Assembly: GCA_919902665.1 (NCBI GenBank)
Contig: CAKKRK010000028.1
Span: 17,668-81,667, forward strand
Reading direction: 5' to 3'
DNA from: Nitrospiraceae bacterium
Lineage (GTDB): Bacteria; Nitrospirota; Nitrospiria; Nitrospirales; Nitrospiraceae
DNA: 64,000 bases
Shown here: positions 1-64,000 of the stretch, in pieces
How positions within the stretch are numbered: the first letter of the stretch is position 1
Layout: the number at the start of each line of letters is the position of its first letter
Notes under the pieces: generated by a model
Databases searched by the model: none
Seen by the model: the letters and a program-made list of their open reading frames with translations, nothing else
Told to the model about the DNA's origin: nothing
Position numbers and translations under genes: made by a program

Positions 1-1182
1 GCAGACCTTCAGCAGGCGCGAGCTCACTATGCGATTGAGAGCGGTAAGGAATCGGCGATCCTTGTCAGCGCCTCTGTCAAGAGCCGGTCCGAGCAGGAAG
101 AGCGTTTAGCCGAATTGGCGGAGCTGGCAACCTCCGCCGACGTCACGGTGGTCGACCGTGTCGTGCAAAGAACACCGGACGGGCATCAGCGCTATCTCTT
201 GGGCCGCGGCAAGATGAAGGACGTCCTGATTCAGACCCTTCATCGGGGCGCCGACATGGTGATCTTTGATCAAACATTGTCACCGGCTCAATTGCGAGCC
301 ATTTCAGAGATGACTGATATCAAGGTGATCGACCGGACACAACTGATCCTGGATATCTTTGCCCGCCGAGCCCACAGCCGTGAAGGTAAAGTGCAGGTGG
401 AACTCGCGCAGTTGCGGTACCTGCTTCCACGATTATCCGGAAAGGGCACCCAACTCTCGCGTCTGGGTGGCGGGATCGGTACTCGGGGGCCGGGTGAAAC
501 CAAGCTGGAGACTGATCGTCGCCGTGTGCGAGACCGCATCACGCATTTAGAACGAGAGCTAACACAGTTTGGGCGCCAGCAAGACCAACGTCGGTCCAGG
601 CGAGACCGGCACGGACTCCCTGTCGTTTCCCTGGTAGGCTACACAAACGCTGGTAAGTCTACGTTGCTCAATGTGCTAACAAACAGCCACGTGTCAGCTC
701 AAAACCGGTTGTTTGAAACTCTGGACACAACGAGTCGTCGCCTGCGGTTCCCGGAGGATCGCGAAGTTATCATCACCGATACGGTAGGATTTATCCGGGA
801 TCTTCCGCAAGAACTGGTCGGCGCCTTTCGGACAACGCTCGAAGAACTACGAGAGGCTGATCTCCTGCTGCATGTTGTCGACGGCAGCGCCGCAGACATC
901 GACATTCAGATTACCGCGGTTGTCGCCATTCTTGAGGACTTGCATTTGAACGCGATACCGAGATTAGTGGTGCTGAATAAGTGTGACCAGGTGTCCCCCG
1001 CGCGCGCTGAGTTGCTCTGCCGACGGTATGGAGCCATTGGTCTGTCGGCGCTCCAGCCCACGACACTTCGTCCTCTCTTCGCTCAGCTGGAAGCATACGT
1101 GAGATCTCTGCCAGTCGGTGAACGTCAGATTGCTGGCCTGCCGCTGCAGGACGATGCGCTGGTGCTTGCATCTCGTCGGTAA
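1..1182 (+). CDS. hflX: GTPase HflX (5' truncated by window start)
   Basis: Frame is open from base 1. Contains GRGK, GGGIGTRGPGETKLE, GYTNAGKSTLLN (P-loop), DTVGFIRDLP and NKCD motifs typical of HflX. Confidence 0.95.
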   Translation, partial: ADLQQARAHYAIESGKESAILVSASVKSRSEQEERLAELAELATSADVTVVDRVVQRTPDGHQRYLLGRGKMKDVLIQTLHRGADMVIFDQTLSPAQLRAISEMTDIKVIDRTQLILDIFARRAHSREGKVQVELAQLRYLLPRLSGKGTQLSRLGGGIGTRGPGETKLETDRRRVRDRITHLERELTQFGRQQDQRRSRRDRHGLPVVSLVGYTNAGKSTLLNVLTNSHVSAQNRLFETLDTTSRRLRFPEDREVIITDTVGFIRDLPQELVGAFRTTLEELREADLLLHVVDGSAADIDIQITAVVAILEDLHLNAIPRLVVLNKCDQVSPARAELLCRRYGAIGLSALQPTTLRPLFAQLEAYVRSLPVGERQIAGLPLQDDALVLASRR

Positions 1183-1203
1183 CCTCTGCACAATCTGGCC
1201 GCC

Positions 1204-1869
1204 ATGAAGAAAGTCAAACCCACGAGGATGCCGTCCGTTCTCGACCGTCCAGCGCAGATTGCGATGAGTCTCCGTCACGCCATGCCGGTGGCTGTGATGG
1301 AATTAACTCATCGTTCTCCGTGGGAACTGTTGGTTGCCACCATTCTATCCGCGCAGTGCACGGATCAGCGAGTGAATCAGGTCACGCCGGCTCTCTTTAA
1401 GCGGTATCCCACACCTCACGTGATGGCTAACGCAATGTCGACGGAACTGGAGGCGTTGATCAGATCAACTGGTTTTTACAAGAGTAAGGCGAAAAACTTG
1501 ATTGGTTGTGCGCAGGTCGTTATGGCGCAGTTCAAGGGGCAAGTTCCCAATACAATGGAAGAACTCACAGCGATACCTGGTGTCGGGCGAAAAACAGCGA
1601 ATGTACTCCTTGGGGCCGTATTTGGGAAGCCGGGTATTGTGGTCGATACACATGTGCGACGGGTGGCCAACCGACTCGCCCTGACCCATTCGAGTGATCC
1701 CGAGCGAATCGAACGTGACCTGCAAGCGGTGTATCCGGAAACCCAGTGGACGGGTGTATCTCAGCGGTTGCTCCTTCATGGTCGGTATGTGTGCCTTGCT
1801 CGAAAGCCTCGCTGTCTTGTTTGCCCGATCTACGATGTCTGTGAGTGGGAAGGAAAACTACCGACATGA
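1204..1869 (+). CDS. nth: Endonuclease III
   Basis: HhH motif (IPGVGRKTANVLLG), VDTHVRRVANRL, and a C-terminal 4Fe-4S Cys pattern (CLARKPRCLVCPIYDVC). Confidence 0.95.
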   Translation: MKKVKPTRMPSVLDRPAQIAMSLRHAMPVAVMELTHRSPWELLVATILSAQCTDQRVNQVTPALFKRYPTPHVMANAMSTELEALIRSTGFYKSKAKNLIGCAQVVMAQFKGQVPNTMEELTAIPGVGRKTANVLLGAVFGKPGIVVDTHVRRVANRLALTHSSDPERIERDLQAVYPETQWTGVSQRLLLHGRYVCLARKPRCLVCPIYDVCEWEGKLPT

Positions 1870-2744
1870 TTAAGAGTATGACAGGATTCGGCCAGCGACA
1901 GGGACTATGGTCCGACGGGACTGCCAGCGTTGAAGTGAGATCGGTGAACCATCGTTTTCTTGAAACCTCCATTCGTCTGCCGAAGTCAATGAGTGGGCTA
2001 GAAGAAAGCTTCAAGAAGACGATCCAACAACATTGTGTACGTGGAAGGGTTGATCTCACAGTGTTGCTACAAGGGAGTCGGGGAAGTACTCGCGTAGTGC
2101 AACTTGACGTCGGACTAGCGAAGCAGTACCATCAGGCTCTCCGTACACTCCAGCGCACGCTGAAACTTAAAGGCTCCATTGACATCGGACTGATGGCGGG
2201 TTTTCGCGATATTGTCGCGCTTTCTGAGCAGGCGGCCGACGATCCTAAGCTCACAAAAGTGGTGGAGAAACTGGGGCTGCTCGCGGTGTCGGATATGGTG
2301 AAAATGCGGGAGAAAGAGGGAGCCTTGCTTGCGCAGGATATCCTGGCTCGGCTCGAGCACGTGCGTGAGTGCAGGAGATCGGTTTCGTCCCGTGCTCCCT
2401 TCATTGCACAGGAAACCTTCGACCGTATGAAGCAGCGAGTGGAGAAGTTGTTGGCAGACGCTATCCCAGACATCCCTCGGCTCAATCAAGAGTTGGCCCT
2501 GTATGCGGATCGGTGCGACATTACAGAAGAATTGGTCAGACTAGACACGCATATGGTACAGTTTGAGCGTGCGCTCCAAGGGACCGAGTCAGTGGGAAAG
2601 ACATTGGATTTTCTTCTCCAGGAATTAGGCCGGGAGGTCAACACCATTGGATCGAAATCCAACGACGCGGAGATCAGGGCCGATGTGGTGAGAATGAAAG
2701 CCGAGCTTGAGCGTATACGTGAGCAGATACAGAATGTCGAATGA
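1866..2744 (+). CDS. YicC/YloC family endoribonuclease
   Basis: Starts MIKSMTGFG; C-terminal LDFLLQELGREVNTIGSKSNDAEI is a family hallmark. ATGA overlap with nth. Confidence 0.92.
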   Translation: MIKSMTGFGQRQGLWSDGTASVEVRSVNHRFLETSIRLPKSMSGLEESFKKTIQQHCVRGRVDLTVLLQGSRGSTRVVQLDVGLAKQYHQALRTLQRTLKLKGSIDIGLMAGFRDIVALSEQAADDPKLTKVVEKLGLLAVSDMVKMREKEGALLAQDILARLEHVRECRRSVSSRAPFIAQETFDRMKQRVEKLLADAIPDIPRLNQELALYADRCDITEELVRLDTHMVQFERALQGTESVGKTLDFLLQELGREVNTIGSKSNDAEIRADVVRMKAELERIREQIQNVE

Positions 2745-3457
2745 GTACCGCGATGCCCACAAGTAACCTTCCTTCGGGTGTGACGGAGGCTCGGCAAGCT
2801 CCTGAACGTCGGGGCATTCTCTACATCATTTCAGCTCCGTCAGGCGCAGGGAAGACGACTTTGTGTAAACAGGTTGTGGCGTCGGTCCCAGAGCTGTGGT
2901 ATTCGGTGTCGTTCACGACCAGAAAACCGCGTCCAGGAGAAGAACACGGACGCGAGTACTTCTTTATCGATGAGAATGTCTTTCACGATATGGTTGCCAG
3001 AAATGAGTTCTTGGAGTACGCCCACGTATATTCCAATTGGTATGGCACACCGCAGAAGCCTTTAATGGATAAGATGGAGCAGGGTATCGATGTCTTACTG
3101 GAGATCGATGTCCAGGGTGCACTTCAGATTAAAAAGAAATTTGGCGATGCTGTCTATATTTTCATTCTCCCTCCATCGATGGACATTCTGCGTGCTCGAC
3201 TCCAAGGTCGGGGATCCGACTCACAGGAGGAGATTGTCCGCCGATTGCAAAAGGTGAAAGAAGAAGTCTGGTCTTTCAGGGAATATTATTACATTGTCCG
3301 CAACGATGATCTGACGCAGTCTCTCCGTGAGCTGCAAAGCATCTTTATTGCGGAACGTCTGAAGACCAAACGGATGGACCTGCAGTGGCTTGAGCAAAGC
3401 TTTATTCTTGAGAAAGATGCAACATCGCCGGGAACGGAGCCGTCATGCACTTTATAA
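2741..3457 (+). CDS. gmk: Guanylate kinase
   Basis: SAPSGAGKTTLCKQ P-loop; SFTTRKPRPGEEHGREYFFI. Confidence 0.95.
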   Translation: MSTAMPTSNLPSGVTEARQAPERRGILYIISAPSGAGKTTLCKQVVASVPELWYSVSFTTRKPRPGEEHGREYFFIDENVFHDMVARNEFLEYAHVYSNWYGTPQKPLMDKMEQGIDVLLEIDVQGALQIKKKFGDAVYIFILPPSMDILRARLQGRGSDSQEEIVRRLQKVKEEVWSFREYYYIVRNDDLTQSLRELQSIFIAERLKTKRMDLQWLEQSFILEKDATSPGTEPSCTL

Positions 3458-3476
3458 CGAGGGAGCTAGACCGACT

Positions 3477-3836
3477 ATGATCGACATGCTGAGTTTGTTG
3501 CCACAATACACGCCCAATGAGTTTGATTCACGCCACCGCCTGGTGATCGTCGCGTCACAGCGTGCGAAGCACTTGACTCAAGGCGCGAAGTCAACTTGGT
3601 CCTCGCGCTTCACAAAAGAAACAACCATGGCGCTCGACGAGGTGCTGAGAGGTCATGTCAAGTATATGACCGGCAAAGAAGCCCGAGATGCCATGAAGGA
3701 AGCCAAACGAGGGAAAGAAGGTGAAACCGAGCGCATCGCGATGATGACGGGAGAGGACGCTCGCGAAATCAAGAAGGAACTCAGTGTCTACGTCGATGAT
3801 ACGGTGCCGCCGACGGTAGCTCCGGCTGAGGAGTAG
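3477..3836 (+). CDS. rpoZ: DNA-directed RNA polymerase omega subunit
   Basis: NEFDSRHRLVIVASQRAKHL resembles RpoZ; located directly after gmk. Internal ATG at 3477 preferred over the ORF-track start. Confidence 0.75.
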   Translation: MIDMLSLLPQYTPNEFDSRHRLVIVASQRAKHLTQGAKSTWSSRFTKETTMALDEVLRGHVKYMTGKEARDAMKEAKRGKEGETERIAMMTGEDAREIKKELSVYVDDTVPPTVAPAEE

Positions 3837-3839
3837 GCA

Positions 3840-5084
3840 TTGGAGGAAGCACACGTGCCGGCCAATCTGTGGGGCAAGCGGCTTGTCCTTGGGGTAACGG
3901 GTAGTATCGCCGCGTACAAAGCGGTCGGGTTGCTTCGATCGCTTGCGGGTGACGGTGCCACTGTGTCAGTGGTCATGACTCAGGCTGCCACGAAATTTGT
4001 GACTCCTCTTACGTTTGAAGTCCTGTCAGGAAGACGAGTGGCGACGGACCTCTTTGAATCTCATGAAGAAATGGTCCATCTCGCTGTCCCAGAACAAGCT
4101 CATGCAATTATTGTGGCGCCGGCGACGGCCAATTTCCTGGCAAAAGCGGCTCTTGGTCTGGCGGATGATCTGTTGAGCACGATGCTGTTGAACGCTCGGT
4201 GTCCCGTGATTGTCGCTCCGGCCATGGATGGGGACATGTGGACACACCCCACGGTTGTTCAACATGTGCAGGTGCTCCGAGCTCGTGGCGTCGTTGTGCT
4301 TGATCCTGAAGTCGGTCCGCTGGCATCAGGACAAGTCGCACAAGGGAGGTTTCCGTCAGAGTCACGAATCATCGATGCAGTGTATGCCGCGCTGAACCCT
4401 CGGCGGGATTGGCAAGGACAGCGGGTGTTGGTTTCCGCAGGCCCGACTCAGGAACCCATTGATCCGGTTCGCTTTATTTCGAACCATTCTTCCGGGAAGA
4501 TGGGGTACGCCATTGCAGAAGCCGCACGGGATCGAGGTGCGGAGGTGGTCTTAGTGACAGGGCCATCCTCTCTCACGCCTCCTCCAGGAGTGACGACTGT
4601 TTCGGTCAATACAGCGAGCGAGATGACCGATGCGTTGAGTCGACATTTCTCTGCTGCTACCGTTCTGATCATGGCTGCAGCGGTTGCCGACTTTCGTCCA
4701 AAAAATCAAGCCGCTCAGAAGCTCAAGAAGCAGGGGAAGTCTGAGCTCGTGCTTGAGTTGGAAGCGACCCCGGACATTCTCGCCATGCTGTCCGCGCGTC
4801 GGACATCGCAAATTGTGATTGGGTTCGCAGCGGAAACGGAACACGTATTGTGGCATGCGAAAGACAAGTTGAGAGGGAAAGGGCTGGATCTCATCATTGC
4901 GAATGATGTCACGCAAGCGGGAGGTGGGTTTGGCAGTGATGATAATGCGGTTGTCATTCTTTCGGCTGCAGGTGAACAGAGAGTCCTGGGTCTGATGCCC
5001 AAGCGGCGTCTGGCCGACGAAATTTTGACTGCTGTGCATGAGCTCTGTCTCATCTCGCCTCGTCGCGAGTCCCTGGTGGAGTGA
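3840..5084 (+). CDS. coaBC: Bifunctional phosphopantothenoylcysteine decarboxylase/phosphopantothenate-cysteine ligase
   Basis: LGVTGSIAAYKAV, APATANFLAKAALGLADDLLST, PAMDGDMW, SAGPTQEPIDPVRFISNHSSGKMGYA. TTG start. Confidence 0.95.
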   Translation: MEEAHVPANLWGKRLVLGVTGSIAAYKAVGLLRSLAGDGATVSVVMTQAATKFVTPLTFEVLSGRRVATDLFESHEEMVHLAVPEQAHAIIVAPATANFLAKAALGLADDLLSTMLLNARCPVIVAPAMDGDMWTHPTVVQHVQVLRARGVVVLDPEVGPLASGQVAQGRFPSESRIIDAVYAALNPRRDWQGQRVLVSAGPTQEPIDPVRFISNHSSGKMGYAIAEAARDRGAEVVLVTGPSSLTPPPGVTTVSVNTASEMTDALSRHFSAATVLIMAAAVADFRPKNQAAQKLKKQGKSELVLELEATPDILAMLSARRTSQIVIGFAAETEHVLWHAKDKLRGKGLDLIIANDVTQAGGGFGSDDNAVVILSAAGEQRVLGLMPKRRLADEILTAVHELCLISPRRESLVE

Positions 5085-5821
5085 CTGAATCTATGGCGTC
5101 AGAATCAAAAAAAGTAGGTAATGCCGCTGAAATTGATCGGTTGGCCTTAGTCTTTGCTAAAGATCCAGGGTCCAAGGTGTTTATTCCTCTGGCAGAAGAG
5201 TACGGCAAAGCTGGTATGTGGGAAGAGGCGGTTGCTGTTCTTGAAGATGGGCTGAAGGCCTATCCAGGTTTTATTACGGCCATGGTGGCCTTGGGTCGCG
5301 CCTATGAGCAGATGAACCAACCGGTCAAGGCGAAGGCTATTCTTGAAGAAGCCATCAAGGTAAGCCCCGACAATCTTCGTGCGCATCGAATATTGGCCAA
5401 GCTCTACACGGCTCAAGGAGCCAAGGAATCGGCCATCCGGTCATGCAACGTCATATTATCCTTAAATCCGCATGATCAAGAAGCCTTGTCGCTCTGTGCC
5501 GGGCTCGAGGTACCGACGACTCAGGGAATGGCACAATCGCAAGAGGTATTGCATGAGAAACCGGTGAAAACTACAAGTCTTGACTCTGACCGTCTTCATG
5601 GCGAGGGTATGATATCCGCCTTCGATAGTACGGCGATGGCAACGAAAGATGGAGCCAACGGATTGTCCAGTAGTGTGCCTCGTTCAGAGGAAGCGCCTAT
5701 TCCTATAACCAGATCCACGGTTTCGGCTGCACAGAAAACAAGAAGTCCAGCGATCGCACGCCTCGAGCAGTGGCTCAACTTGATCCAGGAGCGCCGCCGA
5801 GATCCCCAAGCCTCTTCTTAA
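5081..5821 (+). CDS. Tetratricopeptide repeat protein
   Basis: Repeated TPR-like helices (EEAVAVLEDGLKAYPGFITAMVALGRAYEQMNQPVKAKAILEEAIKVSPDNLRAHRILAKLY). Confidence 0.85.
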   Translation: MTESMASESKKVGNAAEIDRLALVFAKDPGSKVFIPLAEEYGKAGMWEEAVAVLEDGLKAYPGFITAMVALGRAYEQMNQPVKAKAILEEAIKVSPDNLRAHRILAKLYTAQGAKESAIRSCNVILSLNPHDQEALSLCAGLEVPTTQGMAQSQEVLHEKPVKTTSLDSDRLHGEGMISAFDSTAMATKDGANGLSSSVPRSEEAPIPITRSTVSAAQKTRSPAIARLEQWLNLIQERRRDPQASS

Positions 5822-5939
5822 CTCCCCTCTTGAGCTTTCCCATGACTTCACTGGTTTGACCCTCTGAGAGGGGACTGCTAGAATGCCGCCCTTGACGTGA
5901 TGGGGTGAGGCTGGTGGATAGGGGGGTATTGTACACGAC

Positions 5940-6440
5940 ATGTTGCGGATCCTAGTCCTTCACGGTCCCAATCTGAACCTGTTGGGTAATCGAGAGGAGT
6001 CCATGTATGGGACGACGACTCTTGATGAGATCAATGCGTCATTGGAAAAGCTGGGTAGTGAGCTTGGAGCTGAACTGGTTATTCATCAGTCGAATTTTGA
6101 AGGGGAATTAGTGGGCTGGATTCAGGAAGCACGACACGGGTATCACGGCATTATCATCAATCCAGCGGCCTACACGCACACCAGCATCGCGATACGCGAC
6201 GCCTTAGCCGCCGTTGAGTTGCTCACTGTTGAGGTTCATCTGTCTAACATCTATCGGCGTGAAGAATTCAGGCAGCATTCATATGTATCGGGGGTTGCAT
6301 TGGCACAGATCGCCGGGTTTGGTGCCAACGGGTATCTCTTGGCCTTGCGAGGATTGTGCGAGCACATATCTGCTACCGGATCTACGGGGTCCTCTGGTGG
6401 TCGCACCTCTGTAGACGGAGCGAAGACAGAGCGGCATTGA
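5940..6440 (+). CDS. aroQ: Type II 3-dehydroquinate dehydratase
   Basis: [71 protein letters not shown]. Confidence 0.96.
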
Positions 6441-6486
6441 GGAGATCACCGGGCTGGTTGTGTTCTTCATAAGAAGGGAGTTGCGA

Positions 6487-7047
6487 GTGATTTCTACGGT
6501 GGATTTTCGTAGTGGGGTACGCTTGATGGTCGAAGGCGAGCCCTTTCATATCGTCGACTTTCAACACGTCAAGCCTGGCAAAGGTGGTGCCTTCGTACGG
6601 ACGAAGTTGAAAAGCTATCTCTCCGGAAATGTGCTGGACCGAACGTTTCGCTCAGGCGAACGGTTTGAGGAGCCTGATTTGGAAGAACGTGATATGCAGT
6701 TCCTCTACGCGACCGGAGCGTCCTATACGCTGATGGATACAGAGACGTACGAGCAATTGACGTTTGAGAAGAGTCAGTTGGGAGAGAACGTCGATTTATT
6801 GAAAGAAAATATGGTCGCCAAGATCCTCGTCTACGAGCATCGCCCGATCGCTGTTGAGCTGCCAAACTTCATTGAGCTCAAGGTCGTGGATGCGGATCCT
6901 GGTGTGCGGGGGGACACGGCAACTGGAGGAACCAAGCCGGCGGTCGTGGAAACGGGGGCGACGATCAAAGTTCCGCTTTACTTGGAGGTCGGCACCGTAA
7001 TCCGGATCGATACTCGAACCAGATCCTATGTGGAGCGTGTTCGGTGA
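6487..7047 (+). CDS. efp: Translation elongation factor P
   Basis: ISTVDFRSGVRLMVEGEPFHIVDFQHVKPGKGGAFVRTKLK ... GDTATGGTKPAVVETGATIKVPLYLEVGTVIRIDTRTRSYVERV. GTG start at 6487 preferred. Confidence 0.95.
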   Translation: MISTVDFRSGVRLMVEGEPFHIVDFQHVKPGKGGAFVRTKLKSYLSGNVLDRTFRSGERFEEPDLEERDMQFLYATGASYTLMDTETYEQLTFEKSQLGENVDLLKENMVAKILVYEHRPIAVELPNFIELKVVDADPGVRGDTATGGTKPAVVETGATIKVPLYLEVGTVIRIDTRTRSYVERVR

Positions 7048-7607
7048 GCCGTCGTCGACCTGCTCATTCAAAGACTAAGGCTCGTCGGATTGTGTTGCCG
7101 CAGCCTGGGGAGGAGATTGGTCATGAGCTCTCACTCACAGGGGGGGCGCCCAAGCAAATCCAAGAACTGATCGACCTGCTTCGGCGTAATAATTTGACCG
7201 AGCTTGAGTTTGAACAACAAGGCATGCGTATCCGCGTCCGCCAGGATGTCGCAACCAGACCGCTTGCGACATCGGTGCAGGAGTTTATTCCTGCTCCGCC
7301 TCAACAACCGATGCATGCCACTTCAGCCACGACATCCGTTTCAGACGCAAGCACGGGTTTTCTGACCGTCACGTCGCCCATCGTCGGCACGTTCTACCGA
7401 TCGCCCTCACCCGATGCGGATGCATACGTTGAAGAGGGGGATTCTGTGAAGAAGGGACAAGTGTTGTGCGTCGTCGAAGCGATGAAACTTATGAATGAAA
7501 TCGAGTCGGAAGTGGACGGTCGCCTTGTGAAGATCTTGGTAGAGAATACAAAGTCAGTGGAATATGGGCAAGCACTGTTTCTGATCGATCCCACATCCGC
7601 TTCATAG
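7044..7607 (+). CDS. accB: Acetyl-CoA carboxylase biotin carboxyl carrier protein
   Basis: C-terminal VVEAMKLMNEIESEVDGRLVKILVEN biotinyl domain. Confidence 0.95.
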   Translation: MSRRRPAHSKTKARRIVLPQPGEEIGHELSLTGGAPKQIQELIDLLRRNNLTELEFEQQGMRIRVRQDVATRPLATSVQEFIPAPPQQPMHATSATTSVSDASTGFLTVTSPIVGTFYRSPSPDADAYVEEGDSVKKGQVLCVVEAMKLMNEIESEVDGRLVKILVENTKSVEYGQALFLIDPTSAS

Positions 7608-7650
7608 GTCATTCTAAAGGCGGTTCTCGCCATCGTATCGGAGCCGAGAC

Positions 7651-8991
7651 GTGTTTAAGAAAGTTCTGGTCGCCAACCGCGGAGAAATCGCGCTGCGAGT
7701 GATTCGCGCCTGTAAGGAGCTTGGCATCAAGACCGTGGCGATTCATTCTGAAGCGGATGCGCTTGCCCTGCATGTTCGAGCAGCCGAGGAAAAGGTATGT
7801 GTGGGGCCGGCTGAATCGGCATTGAGCTACCGAAATATTCCCAATGTCTTGAGTGCCGCAGAGATTACGGGTGCCGATGCGATCCATCCCGGGTATGGAT
7901 TTCTGTCGGAGAACGCCCATTTTGCTGAAGTCTGCGAGTCAATCGGCATCAAGTTTATCGGGCCGAGCTCGGAAAACATTGCCATGATGGGGGATAAGGC
8001 GAAGGCACGTGAAATCGTGGCGAGGCGGGGCCTTCCGGTCACACCCGGGAGCCCAGGCGAATTGCGCAGCGAGGAGGATGCCTTGCAGGCGGCGCAGACG
8101 ATCGGCTTTCCCGTCATTATTAAAGCGACGGCCGGAGGGGGAGGCCGAGGTATGCGTGTCGTCAATAAGGCCGAAGACCTTAGCCGGGCCTTTCAGGCTG
8201 CGCAGGCTGAAGCGAAATCGACCTTCGGTAACGACGGGGTCTACCTCGAACGGTACTTTCTAGAGCCGCGTCATATTGAAGTGCAGATCTTGGCCGATCA
8301 ACATGGTCGGGTGGTGCATCTTGGGGAGCGGGACTGCTCGATTCAACGACGACATCAAAAACTGGTCGAAGAAACACCATCTCCGGTGGTCGATCACAAA
8401 CTGCGTCGGGAAATCGGTCGGGTGGCTGTAGAGGTGGTCAAGGCTGCCCATTACCGAAACGTGGGCACCGTCGAATTTTTGCTCGATAAAGACCGAAATT
8501 TTTATTTCATGGAAGTGAATACCCGCATCCAGGTCGAGCACCCCATCACTGAAATGGTTACTGGCATCGATTTGATTAAGGAACAGATTCGTCTGGCCGC
8601 AGGTCATCCTCTCGCCATTCGACAACAGGATATCGTGATGACTGGGCATAGCATGGAGTGTCGGATTAATGCCGAAGATCCCGAGAAGTTTACGCCATCT
8701 CCCGGGATGATTACCAAGTACAGTCCACCTGGAGGGTTCGGAGTGCGAGTCGATTCCGCTATGGAGTCAGGCTCGGTGGTTGTCCCGTACTACGACTCGA
8801 TGATTGCCAAGCTGATTACTCATGGCCGCGATCGACAGGAATCAATGGCTCGTATGAAACGTGCGCTCGGCGAGTTTGTCATCGAAGGGATTAAGACCAC
8901 TCTCCCTCTTCACCGTCGGATCCTCGATGATTCAGACTTTCAGAAGGGCCATGTGTCGACGACGTTCCTGGACCGGTTCTTGGCCGGATAA
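7651..8991 (+). CDS. accC: Acetyl-CoA carboxylase biotin carboxylase subunit
   Basis: [68 protein letters not shown]. Confidence 0.97.
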
Positions 8992-9195
8992 TCCTACGAA
9001 TTTCTCCCTCCTCAATTACTACCTTGACCGCGCTTCGCCATCAAGAGATCTCATCCCTTGGTGGGCCGTTGGGCTTGTGTTAAGCTAAATACCTGGGTTT
9101 GAAAGGGAGAGCCACCGCTCGCGTGAGCCGAGAGGTGCATCGATTCTTGTCTTCCTGTTAGGATAGAGACACCTCCGAGACCACCTGTAGGATAT

Positions 9196-10449
9196 ATGCG
9201 ACGTATCGCTTTTATTGCCGGTGTTGTAGCCATTGGACTTGCCATCGGTGGCTACGTGTTTTTTAACGGGGAGCGGAAGGCCCCTGTTCGATACCGAACG
9301 GCGGCGATTGAGTTAGGTCAGGTTATTTCTTCCGTCAGCGCCACGGGGACGATCAATCCAGTTGTATCGGTTCAGGTAGGTACGCAAGTGTCGGGCATGA
9401 TCAAGAGTCTCCATGCGGATTTCAACTCGCGGGTAAAGGCTGGGGATACGGTCGCGGTCATTGATCCTGAACCCTTCAAGGCTCGCCGAGAACAGGCTGC
9501 CAGCAATCTGGAGATGGCGCGGTCAAACGTTGCACGATCCAAAGCCGACCTGGCGCAGCGAAAACGAGAACTGGACCGCGTGGAATCCTTGTTGCCTCAG
9601 CAGTTTGTGTCACAAAACGACGTTGATGTTGCATTCACAAATTTCCAAAGCTCGGAAGCACAGTTAAAGGTTGCTGAGGCACAGGTTAAGCAAGCGGAAG
9701 CGGCGTTGAATTCGGCTGAACTGGAATTGAAATATACCGTCATTCGGTCGCCCGTTGATGGCATCGTTGTGGCGCGTAACGTAGAGGTTGGCCAGACGGT
9801 TGCGTCCAGCTTCGCCACGCCTAATCTGTTTCTGATCGCCCTCGATTTAACCAAAATGCAGGTTGATACCAATGTGAGCGAGTCGGACATTGGAGGGATG
9901 GCCGAAGGGAAGGAAGCCGTTTTTACCGTAGACGCCTACCCCGGTGTGACCTTTACTGGCACTATCCGGCAGGTGCGACTCGCACCCATCAACGTTCAGA
10001 ACGTCGTCACCTACAATGTGGTGGTCGGAGTGGATAACAAGGACCTACGGCTCAAACCCGGTATGACGGCCAATGTGTCGATCATCGTGGCACAGAAAGA
10101 CCAGATCCTGAAGGTTCCTAATGCGGCTCTCAGATTTGCGCCCCCAAAGGGTGAGGGGAGTCGTCGGGAGGCCGATGGGCACGTACCAAGCAGGCATGGA
10201 GGAGGTCCGACTAAACTAGATGCTGGTACGCTGCCGTCGAAAGCAATCTGGAGGTTGAGCGAGAGCGGTGACCTCGCTTCTCTGACGGTTCAAACTGGTA
10301 TTTCAGATGGCCTCACCACTGAATTACTCTCTGGCGGTCTCAGTGAAGGGGATCTCGTTGTTGTTGGTATTGAACAGCCGTTCGGCGAACGAAAAGGGAG
10401 TGACTTGCCGCCGGGGTTCGGGAACCAGCAACGCCCTCGTTCTCGATGA
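9196..10449 (+). CDS. MacA-like efflux transporter periplasmic adaptor
   Basis: N-terminal TM segment; VSATGTINPVVSVQVGTQVSGMIKSLHADFNSRVKAGD; coiled-coil hairpin; LKPGMTANVSIIV. Followed by MacB-like ATPase and permease. Confidence 0.9.
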   Translation: MRRIAFIAGVVAIGLAIGGYVFFNGERKAPVRYRTAAIELGQVISSVSATGTINPVVSVQVGTQVSGMIKSLHADFNSRVKAGDTVAVIDPEPFKARREQAASNLEMARSNVARSKADLAQRKRELDRVESLLPQQFVSQNDVDVAFTNFQSSEAQLKVAEAQVKQAEAALNSAELELKYTVIRSPVDGIVVARNVEVGQTVASSFATPNLFLIALDLTKMQVDTNVSESDIGGMAEGKEAVFTVDAYPGVTFTGTIRQVRLAPINVQNVVTYNVVVGVDNKDLRLKPGMTANVSIIVAQKDQILKVPNAALRFAPPKGEGSRREADGHVPSRHGGGPTKLDAGTLPSKAIWRLSESGDLASLTVQTGISDGLTTELLSGGLSEGDLVVVGIEQPFGERKGSDLPPGFGNQQRPRSR

Positions 10450-10569
10450 TGCCGCTGATATCCCTCGATCACGATGTTGAACGTCGCTCGTCGGCGGATA
10501 AGGCATATGTCACCCCCATCATTCCATTGTCATGATTTGCGCTGGTGGCGCATAGGATGAGCTAGGTCT

Positions 10570-11280
10570 GTGAATCCATTGATCGTCGGCGAAGATATTT
10601 GGAAGGTCTATCGAGTAGGTGATGTTGAGGTGCAGGCTCTGCGTGGGGTGAGTGTCACTATTGAACGGGGTGAGTTCGTCGCGATCATGGGGTCAAGCGG
10701 ATCCGGCAAGTCCACATTGATGAATATGCTCGGCTGTCTGGATCAACCGACCAAGGGACAGTACCGGTTGAACGGCGTGGACGTTGGCCAATTGCGGCCC
10801 GACCAGTTGGCAGAAATCCGAAATCAGCAAATCGGTTTTGTGTTCCAGAGCTTCAACCTCATTCCCCGCACCAGTGCCCTGGAAAACGCTCAGTTACCGC
10901 TGTTCTACAGAGGACTGTCTTTGAAAGAACAGCGTACACTGGCCTCGGCTGCGCTCCAACGCGTCGGATTGAAGGGGCGCGAACATCATTCCCCCACGCA
11001 ACTTTCAGGCGGTCAACAACAACGGGTGGCGATTGCTCGGGCGCTGGTGACCTCACCCTCTTTGTTGTTGGCCGACGAGCCAACCGGAAATCTTGATACG
11101 GAGTCCAGTCAGGACATCATGGGGATTCTTGAAGGATTGAATCGTGAGGGTATGACAGTGATCCTGGTCACGCACGAAGTCGATATTGCCGCCTATGCGT
11201 CGCGTGAAATTGTCGTCAAGGATGGTCAGATCCTCAGCGATCGAGCAACCAAGGAGCGATCGCAGGCAGTGGGTGTGTAA
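10570..11280 (+). CDS. MacB-like ABC transporter ATP-binding protein
   Basis: [48 protein letters not shown]. Confidence 0.95.
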
Positions 11281-12516
11281 ATGCTAGCGTTCATGTGGCT
11301 AACCGTCATCACGGCGTTGAGAGTACTCGGGCGAAACAGACTGCGCGCAGGCTTGACCATGCTTGGGATTATTATCGGAGTTGGAGCGGTCATTGCGATG
11401 GTCAGCATTGGAGAAGGGGCGAAACAGGCGGTGCAGAAGCAGATCGCCACGATGGGGACCAACGTCATTATGATCTTTCCCAGTTACATGACCATCGGCG
11501 GCGTGCGGGGCGCACAAGGCGGTGCCGTCACACTGACGGTTGCCGATGCACTGGAACTAAAGAAAAGGATTCCCACTCTGTCTGAAACGGGGTGGCTCAT
11601 ACGAAGCACCATGCAAATCGTGAATGGGAACCGCAATTGGAATGGGTCGGTTCAGGGCGCGTCACCCAGCTATGTCACGATCCGAGACTGGTCCTTCAGC
11701 AGCGGAGGATCCTTTACTCAAACAGATATGGAGAGTGCGGCCAGGGTCGCGCTCCTTGGACAAACTGTGGTCGAAAACATTTTTGAACCAGGTGAAGAAC
11801 CAGTTGGCGCGATCATTCGGATTAAAAATGTCCCGTTCCGAGTCATTGGTGTCTTATCTCCTAAGGGCCAGTCTGTTCAGGGAACCGATCAGGACGATGT
11901 CGTTTTTATCCCCTTCACAACTGCCGAGCGAAAAGTCTTTGGAACCTTGTTCCTGGGATCGGTCGGAGGAGTGTTTGTTTCGACGGAACGAACCGAGGAT
12001 CTGGCAGATGCCGCAGAACAGATCCGTCAGGTGATGAGGGCGCGACATCGCTTGCAGGGTGAGCAGCCTGATGATTTTACCATTCGTACGCAGGTCGAAA
12101 TCGGAAAGGTGCAGGAAGGGACGAGCGAAACCTTGACGGTCATGTTGATGATCATCGCGTCCGTCTCGTTACTTGTCGGCGGTATTGGGATTATGAACAT
12201 TCTGCTTGTCTCCGTCACTGAGCGGACAAGAGAAATTGGAATTCGGATGGCGGTTGGAGCCAAACGTTTTCATATTCTCATACAGTTTTTGATCGAGGCG
12301 CTGACGCTCAGTGTGGTCGGTGGCTGTATTGGCATCCTGTTCGGAGTGCTTGCGGCGCGCTTGACGACGGTGATTGCCGGTTGGCCAACCATTATTTCAA
12401 GTGATACCATCGCCGTTGCGTTTGTATTTTCCGTTGTGGTGGGCCTATTCTTTGGTTTATATCCCGCCAATAAGGCTGCTCGGCTCAATCCCATCGACGC
12501 ATTGCGCTACGAATAG
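11281..12516 (+). CDS. MacB-like ABC transporter permease (FtsX domain)
   Basis: RLRAGLTMLGIIIGVGAVIAMVSIGEGAK; C-terminal VGGIGIMNILLVSVTERTREIGIRMAVGAK. Confidence 0.95.
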   Translation: MLAFMWLTVITALRVLGRNRLRAGLTMLGIIIGVGAVIAMVSIGEGAKQAVQKQIATMGTNVIMIFPSYMTIGGVRGAQGGAVTLTVADALELKKRIPTLSETGWLIRSTMQIVNGNRNWNGSVQGASPSYVTIRDWSFSSGGSFTQTDMESAARVALLGQTVVENIFEPGEEPVGAIIRIKNVPFRVIGVLSPKGQSVQGTDQDDVVFIPFTTAERKVFGTLFLGSVGGVFVSTERTEDLADAAEQIRQVMRARHRLQGEQPDDFTIRTQVEIGKVQEGTSETLTVMLMIIASVSLLVGGIGIMNILLVSVTERTREIGIRMAVGAKRFHILIQFLIEALTLSVVGGCIGILFGVLAARLTTVIAGWPTIISSDTIAVAFVFSVVVGLFFGLYPANKAARLNPIDALRYE

Positions 12517-12541
12517 GCGAATCACTCACCGGTGTCCCTTC

Positions 12542-13741
12542 CTACGCATTCATGTCTACTATTGTTTCAATGGCCCGGACCTGGGGATCGCCGTCCTGGT
12601 GCGCAAGATCGATGACAAATGGCGCTGGGTATTCCGTGCCACCTGGCTGGTGGGTGATGGTGATGATCGGTTGGTGCAGTTTTTCTTGATGGAGTTTCGT
12701 GACTACTGCCACCTCTTGCGTATTCAGCCGCACATGACTATGGATGGGGTAGATACCGATTCGTGCGATGAATAATGACACAATTCGTTGATCAAGCGTG
12801 CCTTGTCGAGCCTCCTGATACAGGCGTTGAAATGTGTGGTGAGGAGTCAGTGGGGCAGTCCCGCCGAATCCAGTGGTTAATTCATCGTATCGATCCACGA
12901 CCATCAGAATGCGTGTGGGGTCTGAGGTAAATTGTCCGCGTGACTCTTGCGGATAGCCGCTATCATTAAGATAGGCATGATGATTCGCGATGAGATGAAG
13001 CGTGGCGGCTTCAATTCCCCTTTTCCCCTCCAACATCAGAACGGCACGGCGGGGATGGGTCTCGAATTCCTGTCGGTTGGCCTTGGAAAGGTCTGACGAG
13101 ACATGCGTATGGCGGACAATGGCAGGTCGGATCTGTAAGAGCCCAATGTCATGTAGGAGAGCGGCAGTTGCAAGCTCGTGCAGCTCCAGGGGGTTGAATT
13201 GGAAGGCTTGTCCGACCACCAGTGACAGCGTACAGACTGCCAGTGCATGCTGGCTGAGCGTGGAGTCGTCGGCCCGGTTTTGACTCAAGGCCATGAAAAT
13301 AGCAGAGTCGGTGAGCGTTCTCATGGCGATCGTGATTTCTTGGACCGCTTCGGCTGCCTGCTCAGGGTTGACCGTTCCTGTCTTCGCAATGGTCATAAAA
13401 ACGGATTGTACGGATTGATCCATCTGTTGCTTGGCCAGCTTCGCCTGGGCATATTCTTCGTTCAGCTGGGCTAAAGGCTTGGGGTGTGTCAGGCTCGAAG
13501 TCGGTGCTGTCGTGGGTGCAACCTGCATGATATCCGTTGCGTGATGGGGCGGAGAAGTGATTCCACGGTCGAGGTCGATGTCGACCATCTTCACTCCTGC
13601 ACGCACTAATTTGTCAATCTGGGAAGACTGTTCAATCAGGAATGAATGGCGGAGTAAGGGGGAGCGGAACCACGACAGGTCCAGACGGGCGACGTACATT
13701 CCGATCTGAAGTTCACTGACGGAGATGCGTGTTGTCGCCAT
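12542..13741 (-). CDS. HD-GYP domain phosphodiesterase with N-terminal DUF3391-like domain
   Basis: LLHDIGLLQIRP, HPRRAV, ANHHAYLNDSGYP, DRYDELT; N-terminal ISVSELQIGMYVARLDLSW. Confidence 0.88.
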   Translation of the reverse strand: MATTRISVSELQIGMYVARLDLSWFRSPLLRHSFLIEQSSQIDKLVRAGVKMVDIDLDRGITSPPHHATDIMQVAPTTAPTSSLTHPKPLAQLNEEYAQAKLAKQQMDQSVQSVFMTIAKTGTVNPEQAAEAVQEITIAMRTLTDSAIFMALSQNRADDSTLSQHALAVCTLSLVVGQAFQFNPLELHELATAALLHDIGLLQIRPAIVRHTHVSSDLSKANRQEFETHPRRAVLMLEGKRGIEAATLHLIANHHAYLNDSGYPQESRGQFTSDPTRILMVVDRYDELTTGFGGTAPLTPHHTFQRLYQEARQGTLDQRIVSLFIARIGIYPIHSHVRLNTQEVAVVTKLHQEKLHQPIITITHQPGGTEYPAPFVIDLAHQDGDPQVRAIETIVDMNA

Positions 13742-13843
13742 CAGAAGGTTCGTCCATTCGTAAGCAGGGCTGTAGACATAGCTCTCTCAGGTATCGGCGT
13801 GAACCAGAAAGAACTGTAGCCGAGCAAGTGCTGGAGTGAGTGG

Positions 13844-14440
13844 TCAGCCTGAGTGACAAGGAGGGGGAATGAACGAGAGCGAGACTTCGATGCGAGGGTC
13901 GGCTTTGTCAACATGCTTATATAGATGAGTTTCGATGATGCGATTATCGTTTAAGCCAAGCCCTTCGCAGACCGCATCTTGGGCGATCTTCAGACCCCCA
14001 TCAAGGTCGCGCCGTAAGGCGGATGCGAAAAAGAATCGGATCGAGAGCGCGAGCGGCCCCGATCGAAGTCGATTGTGCAAAGAGGATTTAACGGGGGACT
14101 GGGCCAATGCCAGCCATACGTACTGGCCGACGTAGGTCTTGTACGTCCGTCCGGCGGAGGATAGCAACCGACGTCCATTTACCGTTGCATATTGATGGTT
14201 GATGCTTGGAGGGACGGGCAATGTGACTTTGATCGTGTCCGATGTCACGACTGGGAGATGCGATGGTGTCCGAAGTGCAGTCTCTGGGTTCGATGGAGCA
14301 GATTTTAGTGACAGAGCCGTATTGTTGATCCGCAGCAACTTTTTGGGGATAGATGAACGGGTGGGATTGCCACGGCTGGATATTGGGGGAAGTCGACACC
14401 TTGATGAACGGAAGTTGTATCGAGGTCGGTCGGATGGCAT
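13844..14440 (-). CDS. RusA-like Holliday junction resolvase family protein
   Basis: PPSINHQY ... RRDLDGGLKIAQDAVCEGLGLNDNRIIETHLYKHVDKADPRIEVSL matches the RusA pattern (acidic DxD, downstream ND.RI). N-terminal extension and exact start uncertain. Confidence 0.75.
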   Translation of the reverse strand: MPSDRPRYNFRSSRCRLPPISSRGNPTRSSIPKKLLRINNTALSLKSAPSNPETALRTPSHLPVVTSDTIKVTLPVPPSINHQYATVNGRRLLSSAGRTYKTYVGQYVWLALAQSPVKSSLHNRLRSGPLALSIRFFFASALRRDLDGGLKIAQDAVCEGLGLNDNRIIETHLYKHVDKADPRIEVSLSFIPPPCHSG

Positions 14441-14449
14441 GGAGCCGAG

Positions 14450-14890
14450 CTAGAGGAGATTCACGATCTTTGCCATATTCTGTTCAAAGCGATCTTCCGT
14501 ACGTGCAAGATACCGGCGCCATTCGCTTGGGTTCCAAATTTCCATGCGGTGATACAGGCCGACGAGTATGATTTCTTGATCCTCATCGACAGGGACCAGT
14601 TTTCTCAAGCGACCAGGAATTAGAATCCGCCCGGTCTTATCGATATCTGATGAGCCTGCCTCGGACACGACAAAGTGCATAAACAGACGACTCTGGTCTT
14701 CATCCAGAGACGTCCGGGTCCGTTCAAGGACCTTCTCCCACTCTTTCGTGGAATAGATGAGCAAGGACTGTTCCGGACCCTTCAGGAACATGACGGTCTG
14801 ACCGTCAGCTTCGATCTGTTCACGGATCGGTGAGGGGACGATGAATCGTCCTTTTTCATCAACCTTGCAAAGGTATTCACCTGCAAACAT
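14450..14890 (-). CDS. mraZ: Transcriptional regulator MraZ
   Basis: MFAGEYLCKVDEKGRFIVPSPIRE and second AbrB-like repeat DKTGRILIPGRLRKLV. Confidence 0.93.
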   Translation of the reverse strand: MFAGEYLCKVDEKGRFIVPSPIREQIEADGQTVMFLKGPEQSLLIYSTKEWEKVLERTRTSLDEDQSRLFMHFVVSEAGSSDIDKTGRILIPGRLRKLVPVDEDQEIILVGLYHRMEIWNPSEWRRYLARTEDRFEQNMAKIVNLL

Positions 14891-14905
14891 TGTGATGTCC
14901 TGTAT

Positions 14906-15103
14906 TTAGGAATTCACGGCAGTTCTGGTTCGGTCGCGAATCCATTGCTCTAGATCCGAACGGACAAATCGCCATTCCTTTCCCAGCTTGAAGGCGGGAA
15001 TCTGTCGACTCTGAAGATAGCGATAGAGGGTACGTTGAGTAATCTTGAGATATTGGCATGTTTCCATCGCGGTCATCAGTTCGCTCTTCGGGGCGCTGCT
15101 CAT
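14906..15103 (-). CDS. Helix-turn-helix excisionase-like DNA-binding protein
   Basis: LMTAMETCQYLKITQRTLYRYLQSRQIPAFKLGKEWRFVRSDLEQWI. Start chosen at the internal ATG (15103). Confidence 0.85.
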   Translation of the reverse strand: MSSAPKSELMTAMETCQYLKITQRTLYRYLQSRQIPAFKLGKEWRFVRSDLEQWIRDRTRTAVNS

Positions 15104-15209
15104 CACTCCACCTGTGGCCAGATCGAAAAATCCGCATTCTGCCTCCAGCACTCTCGTTATTCTAGAGGCGACCATGGGAATGTCAAGCGAAAATATATGA
15201 CAGTGCATG

Positions 15210-15551
15210 TCAAAGGCCGTCACCGCCTTCTGGCATTCCCGCATCGTCATTGGATTGGTCCATCATCGCTTCGATATCGTCGACGTCCTCGCCCATTTCC
15301 TGTCCCATTTTCTTCATCAAGCGGGCGACGCTCCGAGGATCATTTTCATCAATCCCTCCGAGGTTCGCTGGATCTGATAGTGATTCGAGTCGAGCTTCCT
15401 CGGACTTGGGAGCGGCAAATCGAGATAGGAGACGCTCCATCTGCGAGCCGCCGCAATGCCGACAGGTGGCCACGCTGGGATTGCGCGGATTCAATACCAA
15501 GACCGAGGATTTCCCGTGACAATCCTGACAAGCGTACTCATAAATCGGCAT
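15210..15551 (-). CDS. FmdB family zinc ribbon protein
   Basis: MPIYEYACQDC...CRHCGGSQMERLLSRF. Confidence 0.88.
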   Translation of the reverse strand: MPIYEYACQDCHGKSSVLVLNPRNPSVATCRHCGGSQMERLLSRFAAPKSEEARLESLSDPANLGGIDENDPRSVARLMKKMGQEMGEDVDDIEAMMDQSNDDAGMPEGGDGL

Positions 15552-15554
15552 CGA

Positions 15555-16370
15555 TCAACCTCCCAGGAGCTCCAGCGACGGTGGGCGCTGAGCCATGATG
15601 CGGTCGGGAATCATAGTGGGATCCATTGTGCGCCCTAACGTTATCACAAACACGTCGCCAGACCCGGCCTTCCGGAGGGTCTTGGCGCACTCATTCACCG
15701 TCGTACCAGTCGTGAAGACGTCGTCGATCAGAAGAATGCGTTTCTTCACAATGGCATCGGGGTGTCGGACGGCAAATGCTCGACGAAGGTTTTTTAGACG
15801 GCTTTTGCGAGATAGTGTGGTTTGGGCTGGAGTAGGAATAGCTCGGATCAAGTTCGTGTACGCGATGGGAATATCGAGGGTCCGTCCGATGTCATCAGCA
15901 AGCAGGAGGGACTGATTAAATTCTCGTTGACGAAGTCTCTCAATGTGCAGGGGTACTGGCATGATCACATCAATGGAATCGAGTGGAGGGAGTCGGGCGA
16001 TCATGAGGGCGGCCAGTGGAGCCGCCATGGAAACTTTGCCCTGATACTTGAAGAGGCGGATCGCATGCTGGAGTGGAGGCATATACGGGTACAGAGTCCA
16101 GGCCTTCGTATAGGAAGGCGGACGTTCGGCACAGGGTTGGCAAATATGGTTTGGGCTGTAGGTCGTGGCAATGGAAGAAGGGAAGGGGTGGTCACAACGG
16201 GTGCATCGAGAGTCAGGCATGAGGGAAATCTTACTCCAGCAGTCCGAGCAAAAATGAGGGATCGGATCATCTGCTAGAAGCGAGTTACAGCTCGAACAAT
16301 GAACGGGAAGAAAGAACCTGAGCGCGCGGCGCAGGAGACCTGAGGCCGATTCTGTGACAGGATTGGCCAT
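15555..16370 (-). CDS. ComF family phosphoribosyltransferase-like protein
   Basis: N-terminal zinc-finger Cys motifs (CSSCNSL, CSDC, CTRC, CQPC) and C-terminal PRPP loop RILLIDDVFTTGTTVNECAKTL. Confidence 0.92.
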   Translation of the reverse strand: MANPVTESASGLLRRALRFFLPVHCSSCNSLLADDPIPHFCSDCWSKISLMPDSRCTRCDHPFPSSIATTYSPNHICQPCAERPPSYTKAWTLYPYMPPLQHAIRLFKYQGKVSMAAPLAALMIARLPPLDSIDVIMPVPLHIERLRQREFNQSLLLADDIGRTLDIPIAYTNLIRAIPTPAQTTLSRKSRLKNLRRAFAVRHPDAIVKKRILLIDDVFTTGTTVNECAKTLRKAGSGDVFVITLGRTMDPTMIPDRIMAQRPPSLELLGG

Positions 16371-16517
16371 GGACAGCCTTTCGTTTGTGTGTATTCCACC
16401 TCTCTTTATGGCGACGAGCCTGCCGGTGTCAAGGTTGTCGGCCTTCGATTTATTGTGCTATACGAATGAGAATGACCGTACACCGGTCGACTAGTCATTG
16501 GAGAGAGCGGACCACCG

Positions 16518-17216
16518 ATGGTGACATTGAGACAACTCTCCAAAACCCATTCGCGTGGAGAAGCCATGGTCACGGCTTTACACGATGTCAATTTAGAGAT
16601 TCAACCTGGAGAATTCTGTGCGTTCGTGGGCCCCAGTGGCTGCGGGAAAAGTACTCTGCTGAACCTCGTCGCGGGTTTGGACCTGCCTACTTCAGGAGAG
16701 ATCCTGCTCGATGGGCGATCCACCCACAACCTGACCAGCTACGAATGGACGAAGATCAGGCGTGAAACGATCGGGATCGTTTTTCAAGCCTTCCACTTGG
16801 TGCATGGTTTGACGGCTGAAGAGAATATTGCACTGCCTCTGATGTTGCGCGGGGAGAATGGGCGGGAGATAACAAAACGGGTTGGGGATATGTTGGAGAG
16901 CGTGGGCATGAGTCACCGGCGCCGACATCGACCAGCCGAATTATCCGGTGGAGAGCAACAACGAATTGCGATCGCGCGCGCGTTAGCACATGGGCCCCGT
17001 CTCCTCTTGGCCGATGAGCCGACGGGCAATATCGATTCTCAGCAAGGAGCAGGCATTATGGCGCTTATTCGTGAGCTCGCGATGGCTGAAGGGCAGACGG
17101 TCCTGCTGGTGACGCACAGCCTACAGGCCGCGCAAGCCGCCGACTATGTGTGGACCATGCGAGATGGACAGCTGATTGCGCGCACCGAACGTATGACCGA
17201 ACTGGCATCTTCGTGA
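16518..17216 (+). CDS. LolD-like ABC transporter ATP-binding protein
   Basis: [45 protein letters not shown]. Confidence 0.94.
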
Positions 17217-18142
17217 TTGATCTTTCCACAACGATCGCGGGCGTCACCTTTCCCAGCTGTTTCATGAATGCGTCGGGAGCGCTCTGTGTCACACGGGACG
17301 AGCTCGAGGCTCTGGGGAAATCCGGTGCGGGGGCGATCGTCACGAAGTCGATGACCATTGAGTCGCGCCAAGGCAACCCCATGCCACGGTATTATGGATT
17401 TCCAGGAGGATCGATCAACTCGATGGGCCTTCCCAACCTCGGCTATCGAGCCTACGCCGAGTTGATCCCTCACCTCAAGCGGTTTGGAAAGCCCGTGATC
17501 GCCAGCGTGGCCGGACTCGGGGAGGAAGATTTTCCGACCATCGCGGAAGCGATCAATGCGGCCAAGCCAGACCTTATTGAGGTCAATCTCTCTTGCCCGA
17601 ATATTCCAGGGAAGCCTCAAATTGGGTACGATCCGGAAACGTCGGAGCGCGTGCTCAAAAAGGTTCGGCCTCTCATCACGGTTCCGATGGGCGTGAAGTT
17701 GCCACCGTACTTCGATCCGGCCCACCATGAGGCCATGGGGAAGGTCCTTGGGCGTTGCGGAGTCGACTTTCTCAATATGATCAATTCGGTGGGCAATGGC
17801 CTGGTTGTGGATCCGGAACGCGAAGCCGTCGTCATTAAACCAAAAGGCGGGTTTGGCGGGTTGGGCGGACGACTGATCAAGCCCGTGGCCTTGGCGAATG
17901 TTCGCGCCTTCTATAAGTTGTTTGATGGGAAGATGCCGATCATCGGAACCGGAGGAATCGTTGAGGGGATGGACGTGTTCGAACATTTCCTGTGCGGTGC
18001 GTCGGCAGTCCAAATCGGGACGGTGTTGGTGGAGGAAGGGTTGGATGTATTCGGACGACTGGAAGCGGAGTTGACCGCAGTCTTGAGAAGAAAAGGATAC
18101 CAGTCGATTGTGGAATGTCAGGGGCGGCTCAAGGAATTATGA
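17213..18142 (+). CDS. pyrD: Dihydroorotate dehydrogenase, class 1A-like
   Basis: NASGALCVT, TKSMTIESRQGNPMPRY, GSINSMGLPNLGY, NLSCPNIPGKPQIGYD, GNGLVVDPEREAVVIKPKGGFGGLGG, IIGTGGI. Closely follows the Lactococcus PyrDA pattern. GTG start overlapping the preceding stop. Confidence 0.93.
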   Translation: MIDLSTTIAGVTFPSCFMNASGALCVTRDELEALGKSGAGAIVTKSMTIESRQGNPMPRYYGFPGGSINSMGLPNLGYRAYAELIPHLKRFGKPVIASVAGLGEEDFPTIAEAINAAKPDLIEVNLSCPNIPGKPQIGYDPETSERVLKKVRPLITVPMGVKLPPYFDPAHHEAMGKVLGRCGVDFLNMINSVGNGLVVDPEREAVVIKPKGGFGGLGGRLIKPVALANVRAFYKLFDGKMPIIGTGGIVEGMDVFEHFLCGASAVQIGTVLVEEGLDVFGRLEAELTAVLRRKGYQSIVECQGRLKEL

Positions 18143-18144
18143 GC

Positions 18145-18453
18145 CTATTTCATGCCGAAGTTGCGAGGGAGCAAGTTTTGTTGCAGCGCCTGACGCAGGA
18201 GCTGGGCGACGTTCCGAACATTAAGTCGGCGCATCAAGTTGAAACGATGGACTTCGACCGTCCGAACGCTGATGTCCAGTGTCGCGCCGATCTCACGATT
18301 AGTATGGCCCAGCGCGACCAATCGAAGAATCTCGCGTTGACGGGGCGTAATATGCAGAGAAGGTTTGGAACGGTGTCCCACCCGATGGAGCGGGAGTGCG
18401 GTGGTGTGTTTGCTTCTGGCCATCTGTCCTCCTCTGAAAAAGTCTGAGGTCAC
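18145..18453 (-). CDS. LuxR-type HTH transcriptional regulator (HTH only)
   Basis: LTPRQREILRLVALGHTNREIGATLDISVRTVEVHRFNLMRRLNVRN (read as ITPRQREILRL in frame). Confidence 0.85.
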   Translation of the reverse strand: MTSDFFRGGQMARSKHTTALPLHRVGHRSKPSLHITPRQREILRLVALGHTNREIGATLDISVRTVEVHRFNLMRRLNVRNVAQLLRQALQQNLLPRNFGMK

Positions 18454-18500
18454 TCTAGCAAACGACCGGATACGTGTAAACGAAATGACTGATTTGTGCC

Positions 18501-21182
18501 GTGCGCGCGGATGTGTCTATCGGAACCGATGAGACCTTTCCCAGCAGAAAGCTTATTTCACGCTCAATGCCTGCCTTTGTAAGGGCCTTACTCCTTCTTC
18601 TTACCGCGCATGTCCGGCAATGGCCGTTACGCACCCTGCTGACGATCCTTGGAGTGGCGCTCGGCGTGTCGGCCTCCGTCGCCGTGCGGACTGCCAACGT
18701 CGACGTGCTGCGGTCCTTTGAACAGGCGGTCCTGACGGTGGCTGGTCCTACGACCTTGGAAGTGTCAGGAGGGGAGACTGGGCTTGATGAACAGGTCATT
18801 AGACAGGTCAGAACCATCGCCGGCGTAACGTCTGCATCGCCGGTGATTCTACAGACGGCCGTTCGCATGAGAGGAGAGCACGTCGACCAAGCGGTGCAAG
18901 TGGTGGGGTTGGATCTTCTGGCCGAATTCAATACACGCGGGTTCCGCATGAGCCAGCCGTCAACGGAACGTCAGTTGATGGGGATGATCGAGCCACAGGC
19001 GGTGTTCTTGGGAGCCCAATTGGCCACAGAGTGGAAGCTGTCGGTCGATGAGCAGGTTGATCTTCTCCTTGGATCCAGGCGTCTCACCTGCCGGGTTGCA
19101 GGGATTCTTCAAAATGGGCCGGACCGACCTTCATCATGGGAACGCATGGCCGTGATGGATATCGCTGCGGCACAAATTACGTTCGGGATGGTTGGGAAGT
19201 TGGATCGAATCGATATCGTGACCGACGAACAAAAGACCGTCGATGAGGTTGCACAGGACCTACGGGCTGTTCTGCCTCCCTATTTGACGGTGGAACGGCC
19301 GGCCAACAGGACGAGGCAGGTTGAGCAAATGGTGCGCGCCTTCCGTCTCAATCTGACGGTGTTGAGCTGGGTTGGCCTGTTAGTTGGGATGTTCCTGATC
19401 TACAACACGATGGCATTCGCCGTCGCCCAGAGGAGACGAGAAATCGGAATCTATCGAGCCATTGGGATGACTCAGTCTCGGGTGGCAGTATTGTTTTTGA
19501 TGGAAGCCGGGTTCTTTGGATTGTTGGGAGGAATCGCCGGAAGTACAACCGGAATGGTGCTCGCGCAAGAGCTGGTGGCCTTGCTCAGTCAAACGATTTC
19601 GGATCTCTATGCTCCAGTCGGGGCCGGCGAAGGAGGGCTATTCCAGAGCGGCCAATTCTGGAGCATGATGCTCGAAGGCATTATGATTGGGTGCGTTATG
19701 TCCATGATCGGGGCCGTCGGTCCAAGCCTGGATGCCAGCCGCACCGCGACTGTACGAGCGTTGGCTCCTGGTGACTATGAAGCGAGTCAGCAGCTACGAG
19801 TGGGGATGCTCGCCATCATGGGACTGAGTTTGCTCGCGGTTGCTGGGCTCTTGAGTCTACTAGGCCCCATCAATGGGGTTCCTGTCATGGGGTACGCGGC
19901 AACGCTCTGTCTGCTGGCCGGTCTGGCCTGTCTGGCCCCGATCTGTGTCACTGGATGGCGGCGTCCGCGACAATATGTAGGACGTGCAGGGGGAGCAGGG
20001 GGAGTCATGAGGGGGATTGCCGTGGAGCATGCCTCGCGCAGTCCAGGCCGAAACGGAGTGACTGTCTCTGCCTTGATGGTGGGATTAGCAATCATGATCG
20101 GCGTGCTGGTGATGGTGCGAAGTTTTCGACATACGGTCGAACTCTGGGTCACTGATACGGTCTTGGCTGATTTGGTCGTGGCACCCTCACTGTGGCTTCG
20201 AGGCACGGAGATCGGAGGCGCCGGCCGGAGTCTCCCGCCAACATGGTTGACCGTCTTGTCTTCCATCCCTGAAGTAGCAGCAGTCGATAGTTATCGCGAT
20301 GTCCGAGTGGAGGTGAACGGCCAACGGGTGGCTATCGTCTCACGAGATCTGCGATTACATGCCCAATGGAGCCGGTATCTTGTCCGCCAGGGCGATTCTT
20401 CAGAACAGCTCGTACGGGCAGCCGATACCCGTGGTCTCCTTGTCTCTGAGGTATTGGCTAATCGGCTCGGGGTGGAAGAGGGATCAACGCTTGAAATTCT
20501 AACGCCGAGCGGACCCGCGCGATTCCCAATCGTGGCCGTGTTTTATGATTATTCGACGGACGGGGGGAAGCTGCTCATGGATCGGGCGCTGTACCAGTCG
20601 CTCTGGCACGATGATTTGGTCACGGTATTCCCCGTGTACATGAGCGCTGGGTCAAGTATTGATCGCGTGAGAGAACGGATCCTAGAACAACTGAGCGGCG
20701 TAGCCGGCGGAGGGCTTCCGCCGCTTGTGATCAGCAACACTGAGTTACGGAAAGAAATTCTCGACATCTTTGATCGAACATTTCTGCTGACCTACGTGCT
20801 GGAAGCTATCGCAATCGTGATTGCCATGCTGGGGATAGTCAATACGCTGGTCACGTCTGTCCTTGAACGTCGCCGTGAATTTGCGACGCTACGAGCCATT
20901 GGTGGCAGTGCGGAACAAATTCAACAGCTCGTGTTATGGGAGGCGGCCTACCTCGGTGTAGTGGGGATTGCCTTGGGCCTTGTTGGTGGCGGGCTGCTGT
21001 CGCTGTTACTGATTAAGGTCATCAATAAGCAATCATTCGGTTGGACGATTCAGATGATTGTTCCGATCGGCGCGCTTGTTCAGGCCGTGGCGCTCGCGGC
21101 GGTTGCCACCTTGGTGGCGGGCTACTTCCCGGCCCGGTGGGCCGCCCGACAACCAGTGGTGGAGGGGCTCCGGGAAGAATAA
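18501..21182 (+). CDS. FtsX-like ABC transporter permease (about 890 aa, two FtsX modules)
   Basis: LRTLLTILGVALGVSASVAV; NTMAFAVAQRRREIGIYRAIGMT; GIVNTLVTSVLERRREFATLRAIGGS. Start may be 18567. Confidence 0.9.
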   Translation: MRADVSIGTDETFPSRKLISRSMPAFVRALLLLLTAHVRQWPLRTLLTILGVALGVSASVAVRTANVDVLRSFEQAVLTVAGPTTLEVSGGETGLDEQVIRQVRTIAGVTSASPVILQTAVRMRGEHVDQAVQVVGLDLLAEFNTRGFRMSQPSTERQLMGMIEPQAVFLGAQLATEWKLSVDEQVDLLLGSRRLTCRVAGILQNGPDRPSSWERMAVMDIAAAQITFGMVGKLDRIDIVTDEQKTVDEVAQDLRAVLPPYLTVERPANRTRQVEQMVRAFRLNLTVLSWVGLLVGMFLIYNTMAFAVAQRRREIGIYRAIGMTQSRVAVLFLMEAGFFGLLGGIAGSTTGMVLAQELVALLSQTISDLYAPVGAGEGGLFQSGQFWSMMLEGIMIGCVMSMIGAVGPSLDASRTATVRALAPGDYEASQQLRVGMLAIMGLSLLAVAGLLSLLGPINGVPVMGYAATLCLLAGLACLAPICVTGWRRPRQYVGRAGGAGGVMRGIAVEHASRSPGRNGVTVSALMVGLAIMIGVLVMVRSFRHTVELWVTDTVLADLVVAPSLWLRGTEIGGAGRSLPPTWLTVLSSIPEVAAVDSYRDVRVEVNGQRVAIVSRDLRLHAQWSRYLVRQGDSSEQLVRAADTRGLLVSEVLANRLGVEEGSTLEILTPSGPARFPIVAVFYDYSTDGGKLLMDRALYQSLWHDDLVTVFPVYMSAGSSIDRVRERILEQLSGVAGGGLPPLVISNTELRKEILDIFDRTFLLTYVLEAIAIVIAMLGIVNTLVTSVLERRREFATLRAIGGSAEQIQQLVLWEAAYLGVVGIALGLVGGGLLSLLLIKVINKQSFGWTIQMIVPIGALVQAVALAAVATLVAGYFPARWAARQPVVEGLREE

Positions 21183-21219
21183 GCGCGACGACTGTTTAAA
21201 TGACATCGGCAGAGACGGC

Positions 21220-21594
21220 TCACGCCCTGGAGCCCCGTCCGTACTTATCCAAGAGGGTTTGGAGGTCTTCAGGAATGGGCATGGACTGAAACGGAGGGAC
21301 GCGAGCCCCGCCAGTATTGCCTATCGGCACCCACATTCGTGAAAACAGCAGAGCTCCCAGGATTCGAGGCAGTTGACCGGAAATTTCTACGCAATCTCGG
21401 CGCCTCCAACCAACCTTCAGCATCCACCAGTGAGATTTGGCATGTTCAATCGGAAACGATTGTCCCAAGATGTGTGCTCGCTCAAGATGGGAAAATGCGA
21501 GTTGGAGGTCTCCGGTGTCGTACCGGGCGACCGCCGCCGTCATTTCAGTCTTATAGGCTTGTCGGAGAATAGGGTGCATGGACTCATCCCTCAC
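21220..21594 (-). CDS. DUF3703 family protein
   Basis: AFSHLERAHILGQSFPIEHAKSHWWMLKVGWRRRDCVEISGQLPRILGALLFSRMWVPIGNTGG. Confidence 0.75.
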   Translation of the reverse strand: MRDESMHPILRQAYKTEMTAAVARYDTGDLQLAFSHLERAHILGQSFPIEHAKSHWWMLKVGWRRRDCVEISGQLPRILGALLFSRMWVPIGNTGGARVPPFQSMPIPEDLQTLLDKYGRGSRA

Positions 21595-21639
21595 CGGTGC
21601 GGTGGCGTCACTGTATCCTAGGAAGGGGTGAGAAATCAG

Positions 21640-21837
21640 CTACCGATAGAATGGCGAGGCTCCGGCTTGATGCGACCGACTGCGCACGATGCCGTCATGG
21701 AGCCAGTGGATGAACAGAGCCATGTCTTGGGCTTCAGCGTGCTCGGGGTCAGCCAGTTCCGAAAAGATCAGCCGTTGGAAGCAGAACTTGCCATAGGAGA
21801 GTAATTCGCCACCCTCGATCTCTTCACGCCACGCCAT
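21640..21837 (-). CDS. Hypothetical protein
   Basis: 65-aa ORF without overlapping competitor; no recognised family. Confidence 0.35.
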   Translation of the reverse strand: MAWREEIEGGELLSYGKFCFQRLIFSELADPEHAEAQDMALFIHWLHDGIVRSRSHQAGASPFYR

Positions 21838-22053
21838 TTTCCCTCGATTGTTCGATCGGGTGGGAGGTCTGACAGCTAAGATCTCCGCACCTTCCAGTCA
21901 CGCACTATTCAGCACTCGGAAATCAACCCCAGCACTTCCCTCTGGTGCGTGATTTCCTTGCGGGAAACGGGTATCCTTCAGCAAAAATTAATCCGTATCT
22001 GCGTGTACTGCATAGGGACAGTCTGAGGGATGATTTGAACGACAAAGGGATCA

Positions 22054-23613
22054 ATGGCGAAGAAAGAAAAGCCAGGCTCTAAACAAGACACCGGTGCCAA
22101 CCTCGGGTTCGAAGCCAAGCTGTGGCAGATGGCTGATGGACTCCGCAATAACATGGATGCGGCGGAGTACAAGCATGTCGTGCTCGGCCTGATCTTTTTG
22201 AAATACATCTCCGATGCGTTTGAGGCCAAGCATGCTGAACTTGAGGCGCAAAAGAAGCAGGGCGCTGATCCCGAAGATCCAGACGAATATAAGGCCGTGA
22301 GGATTTTCTGGGTACCAAAAGAGGCGCGGTGGTCACATCTCAAGGCCAGCGCCCCGCAACCGACGATCGGTACGGTCGTCGATGATGCGATGAGCGCCAT
22401 CGAGCGTGATAACCCGTCGCTCAAGGGCGTACTACCGAAAGACTTTGGACGAACAGGCCTCGACAAGCAGCGGCTTGGCCAGCTCATTAATCTCGTCTCT
22501 GACATCGCACTTGGTAGCCCAGCAGATCGTGCGAAGGACACACTTGGCCGCGTCTACGAGTACTTCCTCTCACAATTCGCCAGTGCGGAGGGCAAGAAAG
22601 GCGGGCAGTTCTACACACCGTCGCGAGTCGTCCGTGTGCTGGTTGAAATGCTTGCGCCCTACAAGGGGCGCGTCTATGACCCCTGCTGCGGTTCGGGCGG
22701 CATGTTTGTCAGCAGTGAAAAGTTCATCGAAGCCCACAGTGGCAAGCTCGGCGACATCTCCATCTACGGACAGGAGTCGAACTACACCACCTGGCGTCTG
22801 GCTAAGATGAACCTCGCCATCCGGGGGATCGACGCGCAGATTGGCCACGGCGATACCTTTCACCATGACGCGCATCCTGATTTGAAGGCCGACTATGTGT
22901 TGGCGAACCCGCCCTTCAATGACAGTGACTGGCGCGGTGAACTGTTGAAGGACGACAAGCGCTGGGTCTACGGCACGCCGCCCGCAGGCAACGCCAACTA
23001 CGCCTGGGTGCAGCACTTCATCCACCACCTCGCGCCCACTGGGCTGGCAGGGTTTGTTTTGGCCAATGGCTCGATGTCATCCAATCAATCCAATGAGGGT
23101 GAAATTAGGAAGGCCATCATCGAGGCTGACTTGGTGGATTGCATGGTCGCACTGCCGGGGCAATTGTTCTACTCGACGCAGATTCCGGTGTGCCTCTGGT
23201 TCCTTGCGCGCAACAAAAAGAACGGCCGCTTCCGTGACCGTCGTGGTGAGACTCTGTTCATCGATGCTCGCAAGATGGGGACGCTGATTGACCGGGTCCA
23301 TCGAGAATTGACAGACGAGGATGTCGCTAAAATTTCCGGTACCTACCATGCTTGGCGTGGGGATAAAGGCGCTGGCGACTACGAAGACGTGGCTGGTTTC
23401 TGCAAAGCAGCAAAGCTGGAAGATATCCGTAAGCACGGCCATGTGCTGACCCCTGGCCGCTACGTGGGCGCGGAGGCCGTCGAGGATGATGGAGAGCCGT
23501 TCGAGGACAAGATGAAACGGCTCACCGCCACGTTGCGTGAACAACAGGCTGAAGCTGCGAAGCTCGACGTAGCCATTGCCGCTAACCTGAAGGAACTGGG
23601 GTATGGCGGGTAA
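22054..23613 (+). CDS. hsdM: Type I restriction-modification system methyltransferase subunit HsdM
   Basis: [51 protein letters not shown]. Confidence 0.96.
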
Positions 23614-24781
23614 GCGGACGCGCGGAGCAACCACCGTCCGTTCCGGCTTTGCGGCCCTGGTTACCGAGGTCAAAGGCCGCATCCAGGCAGCCCAGACCCG
23701 CGCGATGCTCGCGGTCAATGCCGAGCTCGTCCGTCTCTACTGGGACATCGGGCGCATTATCGACGAACGCCAGCAGCGCGAAGGGTGGGGTGCTGCCGTC
23801 ATCCCCCGGCTGGCGTCGGAACTCAGAAACGAATTGCCGGAATTGAAGGGATTCTCTGAGCGAAACATCAAGCTGATGCTGGCCTTTTACCGTGCATATC
23901 CCAATCCAGGTGAGTTTGTGCAACGGGCTGTTGCACCATTGCCTGGCGCCACGAAATCGCCACAACTGGTGGCGAAAATCCGTCCATCTGAGAAAGTGCA
24001 ACCGCCGGTTGCACAATTGCCTGCGACGATGTTTTGGACAGTCCCCTGGGCGCATCACGTCATCATCGTGCAAAAGGTCAAGGACCTCTCCACGCGCCGC
24101 TGGTACATGGAGCAGACACTCGCCAACGGCTGGAGTCGCAATATCCTCGCTCTGCAGATCGACGCGCAGGCCCACGCTCGCCACGGCAAGGCTGTTTCCA
24201 ACTTCGCCGCGATACTGCCTGCGCCGCAGTCCGACCTTGTCCAGCAGACGCTCAAAGACCCCTACATGTTCGACTTTCTTACCCTCGCTGAGCCGTTCCA
24301 TGAACGCGAACTCGAAACCGCACTCGTCCGCCACCTGGAGAAATTCCTGCTTGAGCTCGGGCAGGGTTTTGCCTTCGTTGGCCGGCAATATCGGCTTGAC
24401 GTGGGCAACGAAGACTTCTATATCGACCTGCTCTTCTACCACCTGCGCCTGCGCGCCTTTATCGTCATCGACTTGAAGAAGGGCAAGTTCAAGCCTGAGT
24501 ACGCCGGCAAGCTCAACTTCTATTGCAATGTCGTCAACGACCGGCTCAAGCACGCAACCGACGCCCCGACCATCGGTCTGATTCTGTGTCAGACAAAGGA
24601 TCATCTGCTCGCCGAATACAGTGTTGCCGGCATCGACAAACCGATCGGCATCTCGACGTATGAACTGACGCGGGCATTGCCGAAGAAGCTACAGTCGGTG
24701 CTGCCGACCGTGGAGGAGATCGAGGCGGAGTTGTCCGGAGAATCGCGTGGCATGTCACGGCCAAGACGGAGGAAATCGTGA
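23603..24781 (+). CDS. YhcG/DUF1016 family PDDEXK nuclease
   Basis: N-terminal [20 protein letters not shown]...[19 protein letters not shown]-terminal [42 protein letters not shown]. Overlaps the hsdM stop. Confidence 0.92.
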
Positions 24782-24815
24782 ACGGTCCCAAAGCTGAGAA
24801 GCCGTTTGCTGCTGA

Positions 24816-24852
24816 CCTGCCTGCCTCCGAAGTGGCAGCGAAGGCAGGCAGG
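24816..24852. repeat. Perfect 10-bp inverted repeat (cctgcctgcc / ggcaggcagg, 17-nt loop)
   Basis: Read directly; lies between the yhcG-like and hepT-like genes. Confidence 0.8.
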
Positions 24853-24906
24853 AATTGAGGGTTGGCGCATGAGGCGTCTAGGATGGAACCGCCAGAGGAT
24901 GAGGCC

Positions 24907-25329
24907 ATGATCGATTACGACAAGCTTCAGAAAGCACTCAAACATTTGGAAGAGCAATATGCCAACCACAAACAGGCACCGAACCGTCCCGAACTGACCG
25001 AGATCGATCGGCAGGGCATCGCGGAATCCGTCATTCAGCGATTCGAAACCTGCTACGACACCCTGTGGAAAGACCTCAAACGCTACCTCATCGAAGAAAT
25101 TGGCCTGGCGGATGTCCCCAACAGCCCCAAGCCGCTGTTGAAGCTGGCCGGGCAGAACGAGCTCTTTGCCACCCCGGTTGAACAATGGCTCACATACGCC
25201 GACGCCCGCACCAGCACCGCCCATGACTACAGCGGAGAAAAGGCAAAGGAAACCCTCGCCCTCATGGGCGATTTCATCGATGACGCCATCGGCCTCTATC
25301 AGACGATGACAGGAACCACGTGGGAATGA
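24907..25329 (+). CDS. HepT/HI0074-like HEPN domain protein (nucleotidyltransferase substrate-binding family)
   Basis: MIDYDKLQKALKHLEEQY...FETCYDTLWKDLKRYLIEEIG...WLTYADARTSTAHDYSGEKAKE; intact RX4HXY motif. Start at internal ATG 24907. Confidence 0.85.
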   Translation: MIDYDKLQKALKHLEEQYANHKQAPNRPELTEIDRQGIAESVIQRFETCYDTLWKDLKRYLIEEIGLADVPNSPKPLLKLAGQNELFATPVEQWLTYADARTSTAHDYSGEKAKETLALMGDFIDDAIGLYQTMTGTTWE

Positions 25330-27029
25330 CCGATGCCATAGACCTCACAACAGAGCAGCGCACCACACTGAGCATGCTCTTGGGACAGTTCCTTCCCGGC
25401 GTCGCCGTGTGGGCCTATGGCTCACGCGTAAAATGGACCGCTCGTCCCAACTCCGACCTCGATCTCGTCGCCTTTACCACCCCAGCCCAACACCATCAGG
25501 TAGCAGAGATCAAGGACGCGCTGGCCGAAAGTAATCTACCCTTTCCGGTGGACCTCCATGTCTGGGATGAAGTGCCAGAGCGCTTCCGCGAGATCATCCG
25601 CAAGGAATATGTGGTGGTGCAGGAGGCCAAACTACCGGAAAGCAAAACGAGTATGCCGGGTGAGTGGCCTGAGGTGACGACGTTCGCCAATCTCATCGAA
25701 GAGGGTGCACTGGAGATCGGAGATGGCTATCGGGCCAAGAACGAGGAACTTGGTGGTGATGGCCTGATCTTTCTCCGGGCCGGGCACGTGACCGATTCAC
25801 ACATTAACTTCACTGGCGTCGAACGTTTCCACGCTGCGTTGGAAGCACGAGTTCGCTCGAAGCTTTCGATGCCTGGAGACGCCGTCGTGACAACAAAAGG
25901 CAATAGCACCGGAAGAACGACGTTCGTGACATCCTCAATGCCGCGGTTCGTCTACTCACCACACTTGAGCTACTGGCGCAGTAAAGATCGCAACCGTATC
26001 GAGGGTGGTTTTCTTCGCTACTGGAGCAAGGGTTCTGAGTTTTCCGAGCAACTCTCTGGGATGAAGGCTTCTACCGATATGGCGCCGTACCTCAGCTTGA
26101 TTGACCAGAAGCGGCTCCGAATATCGCTACCTCCAATCGTTGAACAACGTGCCATTGCCCACATCCTTGGCCAGCTGGACGACAAAATTGAGCTAAACCG
26201 ACGGATGAACGAAACGCTGGAGGCGATGGTGCGGACGCTCTTCAAGTCGTGGTTCGTGGACTTCGACCCAGTCCATGCCAAGGCCGAGGGTCGCGATTCA
26301 TGTCTACCAAAGCACCTGGCTACTTTGTTCCCCGATTCCTTCGAGGACTCGGAGCTGGGGGAGATTCCGAGGGGGTGGGAACTGCGAACTATCGAAGAGC
26401 TTTCGGAACAAGTCGCAATGGGCCCCTTCGGCTCCTCAATTAAGATTTCCACTTTTGTGTCGGAGGGTGTGCCCGTGATCAGCGGTCAGCATCTTCGAGG
26501 CACCTTGCTTGATGATTCAGAGTTCAACTTCATAACTGAAGAGCACGCTGATCAGCTCAAGCGATCCAATGTTCAGCGAGGCGATGTCATCTTTACTCAT
26601 GCAGGTAGTATCGGCCAAGTTGCTTATATTCCTGAAACGTCACGCCATGAGCGCTACATCATCTCGCAGCGCCAGTTTTATATGCGATGCAATCCAACGA
26701 AGGTGTCGCCGCTATTCATCGTCTCCTACTTCAAAACCCCAGGAGGCCAACATAGGTTGTTGGCTAACACCTCATCGACAGGGGTACCGTCGATTTCACA
26801 GCCTGTCAGTTACCTTCGTCACCTCCAAATTGTTCTACCTCCTCATGATCTGTTGAACATTTTCGATTCGGCCGCTCGATCAATCTATCGTACCGTCGCG
26901 CACAATGAGAACCAATCTCGAGCACTTACGAGTCTGCGAGACACGCTACTGCCCAAGCTCATCTCCGGCGAGCTGCGAGTTCAGGATATGAACCGCTTCG
27001 AAAAAGGAATGCAACATGGCCACAACTGA
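25320..27029 (+). CDS. hsdS: Fusion protein: N-terminal MntA-like nucleotidyltransferase domain + type I RM specificity subunit HsdS
   Basis: Residues ~1-105: [29 protein letters not shown] (GSX10DXD). Remainder: two TRD/coiled-coil modules ([61 protein letters not shown]...[17 protein letters not shown]). Confidence 0.92.
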
Positions 27030-27465
27030 CTTGCCGCAATCTGAAGCAGATGCCCTGATCGCGCTAGCCAAGGTCAAGGTTAATGACGATTCGTATGACT
27101 ACCCTGGGACCGGCGGATCGCTCGTTGTGCCGCTCACATCGCAAGATAAACGCGAGGATTTCCTGCTAGACATTTATCGTGGACGAATTGATCTGCTGAA
27201 AGGTACGTACCAGAACCGTGCTCGTCAGGTTATCATCCTTGTTCGAGTCGATTTCGGCGGCGCGCCTCATCGCAATCCAGACGGAGAAGAAGTGCTATGT
27301 CCCCACTTGCATCTGTATCGCGAAGGGTTTGGCGATAAATGGGCTGTGCCTCTGCCAGCAGATCTGTTCCCCAACGTCAACGATCTGTGGCTGACACTCG
27401 AAGACTTTATGCGGTTTTGCAACGTTGTTGATCCGCCTGCAATTGCGCGAGGACTGTTCATATGA
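27016..27465 (+). CDS. DUF6978-like hypothetical protein
   Basis: [14 protein letters not shown] ... [34 protein letters not shown]...[36 protein letters not shown]; overlaps the hsdS stop. Family name from recollection. Confidence 0.65.
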
Positions 27466-28229
27466 TTGACCAGGTGCAAGAGTTGCTTGATCAGTATTGG
27501 GCTTGGTTGAAGGATAAGACCAAGCTGCGTGACGTAGGAGGAGAATGGGTAGAGATTACAACCCCTCATCTCGATCGGCATAATGACTACCTGCAAATTT
27601 ATGCACGCCGTCAGAATGGCACCCTTGTGCTAACCGACGACGGCTACATCATTGGCGACCTCAATCGAAGCGGCTGCAGGCTCGATAGCCATAAGCGGCA
27701 AGCCCTGTTGAATATGACGCTTGCAGGGTTCGGCGTTCAGCTTATTGATGGACGGCTTGAAGTCCATGCGTCTCCAGAAAACTTTGCTATACGGAAGCAC
27801 AATCTGTTGCAAGCCATGCTCGCGGTAAATGATCTCTTCTTTCTTTCAATCCCTATGGTCGCGAGCTTGTTCTACGAGGATGTTGTTGCGTGGCTCGATG
27901 CTAGTGACATTCGGTATACGCCGAACATCAAATTTACAGGCAAGAGCGGTTATGACCACCTCTTTGACTTTGTTATCCCCAAATCGCGAAGGCAGCCTGA
28001 GCGGATTCTCCACACGATCACGCGGCCAAGTAAGGATACGGCAGAAGCAGCGGCGTTCAAGTGGATTGACACAAGAGACGTACGTTCACCCGAGTCTCGT
28101 GCCTACGCACTCCTCAACGATCAGGAGCAACGTGTTCCGCAAGGGGTGCTGGACGCCTTGTCTAACTACGATATACGTCCGGTGGTTTGGAGCGGTCGAG
28201 AGCAAATCAGGGAAGAATTAGCCGCCTAG
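27462..28229 (+). CDS. DUF1828/DUF1829-like protein
   Basis: N-terminal [41 protein letters not shown] (DUF1828-like); C-terminal [49 protein letters not shown] (DUF1829-like). Confidence 0.8.
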
Positions 28230-28245
28230 GTCTGCCGGTCCGTAT

Positions 28246-28965
28246 ATGGCCGAAATATCTATCATTAGTGATTTTAGGATGTACGGCGCAAGAGAGGCGA
28301 TGGCTTCTGGAATGGTTCACATTGAAGAGCAGGTCAAGGGGTTGGAACGGTCCGTGACAGAGAATCCTGGTCTAGCGTTCGATCTTGCCAAGACCCTTCT
28401 CGAAAGCACCTGCAAGACCATCCTGAGTGAGCGGAAGCTTGCCTTCTCTCCGGATGATGACCTCCCCAAGCTATTCAAAATGGTGACTAAGCATCTCCCG
28501 TTTCTGCCGGAGTCATCTGCCAACGAAGCTGACGCAAGAAAAAGGCTATCTCAGACACTTGGCGGGCTCCATACGTCGCTGGTTGGTGTGTGCGAACTCA
28601 GAAACTCGTACGGATTTGCATCTCACGGAAGTGAATCTCAGCGACCAGTTATGGCTGGCGCACAGGCGATCCTAGCAGCTCAGGCGGCTGATACCATCAT
28701 TGGTTTCTTGCATCGAGTTCATCGTCAGGACGCGGTTAGAGATACGTCCTCGAAGTTTACGTACGAAGACAATCAAGACTTCAACGACTACGTGGATTTC
28801 GCCAATGAGCCAGCTCAGATATTTCATCTGGAGTACAAGGCAAGCGAAGTGCTCTTTAACGTGGACCAGGAAGCCTATAAAGACTTGCTTGCCAACTACT
28901 CGGGTGATGATATCGATCAGGCCAATCAGTCAGCCGATAGTGGAGAAGCGGAGAGTCCTCGGTGA
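28246..28965 (+). CDS. Abi-C-like abortive infection family protein
   Basis: [17 protein letters not shown]...[24 protein letters not shown]...[17 protein letters not shown] resembles the Abi-C C-terminal domain. Confidence 0.78.
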
Positions 28966-31900
28966 ATAGTGCGGGTTTTGCAGAATCGGTGGTCGAGCAG
29001 GCAGCTCTTGCGTGGCTGGAGGCGCTGGGCTACACAGTGCTGCATGGCCCGGACATCGCCGCAGGCGAACCTAGCGCCGAGCGCAGCGATCCAAACTACC
29101 GTGACGCGATTCTGGAGAGGCGTCTGCGGGAGGCGCTTGTCCGGCTTAATCCAGACCTTCCACCAGAGGCCATCGAAGATGCTTTCCGGAAGCTCACACG
29201 GTTCGATTCGCCTTCATTAGTTGAACGGAACCGTATGGTCCATCGGATGCTTGTCGATGGAGTAACCGTTGAGTATCGCCGGAAAGACGGTTCAATTGCA
29301 GGTGCCCAAGCTCGTGTGCTGGATTATGGGACTCCGGACAAGAACGACTGGCTGGTGGTAAATCAGTTCACGGTTAGCGAAGGGCAGCATACTCGTCGGC
29401 CTGACGTGGTGCTGTTCGTCAATGGGTTGCCACTGGCGGTGATCGAACTCAAGAATCCTGTCGACGAGAACGCCACTGTTGAAGTGGCCATTCAGCAGCT
29501 GGATACCTATCAGGCACAAATCCCGGCGCTTTTTGCTACCAACGCAGCACTGGTGTCGTCTGACGGAAGATATGCGCGAATCGGTGTGCTCGGGGCTGGG
29601 AAAGAATGGTTTAAGCCCTGGCGAACGATTGCAGGGGTTCAGGATGCGTCTCCTACGATTTCCGAGCTGCAAGTTATCCTGGAAGGAGTCTTTGAAAAAC
29701 GACGGTTCCTCGACCTGGTGCGGCATTTCTTTGTCTTCGAAGACGAGGGCCATGGAAAGCTTAGTAAGAAGATGGCGGGCTACCATCAATTCCATGCGGT
29801 GAATGTGGCGGTCGAGGAAACCTTGCGGGCTGCTCAGCGCGTGACAGAGCACCGGGCTGCCGATGCTCTGGGAACGTACAAGTCGGGGCACCAACCGGGC
29901 GGTGAACTTGGCGATCGTCGGGTGGGCGTGGTGTGGCATACACAGGGATCGGGGAAGAGCCTGACGATGGCCTTCTACGCGGGGCGAGTCATCCTGCATC
30001 CGACGATGGCCAACCCAACCATCGTCGTGCTTACCGATCGCAATGACCTCGACGATCAACTCTTCGGTACCTTCGCTCGGTGCCGTGACCTTCTCCGGCA
30101 GGACCCTGTTCAGGCGACCGACCGGGCTGACTTGCGTGCCAAGTTGAGCGTGGCTTCAGGCGGCGTGGTGTTCACCACCATTCAGAAGTTCTTCCCCGAA
30201 GAAAAGGGCGATCGGCATCCTGTGCTTTCGGAGCGCCGCAACATCGTCGTGATTGCGGACGAGGCCCATCGGAGCCAGTATGACTTTATCGACGGCTTTG
30301 CCCGCCACATGCGTGATGCGTTGCCCAATGCGTCGTTCATTGGATTCACCGGCACACCCATCGAAAAGACCGATGCCAATACACGGGCGGTCTTTGGCGA
30401 TTACATCAGCATCTACGACATCCAGCGGGCAGTCATTGATAAAGCCACGGTTCCCATCTACTACGAGAGTCGGCTGGCAAAGCTGGAACTGAAAGCATCC
30501 GAGCGGCCCAAGATCGATCCCAAGTTTGAAGAGGCCACAGAAGGCGAAGAGGTCGAGCGCAAGGAGAAGCTCAAGACCAAGTGGGCGCAGCTGGAAGCCG
30601 TGGTGGGGTCGGAGAATCGGATTAAGTTGATCGCGCAAGACCTCGTTGATCACTTCGAAGATCGTCTTGCTGCCATGGATGGGAAGGCCATGGTGGTCTG
30701 TATGAGCCGGAGGATCTGTGTGGAACTGTACCGTGAGATCACCGCCCTGCGCCCACAATGGCATGCCGATGCGGATGACCAAGGGTCGATGAAGGTGATT
30801 ATGACCGGCTCGCCGTCCGACCCGATCGAGTGGCAGGGCCATATCCGGAATAAGAAACGCCGGGAGGACATGGCGCTTCGGTTCCGTGCTCCCAAAGATC
30901 CCTTTCGGCTCGTCATTGTTCGTGACATGTGGCTGACTGGGTTTGATGCGCCGAGTCTCCATACGATGTATCTCGATAAGCCGATGCGCGGGCATGGGCT
31001 CATGCAGACCATTGCCCGGGTGAACCGTGTGTTCAAAGATAAGCCTGGCGGACTAGTTGTCGATTACCTTGGTCTCGCCGACGAACTTAAGCAGGCGCTT
31101 GCGACCTATACAGAAAGCGGTGGGACCGGAAAGACCGCGATCGACCAGGCCGAAGCCGTCGCGGTGATGTTGGAAAAGTATGAAATCTGCCAAGGTCTTT
31201 TTCATAGTTTTGACTGGTCGCCCTGGATGACCGGCAAGCCGCAAGAGCGACTCTCGGTCTTACCTGCTGCACAAGAGCATATCTTGAGGCAACAGGATGG
31301 CAAAGCACGTCTTCTTCGTGCTGTGAACGATCTCTCGCAAGCCTTTGCGTTGGCTGTGCCGCATGAGGAGACCTTTCGGATTCGGGACGACGTCGGATTC
31401 TTCCAGGCGGTGCGTGCGGTGTTGGCGAAGAGTACGCCGGGCGACCAGAAGACTGACGAAGAGCTCGACCATGCCATTCGCCAGATCATTTCAAAGGCGG
31501 TGGTGTCCGACGAGATTATGGACATCTTTGCGGCTGCAGGGCTCAAGAAGCCAGATCTCTCGATCCTCTCCGATGAGTTTCTCGCCGAAGTGCGCGAAAT
31601 GCCGCAGAAGAACTTGGCTGTCGAACTGTTGCGGAAGTTGCTGAGTGGAGAGATTAAGGTGCGGTTGCGCAGGAATGTGGTGCAGGCCAAGTCCTTTGCG
31701 GAGATGTTGGAACAAGCGGTGCGGAAGTACCAGAACCGGGCGATTGAGGCCGCGCAGGTGATCGAGGAAATGATCGGCTTGGCCAAGGACATGCGCCGAG
31801 CCCATGAGCGGGGAGAACGTCTTGGGCTGACCGAGGAAGAGATGGCCTTCTATGATGCGCTCGAAACCAACGACAGCGCGGTGAAGGTCCTGGGGGATGA

Positions 31901-32108
31901 GACGTTGCGGACTATTGCGCGAGAAGTGGCGGAGGCCGTTCGCAAGAATGTCACGATCGACTGGACGGTTCGAGAAAACGTTCGGGCCCAGCTCCGCGTG
32001 ATTGTGAAGCGGATTCTCAGAAAGTACGGCTATCCGCCTGACAAGCAAGAAAAAGCGACTCAAACTGTGTTGGAACAGGCCGAAGTGCTGTGTGCTGAAG
32101 TTTATTGA
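28962..32108 (+). CDS. hsdR: Type I restriction endonuclease subunit HsdR
   Basis: [20 protein letters not shown] nuclease core; [84 protein letters not shown]. Confidence 0.97.
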
Positions 32109-32420
32109 AGATCAGAAATGGATGAGGGGCAGATCTTGAATCGTGCATGTTCTTTCTAACGTAGTCCACAGTCAAGCCAACCAGGGAGCATGAGGGGATG
32201 CCATGGGTGCTGCACGCGTGGGTGAGGAACGAGAGGACTCTCTCATGGAGTGTTGCGTTGGCTTGTGTGGGGTTATCTTAGGAAGAATGTTGCGCCTGAT
32301 GAGGCGACGGGACGAGCAAGCTTGGTATTAAAGCGGAAGAAACACCCAAGGGGTTTCTCCGTCGACCGTGATTACGATAAAGCAAAAATGAGTTGGCGGG
32401 TCACACGAAGTGCGGTTTGG

Positions 32421-32493
32421 TGGCGGTGGGCCGGATTGAACGGCCGACCCGCGGCTTATGAGTCCGCTGCTCTGCCAACTGAGCTACACCGCC
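32421..32493 (-). tRNA. tRNA with CAU anticodon (tRNA-Met or lysidine-modified tRNA-Ile2)
   Basis: Reverse complement GGCGGTGTAGCTCAGTTGGCAGAGCAGCGGACTCATAAGCCGCGGGTCGGCCGTTCAATCCGGCCCACCGCCA: 7-bp acceptor stem, GCTC/GAGC D-stem, CTCATAA loop, GGCCG/CGGCC T-stem. Confidence 0.93.
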
Positions 32494-32579
32494 ACGTTGA
32501 AGAATGCAGATGATAGCCGAAGACGACGGTCACTGTCCACCGACTGGACAGGGCATAGCCGAGCCATGTCTGGCTGAAG

Positions 32580-33491
32580 TTGTTCAAAACCTGCTATGGT
32601 TTTGAGGGACCGTTTGAGAGGATGAAGATGTCGATCGGAGACAATCGTGCGGTGGTCATCACGGGGGCTTCCACTGGAATTGGAGCGGCCTGCGCGCTTC
32701 ACCTGGACCAGTTAGGGTTCGCGGTATTTGCAGGAGTACGAAAATCTGAAGACGGCGTAGCCCTTCAAAAAACAAGTTCCGATCGGCTGGTCCCGGTGGA
32801 GCTCGATGTGACAGATCTGGTAACCATTCAGAAGTCCTACACAGTGGTTTTGGAAGCGACGAGAGATCGTGGACTCTTTGGACTGATTAACAATGCCGGG
32901 ATTGCAGTCGTGGCGCCACTTGAAGCCGTACCGATCTCCGACCTCCGCCAGCAGCTTGAAGTGAATGTCATCGGGCAGGTGGCCGTCACCCAAACGTTTC
33001 TTCCCTTAGTCCGACAGGCACGGGGACGCATCATCAACATGGGCTCGATTGCAGGACTCTCAACGATGCCGCTGATGGGCCCCTATTCGGCTTCGAAGTT
33101 CGCGCTGGAAGCCATTACAGACGCCTTGCGCCTCGAAGTCCAGCAATGGGGGATCCATGTCTCGATTATCGAGCCGGGTGCGATCACGACACCTATTTGG
33201 AACAAGTCGGCGATCGAGGCAGCTGAGCGAGAGGCTGCCATCGAGACGGAACTTCGAACCCTCTATAAGCCTGTTGTGGCTGCAGTGAGGAAGGTCGTGG
33301 GAGAAGCTTCAAAGCGAGCGATCGCGCCTGATGCGGTCGCAAGAGTGGTTGAAGAAGCCCTAACCGCTCCGACTCCGAAAACGCGGTATCTCGTTGGGAC
33401 TGATGCCAAGCTCCGCGCGCTGATGGTGAGACTGCTTCCTGATCGGATCTCCGATCGAATGCTTACCTGGATCTTGAAGCTTCCCCACTGA
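32580..33491 (+). CDS. SDR family oxidoreductase
   Basis: VVITGASTGIGAACALHL, NNAGIAVVAPLEAV, NMGSIAGLSTMPLMGPYSASKFALEAITDALRLE. Confidence 0.92.
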   Translation: MFKTCYGFEGPFERMKMSIGDNRAVVITGASTGIGAACALHLDQLGFAVFAGVRKSEDGVALQKTSSDRLVPVELDVTDLVTIQKSYTVVLEATRDRGLFGLINNAGIAVVAPLEAVPISDLRQQLEVNVIGQVAVTQTFLPLVRQARGRIINMGSIAGLSTMPLMGPYSASKFALEAITDALRLEVQQWGIHVSIIEPGAITTPIWNKSAIEAAEREAAIETELRTLYKPVVAAVRKVVGEASKRAIAPDAVARVVEEALTAPTPKTRYLVGTDAKLRALMVRLLPDRISDRMLTWILKLPH

Positions 33492-33730
33492 GCGCACACC
33501 GCAATCTCCGCACCGATTTCTTATTCAGATGGGTCATGGATCCCAAGCGGATCGTTGAGCTGGTTATGGCATGCCGACAGTTCGTGACTGAAGGATGATG
33601 CGCCTCGTACTGGGGTGTTAAATGTTTGTTACGGTTGGAAACCCGATCGAATTTAGATTGAGGTTTGAGACAATCTTATGTAATCAGAGAATTAAGCAGG
33701 TGTCTATGCGTGCATTCCTGCCAATAGTCA

Positions 33731-34585
33731 GTGAGAGGATCGGCTGTGTATATATGTGTGCGCTTGGTTCAGCGTCTCGGAGCGATGGCGCTCATCGTTG
33801 CTACGGTATCGCTCAACTGGACTTCGGAAGCTTTTGCCGTGCGTCCCTTCGTGACCGACGACGCGCGGATTATCTATAGAGGGCAGGTGGTCACTGAATC
33901 ATACGGCGGGATCACGCTGGCACAAGGAGAGAAACCGGCCATAGAGGCGCGTTCACTGCAAGGCATCGGTATCACCGACCGCCTTGAGCTTACTGCCGGT
34001 GGATTCGGTTTTACCTATCATGACAATCAAGCCCGGCCGCTCGACATACTGATTCAGCCGAAGTATGTCCTCCATAGTTCTCTGGGTGTGATTCCTTCCC
34101 TCTCGGTTGCCGCTGCCGCGTTGTTTCCTCTCAACGGCAATCGGCAGCACTGGGACGGATATGCCATGGCTCACCTCAGTTGGTTTCTCTTCACACCCGA
34201 TCCCGACACCGATCCCTATGACAACAATCTGTCCATTCATTTTAATCTCGGGGCAAAGTCTCGCTATGATGCTGGCCCAGCCACGTTCCAGAGTAAGCTG
34301 TACTGGGCCGCAGGTTTTGAGGTTATTACGCCGATGACACGCGAGCTTCGCTTTTTAGGAGAAGTGTTCAACGGCGACCCGTTCGGGTTCGAGGAGAAAT
34401 TTCCAGCCTATCAAACGGGATTCCGGTGGTATAGAGCGCCGAACATGCAGCTGGACCTGGTGTTCCGAGGTGTTCGGAATACCACGGAAGACGTTCGTTT
34501 TGTCGCGGGGGGCGGCGGGTTGCCGGAAGAATGGAACTACACCATCCAAATAGGAATCCGATATCTTATCGATGTCTTCCGCTAG
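33731..34585 (+). CDS. Putative outer-membrane beta-barrel protein with signal peptide
   Basis: N-terminal hydrophobic segment, RPFVTDDARII, alternating beta-strand character, aromatic-rich C-terminus (IQIGIRYLIDVFR). Confidence 0.6.
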   Translation: MRGSAVYICVRLVQRLGAMALIVATVSLNWTSEAFAVRPFVTDDARIIYRGQVVTESYGGITLAQGEKPAIEARSLQGIGITDRLELTAGGFGFTYHDNQARPLDILIQPKYVLHSSLGVIPSLSVAAAALFPLNGNRQHWDGYAMAHLSWFLFTPDPDTDPYDNNLSIHFNLGAKSRYDAGPATFQSKLYWAAGFEVITPMTRELRFLGEVFNGDPFGFEEKFPAYQTGFRWYRAPNMQLDLVFRGVRNTTEDVRFVAGGGGLPEEWNYTIQIGIRYLIDVFR

Positions 34586-34661
34586 CCGACGGAAGTATGG
34601 AAATGGATCGTACAGGTAATGATGCGATGGATGCCTGCTCTGTCGATTCTGATGCAGGAGT

Positions 34662-35102
34662 TCAGCCGACAAAATCCGGGTTGAGACGGGTCAGGGGTTT
34701 GACAGATAGGGCTTTGATCTCATTGTAAACGATCGTGCGGCCAACCTGCCTGAGGCGACTGAAGACACCCTCGACAATCACTTGATCACCTTCGTGGACT
34801 TCCAGCTGCCCAAGGCTTACCACCTTCAATGTGCCAGCCTGGTCTTGCAGCAGGAATCCATAGGCCGGCTGCCCTTGACGATTGGTGGCCAACTGCACGT
34901 TCATGACCTTTCCAGTGACCATGATGTCTTGATGATCGTACTGCTCCGGATGGGCTAGGAGCTCCGAGATCTCAATCAGGCCAGCAGCTGCTGGGGTCGC
35001 CGTGCCCAGTCCTCCTGGCAGGCAAGGGCAGATGAAGAGGAGCAGGAGAAAGACAGCCACTGGCGTGACAAATAGTGAGGGAGTAGAGGATCGTGTTGTC
35101 AT
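34662..35102 (-). CDS. OB-fold (CcmE/tRNA-anti-like) exported protein
   Basis: N-terminal TM/signal; ELLAHPEQYDHQDIMVTGKVMNV...FLLQDQAGTLKVVSLGQLEVHEGDQVIVEGVF. Confidence 0.6.
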   Translation of the reverse strand: MTTRSSTPSLFVTPVAVFLLLLFICPCLPGGLGTATPAAAGLIEISELLAHPEQYDHQDIMVTGKVMNVQLATNRQGQPAYGFLLQDQAGTLKVVSLGQLEVHEGDQVIVEGVFSRLRQVGRTIVYNEIKALSVKPLTRLNPDFVG

Positions 35103-35151
35103 TGTTGAATGTAATTATACCGAACTGCTGGTGATTGGCAACTATGAAAGT

Positions 35152-36333
35152 TTACCATTTGTCAGAGGCTCGACCGCTGACATCCTCTCCGATGAAATTG
35201 TGGAGAATGTGGTGTTGTAGCTCCGTGAGTTCCGCAGGACTGGCCTCGTTCTGCGGTGCGAGCAACTCCGGCTCTTTCGATCTCGGGGCCGTACGTGTAA
35301 GGAGCTCTTCATCCAGCGCCTCGTCGCTGGCGTCTACGTCCTTCTGTATGGCGACCAGCCGTTGGAGTCCGAACAAGGTGCGGGTTGATTCACTGTGCAT
35401 GGCGTTGGAACTGGCTCCATACACCAGCGAATTCCAAAATTTCGTTTCAGTGGCTTCCGGTATTCGAATCACGGCATAGGCAGCCAGTTTCTCAAGTAAC
35501 GCTGACTCAGTCTGCTCGAGCCCATCGTAGGTCGCGATCGATCGTTCGATGGGGGTGTGAGAAAGCACCTGTACGGTGTCCTTCCAGAGCTCCAGGGAAG
35601 GGGTGCTTCCTGGTATCGGACGGGTCCCTGAGCCTTTGGCCTGCAGTGCGGTGAGATACTGAGACAGGAACTTGACCTTGCGTGCGGCCAACGTACTGGC
35701 TGGGATTCCCCAGATATGGCCGATTTCATGATCAAGCAAGATCGTCTGATCCGATGTCCGCTGCTCACGCTCGGCCAGGTCGAGACGTTTCTTGAACCGT
35801 TCAGCAAACCGGAGCAGTGTTTGCATTTCAATGGCCAGCCGTTGCCGTTGATATTCCTCCGCTGTCACCTCGTTGTGTTCCCAATGCTCCTCCAGCAGCC
35901 GGAGTGTCGCCGTGGGGACGGCGGACCGAGCCTGGGATTTGAGCGTGCCGATCATTTCGGCAGATACACCACGGTCAGCGAGCAGGAGGGCGGCTCGAGA
36001 GACAAAGGCCTCCGCCATGTGGGCCTGATGTTTCAGGACTATGCACTGAAGCCAGGTTCGTTCTCGTCGAAGCCGAGCCCGTCTGCGGTATTCGTTCCGG
36101 CGATCGATCATTGCGGTGATCGATTCCTGGGTCATCGTGGTGACGGGCTTCTTGCCGGAGACACATCGAGGATCCGGTCGATCCGCCACCATAAACAAGA
36201 TTTCCTCGTGGGTGACGTCGAGATACTGGATCAGCAACAGTCTGAGAATGATGCGACCTTGGATCGGTAAGCCGGCGACGACGTCTTCAATCATCTCGGC
36301 GGTCAGCGGCGATGCCATGACTGTTTGCGTCAT
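35152..36333 (-). CDS. Hypothetical protein (393 aa)
   Basis: Long ORF, no recognised domain; charged, helix-rich. Confidence 0.65.
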   Translation of the reverse strand: MTQTVMASPLTAEMIEDVVAGLPIQGRIILRLLLIQYLDVTHEEILFMVADRPDPRCVSGKKPVTTMTQESITAMIDRRNEYRRRARLRRERTWLQCIVLKHQAHMAEAFVSRAALLLADRGVSAEMIGTLKSQARSAVPTATLRLLEEHWEHNEVTAEEYQRQRLAIEMQTLLRFAERFKKRLDLAEREQRTSDQTILLDHEIGHIWGIPASTLAARKVKFLSQYLTALQAKGSGTRPIPGSTPSLELWKDTVQVLSHTPIERSIATYDGLEQTESALLEKLAAYAVIRIPEATETKFWNSLVYGASSNAMHSESTRTLFGLQRLVAIQKDVDASDEALDEELLTRTAPRSKEPELLAPQNEASPAELTELQHHILHNFIGEDVSGRASDKW

Positions 36334-36413
36334 TATGTTCTTTCAGGCGGTGAAGGCCATGGTTCTAGGGTGTACGCAGGGGTGAGACGATACGACTCAC
36401 ATCTGATGGCTGA

Positions 36414-36731
36414 CTACGCTGTGCCAGTCCGTTGCTCACGTTGTTCGAGTTGGAGGGCGACATATTCACGGATGTCTTGTATGCTGCCGCTCAGGAACAT
36501 TTCTCGTGGGATTTCTACCCGCACAAGCTGGGAGGGGTCGATCCCTCGGTCTTGGGCATAGAGTTCATCGATATACAGGCTCACCGAGCCATCAGGAAAA
36601 CGCAAGGCATAGAGAGCGGTGGTATCAGCCATGAGATCCCAGCGAGTGACAGTGTAGAGGTAACACAGGCCTCGTCGGACTGTCAAAGCCGCAGAAACGT
36701 GTGTGAGTGGTAAACCGTCATCGGTAGTCAC
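36414..36731 (-). CDS. Hypothetical protein
   Basis: Coherent 105-aa ORF (ALYALRFPDGSVSLYIDELYAQDRGIDPSQLVRVEIPREMFLSGSIQDIREYVALQLEQRE). Start uncertain. Confidence 0.5.
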   Translation of the reverse strand: MTTDDGLPLTHVSAALTVRRGLCYLYTVTRWDLMADTTALYALRFPDGSVSLYIDELYAQDRGIDPSQLVRVEIPREMFLSGSIQDIREYVALQLEQREQRTGTA

Positions 36732-36923
36732 TCTTCATTTTCATGGACCTAATCGCAGTATCCGGCTTCGTGTGAGAACGGAGCTTGTGGAGAAGATCAT
36801 GACAACCCTCGCAGGGAGTTTCTGATGCGGGAAGGCTTGAGCCATATGTCCTTGTGAGAGCTGGCTGAGTCCTGGAAGGACTATCGAATACTGTAGGGAC
36901 CAGGTTGACTACTTTCCCAAGCC

Positions 36924-36960
36924 AAAAAAAGGGCCTTCGATCGTTATGATCGAAGGCCCT
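36924..36960 (-). terminator. Rho-independent terminator for the chlorite dismutase-family gene
   Basis: On the minus strand, agggccttcgatc-ataac-gatcgaaggccct followed by TTTTTTT; strong perfect stem plus T-tract, 24 bp after the stop at 36984. Confidence 0.93.
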
Positions 36961-36983
36961 AGGACTCACTCTGATCCAGATAT

Positions 36984-37712
36984 CTAGCCGCCGAGGGTGT
37001 CGAGGGTTTCCTTGAGGCTCTTGCGAATGCACGTGAAGATCGGGGTATCCCGCAGCGTATAGCGTGAGCCCTCTGTCTCCCGTAGCGCCATCACTAAGTC
37101 CAGAAAATCCTCCGGCTTGTCGCTTTCAAACGCTACGACCCATTCCTGATCGTCCAACCCAAACGAATACGTCGTGTTCAGCTTCACGGAGGGGAATCGA
37201 TGTCCCACTTCGATGTGCTCGTCCATCATGCCTTGCCGTGCCGCCTTCGTCAGCAAAAACCATTCCCTGGTCTTCAAAAACGGATAGACGAAGATGTACT
37301 TGCTTTTCCCTGGGACCACGGTCAACCGTTTGCCTTCCTGGCCTGCATGCGAGTGATGATCGACGTACACGGATCGTTTGGTGATCGCCAGATAGGAGTA
37401 GGGGGTCGTGAGGTACTGCCCTAAGCCGGAGGCCAGCATTTTGGTCGTCATGTCTTGGAACAGGTCGAGATCATAGCTGATACGCCAGAGCATGAAGTCG
37501 CAGTCGCCGCGAATACCAATGGTCGAATAGGGGACCAGGAGGACTTGTCCGTTATACTCCTCCACCGCGCGGAGGAATTCCTGCTTGCCCTGCGTCCGCA
37601 CATCTTCTGGCAATCGCCGCCAAGCGGGATCGACTTTATAGAATGCAAAGTTGACATACTGACGTCGAGGGGCCGCTGGGGTAGAGGGTGTTTCAGGGGT
37701 CGACATTACCAA
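36984..37712 (-). CDS. Chlorite dismutase/HemQ superfamily heme protein
   Basis: QYVNFAFYKVDPAWRRLP...EWFLLTKAARQGMMDEHIEVGHRFPSVKLNTTYSFGLDDQEWVVAFESDKPEDFLDLVMALRETEGSRYTLRDTPIFTC matches the superfamily fold pattern. Confidence 0.88.
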   Translation of the reverse strand: MVMSTPETPSTPAAPRRQYVNFAFYKVDPAWRRLPEDVRTQGKQEFLRAVEEYNGQVLLVPYSTIGIRGDCDFMLWRISYDLDLFQDMTTKMLASGLGQYLTTPYSYLAITKRSVYVDHHSHAGQEGKRLTVVPGKSKYIFVYPFLKTREWFLLTKAARQGMMDEHIEVGHRFPSVKLNTTYSFGLDDQEWVVAFESDKPEDFLDLVMALRETEGSRYTLRDTPIFTCIRKSLKETLDTLGG

Positions 37713-37925
37713 ACTCCTTTAGTATCAAGTAGCATCAATAGAGGAGCACCTCTCCTCAAGTCTTCTTCGTTTAGCACTTCCCCTTCTGTCTTGTCAACGG
37801 GAGGCCAGACCCGAACTGTTCGTTGACAGGATGCCGAGCTTCTGGTACTGGCAACCGCATGCAATCAGTGGAGCGGTTCGCGTTGTGATCAACCCGGCTC
37901 AGATGGAATAAACTGCGTATCGCGT

Positions 37926-39215
37926 ATGGCAACAGCGTCGCCGCATAGGTATCTCGCAGAAACAATCGCCATTGGGTCAGAACTGCTGGTGGGTGGACGG
38001 ACCGACAGCAATTCTCTGCTCATTGCAGACGCACTGGCCACGATCGGTGTTGAAGTCAGGTTCAAAACCATCGTCGGAGATGATCAGTCGGACATTGCCG
38101 GGGTCCTGACGACAGCTTGTCGTCGGGCAGGAATTGTAATTATGACGGGGGGCTTGGGACCGACGGTCGATGATTGCACCAGGGAGGCCGTCGCGTTGGT
38201 CACGGGCTTTCGATTGGCTCGCCGCAAGGAAGCCTTCGAGAACATGAGGGTCAGGTTGGCTCAATGGGGGCGAACACCAAATAAGGGGCAATTACGACAA
38301 GCGTTGATTCCCTCCAAGGCGACCGTGTTGCCGAATCCAGTTGGGTCGGCCCCGGGGTTTGCGATCACCTGGCGGGGGACTCACATGATCGCATTGCCTG
38401 GTGTTCCCAGCGAAATGAAGGCTATGACGGAGCAATCGGTTGTTCCCCTTTTGGTCGCTCAATTTGACCGATCGGCGCAAGCGCGTCCCTCTCCCATCAC
38501 ACGATTGATCTTTCATACCTGGGGATTACCGGAGTCTGATGTGGACGCCAAGTTGAAGGGATTGATCCCAAAACGGACGCCGATTGCCCTGGGGCTGCTG
38601 GCCTCGCCGACAGGCGTACTGGTGTCGCTGACGACCAAGGCTCATCGATCGATCAAGGAAGCCGTGCTTCAGTCATTGGCGGAAGGGGTTCGTACGAGAT
38701 TGCGTGAGTGGATCTATGCCGAAGGACAGGAGACGTTGGAGGAAGTCGTCGGTCGTATGCTCAGACAACAGAAACTCACCGTTGCAGTAGCTGAATCGTG
38801 CACGGGAGGATTGATCGGACATCGACTGACACAGGTGCCGGGATCATCCGCCTATGTCGACCGTGGGGCGCTCTGCTATAGTAATCGATCCAAAACCGAG
38901 ATGCTCGGAGTGTCAGCGGGTCTTTTTGCGCAGCATGGGGCAGTCAGTCGGGAAGTCGCGGCGGCGATGGCGCGAGGGATGAGGGAACGGGCAGGGGTGT
39001 CCGTGGCCGTGAGTGTCACGGGTATCGCGGGACCTGGCGGTGGGACTGACACAAAACCAGTCGGACTGGTCTATATTGGACTCGACGGAGGCAAGGGCGA
39101 TACCGTGATAAAGGAGTGTCGGTTCCACGGAGACCGGTTTGTGATCAAACAGCGGGCTGCACAGGCAGCGCTCGATCTACTTCGTCGTTGGCTAATCGGA
39201 AGGGGAAATGCATGA
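37926..39215 (+). CDS. cinA: CinA family competence/damage-inducible protein / nicotinamide-nucleotide amidase
   Basis: AETIAIGSELLVGGRTDSNS, VGDDQSDIAGVL, MTGGLGPTVDDCTREAVA, and C-terminal VAVAESCTGGLIGHRLTQVPGSSAYVDRGALCYSN. Confidence 0.94.
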   Translation: MATASPHRYLAETIAIGSELLVGGRTDSNSLLIADALATIGVEVRFKTIVGDDQSDIAGVLTTACRRAGIVIMTGGLGPTVDDCTREAVALVTGFRLARRKEAFENMRVRLAQWGRTPNKGQLRQALIPSKATVLPNPVGSAPGFAITWRGTHMIALPGVPSEMKAMTEQSVVPLLVAQFDRSAQARPSPITRLIFHTWGLPESDVDAKLKGLIPKRTPIALGLLASPTGVLVSLTTKAHRSIKEAVLQSLAEGVRTRLREWIYAEGQETLEEVVGRMLRQQKLTVAVAESCTGGLIGHRLTQVPGSSAYVDRGALCYSNRSKTEMLGVSAGLFAQHGAVSREVAAAMARGMRERAGVSVAVSVTGIAGPGGGTDTKPVGLVYIGLDGGKGDTVIKECRFHGDRFVIKQRAAQAALDLLRRWLIGRGNA

Positions 39216-39811
39216 TCCGGACCTTTTTAGCCGTCGAGGCCAGTGACGAGGTCCGCACCGCGATCTCCCAGGCACAGCAGGATCTCAAGGAACGGCTCGG
39301 CGCCGATTCTTCCAAGGAGATCCGCATCACCTGGGGACAAGCGAATTCGTTTCATCTCACACTGAGGTTTCTCGGAGAGACGGAGAAGCACCTCATCGAC
39401 CAACTCCGTGAAGCGATGGCGCGTGTCAGGCGGTCTCATCCGACCATTCAGATCCCGATCGATCGGCTCCAGGCCTTCCCAAGTTTCGAGAAACCGCGGG
39501 TACTGTGGGTCGGTCCATCTGAAGCGTGGCTTAAAAGTGAACCAGCCAAGCGGTTGGCGGCGTTGCATCGAGAGATAGAATCCTGCTGCCACTCGTTCGG
39601 TGTTCCACCAGATGAGAAACCCTTCAACCCACATCTGACACTGGCGAGGATCAAACTAGGTGAACGACAGGTCGGGGAGCTGCTCGCCAAAAGTGGCGTC
39701 TGTGAGCAGGCACTGCCGTTAGGGTCGATGACAGTTGGGCCGATCGTGCTGATGAAAAGCCATTTGCGTCCAACTGGCCCCGTCTATACGAAGTTGTGGG
39801 AAGTGGGGTGA
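39212..39811 (+). CDS. thpR: RNA 2',3'-cyclic phosphodiesterase
   Basis: MIRTFLAVEASDEVR...FHLTLRFLGET and KPFNPHLTLARIK (two HxT motifs). ATGA overlap with cinA. Confidence 0.93.
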   Translation: MIRTFLAVEASDEVRTAISQAQQDLKERLGADSSKEIRITWGQANSFHLTLRFLGETEKHLIDQLREAMARVRRSHPTIQIPIDRLQAFPSFEKPRVLWVGPSEAWLKSEPAKRLAALHREIESCCHSFGVPPDEKPFNPHLTLARIKLGERQVGELLAKSGVCEQALPLGSMTVGPIVLMKSHLRPTGPVYTKLWEVG

Positions 39812-39858
39812 GGGGGTAGGCTATGTTGTTTGGAGGATCGAAAACAGCCAGATGAACG

Positions 39859-40398
39859 TCATGGTTCGAGGAGCGGGATCAGTGCCGTGTGGCCTTGCGT
39901 CTGGGCCAAATCTACCGGACGCTCTCCGGATGTCATTCTGGCATGCGTATTCGCTCCATGTTGCAGCAGGAGGGTGATGAGCTCCTGATCGCCTCGATAG
40001 GCCGCCACATGCAAGAGTGTGACTTCCCCGATTCCTGCCCTGGTGTTCACATCCATTCCGTTCTTCAATAAGAGAGCCACCACCTCCCGCTGTCCTTCTT
40101 GTGCCGCGATGAAGATCGGGGTGACACCATCCTGCCTCATGGGATTCATGGCTGCTCCTCGTTCTAGTAGGAGCGTCACTATGTCCGGATGTCCATTCTT
40201 TGCTGCCTCAAAGAGCGGGGTTACGCCCCGCCCATCGGCTGCCTGAGCGCTAATACCTTGTCCAAGGAAAGTCTGTACTCGCAGCAGATTGCCCTCCGCA
40301 GCGGCCAGTCGTAGCTTCTCCTCCGGCGCTGTCATGCAACTGCTTAAGAGCACCAGTGGATAGAGGCCGAGTGCCCAGTGCGAGGCAACCGGCTTCAT
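39859..40398 (-). CDS. Ankyrin-repeat lipoprotein
   Basis: LLSSCMTAPEEKL lipobox followed by about 5 ankyrin units (GVTPLFEAAKNGHPDIVTLLLERGA...). Confidence 0.85.
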   Translation of the reverse strand: MKPVASHWALGLYPLVLLSSCMTAPEEKLRLAAAEGNLLRVQTFLGQGISAQAADGRGVTPLFEAAKNGHPDIVTLLLERGAAMNPMRQDGVTPIFIAAQEGQREVVALLLKNGMDVNTRAGIGEVTLLHVAAYRGDQELITLLLQHGANTHARMTSGERPVDLAQTQGHTALIPLLEP

Positions 40399-40610
40399 CC
40401 TACCGTCTCCTTTTTCTGTTGCCACAATTGACGAGTGTTGTGCCGAAGGCTGTTCGTGGTTGTCATGGCGTGTTCCGTTACACTGCCGAATCTTCACAGA
40501 TTAACAGTGAGGTGAACTCTCGTTCTTTGGTAGACAATGGCTCTTCAATTTGGCTGATCTGGTTGGGATCCTTTGTCGTAGGTTCGAGAGGAAGGACATC
40601 GACGCAGCTC

Positions 40611-41837
40611 CTACGGTTTCAGGAGAGGAAAGAGTACGCGGTGGCTTTGTTCGCGAGCGATGTCAATCGGACGTTCACCAGATAATGTTTTTGCCCGTTT
40701 CTTCCCTCCCCGCTTGAGCAAAAGCTTCACGACTTCCAGATTGCCCTGATAGGCTCCCACGTGCAACGGGGTTTTGCCGTCTGCCGTCTGTGCGTTCACG
40801 TCTGCTCCTTTTTTCAGGAGGAGTGCCACCATGTCTCGATGGCCTGCCGCCACCGCAATATGGAGCGGTGTGGCACCATCAGGTGCTGATTGGTTGACGA
40901 GTGCACCCTGAGTGAGTAACAGATCGACCACGTCCCGATGGTCATTTTGTGTGGCGAGCAAGAGCGGTGTGGCATGGTTCCGTGCTTTTTGGTTGATCGC
41001 CGCGCCTTGCTTCAGAAGGAGCGCGACGACTTCTCGATGACCATTTTGTGCAGCGACATGGAGCGGGGTCACACCATTGTGGACGGCTTGGGTCACGAGG
41101 GCGCCCTTTTCGAGTAACAGCCTCGCAACGTCGAGATGACCGTTCTGTGCGGCGACAAGCAGTGGTGTTGCCCCATCGGTCATGGTCTGTCTCACGACTG
41201 CGCCTGCATCCACGAGGAGCGACACGGTTGCAACATGACCATGCTGGGCTGCGACGAAGAGTGGCGTCGAGCCATCAGGCAAGGTCAGATTCACGGCGGC
41301 TCCCTGTTGAAGAAGCAACCCGATCACGCCGTGATGGCCTTTCTGCGCGGCGATGAACAGTGGTGTGACACCGTCTTCCGCAACGTGATTCGCGTCGGCT
41401 TTGTGTTGGAGTAAAAGCGCCGCGATCTCTCGATGGCCGTTCTGTGCGGCGATGAACAGTGGCGTCACACCGATGTTGGTGGCCTGATTCACCGCTGCTC
41501 CGTTATTCAGCAAGAGCGCGGCCACTGCCGAATGACCATTCTGTGCCGCAATGTAGAGCGGGGTGGCTCCGTCGCTGGTGGCGTGATTGACCGGAGCGGC
41601 TTTACGCAGCAAGAGCGTGACCACGTCGCGATGCCCATTCCAGGCAGCGGCATGGAGTGCGGTCGTTCCCTGCTCATTAGCAGCTTGGACGTTCGCTCCT
41701 TCGTCAAACAGGGTCTTGATCTGGGTGAGATTGCCATCTCTTGCGGCGATCAGAAGTTTCTCATCTACGGGGCGCATGGCCAGGAGCAGCGGCAGCAGGG
41801 CACAGAGGACGCAGAGTCTTATCCATCGCGAGATCAT
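40611..41837 (-). CDS. Ankyrin-repeat exported protein
   Basis: N-terminal signal (RWIRLCVLCALLPLLLAM) and about 12 consecutive ankyrin units with an exact 33-aa period. Confidence 0.92.
   Translation of the reverse strand: MISRWIRLCVLCALLPLLLAMRPVDEKLLIAARDGNLTQIKTLFDEGANVQAANEQGTTALHAAAWNGHRDVVTLLLRKAAPVNHATSDGATPLYIAAQNGHSAVAALLLNNGAAVNQATNIGVTPLFIAAQNGHREIAALLLQHKADANHVAEDGVTPLFIAAQKGHHGVIGLLLQQGAAVNLTLPDGSTPLFVAAQHGHVATVSLLVDAGAVVRQTMTDGATPLLVAAQNGHLDVARLLLEKGALVTQAVHNGVTPLHVAAQNGHREVVALLLKQGAAINQKARNHATPLLLATQNDHRDVVDLLLTQGALVNQSAPDGATPLHIAVAAGHRDMVALLLKKGADVNAQTADGKTPLHVGAYQGNLEVVKLLLKRGGKKRAKTLSGERPIDIAREQSHRVLFPLLKP
40680..41740 (-). repeat. Tandem array of degenerate 99-bp units (ankyrin coding repeats)
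   Basis: Recurring G(A/V)TPL.(I/V)AAQNGH..V..LLL..GA.VN encoded every 99 bp. Confidence 0.85.
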
Positions 41838-41972
41838 GTCAGTCTCCAATTTGGTGCGAGTAGGTGCCGGGGATTATGAACCGATCCAATGGCGTCCTTC
41901 CAGTCTTTCATGCCATTGCGGAGAGCCTGGCACGCCGATACACAAACTAGGTTCCATGGAAGTGATTGAGTG

Positions 41973-43043
41973 TCATCTGGCCAATGCCGGGTAGTCGCTG
42001 TAACCGTCTGAGCCACCTCCGTAGAGGCGATCGTAGTTGACGTCGTTGAGTGGAGCCTGTTTGGCAAAGCGTTCGACCAGATCCGGATTCGCGATGTGCG
42101 GCCGTCCGTAGACAATCGCATCAGCTGCTCCACTTGCAATCGTCGATTCGCCGGTCTCACGGGTATAGCTTCCGTTGGTCATCAATGCCCCCTGGAAATG
42201 TTTGCGGGCGATTGCCAAGATGGCTAGCTCTTCAGGCAATGCGTGGTTTTCGTGCCGAATTTCCAGAAACGCGATCGCACGCCGATTTAATTCCTGTGCG
42301 ACATAGGTCACCAGAGCTTCAGGCTGACTCTCCACCATGTCATTGAAGGGGACTAGCGGTGAGATACGCACGGCGACACGCCTGGCGCCCCAAACGCCGA
42401 TGGCGGCATCAGTTACTTCCAGTAGGAATCGAGCACGGTCGGGAACAGAGCCTCCGTAGGTATCCGTGCGCGCATTCACGCCGTCGCGCAGAAAGTTATC
42501 GATTAGATAGCCGTGCGCACCATGGATTTGCACTCCATCAAATCCGGCTAGCCGTGCGTTCTGCGCAGCAGATTTGAACATCTCCACATAGCGTGGGATT
42601 TCGTCAGTGCGGAGCGCCCGAGGGATTTCATAGGGCTTGGCACCCTGTGGGGTATTGGTCATCTCATGGCGGATTGCCTTGGCGCTGCTAGAGACCGGCT
42701 GCTCGCCATCGTTCAATAACGAATGTGCGGCTCGACCAGGATGCCAGATCTGCATGATGATATGGCCACCCTTCGCATGGACCGCATCCGTCACGCGTTT
42801 CCAACCGGCCACGTGTGCGGGACTATAGATGCCGCCTTCCCCCATGAAGGCGCAGGCGTGGGCATCGACCATCGTGCACTCCGTCATGATGAGGCCACTC
42901 GATGCACGTTGCGAGTAGTAGTCCACCATCATGTCGTTGGGGATGTGGGTGGACCCGGCTCGCACACGAGTGAGGGGAGCCATGACGATACGGTTGGGCA
43001 AGAGGAGCTCTCCAACTTGAAGCGGCGTCAACAATGTCGGCAT
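41973..43043 (-). CDS. Old Yellow Enzyme family alkene reductase / NADH:flavin oxidoreductase
   Basis: LLTPLQVGELLLPNRIVMAPLTRVRA, GGHIIMQIWHPGRAAH, FDGVQIHGAHGYLIDNFLRDGVNARTDTYGGS. Confidence 0.93.
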   Translation of the reverse strand: MPTLLTPLQVGELLLPNRIVMAPLTRVRAGSTHIPNDMMVDYYSQRASSGLIMTECTMVDAHACAFMGEGGIYSPAHVAGWKRVTDAVHAKGGHIIMQIWHPGRAAHSLLNDGEQPVSSSAKAIRHEMTNTPQGAKPYEIPRALRTDEIPRYVEMFKSAAQNARLAGFDGVQIHGAHGYLIDNFLRDGVNARTDTYGGSVPDRARFLLEVTDAAIGVWGARRVAVRISPLVPFNDMVESQPEALVTYVAQELNRRAIAFLEIRHENHALPEELAILAIARKHFQGALMTNGSYTRETGESTIASGAADAIVYGRPHIANPDLVERFAKQAPLNDVNYDRLYGGGSDGYSDYPALAR

Positions 43044-43130
43044 GGGTGTTCCTTCGCGGAATGAGTGAATCGTGAGTGGGAGAATTTATAAGTGAGATGG
43101 GGAGAGAGTCAACTGATGGCTGGTGACTCT

Positions 43131-43418
43131 TCAGGTCTTTCGGCGAAGCCGCTCGGTCAGCTCCTCATACACAGATTGGCGGTGTCCCACGGCCATGAGG
43201 CGGATGACTCGTCTCTTGTGATCGACTGCGTAGACGATGCAAAAACGGCGAACGCGATACTTTCGTAACCCGTCGAGTTCCCGTTTGAGTGGTTCTCCAC
43301 ATTCGGGATTCGCGGCAATGGCGCGAATGGCTGATTTGATCAGTCGCTTGAGATCGGGATGGAGTGATCGGATCACATCTGCCACATGCGGAGGGATGTC
43401 TGGTCGGAAGGGGATCAC
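43131..43418 (-). CDS. RelE/ParE-family toxin
   Basis: PPHVADVIRSLHPDLKRLIKSAIRAIAANPECGEPLKRELDGLRKYRVRRFCIVYAVDHKRRVIRLMAVGHRQSVYEELTERL. Confidence 0.88.
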   Translation of the reverse strand: MIPFRPDIPPHVADVIRSLHPDLKRLIKSAIRAIAANPECGEPLKRELDGLRKYRVRRFCIVYAVDHKRRVIRLMAVGHRQSVYEELTERLRRKT

Positions 43419-43711
43419 GCTGTGCGGCGCTTCTTGATGGGCACGAGAGGCTCGCCGAACACGTCTTCAAACGAGAGCCCGTTGCGTTTCGTTTTGTAAA
43501 AGGCCCGGCTCTCGGCAATCTGGCTCATGAGTCCCGGATCGCTCAGGACATCCAAGGTCTCTTTGAGACGGGTATATTCATCGATATTGATCAAAATCGC
43601 CGCCGGCCGGCCATTTTTTGTGACGATGACTTCCTCTTCACGCTCCTGGACTCCCGCCACGAGTTCAGGGAGGCGGGTTTTCACTTCGGATAACGACAAG
43701 GTTTTTGCCAT
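43415..43711 (-). CDS. Phd/YefM-family antitoxin
   Basis: MAKTLSLSEVKTRLPELVAGVQEREEEVIVTKNGRPAAILINIDEYTRLKETLDVLSD; overlaps the toxin gene by 4 bp. Confidence 0.9.
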   Translation of the reverse strand: MAKTLSLSEVKTRLPELVAGVQEREEEVIVTKNGRPAAILINIDEYTRLKETLDVLSDPGLMSQIAESRAFYKTKRNGLSFEDVFGEPLVPIKKRRTA

Positions 43712-43728
43712 AGGAGACCTCATGTGTG

Positions 43729-43750
43729 AAAGACCAGAATTCTGGTCTTT
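43729..43750. promoter_or_regulatory. Perfect 22-bp palindrome AAAGACCAGAATTCTGGTCTTT, candidate TA operator
   Basis: Read directly; 18 bp upstream of the antitoxin start codon. Confidence 0.75.
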
Positions 43751-44000
43751 AGAATACAGTGATAGGTGGGGTGCCGTCAAATAGACTGGCTCGTGGTTAG
43801 GTGACGTGTGTGCTAGGAGCGGAGTAATTAGAAAAGATTCCCGATTTCCCTGTCACTTCTACGGAACGTAACGTTGGAGGACTCGACTAAGTCTATTGAT
43901 GGGAAACGTCTTCTGTATTGCCTCACCTTCGGAACCTTCTTGAACTTCCCATCAACCCTGGTAACAGGAGCGGCGATGCTCTTGCCGGTCAGTACTCTCC

Positions 44001-44648
44001 TTAATTGGACGTTCTCAGCTTCGTAATCAATCGTCGAATTAACATATCGAACTCCAGGGCATGCGTTGGCGTGATGGCTCCTGATCGAGTATGCACTACC
44101 TTGTTCCGTAGGTTTCGTAGTTCTGAGAAGATGCGGAAGGTAGCGTCATCCCATAGCTCTAGCTTGCGTAGCTCTTGAGCAATCCGACTCGTAGGTAGCT
44201 TCTCGCTGTCCGAAATCCCGTGTTTAGTGGCCGCGGTTCGCAGCTCCGTCTCAAGATCAAGCCAGGAGTCGAGCATAGCCGCAGCCGGATGCAGTTCTGC
44301 CAATTTGAGAAACCTCTCCTGTGACGCTTGGATCATCTTTTCTTTATGGAGAATAGGTGTGATTGGCATGACAATGTCGGTTTCTTCTGCTGTTCCGACC
44401 CGAGCAGTATCGCTGACTCGTATTTCCAACGTAGCAGGTTTTTCGGGCAAGGCTTGTTCAGCGTTCTGGGCCACTTCCTCAATGCGTTCACCAAAGTCGA
44501 TTTCCCATTCTTTCCCTTTTCCTTTCGCCTTTGTGATTCTGCTGAGTAGTTCTGATACGTTGTTCTTGAACTTCCACAGCGCAATGAGGAATGCGACCGG
44601 CCACGCGAGACTGTCTATCACTTGTGAAATAAACGTCAGACTATCCAT
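44001..44648 (-). CDS. Membrane-anchored HEPN/DUF4145-like protein
   Basis: N-terminal TM (VIDSLAWPVAFLIALW); C-terminal FRIFSELRNLRNKVVHTRSGAITPTHALEFDMLIRRLI with RNxxxH. Confidence 0.65.
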   Translation of the reverse strand: MDSLTFISQVIDSLAWPVAFLIALWKFKNNVSELLSRITKAKGKGKEWEIDFGERIEEVAQNAEQALPEKPATLEIRVSDTARVGTAEETDIVMPITPILHKEKMIQASQERFLKLAELHPAAAMLDSWLDLETELRTAATKHGISDSEKLPTSRIAQELRKLELWDDATFRIFSELRNLRNKVVHTRSGAITPTHALEFDMLIRRLITKLRTSN

Positions 44649-45020
44649 GTAGCCCGACCTTTTGAAACAGCAGAAGTAGACAGGAAGGATGACTTAGGAT
44701 TGGTATTGTAGATGGACAAGAACTAAGGCGCAAGGCTAGTTAGACTGTTGTGTAGCGAGCACATCATCTGGCTCTTGACGGTGATGCATGCTGGGCTGGA
44801 TCGCGCGGAAGAAGTTGGCGGCTTTCAGGAATGTGTGCATGGAGGCAGGGAGCTGAGATGTCGTGGCCAGCAAAATGATAGGGGGCAGAGCGCGATTTCG
44901 AGGATGATTGAAGGGGGCGGATCCGGTGTTCGTCCCAGACACTTAGGTGGATCGATTTGGGAAAGCCGGTTTACGGGTGGCACTGGAACCAGTGAGACAT
45001 GGTCTCGTCGTTGCGATTAG

Positions 45021-45512
45021 TTACTGCACTCTGAACTTCTCGACCAGCTGGCGCAATCGCTTCCGCTGGACTGGCCGCAGATTCAGGAACTCCACTCCGA
45101 ACACCTGTCCTCGGACCCACCGGACGACAGCATGGTTAATGTGCATGCGCCATTTATAGTTTGGGGAAAAGATCCACAGGTCGAGGTTCATGTCGGTTCG
45201 GACGGTGGTCTCGGACTCAGCTGCACAGCCAGTGCTAGACAGATCGAGGAGTGTCGCATCAGCCTCTACCAGTTCAGTGCTTGAAAAGAACAGGCGGCAG
45301 TCCAATGGAATACGAGGAGAGGTTCGTAATTCTTTTTTGTCGGTGTGATCATCGCCGCGCATGAGGCGTCCCCGCAAGATTTCGACTTCCCATAAATGAA
45401 TCACCTCAGGCAGTTTCCCGCTATTGATTTCGCCTTTATTGCGTATCGGGTTGGCCTGCTTCGCACAGTGTGTCTCACTTCTCTTTGATGAGATGAGGCT
45501 AGGTTTTGCCAC
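45021..45512 (-). CDS. PilZ domain protein
   Basis: RTSPRIPLDCRLFF...ATLLDLSSTGCAAES...VVRWVRGQVFGVEFLNL (RxxxR and DxSxxG). Start uncertain (could be 45362). Confidence 0.75.
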   Translation of the reverse strand: MAKPSLISSKRSETHCAKQANPIRNKGEINSGKLPEVIHLWEVEILRGRLMRGDDHTDKKELRTSPRIPLDCRLFFSSTELVEADATLLDLSSTGCAAESETTVRTDMNLDLWIFSPNYKWRMHINHAVVRWVRGQVFGVEFLNLRPVQRKRLRQLVEKFRVQ

Positions 45513-45566
45513 GTAGCTTGGGTATAATCGACCGGATTCTTTCCTCTCATCTTGTAGGAGATTCGC

Positions 45567-46649
45567 ATGTCTGAAAAAGACGACAAGAAGCGCGCGCTCG
45601 ACTTAGCTCTGTCCCAGATTGAGAAGCAGTATGGGAAGGGCGCCATCATGAAGCTGGGGGCCGAGGAGAAAGTCGACGTGCCAGCGATTTCCACAGGCTC
45701 GCTCGGACTCGACATCGCTCTCGGGGTCGGTGGGCTTCCACGAGGACGGGTGATTGAGATCTTTGGTCCAGAGGCATCCGGAAAGACGACGTTGACGCTG
45801 CACTGTATCGCCGAGGTGCAGAAAACAGGAGGGGTTGCCGCGTTTATCGATGCCGAACATGCATTGGATGTGACCTATGCCAAGAAGCTGGGCGTGCAGG
45901 CTGATGATCTGCTGGTGTCGCAACCGGACACGGGTGAGCAGGCCTTGGAGATCGCCGAAACCTTAGTGCGAAGCGGTGCGATTGATTTGATCGTGGTTGA
46001 TTCGGTCGCAGCGTTGACGCCTCGTGCGGAAATCGAGGGCGAAATGGGTGATGCCCACATGGGGCTTCAGGCCAGGCTTATGTCACAGGCCTTACGAAAG
46101 CTCACCGCGGCGATTGCGAAGTCGCTGACGACGGTGATCTTCATCAATCAAATTCGTATGAAGCTCGGCGTGATGTTCGGGAATCCGGAAACGACCACCG
46201 GCGGCAACGCGCTCAAGTTCTATTCGTCCGTTCGCTTGGATATCCGCCGAATCGAATCGATCAAAGAAGGCCAGGATGTGATGGGCAGCCGCGTTCGTGT
46301 GAAGGTGGTGAAAAACAAGATGGCGCCACCGTTTCGCCAGGCCGAGTTTGACATCATGTTCGCCGAGGGTATTTCCAAGGTCGGCGAATTGGTAGATATG
46401 GGTGTCGACAAGAAGATCATCGAGAAATCTGGTGCCTGGTATTCCTACAAGGGAGAGCGAGTCGGCCAGGGGCGTGATGCCGCCCGAGATTTTCTCAAGG
46501 CCAATGTTGCAGCGGCACATGAGGTCGAAATGAAACTCCGAGAAGTGGCTGGCGTCCCGGCTCGGGGCGAGAAAAAAGCTGAGACTAAAGCTGAGGCCAA
46601 AGAAGAGAAGCCTGCGGCCCGCAGCGAGGACAAACGGGCCCATCGGTAG
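45567..46649 (+). CDS. recA: Recombinase RecA
   Basis: [76 protein letters not shown]. Confidence 0.98.
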
Positions 46650-46659
46650 CGGTACGCGA

Positions 46660-47145
46660 GTGGCCAGGCTTGATCAGACTGGGCAATCCTCGGCAGATGG
46701 ATGGATGCCACTCGCGATTCGATTTCTCGCCCGTTGCGATCGTACCGTGGCGCAGGTCGAACAATTTCTCCGATCCAAAGGAGCCCTGCCCGGTCAGATT
46801 CGGCACACGATTCGTCGATTGTCCGCGCTCCACTATCTCAATGATTCTGCCTATGCCCAGCGATGGGTGGAACGGAGGCTGGTCTCTCGGCCGATGGGAC
46901 TAGCGCGGATCAAGGCGGAGTTGCAGGCCAAGGGAATCGACGAGACGGTGGCGGATCGGGTGACCGCCGACGTGTTTCGCGAGGTGGGGGAAGAACAAAT
47001 GGCTCGTCGAGCGCTGAACGCCAGGCAGCGCCATGGTAGCCGGTTGACACCGGCGCAATCGGTGCGTCTCCTACGTCAGCGGGGTTTCGACGAAGAGACG
47101 ATTGATCGTATTGTGATGGTCGCTTGCAGTAGCGATGAAGGATGA
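46660..47145 (+). CDS. recX: Regulatory protein RecX
   Basis: Immediately after recA; AIRFLARCDRTVAQVEQFLRSKG...LNDSAYAQRWVERRL...GLARIKAELQAKGID. Confidence 0.9.
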   Translation: MARLDQTGQSSADGWMPLAIRFLARCDRTVAQVEQFLRSKGALPGQIRHTIRRLSALHYLNDSAYAQRWVERRLVSRPMGLARIKAELQAKGIDETVADRVTADVFREVGEEQMARRALNARQRHGSRLTPAQSVRLLRQRGFDEETIDRIVMVACSSDEG

Positions 47146-49784
47146 GACTCATGACGCAGAGTGCGCAGGAACTTAGGCAATCGTTTATCCGGTATTTTGA
47201 ACAGCATGGCCATCAGGCGGTGCCCAGCTCAGCCTTGATTCCCCAGGCGGACCCGACGCTGCTCTTTACCAACGCCGGGATGAATCAATTCAAACGGGTC
47301 TTCCTCGGAGAAGAACCCCGTCCCTATACACGAGCTGTGACAGTGCAAAAGTGCCTTCGCGCCGGCGGCAAACACAACGATCTTGAAAACGTGGGGTATA
47401 CCAGGCGGCACCACACGTTCTTCGAGATGCTCGGCAACTTTTCGTTTGGCGATTACTTCAAAGATGATGCCATCCGATTCGGATGGGAGTTTCTGACGCA
47501 GACGGTCGGGCTGCAGAAAGATCGGATGTGGGTGACGATCTTTCGTGAGGACGACGATGCGGAGAAGCTCTGGAAGAAGATCGGCGTCTCGCCGTCGCGC
47601 ATCGTTCGGTGTGGCGAAAAAGACAACTTCTGGCAAATGGCAGACACCGGTCCCTGCGGCCCCTGCTCGGAAATTCACTTCGACCAGGGCCCATCCGTAC
47701 CAGGCGAAGACCGTCCGAACAGCGAGGGCGACCGGGTGATCGAGATCTGGAATCTCGTCTTCATGCAGTACAACCGTGATGCCTCTGGAACGCTCCACCC
47801 ATTGCCGAAACCAAGTATCGACACGGGGATGGGGCTCGAGCGGTTAGTCGCCGTGGCCCAGGGTGTCTCGAGCAATTACGACAGCGATCTCTTTGCGCCG
47901 CTGCTTGCGACGATCGCCAGACGGGCCGGTACCGAGTACGGCAAGCAGGATTCCTCGGACCGGTCGATGCGCGTGATCGCGGACCATTTGCGCGCCATTA
48001 CGTTTTTGATGACGGATGGCATCCTGCCGTCGAACGAAGGGCGCGGGTATGTGTTGCGTCGGATCCTGCGCCGCGCGGCCCGTCATGGCCGACTGCTCGG
48101 CATTGTCGAGCCCTTTCTGCACGAACTCAGTGCGACTGTCGTGGACCAGATGGCCGCCACCTACTCGGAAGTGCGCGCGGCATCCGGCACGATCGCCGAA
48201 GCGACGAAAGGCGAAGAGGAGCGGTTTATCGCGACGCTCGACCAGGGCTTGCCGATTTTGAACGACATGATCGAGCGGGCGAAGGCGGCGAGACAAACGG
48301 TTTTGGCAGGGGACGACGTCTTCAAACTCTATGACACCTACGGGTTCCCCATGGACTTGATCACCGAGGCCTGCCGGGAACAGAGCATGACGGTCGATGA
48401 ACTTGGTTTTAATGCGGCAATCGACGAGCAGCGGACTCGCGCGCGCAAGACCGGTGGATTTGAACAGGAAACGGCCAGGCCGGCTGTCGCGGAGCTGGCC
48501 AAGCGGATCGGGGCGACGACATTCGTGGGCTATGAGCATCTGGAAAGCGACGGCGTCTTGCGAGCGATTCTGAAAGGCGAGCAGCTGGTGAAGGAAGCCG
48601 TCGAAGGGGAGACGGTTGAGCTGGCGCTGGATCTCACGCCCTTCTATGCCGAAGGCGGTGGGCAGGTCGGAGATCAAGGAATCTTGACGGGTCCTGAAGG
48701 GGTGGTCGATATCAAGGAGACGACGAGGCCGGCGCCGACGGTCGTCTTGCACAAGGGAACGGTTCGCAAGGGGTGTATCCGAGAAGGTGAGCGCCTGCAT
48801 ATGACGGTGCATGCGTCCATGCGTCTGGATGCCGCGCGCAATCATACGGCGACGCATCTTGTCCATGCGGCTCTGCGTGATTTACTGGGGCCGCATGTGA
48901 AGCAGTATGGATCGCTGGTCGGACCCAACCGTCTTCGGTTTGACTTTGCTCATTTTCGACCGCTGTCGTCCCGCGACATCGACGACATTGAATCGACGGT
49001 GAATGAAGAAATTCGCAAGAACGAGACGGTACGCACTCAGGTGATGAGTATTCAGGAGGCTGTGGCGAACGGCGCCCTGGCGTTCTTTGGCGACAAGTAC
49101 GGTGAACAGGTACGCGTGGTGACTGTGGAGTCGTTCAGCAAAGAATTGTGCGGTGGTACCCATTGCCGACAGACGGGTGACATCGGACTTTTCCGCATTG
49201 TCTCAGAAGGGGGCGTGGCGGCCGGGGTGCGCCGGATCGAAGCGCAGACGGGCAGCGGTGCGTATGTCCTCATGAAGAAACTGGAAGCCGATGTTCGCGA
49301 GTTGTCAGATCTGTTGAAGGCGGGGCAGTCCGAGCTGGTCGCCAAGACCCGCAAGCTGATGACACAGCTGAAGGACAAGGAGCGGGAACTGGACGAGTTG
49401 AAATTGAAAATGGCCAGCGGCGCCGCAATCGCCTCGACTGCCAGGACAGTTGCCGGGGTGGCGGTGCACGTGCAGCGGACGGATGGCCTGGATGGGAACG
49501 GTATGCGCGCGTTGGCGGATCAGCTCCGGGACAAGATGAAAAGCGGTGTCATTGCACTGGGCGCAGCGACCGGCGGCGACAAGGTCTCGTTGCTGGTTGT
49601 GGTGACGAAAGACTTGATTGGGACGATCAAAGCCGGTGAGCTCATCAAGGTTATGGCCACTGAGGTGGGTGGAACCGGAGGCGGCCGGCCAGAAATGGCT
49701 CAGGCTGGGGGAAAGGATCCGGCCAAGCTCGACGCGGCGTTGGAAAAGGTTTTTAGCCTGGTTGAAACCACTCTCCAGCGGTAG
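47142..49784 (+). CDS. alaS: Alanine-tRNA ligase
   Basis: LRQSFIRYFEQHGHQAVPSSALIP, LFTNAGMNQFKRVFLG, HTATHLVHAALRDLLGPHVKQYGSLV, CGGTHCRQTGDIG. Start may be 47151. Confidence 0.97.
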   Translation: MRLMTQSAQELRQSFIRYFEQHGHQAVPSSALIPQADPTLLFTNAGMNQFKRVFLGEEPRPYTRAVTVQKCLRAGGKHNDLENVGYTRRHHTFFEMLGNFSFGDYFKDDAIRFGWEFLTQTVGLQKDRMWVTIFREDDDAEKLWKKIGVSPSRIVRCGEKDNFWQMADTGPCGPCSEIHFDQGPSVPGEDRPNSEGDRVIEIWNLVFMQYNRDASGTLHPLPKPSIDTGMGLERLVAVAQGVSSNYDSDLFAPLLATIARRAGTEYGKQDSSDRSMRVIADHLRAITFLMTDGILPSNEGRGYVLRRILRRAARHGRLLGIVEPFLHELSATVVDQMAATYSEVRAASGTIAEATKGEEERFIATLDQGLPILNDMIERAKAARQTVLAGDDVFKLYDTYGFPMDLITEACREQSMTVDELGFNAAIDEQRTRARKTGGFEQETARPAVAELAKRIGATTFVGYEHLESDGVLRAILKGEQLVKEAVEGETVELALDLTPFYAEGGGQVGDQGILTGPEGVVDIKETTRPAPTVVLHKGTVRKGCIREGERLHMTVHASMRLDAARNHTATHLVHAALRDLLGPHVKQYGSLVGPNRLRFDFAHFRPLSSRDIDDIESTVNEEIRKNETVRTQVMSIQEAVANGALAFFGDKYGEQVRVVTVESFSKELCGGTHCRQTGDIGLFRIVSEGGVAAGVRRIEAQTGSGAYVLMKKLEADVRELSDLLKAGQSELVAKTRKLMTQLKDKERELDELKLKMASGAAIASTARTVAGVAVHVQRTDGLDGNGMRALADQLRDKMKSGVIALGAATGGDKVSLLVVVTKDLIGTIKAGELIKVMATEVGGTGGGRPEMAQAGGKDPAKLDAALEKVFSLVETTLQR

Positions 49785-49788
49785 AATC

Positions 49789-50370
49789 ATGCCTAGCCGA
49801 ATTCTTGCGCTCGATTACGGTACCAAACGAATCGGCGTCGCGCTCAGTGACGAATTAGGCTGGACGGCACAGCCATTAGAGACGATTGAGCGTCGGACGC
49901 TCGTGCGCGATCTCGCCCACATCGAACAGTTGGTGCAGGAACATGAGGCCAAGGAAGTTTTGATTGGGCTGCCGTTGCGGCTCAATGGTGAAGAAGGGCC
50001 GGCGGTACAAGCGGTTCACGAGTTCATCGCCCATTTAGGAGAGGCCCTTTCGGTTTCGATCGTGACGTGGGACGAACGGATGACGACGAGGTCAGCGGAG
50101 GACCTCTTGATTGCCGCCGATGTCAGTCGCAGGAAGCGCAAAGGAGTGATCGATCGTGTGGCCGCCGCAATTTTGCTGCAGAGTTACCTTGAGTCTCAAA
50201 CTCCCGCGAAGACTCACGATGGTCATACCTCTGCGGAGGAGATCGTAGAAGAGTGGGGGGAGTCTCTCCAAGACAGTTCAGCCTATGACGCTTCGTCTCA
50301 TCCTCATCGTGGTCCTCGTGATCGTCGTACTCACCGGATTGGCCGGGTACCAGATGATTCGATGGGCTGA
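49789..50370 (+). CDS. ruvX: Holliday junction resolvase-like RuvX (YqgF)
   Basis: MPSRILALDYGTKRIGVALSDELG; VLIGLPLRLNGEEG; WDERMTTRSAEDLL. Confidence 0.93.
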   Translation: MPSRILALDYGTKRIGVALSDELGWTAQPLETIERRTLVRDLAHIEQLVQEHEAKEVLIGLPLRLNGEEGPAVQAVHEFIAHLGEALSVSIVTWDERMTTRSAEDLLIAADVSRRKRKGVIDRVAAAILLQSYLESQTPAKTHDGHTSAEEIVEEWGESLQDSSAYDASSHPHRGPRDRRTHRIGRVPDDSMG

Positions 50371-51367
50371 GGCGCCGGTCGTGTCCGATTCGGATCGTGC
50401 TCCACAGAAAGTTGTGGTCATTCCCGAAGGCGCGACGTTTCAACAAGCTGCGGCGTTACTGGAGCGGGAGCAGCTGATCAGGAGCCGTTCCGCCTTTCTG
50501 CTGCTGGGGAAGGCCCAGGAAGCCGACCGAAAAATTCATCCCGGAGAATATGAGCTCAATGCGGCCATGGCTCCGGCGGACATTCTTTCGAAGCTGGTAC
50601 TTGGCCAAGTGGTCCTTCATCCCGTCACGATTCCCGAGGGTTATACATTCAATCAAGTCGCGGATGTGCTCGCTGAGCGCCGGATTACGGATCGTGCGGA
50701 GTTTGTCAGATTGGCCACTGACAAGTCCTTTCTGAAGACTCTTGGGATCTCAGCTGAAACGGTAGAAGGGTATCTCTATCCCGATACGTATCGATTGACT
50801 CGTCCGACAACCGCCAAAGAGGTCATGCGAGTCATGGTCGACCAGCTTGGCCAGGTGATGACCCAAGAATGGCAGGTGCGGGCCAAAGACATTCACTTGA
50901 CGGTCCATGAAGTGTTGACCTTGGCGTCAGTGATCGAAAAAGAAACTGGTGCGGGAGAAGAACGCCCACACATCTCGTCCGTTTTTCATAATCGGCTGAA
51001 GAAACGCATTCCGCTGCAGAGCGATCCAACCGTCATCTACGGCTTGCCGAATTTCGATGGAAACCTTCACAAAAAAGATTTGTCCCATCCCAGTCCGTAC
51101 AATACGTATCGATGGGCCGGTTTGCCGCCCGGGCCAATTGCCAATCCTGGGGCACAGTCAATCCGTGCCGCCCTGTATCCGGTACCGTCCGCATATCTCT
51201 ATTTTGTCTCGAAGAACGACGGAACGCATCAGTTTTCCGCGACACTCGTGGAACACAATAGAGCGGTGGAAAAGTACCAGAAGCGTCCCTTCCGACGAGG
51301 CAATCGTTCGCAGACCTTGATGTCCCCCAATGGCAGACAGACACACGACGAAGAAGGAGTTTCGTAA
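50285..51367 (+). CDS. mltG: Endolytic transglycosylase MltG
   Basis: N-terminal TM; LEGYLYPDTY-like (VEGYLYPDTYRLT), LASVIEKETGAGEERPHISSVFHNRLKKRIPLQSDPTVIYG, SPYNTYRWAGLPPGPIANPG. Confidence 0.95.
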   Translation: MTLRLILIVVLVIVVLTGLAGYQMIRWAEAPVVSDSDRAPQKVVVIPEGATFQQAAALLEREQLIRSRSAFLLLGKAQEADRKIHPGEYELNAAMAPADILSKLVLGQVVLHPVTIPEGYTFNQVADVLAERRITDRAEFVRLATDKSFLKTLGISAETVEGYLYPDTYRLTRPTTAKEVMRVMVDQLGQVMTQEWQVRAKDIHLTVHEVLTLASVIEKETGAGEERPHISSVFHNRLKKRIPLQSDPTVIYGLPNFDGNLHKKDLSHPSPYNTYRWAGLPPGPIANPGAQSIRAALYPVPSAYLYFVSKNDGTHQFSATLVEHNRAVEKYQKRPFRRGNRSQTLMSPNGRQTHDEEGVS

Positions 51368-51370
51368 ACG

Positions 51371-52048
51371 ATGTCAGAATGGAATCTCTCGGCGCTGATC
51401 GACCATACGGTATTGAGGCCGGACGCGACGAAAGTCGAGGTGCTTCGGTTGTGCGAAGAGGCGAACGCGAACGGGTTCACGGTGATTTTTGTTCCACCCT
51501 GCTACATTGATGAGGCGGTGGCGACGGTGGCTGGCACCAGCATTCGCGTCGGCATCCCCATCGGCTTTCCATTAGGGGGTCATAGCACACAGACTAAAGT
51601 GGCTGAAGCGGTTGACGCAGTGGCTCACGGTGCGCAGGTTTTGGACATGGTTCTGAACGTTAGCCGACTGAAATCAGGCGATCACGACTATGTGCGGACG
51701 GATATTGCAGAAGTCGTGAAGGCGACCCCGAACGTCGAGCATAAAGTCATTCTCGAAACGTGCTATTTGACGCAGCAGGAGAAACGGACGGCGTGTCATT
51801 TAGTCATCGAAGCCGGAGCGGATTATGTGAAGACCTCGACCGGATTTGGTGCCGCCGGTGCTACGGTCGACGATGTCCGACTTCTGAAGGAGACGGTCGC
51901 AGGACGGGTGAAGGTGAAGGCGTCGGGTGGCATTCGTGATTGGAAGACCACGCTGGCGATGCTCGAGGCCGGAGCTGATAGAATCGGAACCAGTGCCAGT
52001 CTCAAAATCCTCGACGAGTGGCGGACGGCAATCCACAAACGCACATAG
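51371..52048 (+). CDS. deoC: Deoxyribose-phosphate aldolase
   Basis: LIDHTVLRPDAT, VIFVPPCYI, GADYVKTSTGFGAAGATVDDVRLL, VKASGGIRDW, GTSAS. Confidence 0.95.
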   Translation: MSEWNLSALIDHTVLRPDATKVEVLRLCEEANANGFTVIFVPPCYIDEAVATVAGTSIRVGIPIGFPLGGHSTQTKVAEAVDAVAHGAQVLDMVLNVSRLKSGDHDYVRTDIAEVVKATPNVEHKVILETCYLTQQEKRTACHLVIEAGADYVKTSTGFGAAGATVDDVRLLKETVAGRVKVKASGGIRDWKTTLAMLEAGADRIGTSASLKILDEWRTAIHKRT

Positions 52049-52199
52049 CACCATGAAAGATAGGCGGTGGATTCCTCTGCTCTCGGGGGGATTGTCCGGC
52101 CTAACAATAGGATATCTCTCGCCTAGGTCCTTCTGGACCTGGCTGTCTGTCCCATACACCCCTATGTCAGGCCTACGGTGAATTGAGTATAGTGCACGG

Positions 52200-53357
52200 A
52201 TGATCAAACGAGTCATTCTTCTCGTTATCGATGGGTTGGGAATCGGGGCGTTACCCGATGCGGTCGACTATGGCGATGCTGATGCAAACACCCTCATGCA
52301 TCTGGCTGAGACGGTCGATGGCCTAAGTGTGCCCAATTTGGAGATGTTGGGTCTAGGGCAGATTGCTCCGATCAAGGGCGTACGGACCATGGTCCAGCCG
52401 AACGGATCTTTTGGCCGGCTGGGATTTTCCTCGCCGGGTAAAGATTCAGTTGTCGGATACTGGGAAATCAGTGGGGTGATTCAGAAAGAAGCCGCGAAGG
52501 TCTGCAGCTCTGGCGTCCCCACCAAGATCGTTGATGTCGTGGAACAGCTCTTAGGCAGAAAGTCGATCGGCCGAGGTCTCTCGCCCATGGGGGTGATGCT
52601 TCGCCGACATAGTATGGAGCATATGGCGACCGGAGCGCCTATTCTATGGACGGACGGATGGAATACGTGTTTTGTTGCCATGCATGAATCACTCATGACA
52701 CCGGTGGAATTCCAACAACGCTGTCGCGAGATTCGGAAAGCGGTGAAGGATGCGGGGATGCTCATTCGTGTCGTCGGGCAGCCGGTCATCGGTGGGCATG
52801 ATGTGCTTCGGCCTCAAGTCGGACGAAAGGACTATGTGAGCGAACCACCGGGTGTGACGATGTTGGATGTCTTGAATCGTTCCGGCCAGATCGCGATGGG
52901 AGTCGGAAAGATCTATGACCTCTTCAGCGGGCGCGGGTTTACCAAGGCCCTCCCGGTAGCCTCGGCGATGGTGGCGGTGGATGAAGTGATCGGCATGTTG
53001 AATAAGATGCCTCGCGGTCTCATCTGTGCCAGTCTGGATCTGCTGTCGGAAGATGCTGGACAGTCGGCCACCGCCCTGCACGAATGTGATCGCCGCCTTC
53101 CAGATTTGTTCGAGAAGTTGCGCCTCGGCGATATGGTGATCGTAACGGGTGATCATGGACGAGATTTCTCATTACCGGGACGGACCTCCACTCGAGAATA
53201 TGTGCCGGTCTTCGTGACCGGCCCCAAGTTGGCCCAAGGCGTCGATTTGGGAAGTCGATCAACCGCCGCCGATGTCGGGCAGACCATTGTGGAGGCACTT
53301 CAAGCCGAACGATTGCCGGTTGGTGAGAGTTTCTTGGATGCGCTCAGACTAGGGTAA
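52200..53357 (+). CDS. deoB: Phosphopentomutase
   Basis: VILLVIDGLGIGALPDAVDYGDADANTL; PGKDSVVGYWEISG; TGDHGRDFSLPGRTSTREYVPVFVTGP. Confidence 0.93.
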   Translation: MIKRVILLVIDGLGIGALPDAVDYGDADANTLMHLAETVDGLSVPNLEMLGLGQIAPIKGVRTMVQPNGSFGRLGFSSPGKDSVVGYWEISGVIQKEAAKVCSSGVPTKIVDVVEQLLGRKSIGRGLSPMGVMLRRHSMEHMATGAPILWTDGWNTCFVAMHESLMTPVEFQQRCREIRKAVKDAGMLIRVVGQPVIGGHDVLRPQVGRKDYVSEPPGVTMLDVLNRSGQIAMGVGKIYDLFSGRGFTKALPVASAMVAVDEVIGMLNKMPRGLICASLDLLSEDAGQSATALHECDRRLPDLFEKLRLGDMVIVTGDHGRDFSLPGRTSTREYVPVFVTGPKLAQGVDLGSRSTAADVGQTIVEALQAERLPVGESFLDALRLG

Positions 53358-53387
53358 TAGCAATGGGTGAGGAGCAGGGGGCGAGCG

Positions 53388-53849
53388 ATGTCGTATGAAC
53401 AGAAGTTAACACAGCTGGGTCTTGAATTGCCGGCTCCTCCAAAGCCCGTTGCTAACTATGTGCCGGTCGTCAGGACGGGTGACTTGTTGTTTCTCTCCGG
53501 TGTGTTACCCTCGCGCGATGGGCAGCTCATCATGACCGGCAAGCTTGGGCAGAATCTGTCTATCGATCAGGGGATGGAAGCCGCACGAGTGGCCGTGCTG
53601 AATGGATTAAGTATCATTCGACAGGAAGCCGGTTCTCTCGATCGCGTGAAGCGGATCGTCAAAATGGTCGGCCATATCGCATCTGCACCTGGGTTTACGG
53701 ATCAACCGCAAGTGCTTAACGGCGCATCAGACTTGCTCGTGTCGCTATTCGGAGACGCAGGCCGACATGCTCGTGTTGCCGTCGGTGCCGCTGAACTTCC
53801 CCGCCAGGCTCCCGTCGAAATCGAATTGATCGTGGAACTCGCCAAGTAG
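53388..53849 (+). CDS. RidA family protein
   Basis: LGLELPAPPKPVANYVPVVRTGDLLFLSGVLPSRDG; C-terminal ARVAVGAAELPRQAPVEIELIVEL. Confidence 0.92.
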   Translation: MSYEQKLTQLGLELPAPPKPVANYVPVVRTGDLLFLSGVLPSRDGQLIMTGKLGQNLSIDQGMEAARVAVLNGLSIIRQEAGSLDRVKRIVKMVGHIASAPGFTDQPQVLNGASDLLVSLFGDAGRHARVAVGAAELPRQAPVEIELIVELAK

Positions 53850-54107
53850 TCCTGCTGTCGGCTCCGCCCGCGCGTGATAGTCGGTTTTATGGGCACGCTC
53901 ATTTTCATCTATTCCCTCGTTGCACCAGTGCACATCTCGCTGCTCCCCCTTCTGGCAACGGATCACCTCAATCGAAGAAACCCTTTAGAAATAATGCCGT
54001 GAGTCCGATAAGAATATGACGGTCGGCAGATGCTTCTGCCCCATTCGTTCCGTCAAACGACACACAACCGCTTGAGGAGTGAACAGAATGTCAGGAGACC
54101 AAGATTC

Positions 54108-54443
54108 ATGAGGCGAGTGGTACCCTATGAGCTGTTGCCGGACATGGTTTTGGCAAAACCGGTGGTGAATGCCAATGGACTCCCCATTGTGGCGGCTGGA
54201 ACGATCTTGGATGCCGCTATGATCGAACGGCTTCGACAGATGGAGTTGACGTCGGTCTATGTGGAGGGCGATGCCCTAGATTCCGGTGGAAAGACCCTGG
54301 CGGAATTGGAAGCCGAACTTGAGCATCGGTTTCGGCAGGTCGTTCAAGATCCCATTCAGCAACTGATTCTCCGGACTCTCCGCACGCATGTGCGTGCCAC
54401 CCATGGCATGGCATCCGTGACCGAGGGGCCTCAGGCAACATGA
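54108..54443 (+). CDS. DUF3391/HD-GYP-N-terminal-like small protein
   Basis: MRRVVPYELLPDMVLAKPVVNANGLPIVAAGTILDAAMIERLRQMELTSVYVEG; resembles the module often preceding HD-GYP domains. Overlaps the next gene. Confidence 0.7.
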   Translation: MRRVVPYELLPDMVLAKPVVNANGLPIVAAGTILDAAMIERLRQMELTSVYVEGDALDSGGKTLAELEAELEHRFRQVVQDPIQQLILRTLRTHVRATHGMASVTEGPQAT

Positions 54444-55279
54444 CCACCTTCAATCCAACAGACCTGCGCAATAGGATTGAGAAGCTCGGGGACCTTCCCA
54501 CACTTCCTCATGTCGTGCAACGGCTTGCCGCCATGATCGGTCGTCCAACTGTCTCGACTGAGGAGATCGGCTCCATCATCGAAAAGGATCAGGTGCTCGC
54601 GGCCAAAGTTCTGAGACTCGCCAACTCACCGTTTTACGGGTTTCCCTCCCGCATCAGCTCGGTCACCCACGCCGTGATCGTGTTGGGGTTTAATGTGGTC
54701 AAGGGGCTGACGCTCTGTGCCTCGGCTCTTAGTATCATGAAAGAGGCCGGCATGGATCAGTTGTGGCGACATTCCCTGGGCGTGGCCATTACCGCCAATC
54801 TCCTGGCAACCAGGCTGGAGATCAAGAATCCTGAAGAACTTTTTGTCTCAGGCTTGCTTCATGACATTGGGAAAGTCGTGCTCTACGTTAAATGGCCTGA
54901 TGTGGGGGATAGTATCAAAGACGCTTTGAAAACCAGAGCCGACCGTTCACTCTTTGAAGTGGAGCAGGAGCTCACGGGCCTCTCTCATGCGGATATCGGG
55001 GGCTGCCTAGCGAATGCTTGGCATTTGCCGGTCTCGCTTCGCGAGCCGATCCTCTTCCACCATGATCCGACCCTCGCTAAGGAAGCCATGCTGCACACGG
55101 CTATCGTCCATGTGGCCGATATCCTGGTCAAAGGGCTGGCCTGTGGAAACCCGGGAGATGATCTGATTCCACCTCTGTCGAGGGCCGCCTGGGATATGGT
55201 CGGACTCGATGAGCCGCAGCTGGCGGAATGCATCGACAAGGCAGCAAACGAGTTCTCGACCATTGACGACTATCTATGA
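54440..55279 (+). CDS. HDOD domain protein
   Basis: LPTLPHVVQRLAAMIGRPTVSTEEIGSIIEKDQVLAAKVLRLANSPFYGFPSRISSVTHAVIVLGFNVVKGL; LLHDIGKVV. Confidence 0.93.
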   Translation: MTTFNPTDLRNRIEKLGDLPTLPHVVQRLAAMIGRPTVSTEEIGSIIEKDQVLAAKVLRLANSPFYGFPSRISSVTHAVIVLGFNVVKGLTLCASALSIMKEAGMDQLWRHSLGVAITANLLATRLEIKNPEELFVSGLLHDIGKVVLYVKWPDVGDSIKDALKTRADRSLFEVEQELTGLSHADIGGCLANAWHLPVSLREPILFHHDPTLAKEAMLHTAIVHVADILVKGLACGNPGDDLIPPLSRAAWDMVGLDEPQLAECIDKAANEFSTIDDYL

Positions 55280-56277
55280 ACCCCTCCACGGCAGGCCGGA
55301 GAATTCTGCTCCTCCACCACGAGCTCACTCCTGCCCTAACTATGACCGCCGCATTGGAGAAGGCCGGTTTCCAGGTCGTGGAAGGTAATCTACCCGATCT
55401 CGCGCTGCATGAACTTGTCCACGATCCACCTTGTCTCATTCTGGCTGCCGAAGGAACCGGGGGCCATTCCGTGGAAACACTCACACGAAATCTCAAGCTC
55501 GATGCGTTCCTGGGTCGCCTGCCTCTCATCGTCTTCGTCCGGGACTGCCGACTCAACGATATTGACTGGAGTGCATTGGGAGTGGACGATTTCATCACGA
55601 TCCCCTATCGTGTGGAAGACGTCGTGCATCGCATACGCCTCTGTCTCAGTCGTCTGACCCGTTCGCTCGATGCGAATCCTCTCACCCGCCTCCCGGGTAA
55701 TACCACCATCCTGTTTGAAACCACCTCCAGGATTCAGAGCAAACAGCCCTTTGCGCTCGCCTACGTCGATATCGACAATTTCAAGTCTTTCAACGATCGT
55801 TACGGCTATGGACGTGGAGACGAAGTGCTCATCGTGGCTTGTCGCATCCTCACGACGGTGGTGGGAGAACTGGCCGGCCCGGAAGGGTTTGTCGGCCATG
55901 TCGGGGGAGACGACTTTGTTTTCATGAGCCGGCCGCAGACCATCGATGCGATCTGCCAAACCGTCATCAAACGATTTGATCTCGTGATTCCTGATTTCTA
56001 CGACCGTGAAGACCGCCTCAAGGGCTACATCGATTCTGTAGATCGTCGGGGAAATAAAGAACAGTTTCCGATCATGAGTCTTTCAATTGCCGTCGTCACC
56101 AATGAGCAGTCCCACATTGCTCATCCCGGCGACGTGAGCAAAATTGCCTCAGAACTGAAGAAACGAGCCAAGGCCTTGAAAGGCAGCGTCTATGTCAAAG
56201 ACCAGCGAGGCCAGGCCGTCGATGCGTTCTCCACGACGACAGATTCCACTGCCCAGCATCCCGCCGCGCACACTTGA
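55276..56277 (+). CDS. Receiver-like plus GGDEF domain protein (putative diguanylate cyclase)
   Basis: DANPLTRLPGNTTI...FALAYVDIDNFKSFNDRYGYGRGDEVLIVACRIL...GHVGGDDFVFM. Confidence 0.88.
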   Translation: MNPSTAGRRILLLHHELTPALTMTAALEKAGFQVVEGNLPDLALHELVHDPPCLILAAEGTGGHSVETLTRNLKLDAFLGRLPLIVFVRDCRLNDIDWSALGVDDFITIPYRVEDVVHRIRLCLSRLTRSLDANPLTRLPGNTTILFETTSRIQSKQPFALAYVDIDNFKSFNDRYGYGRGDEVLIVACRILTTVVGELAGPEGFVGHVGGDDFVFMSRPQTIDAICQTVIKRFDLVIPDFYDREDRLKGYIDSVDRRGNKEQFPIMSLSIAVVTNEQSHIAHPGDVSKIASELKKRAKALKGSVYVKDQRGQAVDAFSTTTDSTAQHPAAHT

Positions 56278-56360
56278 CTCTTAAAAAAAACGCTTGTTAA
56301 AGTCGGTTATGCCTTTGATGTGGTCCCAAGCTTGTCTACCTCCTTCCCAATAGGCGATCC

Positions 56361-58079
56361 ATGAATAGAGTTGTCATCACGGTACTCTTTCTCTCGTGTG
56401 TCATCCCTGTTGGGGGAACGATCTCTCTCTCGCATGCCGGGAAGACGGGTATTGAGCTGTCCACTCGGTCTGTGACGCCTGGCGCGACATTGGTGCTAAG
56501 CGGAAAAGGATTTGGCACGTTCAAGTCGACCCAATTCAATAGGGTCACTGTGAATGGGGTATCGGCGTTGGTCCAGCGATGGGACCGGGAAGTGATCGAG
56601 GTCAAGGTTCCCTTCAAGGCGACCAGCGGGTTTGTCGAGGTGCTGATCGGAAAGAAGAAATTGCTCGCCGGATTTGTGAATCTCGAGATGCCACGGATCG
56701 AGACCATCACGCCGACGGAAGCGGAACGGGGGATGACTCTTCAGATCACCGGTCATCATTTTGGTCTCTCGGCTGGCGCGCGCGATCCGAATACCATGTT
56801 CGGTGTCAATGATGTGCTGGTTGGCGGGGTGGTGGTGCGTCCCAAGCGGTGGAGAGACGACAAGATCGAGCTTGAAATTCCGACGAACGCGGTGAGCGGG
56901 GATGTCGTGGTCCGACTGGCCTCTTCTGATCCGCTTCCGGACGGATCATGTTGTGCTCCGGTCGAGTATGCCGTGAGCAATGCCGTTCCGCTGACCCTGA
57001 TTCCGTCCATTCGAGTGGACCCGGTCAGTGGACCGGTTGGTACGAAAGTGGTCTTGTTCGGCCAGGGGTTTGGGAATACCAAAGAGCTGATGGATGATGC
57101 GATCCTGATCGGGGGACGGCCGGTGACCATCGATCAATGGAAAGACGACATCATTGTCTTCCATGTCCCGCTCGATGCAGAATCGGGTCCGCTTGTGCTG
57201 AAATATCAAGGACGAGAACGGGTGCTCGCACCGTTTACGGTTCACGTTCCTCGCGTCATTTCCATGAGTCCTGCCAGCGCGCCCATTGGGACCTTGTTGC
57301 GTATTAACGGTGAGCACTTTGGGTTTTACTCAGAGGGCGGGGCGACGCCCTACAACTTCATGGATTTCAATACTGGTGAGAATCGCGTCGAAATCGGCGG
57401 GGTGCCAGCGGTGATCTATCGCTGGAACGACGACCGGATCGATGTGTGGGTACCGTTCAGCGCGAAAAGCGGCAAGGTCATTATTCATCGGAGTGCCAAC
57501 ACGCCGAACATCGGCGGGCTCTGTTGTGCCGAGCGGGGTACCCTCGCCATCGAGGCCGGGGACTTCACGCTCGTGACGCCGGTTATTGAGTCGTATGCCC
57601 CTCAGGCTGCCGGGTTGGATGCCACGGTGACCATTAAAGGCCGGGGGTTCGGAACGTTTCTCAAAACCGCTGAACATGCTGATTTAGGATTGAATCAGAA
57701 AGCCTACAAGCGGCGAGCTGATGTCGAAATCAACGAACCAGGCGAAAGTCAAAATGTCATCTCCAACGTCTCGCGGACTGAAGTGTTGTTTAACGGCGCC
57801 GCCGCGCTGGTTCAATCATGGACCGATGAGGAGATCGTCGTGAAGGTCCCGCACCGCAACCTCTACGGAATCGGGAAGAGGGGTGAGTTTTTTGATAATC
57901 TGGCGACCGGCCCGTTGGTCGTGCGCCGGGGATCATGGGATCTGCTGCTTGATGGAACGTGTTGTTCACCGAAGAAGTGGATCACGCTTGAAGCCGGACC
58001 GTTTACCATCGAAGCAACAGGGCTTCCCGACACAGGCTACTGGAATAACAATAGACCTGATGCGAGTACCAATCAATAA
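56361..58079 (+). CDS. Secreted IPT/TIG repeat protein
   Basis: Signal peptide; repeated PG/SGxxGTxVxLxGxGFG...V.F.G..A.V..W.D..I.V.VP patterns. Confidence 0.88.
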   Translation: MNRVVITVLFLSCVIPVGGTISLSHAGKTGIELSTRSVTPGATLVLSGKGFGTFKSTQFNRVTVNGVSALVQRWDREVIEVKVPFKATSGFVEVLIGKKKLLAGFVNLEMPRIETITPTEAERGMTLQITGHHFGLSAGARDPNTMFGVNDVLVGGVVVRPKRWRDDKIELEIPTNAVSGDVVVRLASSDPLPDGSCCAPVEYAVSNAVPLTLIPSIRVDPVSGPVGTKVVLFGQGFGNTKELMDDAILIGGRPVTIDQWKDDIIVFHVPLDAESGPLVLKYQGRERVLAPFTVHVPRVISMSPASAPIGTLLRINGEHFGFYSEGGATPYNFMDFNTGENRVEIGGVPAVIYRWNDDRIDVWVPFSAKSGKVIIHRSANTPNIGGLCCAERGTLAIEAGDFTLVTPVIESYAPQAAGLDATVTIKGRGFGTFLKTAEHADLGLNQKAYKRRADVEINEPGESQNVISNVSRTEVLFNGAAALVQSWTDEEIVVKVPHRNLYGIGKRGEFFDNLATGPLVVRRGSWDLLLDGTCCSPKKWITLEAGPFTIEATGLPDTGYWNNNRPDASTNQ

Positions 58080-59077
58080 TGCTGATGTGGTTCCCTTTCC
58101 GTCGTGCTCATCCTTGGAACAGTGTCGCGCCACTTGTTCTCCTGCTCGGTATGCTTGTTCTGCTTCCTCAATCAGCCGGGAGCACAGACTCCAGCAATTT
58201 CGTCACCGGCCAGGCGAGTAACACAAAATCAACCTTGATGAGTATTCAGTTCCGTACACCCCAGAATGGGTGGGTGGTAGGAACTGGAGGCACCATCCTG
58301 AAAACCGCCGATGGCGGGAAGAAATGGAAGCGGGCGGTGAGTGGAACATCTGCCTTATTAACGTGTGTATTTTTTGCCGACTCCCTGACAGGATGGGTGA
58401 CGGGGGCTGGGGGATTTCTGAGCCACACGACGAATGGGGGAGAGTCCTGGCTTTCTCAACACCTGGATACTCAGCAGGCACTGTACGGAGTCTACTTCAC
58501 GTCTCCACGTATCGGATGGGTGGTCGGGGGAGGCGGCACGATCTTTCATACTGCGGATGGCGGCCAGCATTGGGCGGAACAGGCGAGCGGCACGACGGCA
58601 ACGCTCTATGCGGCGCACTTCCTCAATGACCAGCAAGGCACGGTTGTCGGAGCCTTGGGTACTGTCCGTTCGACGGACGATGGGGGCGTCACCTGGACTT
58701 CGCAAGAAACGCAGCACGCGGTGACCTTGTTCGATGTCTTTTTCACCGATTCCACGACCGGCTGGGCGGTCGGTAATGCGGGGGCTCTATTTCAGACGAC
58801 GGACCGTGGAGCCAAATGGGTTGATCTGACCTTACCCTGCGGAACGACCTGTACGCGCCTCACGGATTTGCTGAAGGTGCGTTTCACCAGCCCGCAAGAA
58901 GGCTGGATCGTCGGCGAGCGTGGGATGCTCTATCGGACGACCGATGCAGGTCTCACCTGGAGCGAGGGGAAATCGATCGCCTCGTCCTCGATCTTCGGCC
59001 TCAGTTTTCCAGACGCCATGCATGGGTGGGCGAGTGGCGAAAACGGGACTATCGTCCATCTGCAGCCGGGCCGGTAG
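58079..59077 (+). CDS. YCF48/BNR-repeat photosynthesis system II assembly factor-like protein
   Basis: Repeated GWVVG.GGTIL.T.DGG..W pattern; TAATG overlap with the preceding IPT gene. Confidence 0.9.
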   Translation: MLMWFPFRRAHPWNSVAPLVLLLGMLVLLPQSAGSTDSSNFVTGQASNTKSTLMSIQFRTPQNGWVVGTGGTILKTADGGKKWKRAVSGTSALLTCVFFADSLTGWVTGAGGFLSHTTNGGESWLSQHLDTQQALYGVYFTSPRIGWVVGGGGTIFHTADGGQHWAEQASGTTATLYAAHFLNDQQGTVVGALGTVRSTDDGGVTWTSQETQHAVTLFDVFFTDSTTGWAVGNAGALFQTTDRGAKWVDLTLPCGTTCTRLTDLLKVRFTSPQEGWIVGERGMLYRTTDAGLTWSEGKSIASSSIFGLSFPDAMHGWASGENGTIVHLQPGR

Positions 59078-59535
59078 TTTTCTCTCCACTCATGTCATTT
59101 CTTCTCCCATAACAAATCACTTGAGCGGTTCGTATTCTTTTGCAAGAGGGCCATGTCTTATTGAGGTGTGGCTCAATCCTCACCTTTCAAGTCGCCTCCG
59201 ATCTGACCATCCCTTTCATGACAGCCGATATCCGACAGCGCAAGGCAGCAGATGCGTTGCGCTGAATGTACTGTGGGTTGAATAAATCAAACACGGCAAC
59301 ATGTTCGTCAGTAAATAGGTCATCCTATCAACGGAATTGTGAACGTGTAGGGTCAAGCCAAGTGGCATGTGCGCCGTTTCAACAGAATCCCCACGGACCG
59401 TGTTTCTTGGTTTCTGAAAGAGTGCGACTGGCAGTTCAACAGAGGGTACCATGCAGCCTTGCTGTCTCAGCTCAGATCTTGGTATCGTGCCGCCTTCAAT
59501 ATCTCTTAGATTCGTCAGCCCCTTATGCCAAAGAG

Positions 59536-60660
59536 ATGTATGTGATGGCTATACCGAGACCCTCAAACAAAACCCTCATAAATCTTTCTCGTGGCTCTTT
59601 GGCGCTTTTAATAATTCTGTCAATGATGGCTTGCAAGAAGAACGCAGAGCCTGAAGAGGTGCGTCCTGTACGCAGTATGGTTGTCGAAGCACATATGTCC
59701 GGCGAACGTATCGCGTTGACGGGACAACTACATGCACGCGACGAAACCAAATTGGCCTTCCGGTTGTCCGGCAAGCTCATTGAAAGGTCGGTGACCGTAG
59801 GCGATACGGTCAAGGCCGGTCAGGTCGTCGCTCGGCTGGATGCCGTAACGGAAGGACATGCCCGGAATGCCGCACGAGCTGATTATACTGCGGCTCTGGC
59901 TGTGCTTGATCAATCAGCGGCGGCGGAAAGCCGCTTTGGCAACTTGCTCAAAGAGAGCGCTGTGTCGAAGGCAGAGTATGAAGAGGCGTTGCGGCACCTG
60001 AAGACCGCGCATGCTCAAGTCGACGTGACGCGCGCGAAATTAGATACTGCAGAGGTTCAGCTAGGGTATGCAGAGCTCAAGGCGGATGCCGATGGAGTGA
60101 TTACATCCAAAGGCGCGGAGCCCGGCGAGGTGATCCAAGCGGGGCAAATGATTTTTGCGTTGGCGCATCAGAAAGGCCGAGATGCTGTGTTCGACATGCC
60201 GGCGCAAATCATTCGTGCTGGGATTTCGGCTCATCAAGAGGTCGATGTGTGGCTGGCCGACAATCCCGACATCAAAACCATCGGTCATGTCCGCGAAATA
60301 GCCCCTCAGGCCGACCCCACGACGAGAACCTATCAAGTGAAGGTCAGCCTCGATACGCTTCCGTCTGGGATGTTTTTGGGGTCGACCGTGGTGGGGAAGT
60401 TGAGGCTCCAGGCGGGCGCCTTGATTGAAGTCCCATTCTCCGCACTGATGATGGCGGCCACACAACCAGCCGTTTGGGTCATCGATCCGCAGACTGCTGT
60501 GGTTCATAAACGCGAGATAGACGTCGCCCGGTACAATCAACATGCGGTCCTTGTCGCGTCTGGATTACTGTCTGGGGACAGAATTGTCACAGCAGGCGCA
60601 CAGTCGCTCCATGATGGGCAAAAGGTCAAGTTGTTGGAGGACGAGAGTGGCGGGCACTAA
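59536..60660 (+). CDS. RND efflux periplasmic adaptor lipoprotein
   Basis: LSMMACKKN lipobox; LTGQLHARDETKLAFRLSGKLIERSVTVGDTVKAGQVVARLD; coiled-coil; beta-barrel domain. Start 59536 or 59545. Confidence 0.9.
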   Translation: MYVMAIPRPSNKTLINLSRGSLALLIILSMMACKKNAEPEEVRPVRSMVVEAHMSGERIALTGQLHARDETKLAFRLSGKLIERSVTVGDTVKAGQVVARLDAVTEGHARNAARADYTAALAVLDQSAAAESRFGNLLKESAVSKAEYEEALRHLKTAHAQVDVTRAKLDTAEVQLGYAELKADADGVITSKGAEPGEVIQAGQMIFALAHQKGRDAVFDMPAQIIRAGISAHQEVDVWLADNPDIKTIGHVREIAPQADPTTRTYQVKVSLDTLPSGMFLGSTVVGKLRLQAGALIEVPFSALMMAATQPAVWVIDPQTAVVHKREIDVARYNQHAVLVASGLLSGDRIVTAGAQSLHDGQKVKLLEDESGGH

Positions 60661-63600
60661 TCTCTCCGAATGGGCCATCCGACACAAGTCACTGACGATC
60701 TATTTCATGGCGATGATATTGGTTGCCGGTACCTATGCGTACATGCATTTGGGGAATAATGAGGATCCGCCGTTCACGATTAGGGTCATGGTTGTGCAGA
60801 CGCTCTGGCCGGGAGCCACGCAAGATGAGACCATGCGGCAGGTGACGGACCGCATAGAAAAGAAGCTGCAGGAAACACCCCATCTTGATTACCTGAAAAG
60901 TTATACGACAGCTGGGAAATCGACGATCTTCGTGACGTTGCTGGATAGCTCCTCCAAACAGGAAGTCCCTGGCATTTGGTATCAGGTACGAAAGAAAGTC
61001 GGGGATATCGGGCAGACATTGCCGCAAGGAACGATCGGACCATTCTTCAATGATGAGTTCGGTGACACGTTCGGGGTCATTTACGCCTTCACCGCCGACG
61101 GATTTACACACCGCGAGTTACGCGATTATGTCGAGAAGGCGCGCTCGCGTTTATTGGAGGTCCCCGATGTGTCCAAAGTCGAAACCATCGGTACGCAGGA
61201 CGAAAGGATCTACATCGAGTTTTCCACGCAGCGCCTCGCCGAGCTGAAACTTGATCGCATGGCTCTGATGAAGGAACTCCAAGCACAAAACGCCGTCAAT
61301 CCATCAGGGGTCATCCAAACAAAAGACGAGCGAGTCCTGGTGCAGGTTTCCGGAAAGCTCCTGTCAGAACAGGATTTCCTGAACATCAATTTTGCCATCG
61401 GAAACAGGATGCTACGGTTGAGCGATATCGCGACTGTTTCCCGCGGGTACGTCGATCCTCCGCAACCCATGTTTCGCGCGAACGGAAGAAACGCGATCGG
61501 GCTGGCCATATCGATGCGATCATCCGGGGATATTCTCGCGCTCGACCAGAATATCAAGGAGGCGATGCGGCACATCACGGCGACCTTCCCCATTGGGATC
61601 GACACACATCTGGTCGCTGATCAGCCCAAGGTCGTTCATCATGCCGTACACGAGTTCATGAAGGCGTTATGGGAAGCGATCGCCATCGTTCTCGGGATTA
61701 GTTTTTTTAGTCTTGGCGTTCGGGCGGGCCTGGTTGTGATGTTGTCGATCCCTCTGGTTCTGGCGATCGCCTTTGTGATGATGGACGTACTCGGCATTGA
61801 TCTCCAGCGCATATCGCTTGGCGCGCTCATTATTGCGCTGGGTTTACTGGTTGATGATGCCATGATCACCATTGAAAGCATGCTCACCAAACTAGAGCAA
61901 GGCTGGGATACGTTGCGTTCGGCGACATTCGCGTACACGACCACGGCGTTCCCGATGTTAACCGGGACGCTTGTGACGATGATTGGTTTTGTGCCGGTCG
62001 GGTTCGCCCAAAGTGGAGCCGGAGAGTATACCTTTTCACTCTTTGTCGTCGTCGCAGTCGCTCTGATGGCTTCGTGGCTTGTTGCAGTGCTGTTCTCGCC
62101 TTTAATTGGAACGATGGTTCTGTCGACACAACTTGAAAATAAACATGCGGAACAAGCGGTTTCCTACCGTGTGTTCCATCGCATTCTTCTCTATAGCCTG
62201 CGCCATCCAAAGGGAACAATGGCAGTGACGGGTGGCCTATTGTGTCTTTCGCTGGCCTTGCTACCGTTGGTTCCTAACCAATTTTTCCCTTCCTCCGATC
62301 GTCCCGAATTGATCGTCGATTTGCGTCTAAGGCAGGATGCGTCGATTTACGCGGCCGACAAGGTTTCACAAAGACTTGACGGGATTCTTCGCGATCACAA
62401 GGATATCGACCATTGGAGCTCGTACGTCGGTCGGGGCGCCGTTCGGTTCTATTTGCCGCTCGACGTTCAACTAGACAACGAGTTTTTCACCGAAACAGTG
62501 GTCGTCACGAATGATCTTGACGCGCGCGAACGCGTACGGGCGTATCTCGAAAACGCGCTACAGCAACAATTCCCAGAAGTCATTGGGCGTATTTACCCAC
62601 TTGAATTGGGGCCTCCTGTCGGGTGGCCGATCCAGTATCGTGTCAGCGGAGAAGGAAATGCCAAGGTTCGTGACATCGCCGACAAAGTCGCGGGTATGTT
62701 GGCGGCTAATCCTGGTTTGAACAACATCAATTTCAACTGGATGGAACCGATCCAGAAATTCAAAATTCAAGTGCACCAGGATGAGGCGAGGCTCTTAGGC
62801 CTCACCTCATCGGATGTGGCACAGGCGATCAACATTGTGGTGTCCGGCGAAACCGCCACGCAAATTCGCGATGATATTTACCTGATCAATGTTGTGGCCA
62901 GGGCCCAAGAAACGGAACGGATGTCATTGGATCGAATGCGAGTGCTGGAAATTCCGCTACCCAACGGGAAAACAGTGCCGCTGTCAGAACTTGCCAGCGT
63001 CAATTACGAGCAGGATTTTCCCCTGATCTGGCGCAGAGGCAGATTGCCGACGCTTACGGTGCAAGCAGATGTTACACACGGCGTCATGCCGGCGACAGTC
63101 ATGGAACAGCTACATGCACCGCTCTCGTCCCTGCGACAGCAGCTTCCTCCGGGGTATGAAATAGCCGTGGGTGGGAGCGTTGAGGAGAGCACGAAATCGC
63201 AGGCATCGGTCGCTGCAGTTTTTCCGATTACAATTGTGCTGATGATCACAGTACTCATGATTCAAATGCAGAATATCAGCCGTCTTGTTCTTGTTCTCAG
63301 TGTCGCGCCGCTCGGCGTCATCGGTGTTGTCCTGGCACTGCTTGCCGTGCAGAAGCCCATGGGGTTTGTCGCGTTGCTGGGAGTCATTGCGCTTGTCGGC
63401 ATGATCGTGCGCAACTCGGTCATACTTGTGCACCAAATTCAAGTCGAGCAAGAAGCTGGTCGCTCTGATTGGTCGGCCGTTGTTGAAGCGACACTGTTGC
63501 GTGTTCGCCCAATCATGTTAACTGCGGTGGCCGCTATTCTGGGTATGATGCCCATTGCCTCGACTGTCTTCTGGGGCCCCATGGCTGCTGCGATTATGGG

Positions 63601-63712
63601 GGGGCTGACCGTGGCAACCATGCTTACTCTGATTTTTCTGCCGTCGCTGTATGTTGTGTGGTTTCGGATTCGCGAAGAGGTGTCAAAACCTATAGAGGTA
63701 GCTGTGTCATGA
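60647..63712 (+). CDS. RND family efflux permease
   Basis: NLSEWAIRHKSLTIYFMAMILVAGTYAYMHLGNNEDPPFTIRVMVVQTLWPGA; GLLVDDAMITIESM; GVIALVGMIVRNSVILVHQI. GTG start overlapping the adaptor gene. Confidence 0.95.
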   Translation: MAGTNLSEWAIRHKSLTIYFMAMILVAGTYAYMHLGNNEDPPFTIRVMVVQTLWPGATQDETMRQVTDRIEKKLQETPHLDYLKSYTTAGKSTIFVTLLDSSSKQEVPGIWYQVRKKVGDIGQTLPQGTIGPFFNDEFGDTFGVIYAFTADGFTHRELRDYVEKARSRLLEVPDVSKVETIGTQDERIYIEFSTQRLAELKLDRMALMKELQAQNAVNPSGVIQTKDERVLVQVSGKLLSEQDFLNINFAIGNRMLRLSDIATVSRGYVDPPQPMFRANGRNAIGLAISMRSSGDILALDQNIKEAMRHITATFPIGIDTHLVADQPKVVHHAVHEFMKALWEAIAIVLGISFFSLGVRAGLVVMLSIPLVLAIAFVMMDVLGIDLQRISLGALIIALGLLVDDAMITIESMLTKLEQGWDTLRSATFAYTTTAFPMLTGTLVTMIGFVPVGFAQSGAGEYTFSLFVVVAVALMASWLVAVLFSPLIGTMVLSTQLENKHAEQAVSYRVFHRILLYSLRHPKGTMAVTGGLLCLSLALLPLVPNQFFPSSDRPELIVDLRLRQDASIYAADKVSQRLDGILRDHKDIDHWSSYVGRGAVRFYLPLDVQLDNEFFTETVVVTNDLDARERVRAYLENALQQQFPEVIGRIYPLELGPPVGWPIQYRVSGEGNAKVRDIADKVAGMLAANPGLNNINFNWMEPIQKFKIQVHQDEARLLGLTSSDVAQAINIVVSGETATQIRDDIYLINVVARAQETERMSLDRMRVLEIPLPNGKTVPLSELASVNYEQDFPLIWRRGRLPTLTVQADVTHGVMPATVMEQLHAPLSSLRQQLPPGYEIAVGGSVEESTKSQASVAAVFPITIVLMITVLMIQMQNISRLVLVLSVAPLGVIGVVLALLAVQKPMGFVALLGVIALVGMIVRNSVILVHQIQVEQEAGRSDWSAVVEATLLRVRPIMLTAVAAILGMMPIASTVFWGPMAAAIMGGLTVATMLTLIFLPSLYVVWFRIREEVSKPIEVAVS

Positions 63713-63896
63713 CACACTGTGAATTGAAGCTTGTAGTGCACCACTGCCGGTCTGGGCGAAGACTGCTGTCGGCATTGAGGGGAACGAAACGGGACAGGGT
63801 GCAGTATGTACGCACAGAGGACGTGCCCCATGCGTCTGGGGGGCGGTCATTTTGTAGGTATTGCAACGCTCCTGGAGCTTACGCTGTCAGTCGGTG

Positions 63897-64000
63897 CTAT
63901 TTCACCGGTGCCAATTTTACCATGAATACGCCGACCCCTCTCGTGATAGTCACCTGCCCAGCCCGGCTCAACCGACCCACTTCCTGAAAGAGGTCGTTCC
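63897..64000 (-). CDS. C-terminal end of an unidentified CDS entering from the right edge
   Basis: Minus-strand frame open to the window edge: NDLFQEVGRLSRAGQVTITRGVGVFMVKLAPVK*. Protein-like but too short to identify. Confidence 0.35.
   Translation of the reverse strand, partial: NDLFQEVGRLSRAGQVTITRGVGVFMVKLAPVK

Follow-up and report, generated by a model that had tools for sequence, protein, structure and literature searches.

Genes for toxin-antitoxin systems frequently lie close to defence genes, and a guarding role for them is usually arguable. In the type VII HepT/MntA system of Shewanella (SO_3166/SO_3165), a HEPN protein with an RX4HXY motif adjoins a nucleotidyltransferase (NT) with a GSX10DXD motif, and inactivation is covalent, by AMPylation (PMC7641770). 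Class I of these HEPN/MNT pairs takes in PF08780/PF01909 pairs, and both the HI0074/PF08780 branch of HEPN proteins and the DUF86 branch, to which the Shewanella HepT belongs, have been placed in it when the two motifs are present (Yao et al. 2020, PMC7641770). HI0073/HI0074 of Haemophilus influenzae is a stand-alone pair of the same kind. With regard to guards of immune systems, PrrC, an ABC-ATPase-HEPN anticodon nuclease encoded in a type I hsd operon, is kept inactive by EcoPrrI, a type IC enzyme, until T4 Stp frees it (PMC3710099; PMC12707154), and CreTA, which guards CRISPR-Cas, is an addiction module with an RNA toxin repressed by Cascade, in which the antitoxin acts only through the immune effector (PMC9458426). 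It was predicted in 2013, with PrrC as the model, that HEPN families linked to restriction-modification (R-M) serve as a suicidal backup; the same survey describes HEPN proteins that are themselves fused to nucleases and helicases, and HsdS is absent from its text (PMC3710099). A review (PMC12707154) covers the R-M guards PrrC and PARIS.

Our study concerns a window of 64,000 nucleotides (GCA_919902665.1, contig CAKKRK010000028.1, positions 17,668 to 81,667) from the genome of a Nitrospiraceae bacterium, assigned to the genus Nitrospira from the names of near-identical relatives, in which an enzyme of the MNT antitoxin type forms the N-terminal domain of a type I specificity subunit, HsdS, directly downstream of a HEPN gene. 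We consider it probable that this is a HepT/MntA-like (type VII) toxin-antitoxin system within a type I R-M operon, with the antitoxin enzyme as the N-terminal domain of HsdS, serving as an addiction device for the methyltransferase. The locus resembles HepT/MntA in that an RX4HXY HEPN adjoins a GSX10DXD NT and the folds match; it differs in that the antitoxin is an HsdS domain rather than a free small protein, and the HEPN gene comes first and encodes a protein of the HI0074 branch. As with PrrC, a HEPN RNase is encoded in a type I hsd operon and is predicted to be kept harmless by it, although here the HEPN is separate and the predicted covalent modifier is fused to HsdS. The likeness to CreTA lies in an antitoxin that would act only through the immune effector, whereas a protein toxin and an effector-fused enzyme are predicted here.

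The genes of the operon are arranged in the order hsdM-DUF1016-HEPN-NT:HsdS-DUF6978-DUF1828/1829-Abi_C-hsdR, all on the forward strand. HsdM (22054-23613; PF02384 5e-110, PF12161 2e-27), HsdR (28962-32108; TIGR00348 8e-173) and an HsdS with two target recognition domains (TRDs) lie within this one operon, which is a type I R-M system as judged from its genes, and a tRNA-Met on the reverse strand (32418-32493; ARAGORN, Rfam) marks its downstream end. Four additional candidate defence genes are situated between hsdM and hsdR (23603-24781 and 27016-28965): a DUF1016/YhcG-type PD-(D/E)XK protein that is the PADLOC candidate PDC-S02 (23603-24781; PF06250 1.5e-64, PDC-S02 1e-141), a DUF6978 protein, candidate PDC-M24A (27016-27465; PF22398 4e-44, PADLOC), a DUF1828/DUF1829 protein, candidate PDC-M24B (27462-28229; Pfam, PADLOC), and an Abi_C domain protein (28246-28965; PF14355 2.5e-15, AbiJ-like 5e-9).

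The fusion is encoded by a single ORF of 569 aa (25320-27029, forward strand) that is uninterrupted by any internal stop codon and contains matches to Polbeta (Pfam, 2.3e-8), PF01909 (5.1e-5) and Methylase_S (3.6e-14, in two stretches). Its first 103 residues (25320-25628) form a minimal NT domain of the HI0073/MntA type, the predicted antitoxin enzyme, with a GSX10DXD catalytic motif of 15 residues at 25419-25463 and Asp78 (25551-25553), which is invariant across 34 fusions, as the probable third catalytic carboxylate. This part matches HI0073, whose structure 1no5 is its closest solved relative, in sequence (E 1.3e-19 against the PDB), and its NCBIfam MntA score of 32.9 bits is below the curated cut-off of 60. 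In the AlphaFold2 model (mean pLDDT 87; models were built on alignments of relatives, with plasmid-derived sequences left out), a folded NT at residues ~10-103 is followed by a disordered linker of about ten residues (104-113, 25629-25658; pLDDT <50) and a normal HsdS. A Foldseek comparison of the NT part gave 1no5 (TM 0.89) and the MNT antitoxin 8xeo (TM 0.83), and the HsdS part matched type I specificity subunits, including models of EcoKI and EcoR124I. A sequence-only reading of this DNA had proposed the fusion, and the single ORF with both families of domains, the predicted fold and the recurrence in relatives described below all bear it out; the gene boundaries, motif positions and 10-bp overlap with the upstream gene that it gave proved to be exact, the overlap being counted from the GTG start at 25320. 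From the in-frame ATG at 25326 the overlap would be 4 bp (ATGA). Internal translation of a free HsdS was considered and rejected: an in-frame ATG does encode residue 112 of the window's fusion, but a junction Met is not conserved among relatives.

The upstream gene (24907-25329, forward strand) encodes a single-domain HEPN protein of 140 aa (PF08780, NTase_sub_bind, 4e-19), a predicted RNase toxin that is not fused to an ABC ATPase. Its RX4HXY motif, RTSTAHDY (25207-25230), would contain the RNase site and Tyr108, the predicted target of AMPylation; in the 30 HEPN proteins aligned, R101 and Y108 are invariant and H106 nearly so. The protein matches HI0074 (1jog) in sequence (E 1e-5 against the PDB), with an NCBIfam HI0074 score of 47.2 bits, below the curated cut-off of 55.8, and 1jog is, together with Thermus TTHA0636 (1wwp), its closest solved relative. 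The structural resemblance expected of both partners is also observed here, since the HEPN model (AlphaFold2, pLDDT 96) matches 1jog (TM 0.83), the AMPylated HEPN toxin 8xdj (TM 0.72), the HEPN-MNT structure 8xeh and MntA-HepT structures. The claim of a HepT/MntA-type pair thus stands as regards a HEPN/MNT pair with both motifs, but its sequence places the HEPN in the HI0074/PF08780 branch and not in the DUF86 branch. As in Class I of type VII, a PF08780 HEPN adjoins an NTP_transf_2 (PF01909) protein, the genes overlap and both motifs are intact, whereas the separate minimal antitoxin protein of that class is replaced by an NT that shares its ORF with HsdS.

A search for the same architecture elsewhere identified about 45 NT-HsdS fusions in more than ten phyla. 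Within the genus Nitrospira, 6 of 80 genomes carry the fusion, a patchy, defence-like distribution. In the phylum Nitrospirota (246 genomes) there are 28 strong NT matches, ten of them in frames longer than 500 aa, and all ten are HsdS. Beyond it, the best 80 of 569 relatives in a GTDB scan include fusions in Pseudomonadota, Acidobacteriota, Verrucomicrobiota, Kiritimatiellota, Bacteroidota, Rhodothermota, KSB1, Roizmanbacteria, Thermodesulfobacteriota and Bdellovibrionota, as well as in Nitrospirota; the frequencies outside Nitrospirota are biased, because they come from a single scan of genome contigs in which relatives were ranked by similarity to the window. The gene order is nearly always hsdM-HEPN-NT:HsdS-hsdR, both in most of the 40 distinct fusions and in G121, G183, G186 and G255. 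It is important to consider that the assembly containing the window is a 240-contig draft, and a frameshift or misassembly joining two genes was the explanation that the sequence-only reading itself had named as refuting its proposal. This artefact can be practically dismissed: three of the fusions lie in single-contig genomes (G060, G053 and G121), another is present in a Zymomonas plasmid record, and the remainder are spread over dozens of unrelated genomes. Searches for relatives in phages found none, and those in viral contigs gave two fragment matches only. In the open-access literature, we found no report of an NT-HsdS fusion or of the Cmr1-MNT fusion described below.

The two partners are conserved to different extents. 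GSX10DXD is intact in all 40 distinct fusions; an adjacent HEPN is present in 37 of them, 35 of which keep RX4HXY. Across the 25 complete loci, NT distances correlate with HEPN distances (Mantel rho 0.68, p 0.002), less with those of HsdM (rho 0.40) and not with those of TRD1 (rho 0.03); the divergence of the NT therefore tracks the HEPN, a separate protein, and not the covalently attached TRD1. When the search started from the HEPN, an adjacent NT was found at 29 of 30 loci (the remaining one lies at the end of a contig), and the only degraded NT adjoins a HEPN without the motif; an NT beside every HEPN away from a contig edge matches the prediction for a toxin that needs its antitoxin. When it started from the NT, NT-HsdS without an intact HEPN was found at L020, L021, L041, L022, L051 and G060. 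The NT is intact in each of the following cases: G011 and G007 have a DUF4258 gene and a CxxC-protein gene in place of the HEPN, L041 retains a HEPN relic of 14 residues, a repeat insert deletes the HxY of the HEPN in G057, and G060 has no HEPN. A HEPN that is lost and an NT that never is form the asymmetry of a toxin and an antitoxin, a pattern that suggests these roles rather than proving them. Together with the intact motifs and the co-divergence, it supports, indirectly, the assignment of the HEPN as the putative toxin and the NT as its putative antitoxin. The same data bear on a different function, in which the HEPN is the substrate-binding subunit of a modifying enzyme whose NT AMPylates a restriction subunit and so regulates restriction. 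HI0073/HI0074 was indeed originally presented as a nucleotidyltransferase made of two proteins, one of which binds the substrate (titles of 1no5/1jog); against this, almost every HEPN protein here retains the RNase motif, while domesticated HEPNs typically lose it (PMC3710099), and the NT persists where the HEPN is gone, which makes a regulatory enzyme very improbable.

Some of these loci have further peculiarities. In two other Nitrospira (L020, 8120-8750; L021, 9310-9950), the slot of the HEPN is occupied by a DUF4258 gene and a gene for a small CxxC (zinc-finger-like) protein, and in L021 a C-terminal relic of the HEPN precedes the start of the fusion. In L011 and L013 (genomes G057 and G051), peptides encoded by repeats (SPLEGES...RRWGD-like) interrupt the HEPN, HsdM and HsdS ORFs without shifting the frame.

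In the mechanism that we propose, the gene directly upstream would supply the HEPN as a free-standing RNase toxin, and the tethered NT domain would transfer AMP from ATP to its Tyr108 and thereby inactivate it, by analogy with HepT/MntA (PMC7641770). We regard it as very likely that the NT modifies the HEPN. The fusion would make the supply of antitoxin equal to the supply of HsdS. If the HEPN gene is tolerated only while NT-HsdS is produced, the gene pair would addict the cell to HsdS, and probably also to the methyltransferase M2S, in which HsdS is stabilised. HsdS is required for both restriction and modification, so that without it both would cease and HEPN synthesised from then on would escape modification. 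That HEPN is toxic, that it is AMPylated and that survival depends on HsdS we infer from these comparisons; the dependence on NT-HsdS seems to us rather likely, and the recurrence of the same joint in many distant bacteria indicates that cells probably depend on keeping the restriction system. Several loci live without the HEPN, so its link to NT-HsdS is not strict.

The sequence-only reading had also suggested that displacement or inhibition of HsdS could release the toxin. Such release is doubtful because AMPylation is covalent: HEPN that is already modified would stay off, and only new HEPN would be unmodified. We know of no reversal of the AMPylation in HepT/MntA. Activation of the HEPN by phage anti-restriction is accordingly a speculative and improbable extension. 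Similar considerations apply to the proposal that the HEPN serves the restriction enzyme as an additional effector: docked on NT-HsdS at rest, it would be set free or switched on when the complex encounters unmodified DNA or an inhibitor, in the manner of abortive infection. The capture of PrrC by EcoPrrI described above is a precedent, and the other candidate defence genes of the operon may be counted in its favour; nevertheless, inactivation in known HepT/MntA pairs is covalent, loss of the HEPN is tolerated, and there is no sensor domain like the ABC ATPase of PrrC, so that we regard a docked effector as quite unlikely.

A further question is whether the fusion matters, as the tethered NT may act like a free one and the fusion could be functionally neutral. 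The NT would then be a self-sufficient antitoxin, and the joint would be no more than a lost stop codon between co-translated genes, which couples their expression and creates no dependence of survival on the function of HsdS. Two features favour this possibility. First, unfused operons exist and are presumably functional: plasmids of Acetobacter (L017, L018) have the order hsdM-HEPN-NT-hsdS-hsdR with the NT as its own gene, and the NT is also unfused at L094 and L095. Second, the linkers are short, disordered and variable, both their sequence and their length differing among relatives. However, fused NTs are polyphyletic, since a single origin was rejected under a one-clade constraint (AU p 0.0015, on 110 columns with long branches), and fusions to Cmr1 also occur. 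One further case of polyphyly is G255 (L186, 7139-10591), whose hsdM-HEPN-NT:HsdS-hsdR operon contains an NT of a distant lineage, scoring 29 bits against the NT model, and a different type of HsdS; its fusion is independent of the other NT-HsdS fusions. In addition, a neutral fusion does not predict the near fixation of a Trp five residues after the G of GS (Trp39 in the window, 25434-25436), which is by far the most discriminating column, occurring in 38 of 40 fused NTs as against 1 of 55 others; stand-alone NTs, HI0073 among them, usually have Gly there. We thus hold a neutral fusion to be a minority possibility, rather unlikely but a serious competitor of the addiction device, which is the reading we prefer.

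The lone non-fused NT with the Trp (L048) is a truncated fusion, and the Trp follows fusion in five of six contrast pairs on well-supported branches (p 0.06). As an exclusive mark of fusion it was rejected, since the fusions of G183 and G186 carry Gly and the solo pair L154 carries Trp; it is enriched only. Fused and other pairs also differ at two positions of the HEPN, in helix 120-135. Restriction operons with two different HEPN-NT pairs were observed as well (L036, L048, L051, L054, L058 and L063), the upstream pair being stand-alone (GSRVNG...) and the other a fusion or a truncated one.

The HsdS part allows the constancy of the NT to be compared with that of the target domains. TRD1 (25668-26129; PADLOC Specificity_I 6e-98, from residue 112) and TRD2 (26355-26879; delimited on the AlphaFold2 model, 14-22% identity within the genus) flank a central conserved region (26130-26354; 75-84% identity within the genus) that forms a coiled coil with a long helix at residues 273-313. 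The TRD1 of the window is 96% identical to that of G060 and about 20% identical to that of most Nitrospira relatives; G060 and the window do not have TRD2 in common (14%), and the other Nitrospira compared have neither domain in common with it. Despite this exchange, the NTs of these Nitrospira fusions are 83-88% identical, so the TRDs are swapped freely under a constant NT. If the addiction device is real, it would account for the resistance to loss of a type I system whose target domains shuffle freely. It would also carry the idea behind PrrC and CreTA over to an antitoxin that is an enzyme, for which CRISPR Cmr1 offers a parallel. As the antitoxin is covalently part of a subunit needed for restriction and modification, this guard or addiction idea is directly testable, by separation of the domains and by mutation of single motifs.

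The parallel was located through the HEPN-first search in the closed genome G116 (L185, 8092-9775), in a type III-B CRISPR operon whose Cmr1 has a C-terminal MNT domain (Cmr1 TIGR01894, 80.5 bits; MntA, 51.5 bits). A PF08780 HEPN gene (RNYLVHTY) overlaps the Cmr1-MNT gene and is followed by a Cas10/Cmr2-like ORF and further Cmr-like genes, the names beyond Cmr1 having been read from translations. The same fusion, with both motifs intact, is found in G217 (L188), G318 (L189) and the closed genome G175 (L190), which brings Cmr1-MNT with an overlapping HEPN to four genomes, each from a different family and two of them (G116 and G175) closed. It is conceivable, although we advance it tentatively, that MNT enzymes have repeatedly been built into subunits of immune complexes (Cmr1 and, through two or more NT lineages, HsdS), where a HEPN RNase from an overlapping gene would police whether the complex is there. 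Guarding or addiction would then follow an enzymatic and covalent principle common to restriction and CRISPR.

As a separate observation, HI0073-type NTs adjoining HEPN genes were also encountered at L151, L152 and L153, in longer frames (about 300-380 aa) whose C-terminal parts are different; one of these frames has a second NT in tandem.
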